Source: Pseudopelagicola sp. (lineage in GTDB: Bacteria > Pseudomonadota > Alphaproteobacteria > Rhodobacterales > Rhodobacteraceae). From it: DNA of 42,953 nt. The notes beneath the pieces were generated by a model. It had not been told where the DNA came from. It searched no databases and was given only the letters and a program-made list of their open reading frames with translations. How positions within the stretch are numbered: position 1 is the stretch's first letter; each line of letters starts with the position of its first letter. The stretch lies in assembly GCA_026195905.1 (NCBI GenBank), contig JAPHRE010000030.1, positions 1 to 42,953 of the forward strand. Reading direction: 5' to 3'. The translations under genes and the position numbers were made by a program. This document shows positions 1-42,953 of this stretch, in pieces.

Positions 1-307
1 CAGTGATTTTCGCAGTCGGCCGCGTGGTGCGGTCCTTGACTGGCTCATGCGCAAAGGCGCTGGCGAAAGCTGGCGTCATATGGTCCCCGTTGGCAGGTTC
101 GGCCCTTGGCGGGCCGATTTTATTGGATCGGTTCGCAGTCTGCGGTGCCGAGTTTTGCGGGCCGCCGACGACCCGTTAACTCTATTGCGCAACAGAATCC
201 CCGTCACGTCAACGGTGAGTATCGTTGTTTCCAAGTAAAAAAGCGACACAAATGATGTCGGAAATGGACAATTCCCTGTCTCGCAGCGGGGGCGTTGCGA
301 TGTTGCG
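1..307. other. left edge, no gene supported
   Basis: About 300 bases with no gene I can defend. One plus-strand frame is open from base 2 to a stop at 236-238 and another to about 176. Both read as low-complexity arginine-rich or alanine/glycine-rich text, and neither shows a motif I recognise. One of them could be the tail of a gene that starts outside the window. Confidence 0.4.
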
Positions 308-1225
308 TCAGCGCGACGTGGATTTGCGCAGCTGGGTCGGAGAGGCACCGAAGTGTTGTTGGCTAAAGCGCGAGAAATATGCGGCAGAGCCAAACCCAAG
401 GTAGTCTGCGATCTCCTGCACCGGCAGGTCACTGCGGGTCAGCAGAACGCGCGCTTCGTGCTGCACCAGTTGGTTGAGCATATCCGCAGCGGTCAGTCCG
501 GCGCATTGACGGCAGACCCGCGTCAGGTGTGTCGGCGTGATGTCGAGATCCTCGGCGTAGGTCGCCATAGATTTGCCCGAGCGAAAATCATCCGAAAGCA
601 GGTCGCTAAACCGGCGCACGATCCGTTCGGCCGCGCTTGTGCGGGGTGGTGCTCCGGCGCCGAGCATTTGGCGGCGCAACCAGATAGACACCATAGAGGC
701 CAGCGCGGTCATCGCTTCGGCAAGAAGCGGGCGCGATTCGGTCAGTTCGCGGCGCAGATCATCGAAATGGCCGGTCAGTTCGGCCTGTGCGAGGCCATCC
801 TGAACGCGCAGTTGGTGGGTGCGGTCGGGCAGAATTACCCGCCCGTCATCGGGAATCAGCAGAGCCTGCCCCTGCACCTGACGCCCGTATTCCATAGAAA
901 AGAGTTTTCCAGCCGGCACGAAAATCGCGTTATGCGTTCCGAAACCACGGCGCAGCCCGTGCAGCAAAATCCGCCCCTGTCCGCGTGTGATCCACAGGAA
1001 CAGGTGGTGGTCGCGCACGTGGAGTTGTTCAAGTTGCCAACTCCCGCCCACCGTCATTTGGGAAAGAGTATGCACCTGAATCGCGCTGACCTGCGGCGGC
1101 AGGGGCGGTTCGGGGGGCGTTGGATAGGTGTCACGCTCAAGGGCGAAGGGCTTGGGCGCTTCCGGGGACCGCTTGAGAAATGATGGAATATGGACAGTAT
1201 CATCAGGCATTACGGGGGAATGCAT
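308..1225 (-). CDS. AraC-family transcriptional regulator
   Basis: A DNA-binding regulator of 305 aa from the ATG at 1225. The reading frame extends to a TTG at 1249, but the two ATGs at 1225 and 1210 are more natural starts; none has a clear Shine-Dalgarno. The N-terminal half (about residues 40-150) looks like a cupin-type sensor domain. The C-terminal 100 residues carry the AraC double helix-turn-helix: a first HTH around MATYAEDLDITPTHLTRVCR and a second around VQEIADYLGFGSAAYFSRFS, ending in the usual F-G-x-S-P-x-x-x-R pattern. It lies 24-48 bp downstream of miaA on the same strand, so it may be read through from miaA. The ligand and targets cannot be told from the sequence. Confidence 0.88.
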   Translation of the reverse strand: MHSPVMPDDTVHIPSFLKRSPEAPKPFALERDTYPTPPEPPLPPQVSAIQVHTLSQMTVGGSWQLEQLHVRDHHLFLWITRGQGRILLHGLRRGFGTHNAIFVPAGKLFSMEYGRQVQGQALLIPDDGRVILPDRTHQLRVQDGLAQAELTGHFDDLRRELTESRPLLAEAMTALASMVSIWLRRQMLGAGAPPRTSAAERIVRRFSDLLSDDFRSGKSMATYAEDLDITPTHLTRVCRQCAGLTAADMLNQLVQHEARVLLTRSDLPVQEIADYLGFGSAAYFSRFSQQHFGASPTQLRKSTSR

Positions 1226-1273
1226 GACAGAAAGGTTCGATATCGGCAACGGGAAGTCAGGCGCGCCTTTGTC

Positions 1274-2158
1274 TTACGGGCGGAATTTTGCCCAATGGGA
1301 CATTTTTGAGCGGAACCATGTGCGCTGACGCTTGGCAAATTGGCGTGTTGCGATGGTGGCGTTTTCGGCGGCTTGATCGAGGCTTATCTCTCCGCGCAGA
1401 TGGGCGATGAGGTCCGCAGCCCCAATCGCCTTGGATGACAGGCGTTTGGGAGACCAGTCGGCAAGATTCGCGCGGGCCTCGTTCAGGGCACCAAGGTCGA
1501 GCATTTTTTGAAACCGCGCGGCGATGCGGGCGTTGAGCCAATCGCGCTCGACATCAAAGAGAATCGCGGTGCAGTCGGAATCGGCAAGCAGCGGCGGCGG
1601 TGTGTCGTCCTGCCACGCGGCGAGGGGCTGGCCTGTTGCGCGAAAAACCTCCCAGGCGCGCTGAACCCGCATTGGATTTTGGCGGTCGATTCGGGCGGCG
1701 GTCTTGGGGTCGAGTTCGGCCAGAAGCCGCTCAAACCCTTCGGCGGCGACGCGGGCGTCGGCCTCGGCGCGAATCTGGGGGGGGGTCGCGGGAATATCGG
1801 CAAGTCCCTGCGTTAGCGCCATAAAATAAAGCCCGGTGCCGCCCGTGATGATCGGGCGCGGCCCCTCTTTGAGGAGGGGCGCGACATCGCGTAGCCAATG
1901 GCCCACGGAATAGTCGCCATCGCGCGGCACATGGCCATAGAGCGCATGGGGCGCGCGCGATTCGTCCTCTGGCGAGGGGCGCGCGGTCAGGATGCGCCAG
2001 TTGTCATAGACCTGGATGGCGTCGGCATTGATGATCACGCCGCCTTGGGTTTGCGCGATCTCGAGCGCCAGAGCGCTTTTGCCGCTGGCCGTGGGGCCGG
2101 CGATCAGCACCGGACGATCCGGCGGGATTTGGGCGACGATATCATAGGGGAGGGTCAT
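1274..2158 (-). CDS. miaA: tRNA dimethylallyltransferase MiaA
   Basis: Transfers a dimethylallyl group from DMAPP to N6 of A37 in tRNAs that read UNN codons. The 294-aa protein starts with a P-loop, GPTASGKS at residues 21-28, then INADAIQVY (the family's D-S-x-Q-x-Y region with Ala in place of Ser), an A-R-P-S-P-E-D stretch and a GGTGLY motif, all in family order. I chose the ATG at 2158, which puts the P-loop at the usual distance from the N-terminus. The frame stays open upstream to an ATG at 2227 and beyond, but that would run towards pyrH and adds no conserved residues. It is divergent from pyrH with about 110 bp between the starts. The DMAPP substrate is made by the pathway that includes dxr, which lies about 3 kb away. 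Confidence 0.95.
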
Positions 2159-2268
2159 AGGGGGAAAAACCGCCTCTTTGGCTGCAAGGTGATATCGCGC
2201 ATTGAACCTGTCCGTGTTTTCCGACATTTTGCGCGCGATCCTAATTCCTTGCGCAGACGGAGTGCAAC

Positions 2269-3003
2269 ATGACCGACGACGCCCCCGCCCCAAAGACAGC
2301 GTTTCGACGCGTGATGCTTAAGATATCGGGGGAGGCGTTGATGGGAGATCAGGGCTATGGCCTGCATCCGCCGACGGTTGAACGGATCGCCCAAGAGGTC
2401 AAATCCGTTCATGATATGGGGGTCGAGATCTGCATGGTCATCGGCGGCGGCAATATCTTTCGCGGCCTGCAAGGGTCGGCGCAGGGGATGGAGCGCACCA
2501 CGGCGGATTACATGGGGATGCTGGCGACGGTGATGAACGCACTTGCGGTGCAGTCGGCGCTTGAAGGGATCGGGGTCTTTACCCGCGTCATCAGCGCCAT
2601 TCGCATGGACGAGGTTGCAGAACCCTATATCCGCCGCCGCGCCGTGCGCCACCTTGAGAAAAAGCGGGTCTGTATCTTTGCAGCAGGCACCGGGAACCCT
2701 TATTTTACGACCGATACCGCCGCGACCCTACGGGCCAACGAGATGGCCTGTGAGGCGATCTTTATGGGCAAGAACGGGGTTGATGGTGTCTATGACAAAG
2801 ACCCCAAAGACCATGCCGACGCCGTGCGCTATGATGAGGTCAGCTATGACGAGGTGCTTGCCAAGCGGCTTAAGGTCATGGACGCGAGCGCGATTGCACT
2901 GGCGCGGGACAATAACCTGCCGTTGATTGTGTTCAGCCTTGACGAACCGGGCGGGTTCAAGGGAATCCTTGCCGGAGAGGGCACCTATACAAAGGTCGGC
3001 TGA
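2269..3003 (+). CDS. pyrH: UMP kinase PyrH
   Basis: Phosphorylates UMP to UDP, feeding nucleic acids and UDP-sugars for envelope synthesis. The 244-aa protein has the amino-acid-kinase fold signatures: MLKISGEAL near residue 16, GGGNIFRG in the nucleotide-binding region, and a TDTAA segment with the following acidic stretch. Its length is normal for bacterial PyrH. GGAG lies 6-9 bases before the ATG. It heads a plus-strand run followed by frr after 60 bp. In many bacteria rpsB-tsf precede pyrH; here the upstream neighbour is the divergent miaA, so the translation-factor pair has been separated. Confidence 0.96.
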
Positions 3004-3063
3004 GACCGTTAGGGTAGGAATGAAACCGGCCACAAGAGGGCCGCAGCAAGAAGAAGAAAAGCC

Positions 3064-3627
3064 ATGTCCGACGATTTTGAACTCGATACCGCAGATCTGA
3101 CCCGCCGTATGGAGGGCGCGATGGGCGCGCTGAAGACCGAATTCGCGTCGCTGCGCACCGGGCGCGCCTCGGCGACGATGCTTGAGCCGGTCACTGTTGA
3201 GGCCTATGGCCAGCAAACCCCGATCAACCAGGTGGGAACGGTCAACGTGCCCGAGCCGCGCATGGTCACGATCAATGTCTGGGACCGCTCGCTTGTTGGT
3301 CCGGTTGAAAAAGCCATTATGAACAGTGGTTTGGGCATCAACCCGCAAACCAACGGCACGATTATCATGCTGCCGATTCCAGAGCTTAATGAAGAGCGCC
3401 GCGCCGAGCTTGCGCGCGTTGCCGCGCAATATGCAGAGCACGCCCGCGTCGCGATCCGCAACGTGCGCCGTGATGGGATGGATCAGGTCAAGAAAGCCAA
3501 AGCCGATGGCATTTCCGAGGACGATCAGAAGTTCTGGGAAACCGAGGTTCAGGACTTGACGGACACCTATATCAAAAAAGTGGACGATGCGCTCGAGACC
3601 AAACAAGCCGAGATCATGCAGGTCTAA
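3064..3627 (+). CDS. frr: ribosome recycling factor
   Basis: Splits the post-termination ribosome together with EF-G. The 187 aa match the family length. The N-terminal region has R-R-M-E-G-A and the LRTGRAS segment, then V-x-V-E-A-Y-G and P-E-P-R-M with [14 protein letters not shown]. The C-terminal half is a charged helical arm, with [20 protein letters not shown] recognisable. A purine-rich AAGAAGAAGAAAA lies just before the ATG. It sits between pyrH and uppS with a 21-bp gap to uppS, the conserved pyrH-frr-uppS order. Confidence 0.96.
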
Positions 3628-3648
3628 ATCAGAAAAGAGGCCGCGCAG

Positions 3649-4374
3649 GTGGGTTCCGAAACGGATAATAACGGCGGTCCCCGCCACGTGGCAATCATCA
3701 TGGATGGCAATGGGCGCTGGGCGCAAGCGCGCGGGCGGCCACGGCTTTTTGGTCATCATGCGGGCGCGCGCCGTGTGCGCGAGATCGTCGAGGCCTGCCC
3801 GGTAAGCGGGGTGGACTACCTGACGATTTTTGCCTTCTCGACCGAAAATTGGAAGCGGACGCAAACCGAAGTGGCCGGGCTGATGGGGCTATTTCGACGC
3901 TATATCACCAAGGAAATGCAAGAGTTCGTGCGCGAGAACGTGCGGGTTCGGTTTATCGGCGACCGGGTGCGCCTTGATCGTAAACTCATCGTTTTGATGG
4001 ACGAGGCGGAGGAGCTTACCAAACATTGCGATGGCACCAACCTCACGATTGCATTGAACTATGGCGGGCGCGATGAAGTCGCGCGGGCGACCAAGCGGCT
4101 TGCTGAAGATGTTGCCGCAGGCAAACTTGATCCCAAAGATGTCGATGAAGAAACGCTTCCTAAGTATCTGGATACATGCGTTTTACCCGATCCAGACCTT
4201 GTTATTCGCACCAGCGGAGAGGCGCGGATTTCTAATTTCCTGCTCTGGCAGTCAGCCTATGCGGAATATGAGTTCATTGATACGCTTTGGCCGGATTTCA
4301 CCAGCGCAGAGTTCAAGCAATTGGTGGCGTCCTACGGAGGCCGGGAGCGGCGGTTTGGTGGGGTGAAATCATGA
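3649..4374 (+). CDS. uppS: (di-trans,poly-cis) polyprenyl diphosphate synthase UppS
   Basis: Condenses isopentenyl diphosphate onto farnesyl diphosphate to make undecaprenyl diphosphate, the carrier lipid for peptidoglycan and O-antigen. The 241-aa protein shows IIMDGNGRWA near residues 16-25 (with the catalytic Asp), FAFSTENW, LNYGGR, and the C-terminal RTSGEARISNFLLWQ signature. It starts with GTG at 3649, with an AAGAGG element about 10 bases upstream. The stop overlaps the cdsA start (ATGA), which points to translational coupling. Confidence 0.96.
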   Translation: MGSETDNNGGPRHVAIIMDGNGRWAQARGRPRLFGHHAGARRVREIVEACPVSGVDYLTIFAFSTENWKRTQTEVAGLMGLFRRYITKEMQEFVRENVRVRFIGDRVRLDRKLIVLMDEAEELTKHCDGTNLTIALNYGGRDEVARATKRLAEDVAAGKLDPKDVDEETLPKYLDTCVLPDPDLVIRTSGEARISNFLLWQSAYAEYEFIDTLWPDFTSAEFKQLVASYGGRERRFGGVKS

Positions 4375-5135
4375 GTGTTGCAGGAAAATGGGACGACCTG
4401 CCGGCGCGGATTATGTCGGCTGTGGTCATGGTTGCGGTCGGGGTCGCGGCGGTTTGGTTTGGCGGTCTTTGGTTTACGCTTCTTGTGGTGGTGATCGGGG
4501 GCGGCATGGTTTGGGAACTGTGCCGGATGCTCGGACCGGATCGCGAGCGCATGGCCATCCCGATGGGATTGTTGACGACGGCGGCGCTTTGGGGGGCAAC
4601 GCTTTTGCCGGGTGAGGCGGTTTTGCCGGTGCTGATTGCGCCAGCCATCGTCGGGGCCACGCAGCTTCATAAAGATCGGTTGATCTATGGCGGTTATGCC
4701 GCGGCGCTCATGCTGGCGTGCTATGGCTTGATGGGCTTGCGGGCGGATCATGGTGTGATGTGGGTCGCTTGGCTTGTTGCCGTGGTGATTGCCAGCGACG
4801 TGGCAGGGTATTTCGTCGGTCGGATCGTCGGCGGGCCAAAGTTCTGGCCCAAGGTCTCGCCGAAAAAGACATGGTCCGGCACGATTGGCGGTTGGATTGC
4901 GGCGGGTGTCGTTGGGGCCGCTTTTGGCGGTTTGCCGCTTGTTTTGATGAGTGTTGCGACCGCATTCGCCGGGCAGATGGGCGATGCTGCGGAAAGCGCG
5001 ATCAAACGCCATACAGGTGTGAAGGATAGCTCCAACCTTATCCCCGGACATGGCGGGCTTCTGGATCGGTTTGATGCGATGATGGGGGCTGCGCTGTTTG
5101 TGGTGATCGTGAGCACGCTGGTGGGTTTGCCCTGA
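4371..5135 (+). CDS. cdsA: phosphatidate cytidylyltransferase CdsA
   Basis: Makes CDP-diacylglycerol from phosphatidate and CTP at the inner membrane, the branch point of phospholipid synthesis. The 254-aa protein is strongly hydrophobic with about seven or eight membrane spans. The family signature is at the C-terminus (LIPGHGGLLDRFDAMMGA), preceded by S-D-V-A-G-Y-F-V-G-R and SPKKTWSGTIGG. The start is the ATG in the ATGA overlap with uppS. An upstream ATG at 4287 in the same frame lies inside uppS and is rejected. The stop shares one base with the dxr ATG (TGATG). Confidence 0.95.
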   Translation: MSVAGKWDDLPARIMSAVVMVAVGVAAVWFGGLWFTLLVVVIGGGMVWELCRMLGPDRERMAIPMGLLTTAALWGATLLPGEAVLPVLIAPAIVGATQLHKDRLIYGGYAAALMLACYGLMGLRADHGVMWVAWLVAVVIASDVAGYFVGRIVGGPKFWPKVSPKKTWSGTIGGWIAAGVVGAAFGGLPLVLMSVATAFAGQMGDAAESAIKRHTGVKDSSNLIPGHGGLLDRFDAMMGAALFVVIVSTLVGLP

Positions 5136-6304
5136 TGCGGAAAGTGTCTATTTTTGGCGCGACGGGATCCATCGGGCAGAACACGATCGACCTTATTGCG
5201 CGCGACCCAGAGGCCTACGAGGTTATTGCGCTGACGGGGGGGCGCAATATTGCGCGGTTGGCCGAGGATGCGCGGCGTCTTGGGGCGCAGATCGCGGTGA
5301 CGGCGCATGAGGCGCTGTTGGAGGATCTGAGGGCGGCGTTGGATGGCTCCGGGATTGAGGTTGCGGCGGGGGTGTCCGCGATTGAGGACGCGGCGACGCG
5401 GCCTGCGGATTGGGTCATGTCGGCCATTGTGGGCGCGGCGGGGCTTGTGCCGGGGCTGCGGGCGCTGGAGCAGGGGGCGACGCTGGCGCTGGCGAACAAG
5501 GAGTCGTTGGTGACGGCCGGATCGCTCATCATGGGCACGGCACAGGCGCATGGCGGCAGGGTGCTGCCGGTGGATAGCGAACATTCGGCGGTGTTTCAGG
5601 GGCTTGTTGGCGAGTCCTTTGACGCGGTGGAACGCATCATCATTACCGCCAGCGGCGGCGCGTTTCGTGACTGGAGCCTTGAGGAGATGGCCAAGGCCAC
5701 CCCGGCGCAAGCGTCGTCGCATCCCAATTGGGACATGGGCCAGCGGATCACCATTGATAGCGCCTCTATGTTTAATAAGGCGTTGGAAGTCATAGAAACC
5801 AAAGAGTTTTTCGGCTGTTCCCATGAGATGATCGAAGTCTTGGTGCACCCGGAATCTATGGTGCATGCGCTGGTCGGGTTCAACGATGGGGCGCTTATGG
5901 CGCATGTCGGGCCGCCGGATATGCGCCATGCGATTGGCTATGCGTTGCACTGGCCCGAGCGCAAGGCGCTGCCGGTGGAGCGGCTTGATCTGGCCAAGCT
6001 GGGCCAGTTGACCTTCCGTGCCCCGGACAGCACGCGCTACCCGGCGCTGCGGCTTGCGCATGAGGTGCTTGCGGCGGGCGGTTTGAGCGGAGCGATCTTC
6101 AACGCCGCCAAGGAACGCGCGCTGGATGGGTTCCTCGAAGAGAGGATCGGTTTCTTGCAGATGGCGCAGGTGGTTGAGGAGGTTCTCGACAGGCTCTCGT
6201 CAGAGCCTTGCCTCATTAATGCCGAAATGACCCTTGATAGAGTGCGCGAGACAGACCATTTGGCACGCATGGCCGCCGATCAGGTCATGGCCGAGTGGCA
6301 ATAA
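5135..6304 (+). CDS. dxr: 1-deoxy-D-xylulose 5-phosphate reductoisomerase
   Basis: Catalyses the committed MEP-pathway step, DXP to methylerythritol phosphate with NADPH, supplying isoprenoid precursors to UppS, MiaA and quinone synthesis. The 389-aa protein has the NADPH-binding GATGSIGQNTID at residues 8-19, LANKESLV, the metal and substrate segments DSEHSAVFQ and ASGGAF, and the block PNWDMGQRITIDSASMFNKA. Its start overlaps the cdsA stop by one base. rseP follows after 21 bp, the usual uppS-cdsA-dxr-rseP order. Confidence 0.97.
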   Translation: MRKVSIFGATGSIGQNTIDLIARDPEAYEVIALTGGRNIARLAEDARRLGAQIAVTAHEALLEDLRAALDGSGIEVAAGVSAIEDAATRPADWVMSAIVGAAGLVPGLRALEQGATLALANKESLVTAGSLIMGTAQAHGGRVLPVDSEHSAVFQGLVGESFDAVERIIITASGGAFRDWSLEEMAKATPAQASSHPNWDMGQRITIDSASMFNKALEVIETKEFFGCSHEMIEVLVHPESMVHALVGFNDGALMAHVGPPDMRHAIGYALHWPERKALPVERLDLAKLGQLTFRAPDSTRYPALRLAHEVLAAGGLSGAIFNAAKERALDGFLEERIGFLQMAQVVEEVLDRLSSEPCLINAEMTLDRVRETDHLARMAADQVMAEWQ

Positions 6305-6325
6305 CAAAAACGAACAGGTTTACAC

Positions 6326-7672
6326 GTGGATATTCTTGCACTGCTCAACGGATTTGGCAGCACTTTCTGGACGATTCTTGCTTTTGTGGTCGCGCTTTCG
6401 ATTATCGTGGCGATCCATGAATACGGTCATTACATCGTTGGGCGCTGGTCGGGGATCGGGGCGGATGTGTTTTCGCTCGGGTTTGGGCCGGTGCTTTATT
6501 CGCGCTATGACAAACGCGGCACGAAATGGCAGATCGCGGCGATTCCGCTTGGTGGCTATGTAAAATTCAAGGGCGATGCCAACGCGGCGTCGGGCAAGGA
6601 CGCGGACGCGATGGAGGGTCTCGACGAAGAGGCGTTGCGTCATACGATGCATGGTGCGCCGCTTTGGGCGCGCACGGCAACTGTCGCGGCGGGGCCGATA
6701 TTTAACTTTATTCTGTCGACGCTGGTTTTTGCCGCCGTGTTCATGAGCCGGGGCCAGATTGGTGATACACTTGTCGTGGGTGAGGTGCGGGATCTTCCGC
6801 CGCCCGCGTATGAGATCAGCGAAGGCGACGAGATTCGCAAGATCGCGGGGATGACCGTGCCGGGGTTTGATGAGCCTGAGGCGTTTGAGGCTTTTGCCAC
6901 GGCGATTCCGATTGAAACGCCGCTGGACTATGTCGTCGAACGCGATGGCGTCTCGAAGGTTGTCAGCGGGCCATATCCCTATCCGCCCATCGTTCTACAC
7001 CTTGCGCCGCAATCGGCGGCCTATGGTGCGGGTCTCAAGGTCGGGGATGTGATTACCGGCATTGACGGGCGTGCCATCGTCGGATTTTCGCAATTGAAAG
7101 AGGCCGTAGAGACGGGCGAGGGCAAGGCGCTTGCGCTTGATGTATGGCGCGAGGGCGAGAGCCGGGCGTTTACCCTGACCCCGCGTCGTGTTGATGAGCC
7201 GCTGCCGGAAGGCGGGTTCCAGACGCAGTGGCGCATTGGCATTGGTGGCGGTCTTGCCTTTGAACCAGCGACAGAGACGCTTGGGCCGGGGCAGGCGGTT
7301 TGGGGCGGTGTCGTCCAGACCGGGCGCATCATCGAAGGGTCTATCTCGGGGCTTTATCATATGGTGACGGGCGCAATCAGCACCTGTAATCTGACCGGAC
7401 CCGTCGGCATTGCACAGACATCCGGGGCGATGGCGAGCCAAGGCGCGCAGAGCTTTATCTATTTCATCGCCGTCTTGTCGGCCGCAATTGGGATGCTCAA
7501 CCTCTTTCCGATTCCGATGCTCGATGGCGGGCACCTTGTGTTCTACGCCTATGAGGCCGTTGCGGGGCGTCCGCCAAGCGACAAGGTGGTCAATGTATTG
7601 ATGATGATTGGCCTGGCGATGGTTCTTGGGATGATGGTGTTTGGCCTGACAAATGACCTGTTTTGTCCCTAA
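6326..7672 (+). CDS. rseP: site-2 intramembrane zinc protease RseP (MmpA-type)
   Basis: Cleaves membrane-anchored regulators within the bilayer. The 448-aa protein has the zinc site HEYGH in the first membrane span (residues 31-35) and the second conserved site MLDGGH in a C-terminal span. Between them lie two PDZ-like domains, roughly residues 140-205 and 215-295; the second has the clear A-x-G-L-K-V-G-D-V-I pattern. It begins with GTG at 6326. It closes the uppS-cdsA-dxr-rseP run and is followed by a hairpin terminator at 7695-7730. The substrate in this organism is not visible; in Caulobacter the orthologue MmpA cleaves PodJ. Confidence 0.95.
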   Translation: MDILALLNGFGSTFWTILAFVVALSIIVAIHEYGHYIVGRWSGIGADVFSLGFGPVLYSRYDKRGTKWQIAAIPLGGYVKFKGDANAASGKDADAMEGLDEEALRHTMHGAPLWARTATVAAGPIFNFILSTLVFAAVFMSRGQIGDTLVVGEVRDLPPPAYEISEGDEIRKIAGMTVPGFDEPEAFEAFATAIPIETPLDYVVERDGVSKVVSGPYPYPPIVLHLAPQSAAYGAGLKVGDVITGIDGRAIVGFSQLKEAVETGEGKALALDVWREGESRAFTLTPRRVDEPLPEGGFQTQWRIGIGGGLAFEPATETLGPGQAVWGGVVQTGRIIEGSISGLYHMVTGAISTCNLTGPVGIAQTSGAMASQGAQSFIYFIAVLSAAIGMLNLFPIPMLDGGHLVFYAYEAVAGRPPSDKVVNVLMMIGLAMVLGMMVFGLTNDLFCP

Positions 7673-7694
7673 CAGGGGGACCTAGCGGCAGTCT

Positions 7695-7730
7695 GGCGGC
7701 ATTGTGGTTTCATGATGCCGCCGCATTTTT
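7695..7730 (+). terminator. Rho-independent terminator after rseP
   Basis: An 8-bp perfect stem, GGCGGCAT at 7695-7702 pairing with ATGCCGCC at 7715-7722, is followed by GCATTTTT. It starts about 20 bases after the rseP stop and would separate rseP from the peptide gene and bamA. Confidence 0.7.
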
Positions 7731-7797
7731 GCCCGATTTCGTGCCTAACCTTGGTGAAAGACGACCACGATAGGCACGAAAGGCAAGGACGAAAGTC

Positions 7798-7932
7798 ATG
7801 CACACCATCGAACAAGGTTATCGGGCTTTGAGCCTTCTGATTGAAATCAACTGGGACCGTGTCCTCTTTCCGACAGCGATCCTTGTCGCTTTGACGGCGG
7901 GGGCGTATGCGGTCTCGCTCGGGGCGTTTTAG
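7798..7932 (+). CDS. 44-aa single-span membrane peptide, function unknown
   Basis: A small open frame starting at ATG 7798, with AAGGA at 7785-7789 as a well-spaced ribosome site. The product starts MHTIEQGYRALSLLIEI and then has a hydrophobic run of about 20 residues ending VSLGAF. The short N-terminal helix plus one membrane span suggests an inner-membrane micropeptide. It is flanked by two terminator-like hairpins (7695-7730 and 7970-8008), so it may be its own transcript between rseP and bamA. I do not recognise a family. The good ribosome site, hydrophobic segment and isolated position support it as a gene; comparative conservation would settle it. Confidence 0.6.
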   Translation: MHTIEQGYRALSLLIEINWDRVLFPTAILVALTAGAYAVSLGAF

Positions 7933-7969
7933 TCCGTTTGTGACATCCCTTGAAACATCCATCATGGTG

Positions 7970-8008
7970 TGGCCCGTGGGTTTGAAACAATCTGCGGGCC
8001 ATTCTTTT
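7970..8008 (+). terminator. terminator after the 44-aa peptide gene
   Basis: TGGCCCGT at 7970-7977 pairs with GCGGGCCA at 7994-8001 (one G-U), followed by TTCTTTT. It lies about 40 bases after the small gene's stop. The loop contains GTTTGAAAC, which can pair further. Confidence 0.6.
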
Positions 8009-8131
8009 GCGCTCCAGGGGCAATTTCGGCCTGCGATCGCGTCCAGAAGCGCCTGTTTCGCATTGGCGTTTTGACATATCAGCCCTTTCCCGCTAGTGAC
8101 GTCTCAACTGGGATGTCAGCAGGATTTGGGA

Positions 8132-10480
8132 ATGACCAATTACCTCCAAACCGTGACCGGGGCAGTCGGATTTATGAAATCGGCCGTTCGTGCGCTTCAC
8201 GTCGTTGTTTTTCTTACGCTTTCGGGGCTTTTCCTTGCGTTGCCGTCTATGGCAGAGGCACAGGATTACCGTTTTTCTTCGTTCAATGTGTCCGGCAATC
8301 AGCGGATCGAATCCACCGCTATTTTGAATTACGCGGGAATCGAGCGGGGACAGACGATAAGTGCGGGGGGCTTGAACGAAGCCTATCAGCGCATTCTCGC
8401 GAGCGGTCTTTTTGAATCTGCCGAGCTGACGCCGCGCGGCAATCGCCTTGATATCAAGGTGGTCGAGTATCCCACGGTGAACCGTATTAGCTTTGAGGGA
8501 AATAAACGCCTCAAAGACGAAGCTCTTCAATCCTTGATTGAGTCGCGGTCTCGTCGGGTGTTGAACCCGAACGTGGCAGAGCGCGATGCAGCCCGCATTG
8601 CCGAGGCCTATTCGCAGGACGGGCGCCTTGCGGCGCGTGTCACCCCGCGCATCATCCGCCAAAGCGACAACCGCGCTGACCTCGTGTTTGAAATCTTCGA
8701 AGGGGCGCTTACGGAAATCGAACGTATCGGGTTTGTGGGCAACCGCGAATATTCCGACCGTCGCCTACGTCGTGTTCTCGAATCCAAACAGGCCGGTATC
8801 CTGCGCGCGCTGATCAAACGTGATACGCTGGTTGAAGACCGGATCGAATTTGACAAACAGGTGTTGCGCGATTTCTACCTGTCGCGTGGCTATGTGGATT
8901 TCCGCACCACGGGCGTCAATGCCGAGCTTGCACGCGACCGCAATGGGTATTTCGTGACGTTCAACGTCGAGGAAGGCCAGCAGTTCAAATTTGGCGAGAT
9001 TTCGGCGGTAAGCGAGATTGCCGCAATTGATGCCGAGGAATACCTCGCCGCGCTCAAGGTCAAGCCGGGGGTCGTTTATTCGCCGCTGGTTATTGAAAGC
9101 TCGATTGCACGGCTTGAGCGTTTGGCGCTTCGGCAGGGGCATGACTTTGTCCGTGTGGACCCTCGGATCACACGCGACGAGCGCAATCTTGAGCTTGATG
9201 TCGAGTTTGCGATCGTGCGCGGCCCGCGTGTCTTTGTCGAGCGTATTGACGTCCAAGGCAACACGACGACGCTTGACCGCGTGATCCGTCAGCAGTTCCG
9301 CATTGCCGAGGGAGACCCGTTCAATGCCCGCGAAATCCGCGAGAGCGCAGAGCGTATCCGGGCGCTGGATTTCTTTGCCGCTGCGGATGTCAACGCGCGG
9401 GAAGGCTCTGAGTCGGATCAGGTTGTGGTCGATGTGAACGTGATCGAAAAGCCGACCGGTGCGCTGAAATTCGGCGGCACCTACTCGACTGACAACGGGG
9501 TCGGCGCAGTGGTGAACTTCTCCGAGCGCAACTTCCTTGGGCGGGGCCAGTTGCTTGGCATCTCGTTCTCGACCGCGTCAGAATTCAAGGACTACAGCTT
9601 TACCTTTGTCGAGCCAGCCTTCCTTGGGCGTGACCTCGCGCTTGGGTTCCAGGCGATCTACAAGCAAAATGAACCTGATGTGGCGCGTTGGGCGAACACC
9701 ATCGGCGTCATTGAGCCGAGCCTTGCCTTCCCGGTCAGCGAAAATGGTCGCCTCAAGCTCAACTACCGTCTGCGTAATATCGAGATGGAGCTTGAAGACG
9801 CGAGCGTCTTAACAACGTCGCTCATTAACGGCGAAGCTGGGGCGGGCGACTCATGGGAAAGCTCGCTTGGGTATCTCTATACCTATGATACACGCGGCAT
9901 CGGTCTTGACCCCAACAGCGGCGTGTTGCTTGAGCTTGGGCAGGACTTTGCGGTTCTGGGCGGGGATTACCAGTTTGTCCGCACCACGGCGCGCGTTGCG
10001 GCCGAAACCAAGGTCTTCCATGAAGAAGTGACTTTGCGCGCAAGCCTTCGACTGGGGGCGTTGAATTCGACCTCGGGCTCTAGCCGCATTGGTAACCGTT
10101 TCCAAATGGGCAGCAGCGTCATGCGGGGCTTTGAGCCGCTTGGCATCGGCCCGCGGGAAATCGACCTACCGACCCAGGATGATGGTCTTGGCGGGCATTA
10201 CTATGCCGTCGCCAGCCTTGAGGCGGACTTCCCGCTTGGTCTGCCCGAAGAATACAAGGTGCGCGGCGGTCTTTTCTATGATGTTGGGTCGCTCTGGGGG
10301 CTTGATACGTCGTCTGCGGATGTCGTTGGCGAAGACATGAGCCTGCGTCACGTGGTTGGGGTTTCGCTCTTCTGGGAGACACCCATGGGGCCGCTTCGGT
10401 TCGACTTTTCCAAGGCGCTCAAGAAAGAGACCTACGACAAGGAACAGAACTTTAACTTTACGATCAGCACAGAGTTCTGA
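8132..10480 (+). CDS. bamA: outer membrane protein assembly factor BamA
   Basis: The central subunit of the BAM complex, which inserts beta-barrel proteins into the outer membrane. From the ATG at 8132 it has 782 aa. The frame also allows GTG at 8096 and ATG at 8174; the last gives the tidiest signal peptide, with a hydrophobic run ending in LPSMAEAQ. After the cleavage site come five POTRA repeats, the first beginning F-N-V-S-G-N-Q-R-I, to about residue 420. Then comes a 16-strand barrel ending FNFTISTEF, whose C-terminal Phe is the usual outer-membrane signal. Its length fits the family. ompH/skp follows after 3 bp, so a porin assembly factor and its periplasmic chaperone are cotranscribed. 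Confidence 0.95.
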   Translation: MTNYLQTVTGAVGFMKSAVRALHVVVFLTLSGLFLALPSMAEAQDYRFSSFNVSGNQRIESTAILNYAGIERGQTISAGGLNEAYQRILASGLFESAELTPRGNRLDIKVVEYPTVNRISFEGNKRLKDEALQSLIESRSRRVLNPNVAERDAARIAEAYSQDGRLAARVTPRIIRQSDNRADLVFEIFEGALTEIERIGFVGNREYSDRRLRRVLESKQAGILRALIKRDTLVEDRIEFDKQVLRDFYLSRGYVDFRTTGVNAELARDRNGYFVTFNVEEGQQFKFGEISAVSEIAAIDAEEYLAALKVKPGVVYSPLVIESSIARLERLALRQGHDFVRVDPRITRDERNLELDVEFAIVRGPRVFVERIDVQGNTTTLDRVIRQQFRIAEGDPFNAREIRESAERIRALDFFAAADVNAREGSESDQVVVDVNVIEKPTGALKFGGTYSTDNGVGAVVNFSERNFLGRGQLLGISFSTASEFKDYSFTFVEPAFLGRDLALGFQAIYKQNEPDVARWANTIGVIEPSLAFPVSENGRLKLNYRLRNIEMELEDASVLTTSLINGEAGAGDSWESSLGYLYTYDTRGIGLDPNSGVLLELGQDFAVLGGDYQFVRTTARVAAETKVFHEEVTLRASLRLGALNSTSGSSRIGNRFQMGSSVMRGFEPLGIGPREIDLPTQDDGLGGHYYAVASLEADFPLGLPEEYKVRGGLFYDVGSLWGLDTSSADVVGEDMSLRHVVGVSLFWETPMGPLRFDFSKALKKETYDKEQNFNFTISTEF

Positions 10481-10483
10481 TCC

Positions 10484-11050
10484 ATGAGACTGGGGCTTTT
10501 CCGGCACCTCGTTTTGATAGCCGCGCTCGTCATGGGCGCGGCTTTTGCGTCCCATGCGCAAGAGGCGCGCTCGGTGCCGCAGGCGCCGATCCTGACCATC
10601 GAATCCGACAGGCTTTTTGCCGAGTCGGCCTTTGGCAAGCGGGTGGCGGCGCAAATCAAGGCAGAGGAGTCCGTCCTTCTTAAGGAAAACCGCAAGATCG
10701 AGGAAGAGCTTGTGGCGGAAGAAAAGCGGCTTACGGAATTGCGCGCACAGATGGAGCCGGACGAGTTTCGCACCCTTGCCGATTCCTTTGATGCGCGGGT
10801 GCAGGAGATACGCCAGCTTCAGGATGGCAAGGCGCGCAGTATTGCCGAGACTGGCGACCAGGAACGCGGAACCTTTATCCGCGCCGCGCAACCGGTTCTT
10901 ATTGATCTCATGCGCGAGGCGGGGGCCGGGGTTATCCTTGAGCGGCGGTCGGTTCTTTTCTCGGCCAATGCCATCGACATCACAGATCTCGCGATTGCCC
11001 GGCTGAACGACGCCATTGGCGACGGCACACAGAGCGACGACACCCGCTGA
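10484..11050 (+). CDS. OmpH/Skp-family periplasmic chaperone
   Basis: A holdase that escorts unfolded outer-membrane proteins to BamA. The 188-aa protein has a signal peptide (residues 1-25, cleavage after ASHAQ). It then has the family start P-I-L-T-I-E-S-D-R-L-F-A-E-S-x-F-G-K and a long charged coiled-coil-like region (about 55-125), followed by the strand region VILERRSVLFSANAIDITD that ends Skp-family proteins. It lies directly behind bamA as in most proteobacteria. In E. coli lpxD would follow; here fabZ comes next. Confidence 0.9.
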   Translation: MRLGLFRHLVLIAALVMGAAFASHAQEARSVPQAPILTIESDRLFAESAFGKRVAAQIKAEESVLLKENRKIEEELVAEEKRLTELRAQMEPDEFRTLADSFDARVQEIRQLQDGKARSIAETGDQERGTFIRAAQPVLIDLMREAGAGVILERRSVLFSANAIDITDLAIARLNDAIGDGTQSDDTR

Positions 11051-11114
11051 GTCGCTTGCCCTGACTGGCGGGGATTGCTAGGGCTTATCAAACATGTTCA
11101 TTGAGGAGAGCCTT

Positions 11115-11579
11115 ATGTCCGACGGCTTGAAGACCGCAGATATCGACCTGATCCAGCGGATTATTCCGCATCGCTATCCGTTTCTCCTTGTAGATAAAGT
11201 TGTCGATATTGACGGCTATAGCTCGGCGACGGGGATCAAAAACGTCTCGATGAACGAGCCGCATTTTCAAGGCCATTTTCCCGGCAAGCCGATCATGCCC
11301 GGCGTGACCATTGCCGAGGCTATGGCGCAAACCGCCGCTGTGATGGTGGGCGTGGCGCTTGATATGGCGGACAAGGAATTGCTTGTGTATTTCATGTCGA
11401 TCGACAAGTGCAAATTCCGCCGCATGGTTGTTCCAGGCGACAGGCTTGAGATGCGTCTGACGACGGTGCGCGGCAAACCGGGCGGCAAGGTCTGGAAGTT
11501 CAGCGGCGTGGCGACGGTTGATGGCGAGATGGCCTGTGAGACCGAGTTCACCGCGATGATGGACCTGCCAAAGGAGTAA
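11115..11579 (+). CDS. fabZ: 3-hydroxyacyl-ACP dehydratase FabZ
   Basis: Dehydrates 3-hydroxyacyl-ACP in fatty-acid elongation and competes with LpxA for the same acyl-ACP. The 154-aa hotdog protein shows [17 protein letters not shown] at the N-terminus, the catalytic His in [11 protein letters not shown] and the catalytic Glu in EAMAQ. I chose the ATG at 11115 because GAGGAG lies 7 bases before it; an upstream frame-compatible ATG at 11094 has no ribosome site. lpxA starts 5 bp after the stop, so the two competing enzymes are coexpressed. Confidence 0.95.
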
Positions 11580-11584
11580 GCTAT

Positions 11585-12382
11585 ATGGCGATTTCAGATC
11601 AGGCGAAGGTGCACCCTTCGGCCATCGTCGAAGAGGGCGCAGAAATCGCAGCGGGCTGTGTTGTGGGGCCGTTCTGCTATGTGGATGCGCAGGTTGTGCT
11701 GCATCCCGGTGTGGAGCTTAAATCGCATGTGGTCGTCAAAGGCGACACAGAGATCGGCGCGGATAGCGTCGTTTTTTCGTTTGCGGTTATCGGAGAGATC
11801 CCGCAGGACCTTAAGTTCGATGGCGAACATTCGCGGCTTGTGATCGGTAAGCGAAACCGCATCCGCGAGCATGTCACGATGAACCCCGGCACCGATGGTG
11901 GCGGCGGCGTGACGATTATTGGCGACGATGGGTTGTTCATGGCGGGATGTCATATCGCCCATGATGCCCGGATCGGAAACCGGGTGATCGTGGTCAACAA
12001 TTCCGCCGTGGCGGGGCATTGTATCATCGAAGATGATGTCATCATCGGCGGCCTTTCGGGCATTCATCAGTTTGTGCGTATTGGCAAAGGCGCGATCATC
12101 GGCGCGGTCAGCATGGTGACAAATGACGTGATCCCATATGGCCTTGTGCAGGGGCCGCGCGGGGCGCTGGACGGGTTGAACCTTGTGGGGTTGAAGCGGC
12201 GCGGTGTGGACCGGAGCGACATCACCGCGTTGCGCGCGGCGTTTCAGATGCTTGCGCAGGGCGAAGGCGCATTTCAGGAGCGCGCACGGCGCATGGGCAC
12301 GGAATTCGATAGCGACTATGTGCAGGAAATCGTGGATTTCGTGCTTGGCGAAACCGATCGTTCTTTCCTGACACCGGGCTAA
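11585..12382 (+). CDS. lpxA: UDP-N-acetylglucosamine acyltransferase LpxA
   Basis: The first step of lipid A synthesis: 3-O-acylation of UDP-GlcNAc with a hydroxyacyl-ACP. The 265-aa protein is a left-handed beta helix with hexapeptide repeats running through residues 10-190 (for example V-G-P-F-C-Y-V, G-A-D-S-V-V). It carries the catalytic His in GCHIAHDARIGN and a helical C-terminal domain. AAGGAG stands 10 bases before the ATG. lpxI follows after 3 bp. Confidence 0.96.
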   Translation: MAISDQAKVHPSAIVEEGAEIAAGCVVGPFCYVDAQVVLHPGVELKSHVVVKGDTEIGADSVVFSFAVIGEIPQDLKFDGEHSRLVIGKRNRIREHVTMNPGTDGGGGVTIIGDDGLFMAGCHIAHDARIGNRVIVVNNSAVAGHCIIEDDVIIGGLSGIHQFVRIGKGAIIGAVSMVTNDVIPYGLVQGPRGALDGLNLVGLKRRGVDRSDITALRAAFQMLAQGEGAFQERARRMGTEFDSDYVQEIVDFVLGETDRSFLTPG

Positions 12383-12385
12383 ACG

Positions 12386-13189
12386 ATGGGACGGTTGGCC
12401 ATTCTGTCGGGCGGGGGCGGATTGCCTGTCATGATCGCCGACGCGCAGCCCGATGCGGTGCGTGTGGTGTTTCATGGTGTTGACCACGCGATGCCCCCCC
12501 CATTGGCAGAGCACCGGTTTGAAAAGATGGGCGCGCTTTTCGAAGCCCTTCGGGCGCAGGATGTCACAGAGGTTGTCCTTGCCGGCGCGATGGCGCGTCC
12601 GCCGCTTGATCCAAGTCAGTTCGATGCCACGATGATGCAGCTTGCACCGCGTCTAATGGGCGCGTTGCAGGGGGGCGATGATGCGATCCTGCGCCTGATC
12701 ATCGCGCTTTTCGAAGAGCAGGGGTTCAAGGTGCTTGGGGCGCATGACCTTTTGCCGGGCTTGACCGTCGAAGAGGGGCTTTTCGCGGGGCCAGAGCCAA
12801 GCGAGGCGCTTTTACAGGATGCGGCAAAAGCGATGGATATTCTGCTTGCCCTATCGCCGCTTGATGTTGGGCAGGGGGCCGTGGTTGCGGGCGGGCTTTG
12901 CCTTGGGATCGAGACCTTGCAGGGCACGGATGCCCTCTTACGCTTTGTCGCCGAGACACCAGAGCATTTGCGGCGCGGCGCGGGCGGGGTTCTTGTAAAA
13001 GCGCCGAAACGCGGACAGGATTTGCGGGTTGATATGCCAGCGGTGGGGCCGGATACGGTGCGCAATGCGGCGCAAGCCGGGCTGGATGGGATTGTTGTCT
13101 CGGCGGGGAGAGTCGTGCTTATCGACCGTGACGCAACACGAGCGGCGCTTGAAGAGAGCGGGCTTTTCCTCTTTGCACGGGTGTTGTGA
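12386..13189 (+). CDS. lpxI: UDP-2,3-diacylglucosamine diphosphatase LpxI
   Basis: Hydrolyses UDP-2,3-diacylglucosamine to lipid X, the substrate of LpxB. The 267-aa protein belongs to the DUF1009/LpxI family, which replaces LpxH in alphaproteobacteria. It opens LAILSGGGGLPVMIADA, has the L-A-G-A-M-A-R-P segment around residue 65, and a C-terminal half with G-A-G-G-V-L-V-K-A-P-K-R-G-Q-D-x-R-V-D-M-P and the G-P-D-T-V linker. It lies between lpxA and lpxB. Its stop shares one base with the lpxB start (TGATG). Confidence 0.94.
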   Translation: MGRLAILSGGGGLPVMIADAQPDAVRVVFHGVDHAMPPPLAEHRFEKMGALFEALRAQDVTEVVLAGAMARPPLDPSQFDATMMQLAPRLMGALQGGDDAILRLIIALFEEQGFKVLGAHDLLPGLTVEEGLFAGPEPSEALLQDAAKAMDILLALSPLDVGQGAVVAGGLCLGIETLQGTDALLRFVAETPEHLRRGAGGVLVKAPKRGQDLRVDMPAVGPDTVRNAAQAGLDGIVVSAGRVVLIDRDATRAALEESGLFLFARVL

Positions 13190-14343
13190 TGCGGGTATTC
13201 GTGATCGCTGGAGAGCCGTCAGGGGATCGCCTTGGCGGCGCGCTCATGGCGGGGTTGAAAGAGCTTTGTCCGCAGGCACAGTTCGAAGGTGTGGGCGGGC
13301 CGTTGATGGGCGCGCAGGGCATGGAGAGCCTCTTTCCTATGGACGAGTTGAGCGTCATGGGGATCGCCGAGGTGCTGCCGAAATATCGCCACCTCAAGCG
13401 CCGGATGCACCAGACGGCAGAAGCGGTACTCGCGGCGCGCCCCGATGTGCTTATTACGATTGATAGCCCTGATTTCTGTCTTCGGGTGGCCAAAGAGGTC
13501 AAGGCCAAAAGCGATATTCGCATTGTGCATTATGTGGCCCCCTCGGTTTGGGCGTGGCGGCCTAAACGGGCTAAAAAGATGGCACGGGTTGTCGATCAGG
13601 TCTTGGCGCTCTTGCCGTTTGAGCCGCCTTATATGGAGGCGGTGGGGCTGCGGTGTGATTTTGTCGGCCATCCGGTCGTATCGGAGCCGATTGCGCGCGA
13701 GACGGAGGTTGCTGCGTTTCGTGAGAGGTTTGCGTTGGGCACTGCGCCGGTCTTGCTTGCCTTGCCAGGGTCACGACGGAGCGAAGTCTCGCGTTTGATG
13801 CCGGGGTTTGGTGCCGTGGTGGCACATATGTCTAAGACGCGTCCAGACTTGCGCGTGGTGGTGCCTGCGGCGGGGCCGGTGTTGCGCTTAGTGCGTGCTT
13901 TGGCGAAAGACTGGCAGGTTGCGCCGCTTGTCCTTGATCCCACCGCAGCAGACGCCGCAGATATGAAGCGGGCCGCATTCCGTGCCGCAGATGTGGCATT
14001 GGCGGCGTCGGGGACGGTGTCGCTTGAGTTGGCTGCCAATGCCACGCCGATGGTGATTGCCTATGACATGAGCTGGCTGAGTTGGCAGATCATGAGCCGC
14101 GCGGCGCGTATTGATACCGTGACATTGGTCAATCTGGTCTCTGAAACGCGGGTCGTGCCGGAATTTCTTGGCCCCGCCTTCAAACCAGAGGAGATCGCCC
14201 CGGCGGTTCTAGGCGTGCTTGATCAGCCCGCAGTGCAGCGCGATGCGATGGCGTTGACGATGGCGCGGCTTGGGCAGGGGCAAGACGCGCCGGGATTGCG
14301 CGCGGCGCGGGCGGTGCTTGAAGGGTGTGGCGCGACAGGCTAA
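13189..14343 (+). CDS. lpxB: lipid A disaccharide synthase LpxB
   Basis: Joins lipid X and UDP-diacylglucosamine into the beta-1,6 disaccharide of lipid A. The 384-aa glycosyltransferase (GT19) opens RVFVIAGEPSGD, has VAPSVWAWRPKRAKKM, LPGSRRSEVSRL and the C-terminal ASGTVSLELA sugar-nucleotide region. The ATG at 13189 follows a same-frame GTG at 13186; the ATG overlapping the lpxI stop is the better choice. It is the last gene of the envelope block and converges with mnmA, whose stop is 6 bp away. Confidence 0.96.
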   Translation: MRVFVIAGEPSGDRLGGALMAGLKELCPQAQFEGVGGPLMGAQGMESLFPMDELSVMGIAEVLPKYRHLKRRMHQTAEAVLAARPDVLITIDSPDFCLRVAKEVKAKSDIRIVHYVAPSVWAWRPKRAKKMARVVDQVLALLPFEPPYMEAVGLRCDFVGHPVVSEPIARETEVAAFRERFALGTAPVLLALPGSRRSEVSRLMPGFGAVVAHMSKTRPDLRVVVPAAGPVLRLVRALAKDWQVAPLVLDPTAADAADMKRAAFRAADVALAASGTVSLELAANATPMVIAYDMSWLSWQIMSRAARIDTVTLVNLVSETRVVPEFLGPAFKPEEIAPAVLGVLDQPAVQRDAMALTMARLGQGQDAPGLRAARAVLEGCGATG

Positions 14344-14349
14344 CACCGA

Positions 14350-15492
14350 TCAGCCGCGCCAGATCCAACCGCCACCATAGATGCGCGAGCTTTCAGTATC
14401 GTAGAAGACACACGCCTGACCGGGGGAGACGCCTTCCTCTGGGGTCAGAAGTTCGACCTCTGCGGTGGTTGGCCCGGTTGGGCGCAGGATCGCCTCGCGC
14501 GGCGGTCGGGTTGAGCGGACCCTGACCAAAAGGGGCCATTCGGAGCGGCTCTCGAAGGGCTCTTCTCCAAGCCAGTTGATCTCGCGCACCGGGATTTTCC
14601 GGGTCGCCAACATGGATTTTGGTCCGACCACGACTTGTTTCTTGTCGACGTCGAGTTTCACCACGTAGAGCGGTTCGCTCAGCCCCCCAATGCCGAGGCC
14701 ACGGCGCTGGCCGACTGTGTAATGGATAACGCCGGTATGCGTTCCAAGGATTTTTCCTTCGTGATCCACGATTTCGCCGGGTTCTGCCGCGCCGGGGCGG
14801 AGCTTTTCAATGACCGAGGCATAGTCGCCATCGGGCACAAAGCAGATATCCTGACTGTCGGGCTTGTCCGCCACCGCAAGGCCGTATTCGGCGGCAAGCG
14901 CGCGGGTTGCGTCCTTGTTGGGCAGGTGCCCGAGGGGGAAGCGCAAGTAGGCAAGCTGTTCGGGGGTGGTGGAAAAGAGGAAATAGCTCTGGTCGCGCCG
15001 CGCGTCGGCGGCGGAATGTAGTTCCGGGCCATTGGGGCCGAGCTTGCGCTGAATATAGTGGCCGGTCGCCATGCAATCGGCATCGAGATCCTTGGCGGTC
15101 TCAAGCAGGTCTTTGAATTTGACCCGCTCGTTGCAGCGGATACAGGGCACGGGGGTGGCCCCGGCAAGGTAGCTATCGGCGAATTCGTCGATCACGGCAT
15201 CCTGAAAAATGTTCTCGTAGTCGAGCACGTAATGCGGAAAGCCTTTTTCCTCGGCAACGCGGCGGGCATCGTGAATGTCGATCCCGGCACAGCACGCACC
15301 CTTTTTGGCCAAGGCCGCGCCATGATCGTAAAGTTGCAGGGTTACGCCAACAACGTCATATCCCTCGTCGGCAAGTTTTGCCGCGACGACAGAGGAATCC
15401 ACGCCGCCCGACATCGCCACCACCACGCGGGTCTCGCTTGGTGGTTTGGCAAAGCCGAGGGAGTTCAGTTCTATTTCGTGATCGAGCGCCAT
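14350..15492 (-). CDS. mnmA: tRNA-specific 2-thiouridylase MnmA
   Basis: Thiolates U34 at C2 in tRNAs for Lys, Glu and Gln, using ATP and a persulfide relayed from a cysteine desulfurase. The 380-aa protein has the PP-loop SGGVDSS at residues 29-35. It also has the first catalytic Cys in [14 protein letters not shown], the second Cys in [11 protein letters not shown], and a C-terminal beta-barrel with [18 protein letters not shown] lies 7 bases before the ATG. It is the first gene on its strand here and is divergent from sciP, with 120 bp between them. Confidence 0.96.
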
Positions 15493-15612
15493 GCGACTCT
15501 CCTTACAGAAGTCGCCAAGAATATAGGAAAATCCTAACTACTCTCAAGGGGCAGTTTCACCCCTCGTTAAACCCCATTGGGCAGCATGCCCCAAAGAGAA
15601 GAGGGTATGGGT

Positions 15613-15891
15613 ATGTTTCTAAAGAAAGTTGAGGGGCCGCGCACCGTCACGATGATTGATGGCCGTGTCATGTCACAAGCGGATCTGCCACCTACAGACA
15701 CAAAGCGTTGGGTCGCATCGCGCAAAGCCGCGGTCGTGCGCGGGGTGGCGTATGGGTTGATAAGCCGCAAGGAGGCGCTTGAGCGGTATGCCCTGAGTGA
15801 AGAGGAGTTCGAAGAATGGATTACGGCCGCAGGGCGACACGGTATCGACGCTCTTAAAGCGACCAACACACAGAAATATAGACAACCCTAG
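15613..15891 (+). CDS. sciP: SciP-like CtrA inhibitor (DUF1153)
   Basis: A small helix-turn-helix protein which in Caulobacter binds CtrA and blocks transcription from CtrA-dependent promoters in G1. The 92-aa product has the family core: L-P-P-T-D-T-K-R-W-V, A-S-R-K-A-A-V-V and Y-G-L-I-S-R-K-E-A-L-E-R-Y-x-L-S-x-E-E-F, ending R-H-G-I-x-A-L-K-A-T. I chose the ATG at 15613 because AGAGGG lies 8 bases before it. In-frame ATGs at 15607 and 15586 and a TTG at 15577 would give longer forms. It lies 95 bp upstream of ctrA on the same strand, so inhibitor and target are genetically linked. Confidence 0.88.
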   Translation: MFLKKVEGPRTVTMIDGRVMSQADLPPTDTKRWVASRKAAVVRGVAYGLISRKEALERYALSEEEFEEWITAAGRHGIDALKATNTQKYRQP

Positions 15892-15916
15892 GTTGCTTAG
15901 GTAAATTTGTTTTCAT

Positions 15917-15952
15917 GGTAACCGGGGGTTAACCATTTTTCGTCAGGTTAAC
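15917..15952 (+). promoter_or_regulatory. cluster of CtrA half-sites before ctrA
   Basis: The 95-bp gap between sciP and ctrA holds GGTAACC at 15917-15923, palindromic GGTTAACC at 15927-15934 (within TTAACCAT, 15929-15936), and GGTTAAC at 15946-15952. CtrA recognises TTAA-N7-TTAA or single TTAACCAT-type half-sites. Spacing between the two TTAA cores is 15, so this is not a canonical pair. The cluster suggests autoregulation of ctrA, possibly with SciP. Confidence 0.5.
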
Positions 15953-15986
15953 GGCGAACATGGAACGCAATAATGAGGGAATTGTC

Positions 15987-16709
15987 ATGCGTGTGCTTCT
16001 AATTGAAGATGATCCTGCCACCTCGAAAAGTATCGAGATGATGCTGACGCATGCCAACCTGAACGTTTATGCGACGGATTTGGGCGAAGAGGGGATCGAT
16101 TTAGCCAAGCTCTATGACTACGATCTGATCCTGCTTGACCTTGGCCTGCCGGATATGACGGGCCACGAGGTCTTGCGCCAGTTGCGCCTTGCGCGGGTGG
16201 AAACGCCGATCCTGATCCTATCGGGGGTCGATGATACGGAAAGCAAGCTCAAGGGGTTTGGCTTTGGGGCGGATGATTATCTTACAAAACCTTTCCATCG
16301 CGAAGAATTGGTCGCCCGCATTCATGCGATCGTGCGGCGGTCTAAGGGGCATTCACAATCGATTATCAAGACGGGAAAAATTTCGGTCAATCTCGATGAT
16401 AAGACCGTGGAGGTCGATGGCACGCCGGTGCATCTCACTGGTAAGGAATACCAGATGCTTGAGCTATTGAGCCTGCGCAAGGGCACGACATTGACCAAAG
16501 AGATGTTCCTAAACCATCTTTATGGCGGGATGGATGAACCGGAATTGAAGATCATTGATGTCTTTATCTGCAAATTGCGCAAGAAACTCAGCGAGGCAAC
16601 GGGCGGAAAGAACTATATCGAAACCGTCTGGGGCCGCGGGTATGTATTGCGGGATCCCCAATCCGCAGACCAGCCCGACGCCCCCGAGCAGGTCGCGTTG
16701 CGCGCCTGA
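15987..16709 (+). CDS. ctrA: cell-cycle response regulator CtrA
   Basis: An OmpR-class response regulator controlling motility, gene transfer agents and cell-cycle genes in Rhodobacterales. The 240-aa protein starts [20 protein letters not shown]. The phosphoacceptor Asp lies in [14 protein letters not shown], followed by [36 protein letters not shown]. The winged helix (about 130-225) contains [12 protein letters not shown] and [14 protein letters not shown] chose the ATG at 15987, with GAGGG 8 bases upstream and the canonical N-terminus; an in-frame ATG at 15960 adds nine unconserved residues. The tail ends A-L-R-A rather than the A-A degron of Caulobacter CtrA, so ClpXP turnover may differ. 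Confidence 0.95.
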
Positions 16710-16757
16710 GGCTCTGGACGTCGCCTTGTGTCGGCCCTATCACTTGAACCAAAGTGA

Positions 16758-21112
<4,355 letters not shown>

Positions 21113-21120
21113 CGACGCGG

Positions 21121-21155
21121 GTTCTCTTTTGTTCTCAAATGTTCTCATAAAGTTC
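21121..21155 (+). promoter_or_regulatory. GTTC repeat cluster with a LexA-type SOS box
   Basis: Four GTTC half-sites occur at 21121, 21131, 21141 and 21152. The first three are 10 bp apart, each followed by TC. The last pair, 21141-21155, is an exact GTTC-N7-GTTC, the LexA operator described for alphaproteobacteria such as Rhodobacter. It ends 66 bases before the 40-aa peptide gene and begins 9 bases after recG. I infer SOS control of the downstream peptide. Confidence 0.65.
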
Positions 21156-21221
21156 TTTACAGAGCGTTAAGGATGTGAGAACAAAGGAGCAACAAAAACG
21201 ATATTGAGCAGGAGCAGCCCC

Positions 21222-21344
21222 ATGATGACCCAGATTCGCACCGCGATCCGCAATTCCCGCGCAACGCTTTTCCAGGATGCCCTTGGTGGCGTCGCTCTTG
21301 TCGTGATGATGCTTGTGGCGCTGCACGTGCCCGGCGTCTCGTAA
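21222..21344 (+). CDS. 40-aa single-span membrane peptide, probably SOS-controlled
   Basis: A small gene with AGGAG at 21210-21214, 7 bases before the ATG at 21222 (a second ATG follows at 21225). The product begins MMTQIRTAIRNSRATLFQDA, an amphipathic basic segment, followed by about 20 hydrophobic residues (LGGVALVVMMLVALHVPGVS) that form one membrane span. I recall very similar 35-40 aa hypothetical proteins in many Rhodobacteraceae, but no described function. The upstream GTTC-N7-GTTC box suggests LexA repression. A tiny SOS-induced inner-membrane protein recalls Caulobacter SidA, a 29-aa divisome inhibitor, though I see no sequence similarity to it. Confidence 0.75.
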   Translation: MMTQIRTAIRNSRATLFQDALGGVALVVMMLVALHVPGVS

Positions 21345-21503
21345 CCCCGGTTTTCTGCCTGCGTGATCACGCCGGGTATTGTCCTCTGTATCCTGTCCCC
21401 AAATCGGATGCCTGAGACTGTGACTGCCTGTCCCTAAGTCTTTGAAGGGTGCCTCACTCCCCTTCGGACGATATCCGGGTCCCTCGTGTGATCGCGTTTT
21501 ACT
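21345..21503 (+). other. structured 3' region after the 40-aa peptide
   Basis: About 160 bases without a gene between the peptide stop and the terminator. CTGTCCC(C/T)AA occurs twice (around 21391 and 21430). GAAGGG pairs with CCCTTC across a short loop (about 21443-21466), and GGAC pairs with GTCC just after it. It could be a long structured 3' UTR or an independent small RNA using the terminator at 21504-21539. No known RNA family is recognised. Confidence 0.35.
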
Positions 21504-21539
21504 CCGCCGCCTTCCTAATGGAAGTGCGGCGGTTTTTTT
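21504..21539 (+). terminator. strong Rho-independent terminator
   Basis: CCGCCGC plus CTTCC (21504-21515) pairs with GGAAG and GCGGCGG (21520-21532), with one bulged T and a 4-base loop, followed by seven T residues. It ends the plus-strand transcript from the peptide gene and sits 25 bp before the convergent NifU-like gene. Confidence 0.85.
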
Positions 21540-21563
21540 ATCTACAAGGAGTGAAGGAGTGGC

Positions 21564-22010
21564 TTAGGCGGCGGTCTCTGCGTCGTTTATCGCGTCGGCG
21601 GTGGCCTCAAGGGCCAGCAGGATCGAGGCATGCCGGTTGGCAAACTCGCGGGCCGGGCGCAGAACTTCGAGCTCGTCAAAGGGCGCAGGCGGGGTTGGGC
21701 CGTCATTTTTGAGCATATCGCGCAGGGCATCGCGCGCGGCTTCGATTTCGCCGCGGGTCCGGCCGATGACATTGGCCCCGACAACCGAGGCTGCGGCCTG
21801 ACCCAGGGCACAGGCTTTGACATCCTGACCAAAGGCGGAAACGCGCCCATCTTCCAGCGCGACATCCACCGTCACCGTTGAGCCGCACAGGGGCGCGCGT
21901 TTCTTCACCGTCGCCTGCGGTTCGGCAAGGCGAGTGGTGTGCGGTATATTGGCCGCAAGTGCTAAAATGCGCCCGGAATAGAGCTTGATGAGATCGGTTT
22001 CGCCGGACAT
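21564..22010 (-). CDS. NifU/IscU-like iron-sulfur scaffold, third Cys missing
   Basis: A 148-aa protein of the IscU/NifU N-terminal fold, normally the platform for Fe-S cluster assembly. It has I-K-L-Y-S-G-R-I-L near the N-terminus, the first scaffold Cys at residue 42 (APLCGSTVTV) and the second at 67 (VKACALGQAAAS). Where IscU has H-C-S-I-L-A, this protein reads H-A-S-I-L-L, so the third ligand or sulfur-acceptor Cys is Ala. Start at ATG 22010, with AAGGG upstream on the minus strand; a longer open frame to 22478 overlaps hisI and is rejected. It is divergent from hisI with a 66-bp gap. No other Fe-S assembly gene is nearby, so a role as carrier or a specialised scaffold is inference. Confidence 0.8.
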   Translation of the reverse strand: MSGETDLIKLYSGRILALAANIPHTTRLAEPQATVKKRAPLCGSTVTVDVALEDGRVSAFGQDVKACALGQAAASVVGANVIGRTRGEIEAARDALRDMLKNDGPTPPAPFDELEVLRPAREFANRHASILLALEATADAINDAETAA

Positions 22011-22076
22011 GCCTGTTTCCCTTGTCACATTTTGTCTAGATAGAGGGGACAGAGGCAGATGCAAAGGAAATCGATC

Positions 22077-22436
22077 ATGGTTTTTGATCCGACGACGCTC
22101 AAATATAACGAGGCGGGTCTTATTCCGGCAGTTGCGCAGGATGCTCAAAGCGGTGAGGTTCTTATGATGGCGTGGATGAACGCCGAAAGCGTGGCGCGCA
22201 CACTTGAGAGCGGTAGGGTCACCTATTGGAGCCGGTCGCGCCAGAGCTTTTGGGTCAAGGGTGAAAGCTCGGGCCATGTGCAGGAACTTGTGGATTTCCG
22301 GTTTGATTGCGATGCGGATTGTCTCTTGGTTTTGGTGAACCAGACCGGCGCGGCCTGTCACACCAATCGCCGGACGTGTTTCTACCGCGCGGTGCGTGAT
22401 GGCGAGATCATCGAGTTGATGAAGCCAATGGTGTAA
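22077..22436 (+). CDS. hisI: phosphoribosyl-AMP cyclohydrolase HisI
   Basis: Opens the purine ring of phosphoribosyl-AMP in the third step of histidine synthesis, a zinc enzyme. The 119-aa protein contains MMAWMNAES, TYWSRSRQSFWVKGESSGH, and the metal-binding segment F-D-C-D-A-D-C-L-L with the following A-C-H-T-N-R-R-T-C-F-Y. It is a stand-alone cyclohydrolase with no fused HisE. I prefer the ATG at 22077, since AAAGGA lies 8 bases upstream; an in-frame ATG at 22059 would add six residues. No other his genes are in the window. A GC-rich hairpin follows at 22436-22452. Confidence 0.95.
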   Translation: MVFDPTTLKYNEAGLIPAVAQDAQSGEVLMMAWMNAESVARTLESGRVTYWSRSRQSFWVKGESSGHVQELVDFRFDCDADCLLVLVNQTGAACHTNRRTCFYRAVRDGEIIELMKPMV

Positions 22437-22452
22437 CGGCCCTTTGGGCCGT
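22436..22452 (+). terminator. GC-rich hairpin between hisI and gluQ
   Basis: ACGGCCC and GGGCCGT form a perfect 7-bp stem with a TTT loop immediately at the hisI stop. No T run follows directly (ATTTTT comes about 16 bases later), so it may terminate weakly for the two convergent genes. Confidence 0.4.
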
Positions 22453-22493
22453 GCCTGCGGCGCGTGTATTTTTCCCAAAATGAAGCGCGGACG

Positions 22494-23348
22494 TCAGAGG
22501 CCCACGCGGCGGCGGATATCTTCTGGGGTTGCGCCGTCGGCGCGGTATTTGGCGATGGCGCGGGCGTCATCGCGTTTGGCGAGGCGTTTGCCATGCTCGT
22601 CGCGGATCAGGCGGTGGTGATGGTAGACCGGGGTCGGCAGGTCGAGGAGACGTTGCAGGATCACGTGGATTTTCGTCGCCTCGAACAGGTCTTTGCCACG
22701 GATCACATGGGTGATGCCTTGGGCTGCGTCGTCGAGCACAACCGAGAGGTGGTAAGAGCCGGGAAAATCACGCCGCGACAGGACGATATCGCCAATTTGT
22801 GTCTGAAGATCCTGCGCGGTGAAGGGGATATTTTCTGTGCCTCCCTGACCGGTTTCAACGAACGAAAACCCGTCTGATGCGAGGTTCGCCAGTGCGGCGC
22901 CCATGTTGAGGCGCAGGGCGGCACCGTCCGGGAGGGGCGCGCCAATGGGGGCGTCGGGGCGACAGGTGCCGGGATAGACGAGGCCGTCGGGTCCATAGAC
23001 CGGCGCGCCCCCTTCCTGCGGTGCGCTGGCGGCGGCGGTGATGTCGCGGCGGGTGCAGGCGCAGGGGTAGAGGAGGCCACGCGCCCAGAGCGATTGCAGG
23101 GCGTCGCGGTAGGCGGGCAGGCGGTCGGTCTGCCGTATTGGCGGCGCGTCCCATGTAAGACCGAGCCAGCTTAGATCGTCGTATATTTGCGCCTCCCATT
23201 CGGGGCGGGCGCGGGTGCTGTCGATATCTTCGATGCGCAACAGGAAGCTGCCGCCCGCCGCCCGTGCCATGTCATGCGCAAGAAGCGCCGAATAGGCATG
23301 GCCCAGATGCAAGGGGCCGGTGGGCGAGGGGGCGAAGCGGGTGATCAT
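22494..23348 (-). CDS. gluQ: glutamyl-Q tRNA(Asp) synthetase
   Basis: Attaches glutamate to queuosine at position 34 of tRNA-Asp, a truncated GluRS paralogue without an anticodon-binding domain. The 284-aa protein begins [20 protein letters not shown] (HIGH-type motif HLGH), has LLRIEDID, a zinc site made of C-A-C and Y-P-G-T-C, and ends with the KMSKS-equivalent K-R-L-A-K-R-D-D. The start is the ATG overlapping the trmFO stop by 4 nt; the frame's longer start inside trmFO is rejected. With trmFO it forms a two-gene tRNA-modification unit. Confidence 0.93.
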
Positions 23349-24685
23349 TGCGTGGCGAGCCACTCCGTCCATTCGGCCTTGGCGCGGTCGGTATAGGCCT
23401 TGTAGCGGTCCTTGCGGCCACGACGCCCGCCTTTGAGGCCATCCACGGGTTGGAACAGGCCGAAATTGACGTTCATCGGCTGAAATGTTTTGGCCTCGGC
23501 ACCACCGGTGATGTGATGAACCAACGCGCCCATCGCGGTATTGAGGGGGACGGTCGCGCGGGGCTGACCAAGAATTTCAGCCGCCGCCAGACGTCCGGCA
23601 AGAAGCCCCATCGCGGCGCTTTCGACATAGCCTTCGACGCCCGTCACCTGACCGGCAAAGCGGATATTCGGTTTGGAGCGCAGGCGCATCTGATCGTCCA
23701 GAAGCGTCGGGGAATTGATGAAAGTGTTGCGATGGATGCCGCCCAAGCGCGCGAAGGAGGCATTCTCAAGGCCGGGGATCATCTTGAACACCTGCGTTTG
23801 CGCGCCGTACTTCATTTTGGTTTGAAAGCCGACGATATTATAAAGTGTGCCCAAGGCGTTATCGCGGCGCAACTGCACCACGGCATAGGCTTTTTCATCG
23901 GGTTTATGGGCGTTGGTCAGGCCGACAGGTTTCATCGGGCCGTGGCGCAGGGTCTCGCGGCCACGTTCGGCCATGACCTCGATGGGCAGGCAACCGTCAA
24001 AATAGCCCGCCGTTTCGCCCTCGTGGAATTCGGTCTTGTCGGCGGCGAGAAGCGCGTCGATGAAGGCCTCGTATTGGTCCTTGGTCATCGGGCAGTTGAG
24101 GTAGGCCTTTTGCTCGGCTTCGGTTTCGCCCTTGTCATAGCGCGACTGCATCCAGGCCACGTCCATGTTGATGCTGTCGGCATAGACGATGGGGGCGATG
24201 GCGTCGAAGAAGGCAAGGCGCTCGGCCCCGGTTTCGGCCTGAATCGCGGCCCCAAGGCTGGCAGAGGTCAGCGGACCGGTGGCGATGATCCAGTGGCCAT
24301 CCGAGGGGAGGGCGTCGATTTCGCCCGCGTCCACGCGCACATTTGGCAGGGCGAGAAGGGCGTCGGTCACGCTTTCGGAGAAGGGGTCCCGGTCCACCGC
24401 AAGCGCCCCGCCCGCGGGGAGGCGATGCTTGTCGGCCATAGCCATGATGAGGCTCCCTGCGGCGCGCATTTCCCAATGCAACAAGCCCACGGCGTTTTGT
24501 TCGTCATCATCCGAGCGGAAGGAGTTGGAACAGACCATTTCGGCAAGGTTGCCGGTCCGGTGAGCGAAGGTTTCGACCTTGGGGCGCATCTCGTGAATGA
24601 CCACGTTGACGCCCATTTGAGCGGCCTGCCATGCGGCTTCGGAGCCTGCCATGCCACCGCCGACGATATGTAATTCCTGTGTCAT
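23345..24685 (-). CDS. trmFO: methylenetetrahydrofolate-tRNA-(uracil-5-)-methyltransferase TrmFO
   Basis: A flavoprotein that makes m5U54 in the tRNA T-loop, using methylene-THF and NADH rather than SAM. The 446-aa protein has the FAD-binding [16 protein letters not shown] at the N-terminus, [32 protein letters not shown] and [23 protein letters not shown] near the C-terminus, and the closing [11 protein letters not shown]. ATGs at 24685 and 24697 are both possible; neither has a clear ribosome site, and the shorter form matches the usual start. gluQ follows with a 4-nt overlap. Confidence 0.95.
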
Positions 24686-24697
24686 GTGGCGGGACAT

Positions 24698-25087
24698 AGG
24701 GCAGGCGGGCGCGTTTGGGAAGGGGCGGTGGGCGACGGGCCGTCTTCCGTGGCGCTATCGTCGCGCGCCAAGCGCACGATTGGAGGGACATGCCATTGGA
24801 AAAGACGACCCGTTCAGCGTCTGGCGGTGTTTTGCCACACTGCGCGCGATCATCCCAGACAGAAAATGCGCGTGTCTGCGAAACACACTAGGGCGAAAGT
24901 GTAAACAATCTGGGGCAAGTGCGCGCGATGCCTTCGGAGCGGCGAGGTAAGTCGAATGGCTCCTTGGGCATCGCGCAGGATCAACGCAGGCTTGGGGCCG
25001 CGTGTCGCCGTGCAAAGAGTTACCCGTTTCTGCGTGCAGGTGCATCGCGGAATTGGAAAAACACCGTTTACAGCGAAGAAACGTGGC
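24698..25087. other. gene-free interval with a long imperfect hairpin
   Basis: About 390 bases between the trmFO start and the enoyl-CoA hydratase stop. No reading frame here shows conserved residues. A 33-codon frame from ATG 24790 has GGAGG too close to its start and no recognisable content. The clear structure is the inverted repeat at 24923-24976, listed separately. The trmFO promoter must lie at the left end. Confidence 0.5.
24923..24976. repeat. 54-nt two-tier inverted repeat
   Basis: GCGCGATGCC (24923-24932) is perfectly complementary to GGCATCGCGC (24967-24976). Inside, GGAGC pairs with GCTCC, separated from the outer stem by a 3-base symmetrical internal loop on each side, with an 18-base apical loop. 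No T run flanks it on either strand. This is more pairing than expected by chance and resembles a structured RNA or protein-binding inverted repeat, not a standard terminator. Confidence 0.6.
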
Positions 25088-25873
25088 TTATTGATCCCAG
25101 TTTGGGGGGCGCTTTTCAAGAAAAGCGGCGATGCCTTCGGCGGTGTCGCGGTAAAGCATGTTTTCGACCATGACATCCCCCGCGTAGGCATAGGCCTCGG
25201 CGGTGGTCATGGTGGCCTGTTCGTAAAAGGCGCTTTTGCCGATCCGCACTGCGGCCCCGAGCTTGGCAGCAAGGGTTTCGGCAAGCTCTGTCGTCGCGGT
25301 TTCAAGGCTGTCATGGGGGACCACCTTGTTTATCAGCCCTACGGATTCGGCTTCATCTGCGGGGATGAACTTGCCGGTGGTGAGCATCTCGAAGGCTTTT
25401 TTGCGCGGGATGTTGCGGCTTAGGGCGACCATTGGCGTCGAGCAGAAAAGGCCGATATTGACGCCATTGACGCCGAACTTGGTTCCCTCGGCGGCGACGG
25501 CCATATCGCAGGTCGCCACAAGCTGACAGCCCGCAGCGGTGGCAATTCCGTGGACCTGGGCGATGACCGGCTGGGGGATGGATTGCACGGTCATCATCAT
25601 CTTGGCGCAGCGGTCGAAAAGGTCTTTGAAATAAGCCTTTCCGCCGTCTTCGGCCTGACGTCCGGCGGTCATTTGTTTGAGGTCGTGGCCGGCGCAGAAG
25701 ACTTTGCCTTCGCCCGAGAGCACGACAGCGCGCACGCTGGGGTCGTCTTTGAGAGACTCGAACGTGTCCTGCATCGCGGCGAGCATCTCGTCGGAGAGCG
25801 CATTCAGGCGTTCGGGGGAATTCATCTTGAGGTATGCGATCGAGTTTACGTCGCGACGTTCGAAAATTGCCAT
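25088..25873 (-). CDS. enoyl-CoA hydratase/isomerase family protein (ECHDC3-like)
   Basis: A 261-aa crotonase-fold protein. The oxyanion-hole segments are FCAGHDLKQM (about residue 65) and GIATAAGCQLVATCDMAVAAE (about 110-130), followed by GVNIGLFCSTPMVALSR, where the second catalytic Glu of classical hydratases would be expected. The sequence closely recalls the ECHDC3 subgroup, including the C-T-P motif and the ending A-F-L-E-K-R-x-P-x-W. That subgroup lacks a well-defined substrate, so calling it a beta-oxidation hydratase would overreach. Start at ATG 25873, with GGAGGAG upstream on the minus strand. It is divergent from a thioesterase gene 58 bp away, suggesting shared acyl-CoA metabolism. 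Confidence 0.87.
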   Translation of the reverse strand: MAIFERRDVNSIAYLKMNSPERLNALSDEMLAAMQDTFESLKDDPSVRAVVLSGEGKVFCAGHDLKQMTAGRQAEDGGKAYFKDLFDRCAKMMMTVQSIPQPVIAQVHGIATAAGCQLVATCDMAVAAEGTKFGVNGVNIGLFCSTPMVALSRNIPRKKAFEMLTTGKFIPADEAESVGLINKVVPHDSLETATTELAETLAAKLGAAVRIGKSAFYEQATMTTAEAYAYAGDVMVENMLYRDTAEGIAAFLEKRPPNWDQ

Positions 25874-25931
25874 CTTGTTCTCCTCCGGCTTTGCGGCAAA
25901 CCTAAACCGCAACGCGTTGGGAGGAAAGACA

Positions 25932-26360
25932 ATGTCAGTGAAAATGACACCACAGGAAATGGAAACCTATCTTGCGGAGATTTTCCCGCAGGTCAGCGAT
26001 GATTTCGCGGTCGAGGTTATCGACGAGAGCGGATGCGTTATGCGATTGAAAACACAGGAAAAACACCTGCGTCCGGGGGGGACCGTTTCGGGGCCGAGCA
26101 TGTTTGCGCTGGCGGATGTGGCAGCCTATGTGGCGACTATGGGACAGATCGGGCGGGTGGCGTTGGCGGTGACGACGAATTGCTCGCTTGATTTCATGCG
26201 CAAGCCGCAGGCGGGCAAGGATATCATCGCAAAAGCGACGCTTCTCAAGCTGGGCAGAACCCTGTCGGTGACGGATATCCTGCTGTATTCTGAGGGTATG
26301 ACAGAGCCTGTTGCCCGCTCAACAATGACCTATGCGATCCCGCCCAAACGCGAGGGTTAA
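25932..26360 (+). CDS. PaaI-type hotdog thioesterase
   Basis: A 142-aa single-domain hotdog protein, likely an acyl-CoA thioesterase. Visible are H-L-R-P-G-G-T-V-S-G-P-S-M-F-A-L-A-D-V-A (the catalytic segment with Gly/Asp, about residues 45-65) and the C-S-L-D-F-M-R-K-P strand typical of the PaaI/YbgC group. GGAGGAAAG lies 5-13 bases before the ATG. The divergent enoyl-CoA hydratase family gene shares its control region. Its substrate is unknown. Confidence 0.85.
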   Translation: MSVKMTPQEMETYLAEIFPQVSDDFAVEVIDESGCVMRLKTQEKHLRPGGTVSGPSMFALADVAAYVATMGQIGRVALAVTTNCSLDFMRKPQAGKDIIAKATLLKLGRTLSVTDILLYSEGMTEPVARSTMTYAIPPKREG

Positions 26361-26383
26361 CGCGAGTCTGAGACGAAAAACGC

Positions 26384-26427
26384 GGGTCTGTATCGCGTCG
26401 GTATTACGTCGGTATTGCATCTGTGGC
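26384..26427 (+). repeat. 11-bp-period intergenic repeat, copy 1
   Basis: Four consecutive 11-bp units read GGGTCTGTATC, GCGTCGGTATT, ACGTCGGTATT, GCATCTGTGGC. The consensus is close to GCGTCGGTATT. The array stands 23 bp after the thioesterase stop. A second array with the same units in a rotated order occurs at 33996-34039. The period equals about one turn of the helix. GGGTTAACG occurs shortly before both copies. Confidence 0.7.
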
Positions 26428-26523
26428 GCCAGGCGGGCTGGCCGTGGTAAACGGTGTGTGCGGCGCTATTGCGGGTATGGGGTGCGGGTATGGGGCATTT
26501 TGGATGTGACTTTTATTCCAGAA

Positions 26524-26537
26524 TTGATATGTGTCAA
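26524..26537 (+). promoter_or_regulatory. FNR/FnrL-type box before the TDT transporter
   Basis: TTGAT-ATGT-GTCAA is a perfect match to the FNR-family pattern TTGAY-N4-RTCAA. Its centre lies 65 bases before the GTG start of the transporter gene. A TATGAC hexamer at 26555-26560 could serve as the -10, which would put the box near -40, a class II activation position. It predicts control by oxygen or nitric-oxide-type FNR/Dnr regulators. Confidence 0.6.
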
Positions 26538-26595
26538 CGCAATCCGCCCCGCCCTATGACAGAGGGGGCATCTCAGATGAGAAGGAGACGATCCT

Positions 26596-27603
26596 GTGAC
26601 CGACACGATCACCGATACAACCACCGACACGGCCTCTGCGCAGGCAGCCGAAGCTGAACCCCGACTGAAGCATTTTCCCGTGCCGTTCTTTGCGGTGGTG
26701 ATGGGGTTAATGGGTCTGACATTGGCGCTTCATGCGGGGGCGCATTTTTATCCGGTGCTTGGCGCGGCTGCGACGGGAGTCATGTGGGTCGGGATTGTCG
26801 TGTTTTGTGTCATCGCGGCTTTTTACATCGCCAAATCGGTCAAGTATCCGCAGGCCGTTGTGCAGGAATGGAAGCATCCCGTGCGTCTTGCCTTCTTTCC
26901 GGCGGTGTCGATTTCAATTCTGCTTATCGCGACCGCAATGTTGCCGCAGTATCCAGACACGGCAAAGGGGCTTTGGATGATCGGCACGGCGCTACAGGGC
27001 GTTTTGACATTGGCGGTTGTCTCGGGGTGGATCAGTCACCGCGCTTTTGAGGTTGGACAGTTGACCCCGGCGTGGTTCATTCCGGCGGTGGGCAATGTCG
27101 TGGTCCCGGTGGCCGGCGCGCAGCTTGGCTATATCGAGCTTTCGTGGCTTTTCTTCTCGGCGGGGCTTATTTTTTGGGTGGTGCTTTTGACGCTGGTGTT
27201 CAACCGCCTCATTTTCCACAATCCGATCCCGGCCAAACTTTATCCGACGCTGGTAATCCTGATTGCGCCGCCGGCGGTGGCGTTTCTTGCCTATGTGAAC
27301 CTGACGGGGGGCGTTGATTCCTTTGCGCGTATTCTTCTCAACGCGGGCTATCTGTTCACGCTATTGATCGCGCTGCAGGTTCCGAAGCTGGCGAAATTGC
27401 CGTTTGCGTTGCCGTGGTGGGCGCTCAGCTTTCCGATTGCGGCGATGTCGATTGCGTCGTTCTTGTTTGCCCGCAAGGTCGAGTCACAGGCGCATGTCTT
27501 GATTGGCATGGTGTTGTTGGCTGTGCTTGTGGCGGTGGTGATCAAGTTGGTGATCCGCACCGGATTGGCCATCAGTCGCAAGGAAATCTGTGTGCCAGAA
27601 TAA
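26596..27603 (+). CDS. TDT-family (SLAC1/TehA-type) anion transporter
   Basis: A 335-aa integral membrane protein with about ten hydrophobic spans after a 25-residue polar, Thr/Asp-rich N-terminus. The fold and motifs fit the C4-dicarboxylate/TehA/SLAC1 family: K-H-F-P-V-P-F-F-A-V-V-M-G-L at the first span and T-P-A-W-F-I-P-A-V-G-N-V-V-V-P-V-A-G in the middle. It begins with GTG 26596, with AAGGAG 8 bases upstream. The FNR-type box suggests induction at low oxygen. Relatives move small anions such as malate, sulfite, nitrate or chloride; the substrate here cannot be read from the sequence. Confidence 0.85.
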   Translation: MTDTITDTTTDTASAQAAEAEPRLKHFPVPFFAVVMGLMGLTLALHAGAHFYPVLGAAATGVMWVGIVVFCVIAAFYIAKSVKYPQAVVQEWKHPVRLAFFPAVSISILLIATAMLPQYPDTAKGLWMIGTALQGVLTLAVVSGWISHRAFEVGQLTPAWFIPAVGNVVVPVAGAQLGYIELSWLFFSAGLIFWVVLLTLVFNRLIFHNPIPAKLYPTLVILIAPPAVAFLAYVNLTGGVDSFARILLNAGYLFTLLIALQVPKLAKLPFALPWWALSFPIAAMSIASFLFARKVESQAHVLIGMVLLAVLVAVVIKLVIRTGLAISRKEICVPE

Positions 27604-27614
27604 GGCGCGTGGCG

Positions 27615-27639
27615 AAAACACCTCGCAGAGTGGTGTTTT
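27615..27639. terminator. possible terminator hairpin after the TDT gene
   Basis: AAAACACC (27615-27622) is complementary to GGTGTTTT (27632-27639) with a 9-base loop, 12 bases after the transporter stop. There is no T run beyond the stem, so termination strength is uncertain. Confidence 0.45.
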
Positions 27640-27656
27640 GCGGGGTGAAATATTGG

Positions 27657-27670
27657 GGTATTATAATACC
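27657..27670. promoter_or_regulatory. 14-bp perfect palindrome upstream of rplM
   Basis: GGTATTATAATACC is a perfect palindrome inside an unusually AT-rich patch (27645-27710) for this GC-rich chromosome, about 50 bp upstream of the rplM promoter. It could be an operator or an UP-like element. No known regulator is recognised. Confidence 0.35.
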
Positions 27671-27718
27671 TAATTATTAAGTCTTTGTTTTTGCAGGTAT
27701 AAATTGCGGTTTGTGTGC

Positions 27719-27746
27719 TTGACTGTGCGCGTGGTCCCTTTATAAC
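27719..27746 (+). promoter_or_regulatory. sigma-70 promoter of rplM-rpsI
   Basis: TTGACT at 27719-27724 and TATAAC at 27741-27746, 16 bases apart, form a near-consensus housekeeping promoter. The expected start is near 27752, leaving a leader of about 60 bases before the rplM ATG. The preceding AT-rich patch may act as an UP element. Confidence 0.65.
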
Positions 27747-27812
27747 CCGCCCATCGAATTCAGGTGCGCTGGTTTCCTGCGCATCCGTCAACCAAAAGTC
27801 AGGTAGACTCAC

Positions 27813-28274
27813 ATGAAAACCTTTTCTGCGACTCCGGCAGACATCGACAAGAAATGGATCCTGATCGACGCCGAGGGCGTTGTTCTGGGCCGTCTTGCGT
27901 CGATCGTTGCCATGCGCCTGCGCGGCAAGCACAAGGCGTCCTTCACTCCGAACATGGACATGGGCGATAATGTCATCATTATCAACGCCGACAAAGTTCA
28001 GCTTACGGGCAAGAAACGTTCGGACAAAACCTATTACTGGCACACGGGCCACCCGGGCGGCATCAAGTCGCGCACTGCGGGCGAGCTTCTTGAGGGTCAA
28101 TTCCCCGAGCGTGTGGTCACAAAAGCGGTTCAGCGCATGCTTCCGGGCAACCGTCTTGCGCGCCAGCAAATGACCAACCTGCGCGTCTATGCCGGCGCCG
28201 AGCATCCGCATGAGGCGCAGTCGCCGGAAGTGCTCGATGTCAAATCCATGAACTCGAAGAACACCCGGAGCTAA
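27813..28274 (+). CDS. rplM: 50S ribosomal protein L13
   Basis: An early-assembly protein of the large subunit. The 153-aa product starts [19 protein letters not shown] and has the family blocks [44 protein letters not shown] and [11 protein letters not shown], then Y-A-G-A-E-H-P-H. It precedes rpsI by 3 bp in the conserved L13-S9 operon. Confidence 0.98.
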
Positions 28275-28277
28275 TCA

Positions 28278-28763
28278 ATGGTCGATCAAATCAACTCGCT
28301 TGAAGAGCTGAACGACGTTGCCGGTGGTGAAACCATCGTCGAAGTCGAAGCCCCGCGTGAACCCGTTCGTGACGAGCTTGGCCGCGCCTATGCCACAGGC
28401 AAGCGTAAAGACGCGGTTGCCCGCGTTTGGATCAAGCCCGGTTCGGGCAAGGTTATCGTCAACGGCAAGGATCAGGACAAGTATTTCGCGCGTCCCGTGC
28501 TCCAGCTTATCCTGCGTCAGCCGATGCAGGTTGCCGGTGTGGAAGGCGAATTCGACGTCTATGCCACCGTCAAAGGCGGCGGCCTCACAGGTCAGGCCGG
28601 TGCCGTGAAGCACGGTATCTCGAAAGCGCTTCAGCTTTATGAACCGTCGCTGCGTGGTGCCCTGAAAGCCGCTGGCTTCCTGACCCGCGACAGCCGCGTT
28701 GTGGAACGTAAGAAATACGGTAAGCGCAAGGCGCGTCGTTCGTTCCAGTTCTCGAAGCGTTAA
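28278..28763 (+). CDS. rpsI: 30S ribosomal protein S9
   Basis: A small-subunit protein whose C-terminal tail reaches the P-site tRNA. The 161 aa include an N-terminal acidic extension of about 35 residues usual in alphaproteobacteria. The conserved body follows: [39 protein letters not shown] and the basic tail [21 protein letters not shown] precedes the ATG. The operon ends in the terminator at 28784-28810. Confidence 0.98.
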
Positions 28764-28783
28764 GTTTTACGAGACAAGATTTC

Positions 28784-28810
28784 AAAAGGTCGCCTTTGGG
28801 CGGCCTTTTT
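28784..28810 (+). terminator. terminator of the rplM-rpsI operon
   Basis: AAAAGGTCGCC pairs with GGCGGCCTTTT (one G-U), with a short loop and a T tail, 20 bases after the rpsI stop. It can also work for the minus-strand gene ending at 28826. Confidence 0.85.
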
Positions 28811-28825
28811 CTTTGCGCGTGTGGT

Positions 28826-29596
28826 CTAGCGTTTGTGGCGCTTTTTCCATTCCCGACGCATCAGGCGTAGGCGGCGAAAGAGGCTGGCGCGGTCGCTGTT
28901 GAGGTCAATCAGCAGTCGACAGGCCAGGGGGCGCAGCACGGGATCGGCCTCGGCGCTTTGCCAGATCATGCCAAGGAGGTTGCGGTCCAGATCACCCGCG
29001 CGCAGGGAGTAGCCGGTCAGGCCCATTGGCAGGCCACCGCGGGCGCGGGTCTCAAGCGAAAAGGGTTTTTTCGCTTTGACGCCACTATAGAGGCGTTCGG
29101 TTTCATAGAGTTTGGTCAGGGCGAAAAAGACGGTCAGTTCAGAGGCGGAGCGGCGTTGGTCTTCGGTATCGCCAAAGCTGCGGAAGGTCTGGATCGCGGA
29201 AAGTTGCCAGCGACGATCAAGATGGTCGAGAAGGAAGCGGGCGTGATCGCGCCACATCTCAAGGAAAAGGCGGCGCGCGATTTCGGGCGGCTCTTTGCGG
29301 CGCGAGGCGGCGATAGTGAGCGCGTGCAAGGCCAGAAGCTCTGGCTGCGTGGCAAAATCGCGGCGCAGTTCCAGGTATTTGAGCGAGGCGGGCTTGGGGA
29401 GGGGATCGACGGGCGGAAAATCCGACGCGTCGGGCGCGATAACCTTTGTGTCGGCCAATGCGGCAAGGCCCGGCGCCGACACGCTGTGCAGCACGTCATC
29501 CATTTCAGGATAAGGGGTTTGGCGGCTTGACGTGTCGGCGGCAAGATCGGCAAAGCCGTTGGGGTAGGTGAAGGTGCTTTGGAACGGGTTTTTCAT
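28826..29596 (-). CDS. conserved hypothetical protein, function unknown
   Basis: A 256-aa soluble protein that I do not recognise. It has no signal peptide or membrane span. The first 80 residues are Pro/Asp-rich and probably extended. The rest is strongly helical with many Arg, Leu and Asp residues (for example AIQTFRSFGDTEDQRRSASE), and it ends in a very basic tail (RRLRLMRREWKKRHKR). AGGAA stands before the ATG at 29596. The start is 9 bp after the stop of the TetR gene, so it is the last gene of the six-gene minus-strand unit. The basic C-terminus hints at nucleic acid or membrane-surface binding, but that is only a guess. Confidence 0.8.
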   Translation of the reverse strand: MKNPFQSTFTYPNGFADLAADTSSRQTPYPEMDDVLHSVSAPGLAALADTKVIAPDASDFPPVDPLPKPASLKYLELRRDFATQPELLALHALTIAASRRKEPPEIARRLFLEMWRDHARFLLDHLDRRWQLSAIQTFRSFGDTEDQRRSASELTVFFALTKLYETERLYSGVKAKKPFSLETRARGGLPMGLTGYSLRAGDLDRNLLGMIWQSAEADPVLRPLACRLLIDLNSDRASLFRRLRLMRREWKKRHKR

Positions 29597-29605
29597 CGCC
29601 GGTTC

Positions 29606-30226
29606 CTAGCGGTCTGGCTCAATAAGACCGAGGCCGCGCAGATACACACCGATCCCCGTCTCAAGCAGGTCTTCGGGCGGAAAGGGCGCTTGGGTGCCCG
29701 GAGAGTTGCGGGCGAAAAGCTCGACGACGCCGTGGCTCAGCGCCCAGATATGGGCCGAGAACATCGCAGCGGGGGGGCGTTTTTCGGGCGGGATATGTTC
29801 CGAGAGTTCGGCGGCGGCCTTTTCTAACACACCGCGCGCGCGGGCCGAGACGGCGGCAAGTTCAGGGGTGCGGTTGACGGAGATGCCGCTCTCGAACATG
29901 GCGATGTAATGGCCGGGGTATTTGCGGGCAAAGGCGAGATAGGCGCGCCCTGTGGCCTCGAATGCGGCAAGCGCAGAGGGTTGGCCCTTGTCATAGGCGT
30001 ATTGCATCACGTCCGCGAACACCTCGTAGCCTTGTCGCGCGGCCTCGGCGATGAGGTCTTCGCGGCCTTCAAAGTGGCGGTAGACAGCGGCGGGGGTCAC
30101 ACCGGCCTGTTTGGCGGCCTCAGAGAGGGTAAAGCCGGTCGGGCCTTTGGTCTCGATGAGCATCAGCGCCGCTTCGACGAGCGCCTGTCGCAGGTTGCCG
30201 TGGTGATAGCCGCGTTTCTTAACCAT
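29606..30226 (-). CDS. TetR-family transcriptional regulator
   Basis: A 206-aa repressor-type regulator. The N-terminal HTH (about residues 8-55) reads [18 protein letters not shown], then [20 protein letters not shown] and [10 protein letters not shown]. The C-terminal half is a helical ligand domain. Start at ATG 30226, which overlaps the ppk2 stop by 8 nt; the longer frame to 30352 lies inside ppk2. The Y-H-H-G-N-L-R start is typical of a subgroup with a WHG-type C-terminal domain. The ligand is unknown; it may control its own unit. Confidence 0.9.
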
Positions 30227-31088
30227 TCCAGATCTCGGGGCCGCCACAGATTGCGCCGTCAATGTCGCCAAGCGCGGCCTTGTCCTTGCGGTCATAGTCG
30301 AGCGCGCCCAGAACGCTGCGCATGGCCATGAGGCGGGCGCGTTTCTTGTCATCCGAGCGGATCACGGTCCAAGGGGCGGCGGCGGTGTGGCTTATGGTGA
30401 GGGTCTCGGCGATGGCCGCGCTATAGGCGTCCCAGCGTTTGAGGCCTTCAACGTCGATCCAGCTCAGCTTCCATTGTTTGAGGGGGTCGGATTCACGTTT
30501 GAGAAAGCGACGCAATTGTTCGGCGCGGCCCACGTTGAGCCAGAATTTGAACAGGTGGATGCCCTCATCAACCAGCATCCGTTCGAAATCGGGCACCTGG
30601 TGGAAAAAATGGCTGCGTTGTTCATCCGTGCAAAAGCCAAAGACCTTTTCAACGACGCCACGGTTATACCAAGAGCGGTCGAAAAAGACGATCTCTCCGC
30701 CCGAGGGCAGATGGTCGATATAGCGTTGGAAATACCATTGCGTCTGTTCCGCTTCGGTCGGTTTGGACAGCGCTACAACACGCGCGCCACGAGGATTAAG
30801 ATTTTCCCGGAAGCGTTTGATTGCGCCGCCTTTTCCGGCAGCATCACGGCCCTCAAAGACAAGGGCGATACGCTGGCCCGTGTCCTTGGCCCACCGTTGA
30901 AGTTTGACCATTTCGACCTGAAGCGCGGCGATCTCTTTGTCGTAGGTCTTGCGGCTCATCCGCGAAGCGTGGGGGTAGCTGTGGTCGAGGATGTCCTTTT
31001 TGTCCGCGTCACGGATTGCTGTGCGCACAGAATCGGGCGCCTCGGTCTCGAAATACTCGCTTATCGCGCCGTCGAAGGGCAGCTCCAT
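30219..31088 (-). CDS. ppk2: polyphosphate kinase 2 (PPK2)
   Basis: Transfers phosphate between polyphosphate and nucleoside diphosphates or monophosphates, usually making GTP or ATP from polyphosphate. The 289-aa single-domain protein has Walker A in [16 protein letters not shown], a Walker B/lid region with [18 protein letters not shown], and [15 protein letters not shown], then W-D-A-Y-S-A-A-I and the W[12 protein letters not shown] segment. The ATG at 31088 has GGAGAGG upstream; the frame extends to a TTG at 31112, which is not preferred. It is followed by the TetR gene with an 8-nt overlap. Class (ADP or AMP phosphorylating) cannot be decided by eye. Confidence 0.93.
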
Positions 31089-31130
31089 GAAACCTCTCCA
31101 GTTTTTTGCCAATATGACCCTGTGCGCCGG

Positions 31131-32084
31131 TCAAAGCAATCCAGCACGGGATGCGGCGCGGTCGATGGCGGCGGCGACCTCGGGGGCGGCGACGTGTTGG
31201 GGCATATGTCCGATACCGGGCAGGAGCGTCAGGGTCGCGTCGGGGATGCGCGTCACGAGGCGTTCGGCATGGTTCCAGGCGGGCACGATGGTATCAGCGT
31301 CGCCATGAACGATTTCGGTCGGCACAGAGATGTCGCCATAGCGCGGCACGAGGTCTGTCATTTCGCCCAGAAGGTTGGCGCGTTGCAGGGCGTTGGCGCG
31401 CAGCGTGTCGCGCCGAAGGGTCAGGCCGGGGCCAAAATAGGCACCGTAGCCCTCTGGTTCGGCTTGCGGTGCAAAGATACCGGCCATGACGGAATCCACG
31501 TAATCATCGCTCACATAGGCGGTCAGGGCGGGGATGACGAGGGGACCAAGCCAAGGGTGCGACGTCACGCGGTAGAGCAGCTCAAGCGGCGTTTCCCATG
31601 TGCCGGAGGCGGCGGCGAGCGGCACGAGCGCCGACAGGCGGTCGGGGAAATGCACCGCCCATGCGAGGGCGACCGCGCCGCCATAGCTCTGGCCCATGAC
31701 GATGGGCTTGTCTGCGCCAAGGGCGGCGGCGGCGCGCGACAGGAGGTCGGCCTGTTGGGTGATGGTTGCGCCGGTGCGATTGATACGGTCGGTATAGCCA
31801 AGGCCGGGGCGATCAAAGATCAACACCCGGTAGCGGTCTTCGAGGTGTTTGACCAACTCGAAAGTCATGTCGCGGGTGCTTCCACTGGCGCCATGCAGGA
31901 GCACGAGATCAGGACCGGAGCCGCGCACGACAACATGCACGCGATGCCCGTCTACCGTCACGAATTGGCCCTCGGGCGGGTGGCTTGTTTCGGCGCGGCG
32001 TTCGTGGCGCGCGGCAAGGCCGAGGGTCAGCGCGGCAAAGAGGCCGCAGAGGATAATGAGGAAAATCAGAAGTTTAATGGCCAA
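31131..32084 (-). CDS. membrane-anchored alpha/beta hydrolase
   Basis: A 317-aa serine hydrolase with an N-terminal hydrophobic anchor (residues 3-24). It has the H-G motif [12 protein letters not shown], the nucleophile elbow GQSYGG, an acid at HGDADTIVP and the catalytic His in PGIGHMPQ. The only reasonable start is TTG at 32084, overlapping the last 11 bases of metA; there is no ATG before the catalytic domain. Overlap with metA suggests translational coupling. Homoserine acetyltransferases of the MetX type share this fold, but this protein lacks their features and MetA is already present. The substrate is unknown. Confidence 0.85.
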
Positions 32085-32997
32085 TCTCAGTCATGTCATA
32101 CGGCGTTGTTTCATAGATCTCGGTGATCCAATTGCCATATAGCAGGTGCGCGTGACTTCTCCAGCGATTGAGCGGCGGTTTTGTGGGATCGTCGTCCGGG
32201 TAGTAGTTTACGGGGACGTTGATCGCTCTGCCCTCGGCGACATCGCGGTCGTATTCTTGTTTGAGCGTGTCGCTATCATATTCGAAGTGATTGAAGATAT
32301 AGAGCGCGCGTTGGCTCTGGTCCTGAATAAGGCAAGGGCCGACCGCATCAGAAGACAATAGCGTCTTGAGGTCCGGGATCGCGTCGATCTCGTCCTGTTT
32401 CATCTCGGTCCAGCGGCTTACAGGGATGACGCAATCATCCGAAAACCCGCGCAGGTAATGCGACGTCGGGTCCATGTTGCGATGTCGAAAACACCCAAAT
32501 GCCTTGGCGTCGAGCAAGTGTTTCTTGACGCCGTGGAAATAATTTATCATCGCCATACCGCCCCAGCAGACGCCGAAGGTCGAATGCACGTGGGTTTTTG
32601 TCCATTCAAAAACCTCGCATAGCTCCTCCCAATAGGTCACATCGGTAAACGGAAGGTGTTCGATCGGTGCGCCGGTGATGATGAAGCCGTCAAATTTCTC
32701 GTCGGTGGCCTTTACTTCCGAGAAGGGGCGATAAAATTCTGCCATGTGTTCGGCACCGGTATTGCGGGGTTTGTGTTCGCTCATGCGGATCAGCGACAGC
32801 TCGATCTGAATCGCGGTGGCCCCGATGAGGCGGGCAAATTGGTTCTCGGTCTGGATCTTTTTGGGCATGAGGTTCAATAGCCCGATCCGCAAGGGGCGGA
32901 TGTCCTGCCGGGCGGCCTGATCCTCTGACATGACCATGACACCCTCGTGCGAGAGCACGTTGAAAGCAGGCAGGTCGGAGGGCAATTTGATCGGCAT
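32074..32997 (-). CDS. metA: homoserine O-acyltransferase MetA, acetyl type predicted
   Basis: Activates homoserine in methionine synthesis. The 307-aa protein is a MetA-type (class I glutamine amidotransferase-like) enzyme: nucleophilic Cys in FGVCWGGM (about residue 144), His in IFNHFEYD, and the N-terminal [11 protein letters not shown]. At the position that sets acyl donor specificity it reads [10 protein letters not shown], with Glu at 113. Glu at this site was shown in Bacillus cereus MetA to give acetyl-CoA use, where E. coli has Gly and uses succinyl-CoA, so I predict the acetyl type. Only 45 bp separate it from the P-loop ATPase gene, leaving no room for a SAM-II riboswitch. Confidence 0.94.
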
Positions 32998-33042
32998 GGG
33001 TTTGAACTTCTTTTGTTTTTCAGGGTGTTACATAGGGATGTT

Positions 33043-33900
33043 TCAGCGCCTCTCAAGGGCGCTGGCGATCAGGTCTTCGAAGTCGGCAGCGCTGCGCACG
33101 GCGGCGACCTCTTCGGCGCAGACCGTCACGCCCCATTTGGCCATCGCGCCATAGCGCGGTTGGCGATGCGCGAGCGCCTTTGCATAGGTCCAGCGGATGA
33201 AATGGTCGGGATCAACGTCGCCTTCTTTGACGTTGTATTCATTGAGATATTCCGACCAAACGCGATTGAGAAACTCGGGCTGATAGGCCATTGGTTTGGG
33301 GGCGGTATCGAAGCGGCGAATGAGTTTCTCGGTGTGGGCGTCGGAGCCTTCGATCCAGACCATGAGGGTTTGTGATGAGAGATCGCACATCAGCGGATCG
33401 GTGGGGTCCGAAGGTTCCACCCATTCGCAGATTGAGCCGCCAGTATCACAGATAAAATGGCGATAGCCATAGACGATTCGCGCCCTTTCGATAAAGTGCT
33501 CTGTATCCCTAAGCGCTTGAATTTCCGCACTTTTGAACTGATCCTGACGGCGGCGATATTCGTCAATCGGCAGGCCGTTTTGGGCGGGGTTGCCGGGTTT
33601 GCTGAGGTAGGTGGAGACGGCGGTCAGGTCGTGGGTATGGACGTTGGGCGCGATGTAGATCGCGTCCTTGAGGAGCATTTCGCGCAAGTAGGGATGGTCC
33701 ATCGCGGCCTTGATGCAGGAATCCGTGATGTGTTCGCCCATATAGCGGGTGCCAATCCGGTAGTCGATGGAATAGTGAAACCAATCGCCTTGCGCGCGCA
33801 AGATATTGGAAACATGCGTTTTTCCAAGTCCGGACATGCCAAAAAGGAGCACGTTCTTGTGCTCTGCATCACGCCAGTCCTGTGCGCTTTGATAGATCAT
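33043..33900 (-). CDS. P-loop ATPase of unknown function
   Basis: A 285-aa protein with a clear Walker A, NVLLFGMSGLGKTHVS, at residues 16-31, followed by a kinase-like W-F-H-Y-S-I-D-Y-R-I-G-T-R-Y segment. Later there are C-D-T-G-G-S-I-C-E-W and many conserved-looking aromatic and acidic residues. No membrane span. I recall similar hypothetical ATPases in Rhodobacteraceae near metA but no described role. The early P-loop and D-Y-R-I-G-T pattern suggest a small-molecule or protein kinase rather than an AAA or ABC ATPase; this is inference. It heads the minus-strand run leading to metA and ppk2. The upstream region contains repeat copy 2. Confidence 0.8.
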   Translation of the reverse strand: MIYQSAQDWRDAEHKNVLLFGMSGLGKTHVSNILRAQGDWFHYSIDYRIGTRYMGEHITDSCIKAAMDHPYLREMLLKDAIYIAPNVHTHDLTAVSTYLSKPGNPAQNGLPIDEYRRRQDQFKSAEIQALRDTEHFIERARIVYGYRHFICDTGGSICEWVEPSDPTDPLMCDLSSQTLMVWIEGSDAHTEKLIRRFDTAPKPMAYQPEFLNRVWSEYLNEYNVKEGDVDPDHFIRWTYAKALAHRQPRYGAMAKWGVTVCAEEVAAVRSAADFEDLIASALERR

Positions 33901-33995
33901 GTCGGCCCGTCCTCAACAAAGGTTTGCAAAGTGGTAGCGGGCGGCGGCGGGGGGGTCAAACGGGATTTGGGCCGAAAGGGTTAACGTTAAAACCC

Positions 33996-34039
33996 ACGTC
34001 GGTATTGCGTCGGTATTGCATCTGTATCGCGTCGGTGCG
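33996..34039 (+). repeat. 11-bp-period intergenic repeat, copy 2
   Basis: Four 11-bp units read ACGTCGGTATT, GCGTCGGTATT, GCATCTGTATC, GCGTCGGTGCG. It shares exact runs of 18 bases (CGTCGGTATTGCATCTGT) and 15 bases (CTGTATCGCGTCGGT) with copy 1 at 26384-26427, in rotated order. It fills part of the 160-bp gap between an EamA gene and the P-loop ATPase gene. GGGTTAACG lies just before it, as in copy 1. Confidence 0.7.
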
Positions 34040-34061
34040 GGGTTTGCGGCCCGGCAAGGCG

Positions 34062-34970
34062 TTAACGGCGCGTGCGCCGAGGCAGCCGCAACCGCCCATT
34101 GAGGACAAGAAGACCAAGCGCGAGAAGGGCAAAGCCGCCATAGGCGCGCGGGGCCAGCGCCTCGTCCAGGACAAGCGCGCCAAGGGCGATGGCAAAGGGC
34201 GGGATCAGCAGCGTCACCAGCATGAGATTGCCGCTCCCGGCCATAGCGAGGACGCGGTAGTAGAGCAGATAGGCCAATGCGGTGGCGATGACGGAATAAT
34301 AGCCCAGAGCGGCCCATGTGATGGGGGCGAGGGCAAAGGAAATCGGCCCGTCTATGACCCATGCCAACGGCAGGGCGATCACGGCAGAGCATGTGACCAT
34401 CCCGGCGGCGGCGACCTGAGGCGACAGACCTGTGAGCGCCTTGCGCGCCCAGACCCCGGCCAGCGCATAAGACAGCGTGGCGCCGAGCGCGGCCCATTGG
34501 GCAAGGGCGCGGGGGTCAAAGCGCAATAGGTTGTCGAGGCCGATGGCCGTGGCGACCCCGGCAAAGCCAAGGGAGACGCCGAGCAGTTTTTGCGCCGTGA
34601 GGCGTTCGTCGCGCAGGAAAAGTGCCGCCACGAGCACCCCGAACACAGCGGTGGTCGCATTGAAGATCGAGGCGAGGCCGCTTTCGATATGAAGCTGGCT
34701 CCAGTTCAGGAGGGTGAAGGGGATCAGGTTGTTGAGCGCCCCCATGACAAGGAAGCCGCCCCAGAGGCGGGGTGCGCGCGGCACCGGCAAGCGCAGCCAA
34801 AGCACGACGCCCCAAAGCACCAGCGCGGCCCAAACCGTGCGATGGGCCACAGCGGTCAGCACGCCGACCTCATTCAGGGCAAGCCGGGCGGCGAGAAAGA
34901 CGCCGCCCCAGATCGCGCCGAGCAGGAATAGTTCAGCCCAGGCGCGGGGGGAGAGGGACATTTGGGTCAT
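34062..34970 (-). CDS. EamA-family (DMT superfamily) transporter
   Basis: A 302-aa protein of ten predicted membrane spans made of two EamA repeats (about residues 10-140 and 150-290), the drug/metabolite transporter fold. Recognisable are FLLGAIWGGVFLAARLAL at the first span and the A-L-x-L-x-E repeat ends (L-G-A-L-V-L-D-E-A-L near 260). It ends with an arginine-rich tail. ATGs at 34970 and 34961 are both possible. It likely exports an amino acid, metabolite or drug, but the substrate is unknown. A second EamA gene lies 74 bp upstream on the same strand; the two are not close copies. Confidence 0.85.
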   Translation of the reverse strand: MTQMSLSPRAWAELFLLGAIWGGVFLAARLALNEVGVLTAVAHRTVWAALVLWGVVLWLRLPVPRAPRLWGGFLVMGALNNLIPFTLLNWSQLHIESGLASIFNATTAVFGVLVAALFLRDERLTAQKLLGVSLGFAGVATAIGLDNLLRFDPRALAQWAALGATLSYALAGVWARKALTGLSPQVAAAGMVTCSAVIALPLAWVIDGPISFALAPITWAALGYYSVIATALAYLLYYRVLAMAGSGNLMLVTLLIPPFAIALGALVLDEALAPRAYGGFALLALGLLVLNGRLRLPRRTRR

Positions 34971-35044
34971 GGCATGTCTCTAGACGGCGTGGCGGCGGGG
35001 GGCGACCCGGAACCTGCGCATTGATGGGATCATGCGGGGCGGCG

Positions 35045-35902
35045 TTAGCGGCGGGTCTCGTGCCAGATGTTGAGGTAATTGCCGCCGAAGATCAGCACGG
35101 CCCCGAGCAGCACGAAGATATCGAGCGGTTCATTGTAGAACATCATGCCGATCACGGCGATGGCGGGCAGGCGCACGAAGTCGATCGGCACAACGACCGT
35201 GGCCGGGGCGATGGAGAGCGCGGTTGTCAGGCAGTAATGCGCCAAAAGCCCGGCACAACCGATCAGGATCAGCCACGGCACGCTTGCCGCCGAGGGCAGG
35301 GCGATGTCGAGGTCAAAGCCGGCAAAGAGGATGCCGAACATGGCCTGCATCGTTGTGAGGTAAAACAGGATGCAGGTGATTGTTGCGGTGCGGGTCAGGC
35401 GCTTTGTCAGCATGATGGAAAAGGAAAAGCCGATGGCGGCCATAGCGGCGGTCACAAGGCCTATATGGAACGTCCCGACGCCGGGGCGGGCGACGATCAG
35501 GATTCCGATAAAGCCCAAGAGCGCCGCCAGCGCGCGCATCGGCGTCAGGCGTTCGCCAAGGATCAGCGGCGAGAGCACCAGCACCCAGATGGGCGAGGTG
35601 AATTCGAGGGCAAAGACCTGGGCCAGGGGAATGACGGTAATCGAGTAGAACCACAGGTTCTGACCGGCGAAATGCGCGGCGTTGCGAAAGAGATGCAGGC
35701 CGAGCTTGTCGCGGGTGATTTCGGACAGCGTTCCGGCAAGGGTTGCCACGATCATCACGAGGATGACCCCGACAAACGAGCGATACATCATGATTTCAAA
35801 CGTATCCAGCTCGAAGGATACGGCGCGCCCGGCGATGGCCATCGAGGTAAAGGAGAGGATCGCGCCAATCATCCAGAGCGCGGCTTTGAGCGTATCGGTC
35901 AT
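35045..35902 (-). CDS. EamA-family (DMT superfamily) transporter
   Basis: A 285-aa ten-span transporter with two EamA repeats. Visible are the first-span region MIGAILSFTSMAIAGRA, the segment Y-R-S-F-V-G-V, A-L-E-F-T-S-P-I-W-V at the end of repeat one, and P-I-D-F-V-R-L-P-x-x-A near the C-terminus. This pattern places it in the RhaT/RarD-like subgroup often called S-adenosylmethionine or metabolite exporters in alphaproteobacteria. The specific substrate is unresolved. It is divergent from the FkbM methyltransferase gene with about 150 bp between starts. Confidence 0.85.
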   Translation of the reverse strand: MTDTLKAALWMIGAILSFTSMAIAGRAVSFELDTFEIMMYRSFVGVILVMIVATLAGTLSEITRDKLGLHLFRNAAHFAGQNLWFYSITVIPLAQVFALEFTSPIWVLVLSPLILGERLTPMRALAALLGFIGILIVARPGVGTFHIGLVTAAMAAIGFSFSIMLTKRLTRTATITCILFYLTTMQAMFGILFAGFDLDIALPSAASVPWLILIGCAGLLAHYCLTTALSIAPATVVVPIDFVRLPAIAVIGMMFYNEPLDIFVLLGAVLIFGGNYLNIWHETRR

Positions 35903-36050
35903 GGGGGCTTTCTCGGGGCTTTGTTGGGGTTTGGGTGCAGTGTGTGTCGGAACGGGGCAAAACGGAAGAGCGAAAGTGGTGCGGGCTTGTATCGCATTTC
36001 GGGGGCGGTATCATCGGGCGTCATGCGGGCAGCAGAGGAAGGCGGGCAAG

Positions 36051-36881
36051 ATGGCCAAACGACCTATGGGGCGGATGCGGCAGAAGCTGGTGCTGACGCG
36101 CCGAAGTGCCCGCAGGGGCCGCCGAATCCGGCGCCGGATCGGTCTGATACGTCCGCCGGATCGGGCTTTGGCGCGGGCGCTGTTGCGTCATTTCCGGCCT
36201 TTCCGCGCGCCAATGCCGTTGATCCGGGTCGGGCCGCAGGAGGATGGCGGCTATCTGGTGCCGGATGACCTTGAGGGGATCGTGGCGGCGTTTTCGCCGG
36301 GGGTTTCGGATGTCACGGGGTTTGATGAGGCGATCGCGGCGCGGGGGATTGTGTGTTTCCTTGCCGATGCGTCGGTGACGGGGCCGGAAAATCCGCCCGA
36401 AGGGGTGCATTTTGAGGGGTTGTTCCTTGGTGGCGAGACCGGCGGTCAGGCCATCAGCCTTGACGATTGGGTTGCGGCGCGGGCACCGGAGGCGGGCGAT
36501 CTTTTGTTGCAGATGGATATTGAGGGGGCGGAATACGAGGTGCTGAACGCGGTCAGCGAGGCGGTGCTTGGACGGTTCCGCATCATCGTGATCGAGTTTC
36601 ACGGGCTATGGCGGGCCTTTACGCCTGAGGGGCGCGCGGACTTGGCGCCTGTGCTGGAGAAATTGGCGCGGCAGTTTCGCGTTGTGCATGTGCATGGCAA
36701 CAACAATGCGCCGCCGGTGCGCGCGGGGGGGATGCGGTTTGCCCCGGTGCTTGAGGTGACGTATCTGCGCCGGGACCGGGCGGGCGTCAGGATGGTCGAG
36801 GCGGAGTTGCCGCATCCGCTTGACCGGCCCAATGACAGCGCGTTTCTGGATGTGGTGGTGCCGCGGGTCTGGGACGGGTAA
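36051..36881 (+). CDS. FkbM-family SAM-dependent methyltransferase
   Basis: A 276-aa protein with a basic N-terminal 40 residues, then P-L-I-R-V-G-P-Q-E-D-G-G-Y-L-V-P (the family start), D-V-T-G-F-D-E-A-I-A, and LLQMDIEGAEYEVL, the FkbM motif. The C-terminal part has an IIVIEFHGLW strand and VVHVHGNNNAPP. I chose the ATG at 36051, with GGAAGG 9 bases upstream; the open frame reaches back to 35682, overlapping the divergent transporter gene, and is not coding there. FkbM proteins methylate hydroxyls on natural products or glycans. The target is not identifiable; no other glycan genes are adjacent. It converges with guaA across a terminator. Confidence 0.85.
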   Translation: MAKRPMGRMRQKLVLTRRSARRGRRIRRRIGLIRPPDRALARALLRHFRPFRAPMPLIRVGPQEDGGYLVPDDLEGIVAAFSPGVSDVTGFDEAIAARGIVCFLADASVTGPENPPEGVHFEGLFLGGETGGQAISLDDWVAARAPEAGDLLLQMDIEGAEYEVLNAVSEAVLGRFRIIVIEFHGLWRAFTPEGRADLAPVLEKLARQFRVVHVHGNNNAPPVRAGGMRFAPVLEVTYLRRDRAGVRMVEAELPHPLDRPNDSAFLDVVVPRVWDG

Positions 36882-36886
36882 CGCAA

Positions 36887-36911
36887 AAGGCCCGCCGGAG
36901 GGGCGGGCCTT
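36887..36911. terminator. bidirectional terminator between the FkbM gene and guaA
   Basis: AAGGCCCGCC and GGCGGGCCTT form a perfect 10-bp stem with a short G-rich loop. A T run (TTTT) lies beyond it on the guaA side (minus strand), making it a good terminator for guaA and a plausible one for the FkbM gene. Confidence 0.8.
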
Positions 36912-36919
36912 GGCAAGGG

Positions 36920-38479
36920 TTATTCCCACTCGATCGTGCCGGGCGGTTTCGAGGTGATGTCATAGGTGACACGGTTGATGCCTTTGACCTCGTTGATGAT
37001 CCGGGTGGCGGTCTCGCCGAGGAAGTCGTGGGTGAACGGGTAGTAATCGGCGGTCATGCCATCGACGGAGGTCACGGCGCGCAGGGCGCAGGCGTAGTCA
37101 TAGGTGCGCCCGTCGCCCATCACGCCGACGGTGCGGACGGGGAGGATTGCGACGAAGGCCTGCCAGATTTCATCATAGAGGCCATGTTTGCGGATCTGGT
37201 CGATATAGACCGCGTCGGCCTCGCGCAGGATGTCGAGCTTGGCGCGGGTGATCTCGCCGGGGCAGCGGATGGCAAGGCCGGGTCCGGGGAAGGGATGGCG
37301 ACCGATGAACGATTGCGGCAGGCCGAGCTCGCGGCCCAGGGCGCGGACCTCGTCCTTGAACAGTTCGCGCAGCGGTTCCACCAGCTTGAGACCCATCTTT
37401 TCGGGCAACCCACCGACGTTGTGGTGCGATTTGATGGTAACGGAGGGGCCGCCGGAAAAGGACACCGATTCAATGACATCGGGGTAGAGCGTGCCTTGGG
37501 CGAGGAAGGTCGCGTCTTGGATCGAGTCGGCGTGTTTCTGGAACACGTCGATGAACAGCTTGCCGATGATCTTGCGTTTGGTTTCGGGGTCGGATTGGCC
37601 CTCAAGCTCGCCAAGGAAGAGATCGGCCTCGTCGGCGTGGATCAGCTTGATGTTGTAGCTGTCGCGGAACATGTGCACGACCTCTTCGGCCTCGCCTTTG
37701 CGCAACAGCCCGTGGTCGACAAAGACGCACGTGAGCTGATCGCCAATGGCTTCGTGCAGGAGGATCGCCGTAACGGAGGAATCCACACCGCCGGAGAGGC
37801 CGCAGATCACATGGGCATCGCCGACCTGTTCACGGATCGCCCTGATGGCTTCTTCGCGGTAGGCGCCCATCGTCCAGTCGCCCTTGAACCCGGCCAGACG
37901 CACGAAGTTCTCATAGAGCTTGGCACCGTTGGGGGTATGGTGCACTTCGGGGTGAAATTGCACGGCGTAGAAATGGCGCGAGGCATCGGCGGTGATGGCG
38001 AAGGGCGCGCCCGGCGAGGTGCCAAAGACCTCAAAGCCCGGCGCGATCTCGGCCACGTGGTCGCCGTGGCTCATCCAGACCTGTTCGTCGCCCTCAGAGA
38101 ACCAGCCCTCAAGAAGATCTAGCTTGCCCTTGGAGGTCACATAGGCGCGGCCAAATTCGGCGGTGCCGTGGCCGGATTCAACGCGCCCGCCCAATTGCTG
38201 CATCATCACCTGTTGGCCATAGCAGATACCAAGGATCGGCACGCCATAGTCAAAGATCTCTTGCGGGGCGCGCGGGCTGCCTTCGCGGGTCACGCTATCG
38301 GGACCGCCAGAGAAGATAATCGCTTTGGGCGCCATCTCGCGGACCATGTCCATCGTGACGTTCTGATAGGGGTGAATTTCGCAATAGACATTGAGTTCGC
38401 GCAGGCGACGCGCGATGAGCTGCGTTACCTGACTACCAAAGTCGATAATAAGAAGGCGGGCGTGGGATGTGTCACTCAT
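36920..38479 (-). CDS. guaA: GMP synthase (glutamine-hydrolysing) GuaA
   Basis: Converts XMP to GMP with glutamine ammonia and ATP. The 519-aa protein has an N-terminal glutamine amidotransferase with the Cys in GICYGQQ and the His/Glu of QFHPEVHHT. Next is the ATP pyrophosphatase P-loop [13 protein letters not shown] (about residue 230), then [11 protein letters not shown] and a C-terminal dimerisation domain ending [12 protein letters not shown]. The domain order and length are standard. Confidence 0.98.
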
Positions 38480-38536
38480 GCCAGCCGATTAAGGAATTCA
38501 GGACGAGTCGGCAAGAGAGATTGCATTGCGGGGGCG

Positions 38537-39220
38537 CTATGCACCTTTTGCCATAGCCGCTTGCATCGTTTCCAGATGCCGCAGCATGGCGTTTGAGGCC
38601 AAGGCCGGGTTTGCCTGCGCGATGGCGTCGACGATGATCTCATGTTGGTCGCTGTGCAGGGTTTGAAACTCATCCGGGGCAATGCGGCGCAGGGTGCGGT
38701 CCCATTCGCGCTGCCATGCGACCCGCCGTCGTGTGCCAGACAGGTAGGTCAGGAACCCGATGAGCACCGGATTGCGCGAGGTTTCGGAAATCGCGCGGTG
38801 AAAGGCGTCATCGGCCTGTTCGCAGTCGGCCCGTGTGCGGGCGGCCCGTCCGGCGGCGACCTTGGCCCGTAAATGCGCGATGTCGCGGGGCGTGGCATGG
38901 AGGGCGGCTTCGGCGGCGACCTTGGGTTCGAGCAGCTGGCGCGCGCGCATCAGGTCGGGCGGGGTTGCCCCCTCAACGAGGAGCGTATCGCGCAGGGGCA
39001 AATGGCGCGGGCGGGGACCGCGAAACGTGCCTTGTCCGACATGACGCCAAATCTCGCCCTCTTTTTCAAGCGTCGCAAGACAGGCGCGCAGGGTTTGCCG
39101 ACTACAACCCAAGCTCTGCGCCAAGGTGCGTTCGGACGGAAGGCGGTCACCGCTGACCGGGGCGAGATGGTCGAGGGCCGCGCGCAGGTCGGGCAGGACG
39201 GTGTTTGGGGTCTTTTTCAC
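38537..39220 (-). CDS. GntR-family (FadR subfamily) regulator
   Basis: A 227-aa regulator: an N-terminal winged HTH (R-L-P-S-E-R-T-L-A-Q-S-L-G-C-S-R-Q-T-L-R at about 25-45, then E-G-E-I-W-R-H-V-G-Q-G-T-F) and a helical FCD ligand domain (D-L-M-R-A-R-Q-L-L-E-P, D-D-A-F-H-R-A-I-S-E-T-S-R-N-P, and a C-terminal H-x-x-I-x-x-A-I-A). Starts with GTG at 39220, with GAGGGA 6 bases upstream. The frame runs open much further upstream (to 41209), but that part is a shadow of the plus-strand genes. It is divergent from a TauE/SafE permease gene, with two 9-bp repeats between them. Likely it senses the substrate of that cluster. Confidence 0.9.
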   Translation of the reverse strand: MKKTPNTVLPDLRAALDHLAPVSGDRLPSERTLAQSLGCSRQTLRACLATLEKEGEIWRHVGQGTFRGPRPRHLPLRDTLLVEGATPPDLMRARQLLEPKVAAEAALHATPRDIAHLRAKVAAGRAARTRADCEQADDAFHRAISETSRNPVLIGFLTYLSGTRRRVAWQREWDRTLRRIAPDEFQTLHSDQHEIIVDAIAQANPALASNAMLRHLETMQAAMAKGA

Positions 39221-39245
39221 AATATTTCCCTCGGTATTTCTTTTA

Positions 39246-39268
39246 CAGACCAATTTGCAGACCAATCT
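39246..39268. promoter_or_regulatory. direct-repeat operator candidate between the GntR and permease genes
   Basis: CAGACCAAT occurs at 39246-39254 and again at 39258-39266, 12 bp apart, inside the 108-bp divergent region. On the other strand each reads ATTGGTCTG. This is the best candidate for the GntR protein's binding site. Position and repetition support it; no consensus match is claimed. Confidence 0.45.
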
Positions 39269-39328
39269 ATAGCCTGTCAGAGGGGATGTCATCTCAACGC
39301 AACGCATGTGACTAGGATTTGAGCGGGT

Positions 39329-40078
39329 ATGTTTGATTTTCTTCTTCTTGCCGTGGCCGGATTGGCGGCGGGTTTGTTGAATGCAGTGGCCGGGGGCGGG
39401 ACGTTCCTCAGCCTTCCGGCGTTGATCTATGTCGGGGTGCCGCCGGTGAGCGCCAATGCCACGGCCACGCTGACGGCGCTTCCGGGCTATATCAGCAGTG
39501 CCTGGGGGTTTCGTCATGACATGACGCGCGAAGGGGTTCTTTCGCTGCGCGCAATCATCGGGGTCGGCGCGGTCGGGGCGGTTCTTGGGGCGTTGTTGCT
39601 TACGATCACGCCGGGGGATACGTTTCTTTGGGTGGTGCCGTGGCTTTTGCTTTTGGCGACGGTGATGTTTGCCTTTGGTCCGGTCCTGCTGGGGCAGATA
39701 CAGACGCGCGGGGGCGGCGCGGTCGGTGTCTTTGGGTCGGGTATCGCGATTGCGCTGGTGTCGATTTACGGCGGGTATTTCAACGGCGGCCTTGGGATCA
39801 TGCTTCTGGCGACGTTCGGGTTTATTGGCTACGTCAACCTGCATGGGATGAACGGGCTTAAGAATGTTCTTTCTGCGGTGGTCTCGCTTGTGTCGTCCCT
39901 GACCTTCATCGGGGCGGGGTTGATTGCGTGGGAGCAGGCGGTTGTGATGGCGGCGAGTTCGGCGCTTGGGGGGTATCTCGGGGCGCGGATGAGTCGGCGT
40001 ATTGTGCGGACCGATCTGTTGCGGCATTTCGTGACGGTGGTGGGTGCCTTGATGGCATTGGTGTTTTTCCTGCGCTAA
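39329..40078 (+). CDS. TauE/SafE (TSUP) family permease
   Basis: A 249-aa protein with about eight membrane spans in two repeats. The family motif A-G-L-L-N-A-V-A-G-G-G-T-F-L-S-L-P-A-L is at residues 13-31, and its second-repeat counterpart Y-G-G-Y-F-N-G-G-L-G-I-M-L-L lies in the middle. TSUP proteins move sulfonates, sulfite, sulfoacetate or other organic anions. Here it stands between a GntR regulator and an MttB-family methyltransferase, so it may import or export a compound handled by that enzyme. The substrate is inferred from context only. Confidence 0.88.
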   Translation: MFDFLLLAVAGLAAGLLNAVAGGGTFLSLPALIYVGVPPVSANATATLTALPGYISSAWGFRHDMTREGVLSLRAIIGVGAVGAVLGALLLTITPGDTFLWVVPWLLLLATVMFAFGPVLLGQIQTRGGGAVGVFGSGIAIALVSIYGGYFNGGLGIMLLATFGFIGYVNLHGMNGLKNVLSAVVSLVSSLTFIGAGLIAWEQAVVMAASSALGGYLGARMSRRIVRTDLLRHFVTVVGALMALVFFLR

Positions 40079-40231
40079 GGGCGCGCGCGCTGTGGTGGGC
40101 GCGGTCTCATCGCGCAAAGAAACCTTTGCCATATGTCGTTTTCTTCTCATAGGGGGCGTTATCCTGCGGCGGGGCAGCGCCGGGAGCGGGGTATACACTG
40201 GACAACAGTTTGATCCACGGGGAGACGCGAC

Positions 40232-41773
40232 ATGGCAGAAGCAGGGCGCAGGCGGGCACGCGGCGGCGGCGGTGCGGCGCGCAGGGCAGAGCGCGGCACG
40301 CTGAAGATCGAGGCGGCAAAATTCATCGAGCGCAATATTCCGTTGTTCGAGATTCTCACCGAGGAGGCGCTTGAGATCATTGAATACAACGCCGAGACCA
40401 TCCTTGAAGAGGTCGGGGTCAATTTCGTCGAGAACCCGACCGCGTTGGCGCGGTGGCGTCAGGCGGGCGCGGATGTCGATGGCGAGCGGGTGCGTATTCC
40501 CCGCGGCATGGCGCGGCAGCTTTGCAAGACGGCGCCGTCGTCTTTTGTGCAGCACGCCCGCAACCCCGAGCGCAATGTCGAGATTGGCGGCAAGACCTTG
40601 GTCTGTGCGCCGGTTTATGGCCCGCCTTTCGTGCGCGACCTTGATGGCGGGCGGCGCTATGCGACGATGGATGATTTCGAGAAGTTCGTGAAGCTCGGCT
40701 ATATGTCGAAGTGGCTGCATCATTCGGGGGGGACAGTGTGTGAGCCGACCGATGTGCCGGTCAACAAGCGTCACCTTGATATGCTTTTGGCGCATATGAC
40801 GCTTTCGGATAAGCCGTTCATGGGGTCTGTGACCGATCCGAGCCGGGCGCGCGATAGTGTGGAGATGTGCGAGATTCTGTTCGGCAAGGAATTCGTTCAG
40901 GACAATACGGTGATGACCTCGCTCATCAACATCAATTCGCCACTGACCTTTGACGAGGTGATGATGGGCGCGCTTGAGGTTTATGCGCAGAACAATCAGG
41001 CCTGTATCATCTCGCCCTTTATCGTGGGCGGGGCGATGGCGCCGGTCTCTGTTGCCGGGACTCTGACGCAGGTTTTGGCCGAGGTTCTGGCGGGGGTGGC
41101 GTATAGTCAGTTGATCCGCCCCGGTGCGCCGGTGATCTTTGGCGCGTTTGTGACCTCGATCGACATGAATTCGGGCGCGCCGACCTTTGGCACGCCGGAA
41201 GCCAGCCAAATTCTCTACGGCGCTGGGCAGTTGGCGCGGCGTCTTGGGTTGCCGTATCGGTCGGGCGGGGGGCTCTGCGGGTCGAAACTACCGGATGCGC
41301 AGGCGGCCTATGAGACCGCGCATACCCATAATGCGGTGCTGATGGGGGGGGTGAATTTCATGCTCCATGCCTGTGGCTGGCTTGAGGGCGGGCTTGTGTC
41401 GAGCTTTGAGAAATTCGTCATGGACGCGGATCAGCTTGGCGCGCTGCACAAGATGGCGGCAGGGGTTGCCTTTGACGAGGAGGCGCAGGCGATGGACGCG
41501 ATCCGCGAGGTTGGGCCGGGCGGGCATTATCTTGGCTGTGCCCACACACAGGCGCATTTCAAGGAGGCCTTCTGGCGCTCGGAGGTGCTTGATTACAAGC
41601 CGTTCGAGACCTGGGAAGAGGAAGGCGCGCGCGATACGCAGACCCTTGCGGGCGAGCGGGTCAAGAAATTGCTCGATGCCTATCAGAAACCGGCGATGGA
41701 CCCGGCCATCGAGGCGGCGCTTATGTCGTATGTCGCCGAGAAGAAAGCCTCGATGCCGGACTCGTTCATGTAA
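40232..41773 (+). CDS. MttB-family (trimethylamine methyltransferase-like) protein, non-pyrrolysine
   Basis: A 513-aa TIM-barrel methyltransferase of the MttB superfamily. The N-terminal 20 residues are Arg/Gly/Ala-rich; the body includes G-V-N-F at the first strand, A-P-V-Y-G-P-P-F-V, the substrate region HHSGGTVCEPTDVPV, N-N-Q-A-C-I-I-S-P-F-I-V-G-G-A-M-A-P and the closing G-P-G-G-H-Y-L-G-C-A-H-T-Q-A-H-F. There is no in-frame amber codon, so this is the pyrrolysine-free class, whose characterised members demethylate glycine betaine or related quaternary amines through a corrinoid protein. No corrinoid protein or activator lies in the window. GGGGAGA stands before the ATG. Cotranscription with the TSUP permease is possible (150-bp gap). 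Confidence 0.88.
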   Translation: MAEAGRRRARGGGGAARRAERGTLKIEAAKFIERNIPLFEILTEEALEIIEYNAETILEEVGVNFVENPTALARWRQAGADVDGERVRIPRGMARQLCKTAPSSFVQHARNPERNVEIGGKTLVCAPVYGPPFVRDLDGGRRYATMDDFEKFVKLGYMSKWLHHSGGTVCEPTDVPVNKRHLDMLLAHMTLSDKPFMGSVTDPSRARDSVEMCEILFGKEFVQDNTVMTSLININSPLTFDEVMMGALEVYAQNNQACIISPFIVGGAMAPVSVAGTLTQVLAEVLAGVAYSQLIRPGAPVIFGAFVTSIDMNSGAPTFGTPEASQILYGAGQLARRLGLPYRSGGGLCGSKLPDAQAAYETAHTHNAVLMGGVNFMLHACGWLEGGLVSSFEKFVMDADQLGALHKMAAGVAFDEEAQAMDAIREVGPGGHYLGCAHTQAHFKEAFWRSEVLDYKPFETWEEEGARDTQTLAGERVKKLLDAYQKPAMDPAIEAALMSYVAEKKASMPDSFM

Positions 41774-41774
41774 A

Positions 41775-42077
41775 TCAGCCGGAGATATCCGGCCGGGTGG
41801 CCCGCAACAGGCGGGCCTCGCCCAGCATTGCGATCAAAAGATCAACATGACGCACCAGCGAATAGGCGGCATCGTCGCTGACGCGCTGGGCGTCGACCTC
41901 TGCCTCCATTTCCATCAGGCGCATCAGCGCAGGCCCACTTCGGGGGGCTTTCTTGCCATAGCCCAAAAGCCGCGCCAGATGAGGCGCGCGCATATAGTCA
42001 TCCGCCCCGGCGCGGGCGGCGCGGATCAACAAGCGGGGACGGCGCAGGGCGTTCATTCGGCTTAGGATATCTTGCAT
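41775..42077 (-). CDS. DUF6477 small protein
   Basis: A 100-aa helical protein starting MQDILSRMNALRRPRLLIRA, with basic and Leu-rich helices, a Y-M-R-A-P-H-L-A-R-L-L-G-Y segment and a C-terminal helix ending in D-L-L-I-A-M-L-G-E-A-R-L-L-R. I recall this as the Rhodobacterales family DUF6477. AAGGAG precedes the ATG at 42077. It is divergent from the DUF6456 gene. From memory, the equivalent neighbour in Rhodobacter capsulatus (rcc01866) affects gene transfer agent production together with rcc01865 (GafA). That link is recollection plus synteny, not proof. Confidence 0.78.
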   Translation of the reverse strand: MQDILSRMNALRRPRLLIRAARAGADDYMRAPHLARLLGYGKKAPRSGPALMRLMEMEAEVDAQRVSDDAAYSLVRHVDLLIAMLGEARLLRATRPDISG

Positions 42078-42214
42078 CTCATCACTCCTTCAGTCGCGGT
42101 ATGGCCTCTGCATGACACAACCTTAGAGGGTGTTGCGCGCTAAATGACTCAGCGTTCGCGGGATTTCAGTGTTGTTCATAGTTTGGAAACAATCATTACC
42201 TCACTGAGCCAATG

Positions 42215-42229
42215 TTAACCAAGGGGTAA
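42215..42229 (+). promoter_or_regulatory. near-consensus CtrA box
   Basis: TTAA-CCAAGGG-GTAA fits the CtrA motif TTAA-N7-TTAA with one mismatch. It lies in the 220-bp divergent region between the DUF6477 and DUF6456 genes, about 70-90 bases before the plus-strand gene. CtrA itself is encoded at 15987-16709. Confidence 0.5.
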
Positions 42230-42245
42230 CAGTTCGTGCTTAGGT

Positions 42246-42278
42246 TGTGGACAATTTTAAGGAAAAGCCTGTGGGTAA
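42246..42278. promoter_or_regulatory. two DnaA-box-like sites
   Basis: TGTGGACAA at 42246-42254 (reverse complement TTGTCCACA) and TGTGGGTAA at 42270-42278 (reverse complement TTACCCACA) each differ from TTATCCACA by one base. They are 24 bp apart in the same orientation, just downstream of the CtrA box. Placing DnaA and CtrA sites side by side is seen in cell-cycle promoters of alphaproteobacteria. Confidence 0.4.
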
Positions 42279-42301
42279 CTGCGGGTGCATGACTGACCTG
42301 T

Positions 42302-42953
42302 ATGGGGTGCGGACGGATGCGTATGGAGAATGGACCAGCGATGGTGCCGGATTGGGTACCGGATGAGGCGAGGCGCTATTTGGCGCATACGGCTTTGGGC
42401 TGGTCGTTGCGCAAACTGGGGCGCCACGAGGCGATTCATCCGTCGACCGTTCTGCGTCAGGTCAGAAAAATAGAGACGCGCCGGGATGATCCATTGGTGG
42501 ATCGTGTGCTGGACCGTCTTGCAGATTTGTTCCTTCCTGAGGCGCTGCTCCCCGCAGACGAGGAGATTGCCCTCATGCAAGCCAATTTCGAGACCGGGGC
42601 CATGCCCGACACACCGAAGTTCGAACGCGAGGCGCTTGGGGTGTTGCGCCATCTTTGTGTGCCGGGCGCGGTTCTTGCGGTGGCGCAGGATATGGAAAAG
42701 GCGGTTGTGGTGCGCGAAGACGGCGATGCGCCCACCCGCACCGCCACCGTCGCGCCCGAGATCGTCGAGGCTATGGCGCTCAAGGATTGGGTGACCTGCG
42801 ATGCGCCGGGGCGGATTTCGCGCTATCGGGTCACGCCTGCGGGTCGCGGCGCGTTGAACCGCCTTTTGGCGGCACAGGAGAACCGCGCCACGGGGTTTGC
42901 GGAGGCGCAGACGGGTTTTGCCGATCCGCATCTTGGCGAGGGGCTTGGCGGGG
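42302..42953 (+). CDS. HTH plus DUF6456 protein, GafA-like (partial)
   Basis: The 5' part (217 codons) of a gene running off the window. In-frame ATGs at 42302, 42317, 42323 and 42341 are possible; GGACGG at 42311-42316 favours 42323. After W-V-P-D-E-A-R-R-Y-L-A-H-T comes a helix-turn-helix, SLRKLGRHEAIHPSTVLRQV (about residues 35-55), with R-R-D-D-P-L-V-D after it. Then follows a winged-helix-like module (L-G-V-L-R-H-L-C-V-P-G-A-V-L ... S-R-Y-R-V-T-P-A-G-R-G-A-L-N-R-L) matching DUF6456. I recall the Rhodobacter gene transfer agent activator GafA as having this kind of architecture and CtrA-dependent expression. The upstream CtrA-like box supports it. Alternatives: another DUF6456 regulator. 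Confidence 0.7.
   Translation, partial: MGCGRMRMENGPAMVPDWVPDEARRYLAHTALGWSLRKLGRHEAIHPSTVLRQVRKIETRRDDPLVDRVLDRLADLFLPEALLPADEEIALMQANFETGAMPDTPKFEREALGVLRHLCVPGAVLAVAQDMEKAVVVREDGDAPTRTATVAPEIVEAMALKDWVTCDAPGRISRYRVTPAGRGALNRLLAAQENRATGFAEAQTGFADPHLGEGLGG

Follow-up and report, generated by a model that had tools for sequence, protein, structure and literature searches.

Results

Layout of the locus downstream of recG

The window, i.e. the whole 42,953-nucleotide stretch of Pseudopelagicola sp. DNA that was analysed, carries immediately behind recG a locus composed of the following features:

18998-21112, plus strand: recG (NCBIfam RecG equivalog), ending just 5' of the peptide locus
21121-21124 and 21131-21134, plus strand: two extra GTTC half-sites, 10 bp apart, read from the window
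21141-21155, plus strand: box 1, a LexA-type operator GTTC-N7-GTTC (GTTCTCATAAAGTTC), with GTTC at 21141 and 21152
21156-21161, plus strand: putative -35-like element TTTACA, proposed from the recurrence of TTTAC after box 1
21179-21193, minus strand: box 2, a degenerate LexA-type operator (GAACAAAGGAGCAAC), reading GAAC-N7-CAAC on the plus strand and GTTG-N7-GTTC on the minus strand
21210-21214, plus strand: ribosome site AGGAG, read from the window
21222-21344, plus strand: 40-codon ORF for a predicted one-helix membrane peptide, ATG at 21222, TAA at 21342-21344
21355-21503, plus strand: structured 3' RNA, three hairpins with C-rich loops plus a closing stem that contains an internal loop
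21504-21539, plus strand: terminator as read from the fold, a hairpin (21504-21532) followed by seven T residues (21533-21539)

Read from the window, the 40-codon ORF, the AGGAG and the four GTTC half-sites all lie where the first-pass annotation had placed them. Its description of a 40-aa ORF behind recG with AGGAG and one hydrophobic segment is confirmed at 21222-21344, as is that of four GTTC motifs, the last two forming an exact GTTC-N7-GTTC, at 21121-21155; the motifs start at 21121, 21131, 21141 and 21152 and are thus spaced by 10, 10 and 11 nt. It missed box 2 (21179-21193) as well as the structured RNA and the terminator hairpin (21355-21539).

The gene context is stable. RecG lies directly 5' of the peptide in all 30 loci of the first-read set, and the two genes beyond the locus, a minus-strand gene and hisI, are present in 29 of them. 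The convergent neighbour in the window (21564-22010, minus strand, 148 aa), likewise found beside the peptide locus in 29 of 30 relatives, had no Pfam match at E 0.001; we take it to resemble an iron-sulfur scaffold protein.

Conservation of the peptide

The peptide contains one hydrophobic segment, with a 17-residue Kyte-Doolittle mean of up to 2.44, and its predicted model consists of one helix spanning residues 2-39 (mean pLDDT 84.9). Going by such predictions, it very probably resides in the inner membrane. A basic N-terminus, proposed in the first-pass annotation, does not hold as a family feature, the net charge of the first 20 residues ranging from -3 to +3 in 77 relatives, with a mean of +0.48.

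In a search of 100 genomes, the peptide was detected in all 25 members of the genus, including the window (E 1.2e-10 or better), and also in many other Rhodobacteraceae outside the genus. A 14-row profile identified it in 253 of 295 Rhodobacteraceae genomes, representing 252 of 294 genera, at E <= 0.05, a threshold at which the weakest matches are uncertain. Within a class-wide sample of 240 genomes, it was matched in three members of the family, while the other 237, whose families are partly listed, yielded two weak matches (E 0.0018 and 0.0065). Codon comparisons indicate that purifying selection acts on the peptide, with a dN/dS of about 0.28 across 449 pairs of at least 50% identity among 51 relatives of 40 codons, estimated at a high dS of 1.4. 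Three residues, D19, G22 and P37, are invariant in all 51 peptides. Searches with 14 family members returned no Pfam, NCBIfam or PHROGs match below E 0.05, and, at E up to 1, no PDB sequence matched the peptide.

Two operators at fixed spacing

The LexA operator of alphaproteobacteria has been described as GTTC-N7-GTTC (PMC12700426, PMC3323433). An isolated occurrence of this motif was rejected as evidence, being at chance level both in the window (one exact copy observed, 1.27 expected) and genome-wide (76 copies, compared with 134 for a reversed-pattern control). Since one copy is expected by chance in the window, the evidence has to come from conservation. We therefore considered a promoter set of 135 loci from 131 genomes, four of them present twice, which had been picked by the peptide or the RNA only; the positions of 60 of them came from the matches that the peptide profile search of the Rhodobacteraceae had listed. 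Box 1, and hence the operator that characterises the alphaproteobacterial LexA regulon, is present in the promoters of 132 of the 135 loci, as opposed to 0.12% of shuffled upstream regions. Box 2, in the form GAAC-N7-NAAC, is found in 133 loci counting the window (132 as scanned) and in 1.1% of shuffled regions, with a perfect GAAC-N7-GAAC in four loci only. The distance between the two boxes is 37-39 nt in 131 loci counting the window (130 as scanned) and exactly 38 nt in 120. Conservation of peptide and box in relatives had been named beforehand as the point on which the proposal of an SOS-induced peptide could fail; both are conserved, the former in 253 of 295 genomes and the latter in 132 of 135 loci.

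The control region as a whole is conserved. Across 20 genomes, the pattern GTTCTNNNAAAGTTCTT occurs at 16 sites, never twice in one genome and in 16 of 16 cases before the peptide, with a single site for the reversed control. When 84,980 species, each represented by one genome, were scanned with TGTTCTNANAAAGTTCTTTAC, at least 118 matches came up, and the 80 among the matches listed were examined. The peptide (E < 1e-3) was present at 77 of these 80 listed matches, RecG upstream at 76 and box 2 at 78. Two of the listed matches (L177, L183) are chance hits in unrelated bacteria, in one (L196) the peptide reaches no better than E 0.0018, one (L228) is cut off upstream and one (L233) lacks RecG. 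Conservation extends to letters that the scan did not specify: the GTTC before box 1 and TGAGAACAAA..GCAAC are conserved at 78-99% per base, with values of 88-94% per base for the GTTC 10 bp 5' of box 1 in 78 named loci. The mean information content between +36 and +55 is 1.26 bits, compared with 0.33 bits in the spacer and 0.18 bits in the flank.

Directly 3' of box 1, TTTAC recurs in 113 of the 132 loci with this box, the variants including TTGAT (seven loci), TTGAC (two) and TGGAC (two). This motif looks like a -35 element, and boxes 1 and 2 would therefore flank the core promoter. Two observations speak against this placement: a consensus scanner reported no sigma-70 promoter at the peptide locus, and a perfect box 2 is confined to four of the 135 loci.

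In 20 relatives, the operator is present in the form GAAC-N7-GAAC in 20 of 20 lexA promoters and 20 of 20 recA promoters. Both boxes of the peptide locus are held at fixed spacing in nearly all relatives, and the same operator is found at lexA and recA; for this reason, the comparison of promoters gives good support to the LexA control put forward in the first-pass annotation, and the peptide transcript is likely to be controlled by LexA. Binding of LexA at the two boxes themselves appears quite probable on the same comparative grounds. That they belong to a different repressor is improbable: such a protein would suit the unusually strong conservation of the box 1 spacer letters, the presence of three or four half-sites in place of two, and the degeneracy of box 2, but the spacing is exactly that of alphaproteobacterial LexA in 132 of 135 loci and the operator is shared with lexA and recA of the relatives.

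Some further observations concern these promoters. In 12 of the 20 recA promoters (L051-L070), a GTTC-N7-GATC is located further upstream and may constitute a second, imperfect LexA site, an arrangement similar to the layout before the peptide. In many lexA promoters (L031-L050), the box lies within TTGACA-N17-TAGAAC, so that the operator appears to include the -10 element. Putative LexA sites have also been reported at recG of some alphaproteobacteria (PMC3323433, section 7).

A structured RNA behind the peptide gene

The stretch between the stop codon and the T-run folds with -84.1 kcal/mol (z -7.6; 0 of 200 shuffles as good) into three hairpins and a closing stem that carries an internal loop; the terminator hairpin comes next. 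Three sources underlie this fold: single-sequence predictions that were compared visually, covariance models, and a structure fitted manually to eight rows. Single-sequence folds gave the same shape, as judged by eye, in most of 26 aligned relatives; seven of these 26 rows had been left out of the hand alignment beforehand, and eight of the remaining 19, all from the same genus, were used to build the covariance model R1. RNAalifold on the raw alignment recovered the fold in part only (16 pairs).

R1 found the RNA in 29 of the 30 first-read loci, L029 being the exception; two of these hits were weak, with E values of 0.02 and 0.16. Changes on both sides were seen at 28 of 37 pairs in the alignment of the sequences found by R1, with 92.8% of cells paired (reached by 0 of 500 shuffles), and at all 37 pairs in a 71-row alignment, with 494 such cells (0 of 500 shuffles) and 91.8% of cells paired, compared with 30-47% in slid controls; these counts lean towards the model, because the alignments were fitted to it. 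Among the 80 listed scan loci, R1 yielded 52 hits, 51 of them directly 3' of the peptide, which makes it the 3'-end RNA of a gene behind LexA-type boxes. A further model, R2, gave 62 hits in the same loci, 61 of which lay behind the peptide, corresponding to 61 of the 77 peptide loci, at a median gap of 7 nt. One of the 52 R1 hits and 26 of the 62 R2 hits are identical to a training row, and the window RNA, which scores 94.4 bits with R2, is itself part of the R2 training set.

Under strict filters, R1 hit 72 and R2 104 of the 295 Rhodobacteraceae genomes. Given that the peptide was found in 253 of them, many may lack the RNA or have a copy that has diverged too far. Of the 240 genomes sampled across the class, R2 detected the RNA in the three family members that also have the peptide match and in none of the other 237. 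A search of positions 20900-21800 against Rfam returned no family at E up to 5. The single-stranded regions are variations on a common theme: CUGCC occurs in the leader and again in loops 2 and 3, loop 1 has UGUCCC, and the internal loop has GUCCC. In 55 of 71 rows, loop 2 reads exactly CUGCC. An ad hoc rule placed a hairpin plus T-run behind the peptide at 69 of the 77 peptide loci. A consensus scan reported no terminator-like site at 21504-21539 of the window, perhaps because the stem holds a bulge.

Discussion

The recG-adjacent peptide, boxes and RNA found in many Rhodobacteraceae look like an undescribed damage-response unit. Full-text searches, which covered main texts outside subscription papers and supplements, found no report of a peptide or RNA beside recG in Rhodobacteraceae and no SOS checkpoint effector for this family; in the available text of PMC5107571 and PMC4809877, the terms recG, SOS and LexA had no match. 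The interest of the locus lies in a combination that the first-pass annotation had not brought together: a peptide present family-wide, a pair of operators whose spacing is fixed and, on what would be the same transcript, an RNA that covaries, with neither peptide nor RNA belonging to a known family. Operators, protein and RNA can evidently all be conserved in a 40-codon gene for which there is no family model. Rhodobacteraceae are abundant marine bacteria. The strong conservation of the locus, together with the absence of a match to its peptide or RNA in the libraries searched, makes the question of the damage checkpoint of these bacteria directly testable.

Several known systems offer points of comparison. 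SidA of Caulobacter crescentus is a 29-aa, SOS-induced inner-membrane inhibitor of division that interacts with FtsW (PMC4211646). The peptide described here resembles it, by description, as a tiny one-span peptide behind a LexA-type operator of the same spacing, and would likewise be a short single-span inner-membrane peptide under LexA-type control, its location being predicted; it differs in its length of 40 aa, the presence of two boxes and the conserved structured 3' RNA. DinR of Klebsiella pneumoniae is an sRNA that is processed from the 3' end of the LexA-controlled dinI mRNA and blocks ftsZ translation (PMC10907235). Both are 3' RNAs of a gene with LexA-type control, but the one studied here has its own three-hairpin fold, its upstream gene encodes a 40-aa peptide, and pairing with ftsZ is not supported. 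SidA and DinR are analogies for the peptide and the RNA, not families to which they belong. Repeated C-rich single-stranded motifs, as seen in the 3' RNA, are also a feature of the CcsR sRNAs of Rhodobacter, which differ from it in motif (CUGCC and UGUCCC here) and neighbourhood.

On this basis, a working model can be outlined. LexA would occupy two operators, one before the -35-like element and one in the region of the -10 element and the transcription start, and thereby keep the gene off. Upon DNA damage, the loss of LexA would open the promoter, as suggested by the boxes, and give rise to a transcript of about 350 nt that may start near 21190-21200 and end at 21539. Its first product would be the peptide of 40 aa, a single helix in the inner membrane that most likely serves as a checkpoint effector and targets a membrane machine, for instance FtsW/FtsI/FtsN, in the manner of SidA. 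The second would be the 3' RNA, a stable molecule of three hairpins; its C-rich loops probably target other RNAs or serve as the binding site of a protein. Sequence comparison establishes the ORF and the purifying selection on it, both boxes, the RNA fold and their linkage, and a checkpoint role of the peptide is plausible by analogy; that it blocks division, as SidA does, is possible, if rather doubtful. Tentatively, at somewhat less than even chances, we favour the reading that LexA represses one transcript from which both a membrane checkpoint peptide and a structured RNA are made. With similar reserve, we propose that the locus is a dual-output SOS gene that lies behind recG in most Rhodobacteraceae, combines a checkpoint peptide with a new family of regulatory RNAs with three C-rich loops, and serves this family as its standard damage checkpoint, one that has so far gone unseen. 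If true, this would provide an example, from the alphaproteobacteria, of a structured regulatory RNA that LexA controls.

The two products also admit other readings. A one-helix hydrophobic peptide behind LexA-type boxes would suit an SOS peptide similar to TisB and DinQ, the type I toxin peptides of Escherichia coli, which share with it SOS-type control and a single membrane span; DinQ, which has one transmembrane segment and is regulated by the SOS response, is reported to depolarise the membrane (PMC3567139). On this reading, the peptide would insert into the inner membrane, lower the membrane potential and slow growth during damage, while the 3' RNA would protect the message or limit its translation. 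We consider this unlikely. DinQ is part of a type I system that includes an antisense RNA. The peptide studied here is found at one and the same place through most of the Rhodobacteraceae, with D19, G22 and P37 invariant, and a defined protein partner suits a single fixed locus with invariant residues better than a DinQ-like action.

The case for an independent role of the RNA is more balanced, and we give its action in trans an even chance. It could instead serve as a stability or processing element of the peptide mRNA without a trans function of its own, a reading that is a serious contender, if just short of evenly poised. The near-constant position of the RNA behind the peptide (51 of 52 R1 and 61 of 62 R2 hits) and the lack of support for ftsZ as its target speak for such a role, but the letters of its single-stranded loops, such as the CUGCC of loop 2 in 55 of 71 rows, are conserved beyond what the stabilisation of a fold would need. 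The dual-output model assigns these loops a function in trans, and ftsZ was considered as a target, with DinR of Klebsiella as the precedent. Hairpin 2 with loop 2 of the 3' RNA (ACUGCCUGU) can pair with the ACAGGCGGA site of ftsZ. The scores of the RNA-ftsZ duplexes reached a mean z of -1.10 relative to shuffled leaders in 22 genomes, and 20 of 362, 124 of 341 and 63 of 361 sampled genes, defined by home-made gene calls, scored as well as or better than ftsZ; the ftsZ stretch is itself part of these background samples, and in the first of them the best-scoring entry is an ORF that runs antisense to the RNA. An action of the 3' RNA on the ftsZ ribosome site is thus not supported by the duplex tests and is kept as a lead. 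The ftsZ leaders of 23 genomes (L338-L360) have the near-invariant ACAGGCGGA ribosome site in common, and many of them carry TAGG(C/T)A(G/A)AA further upstream.
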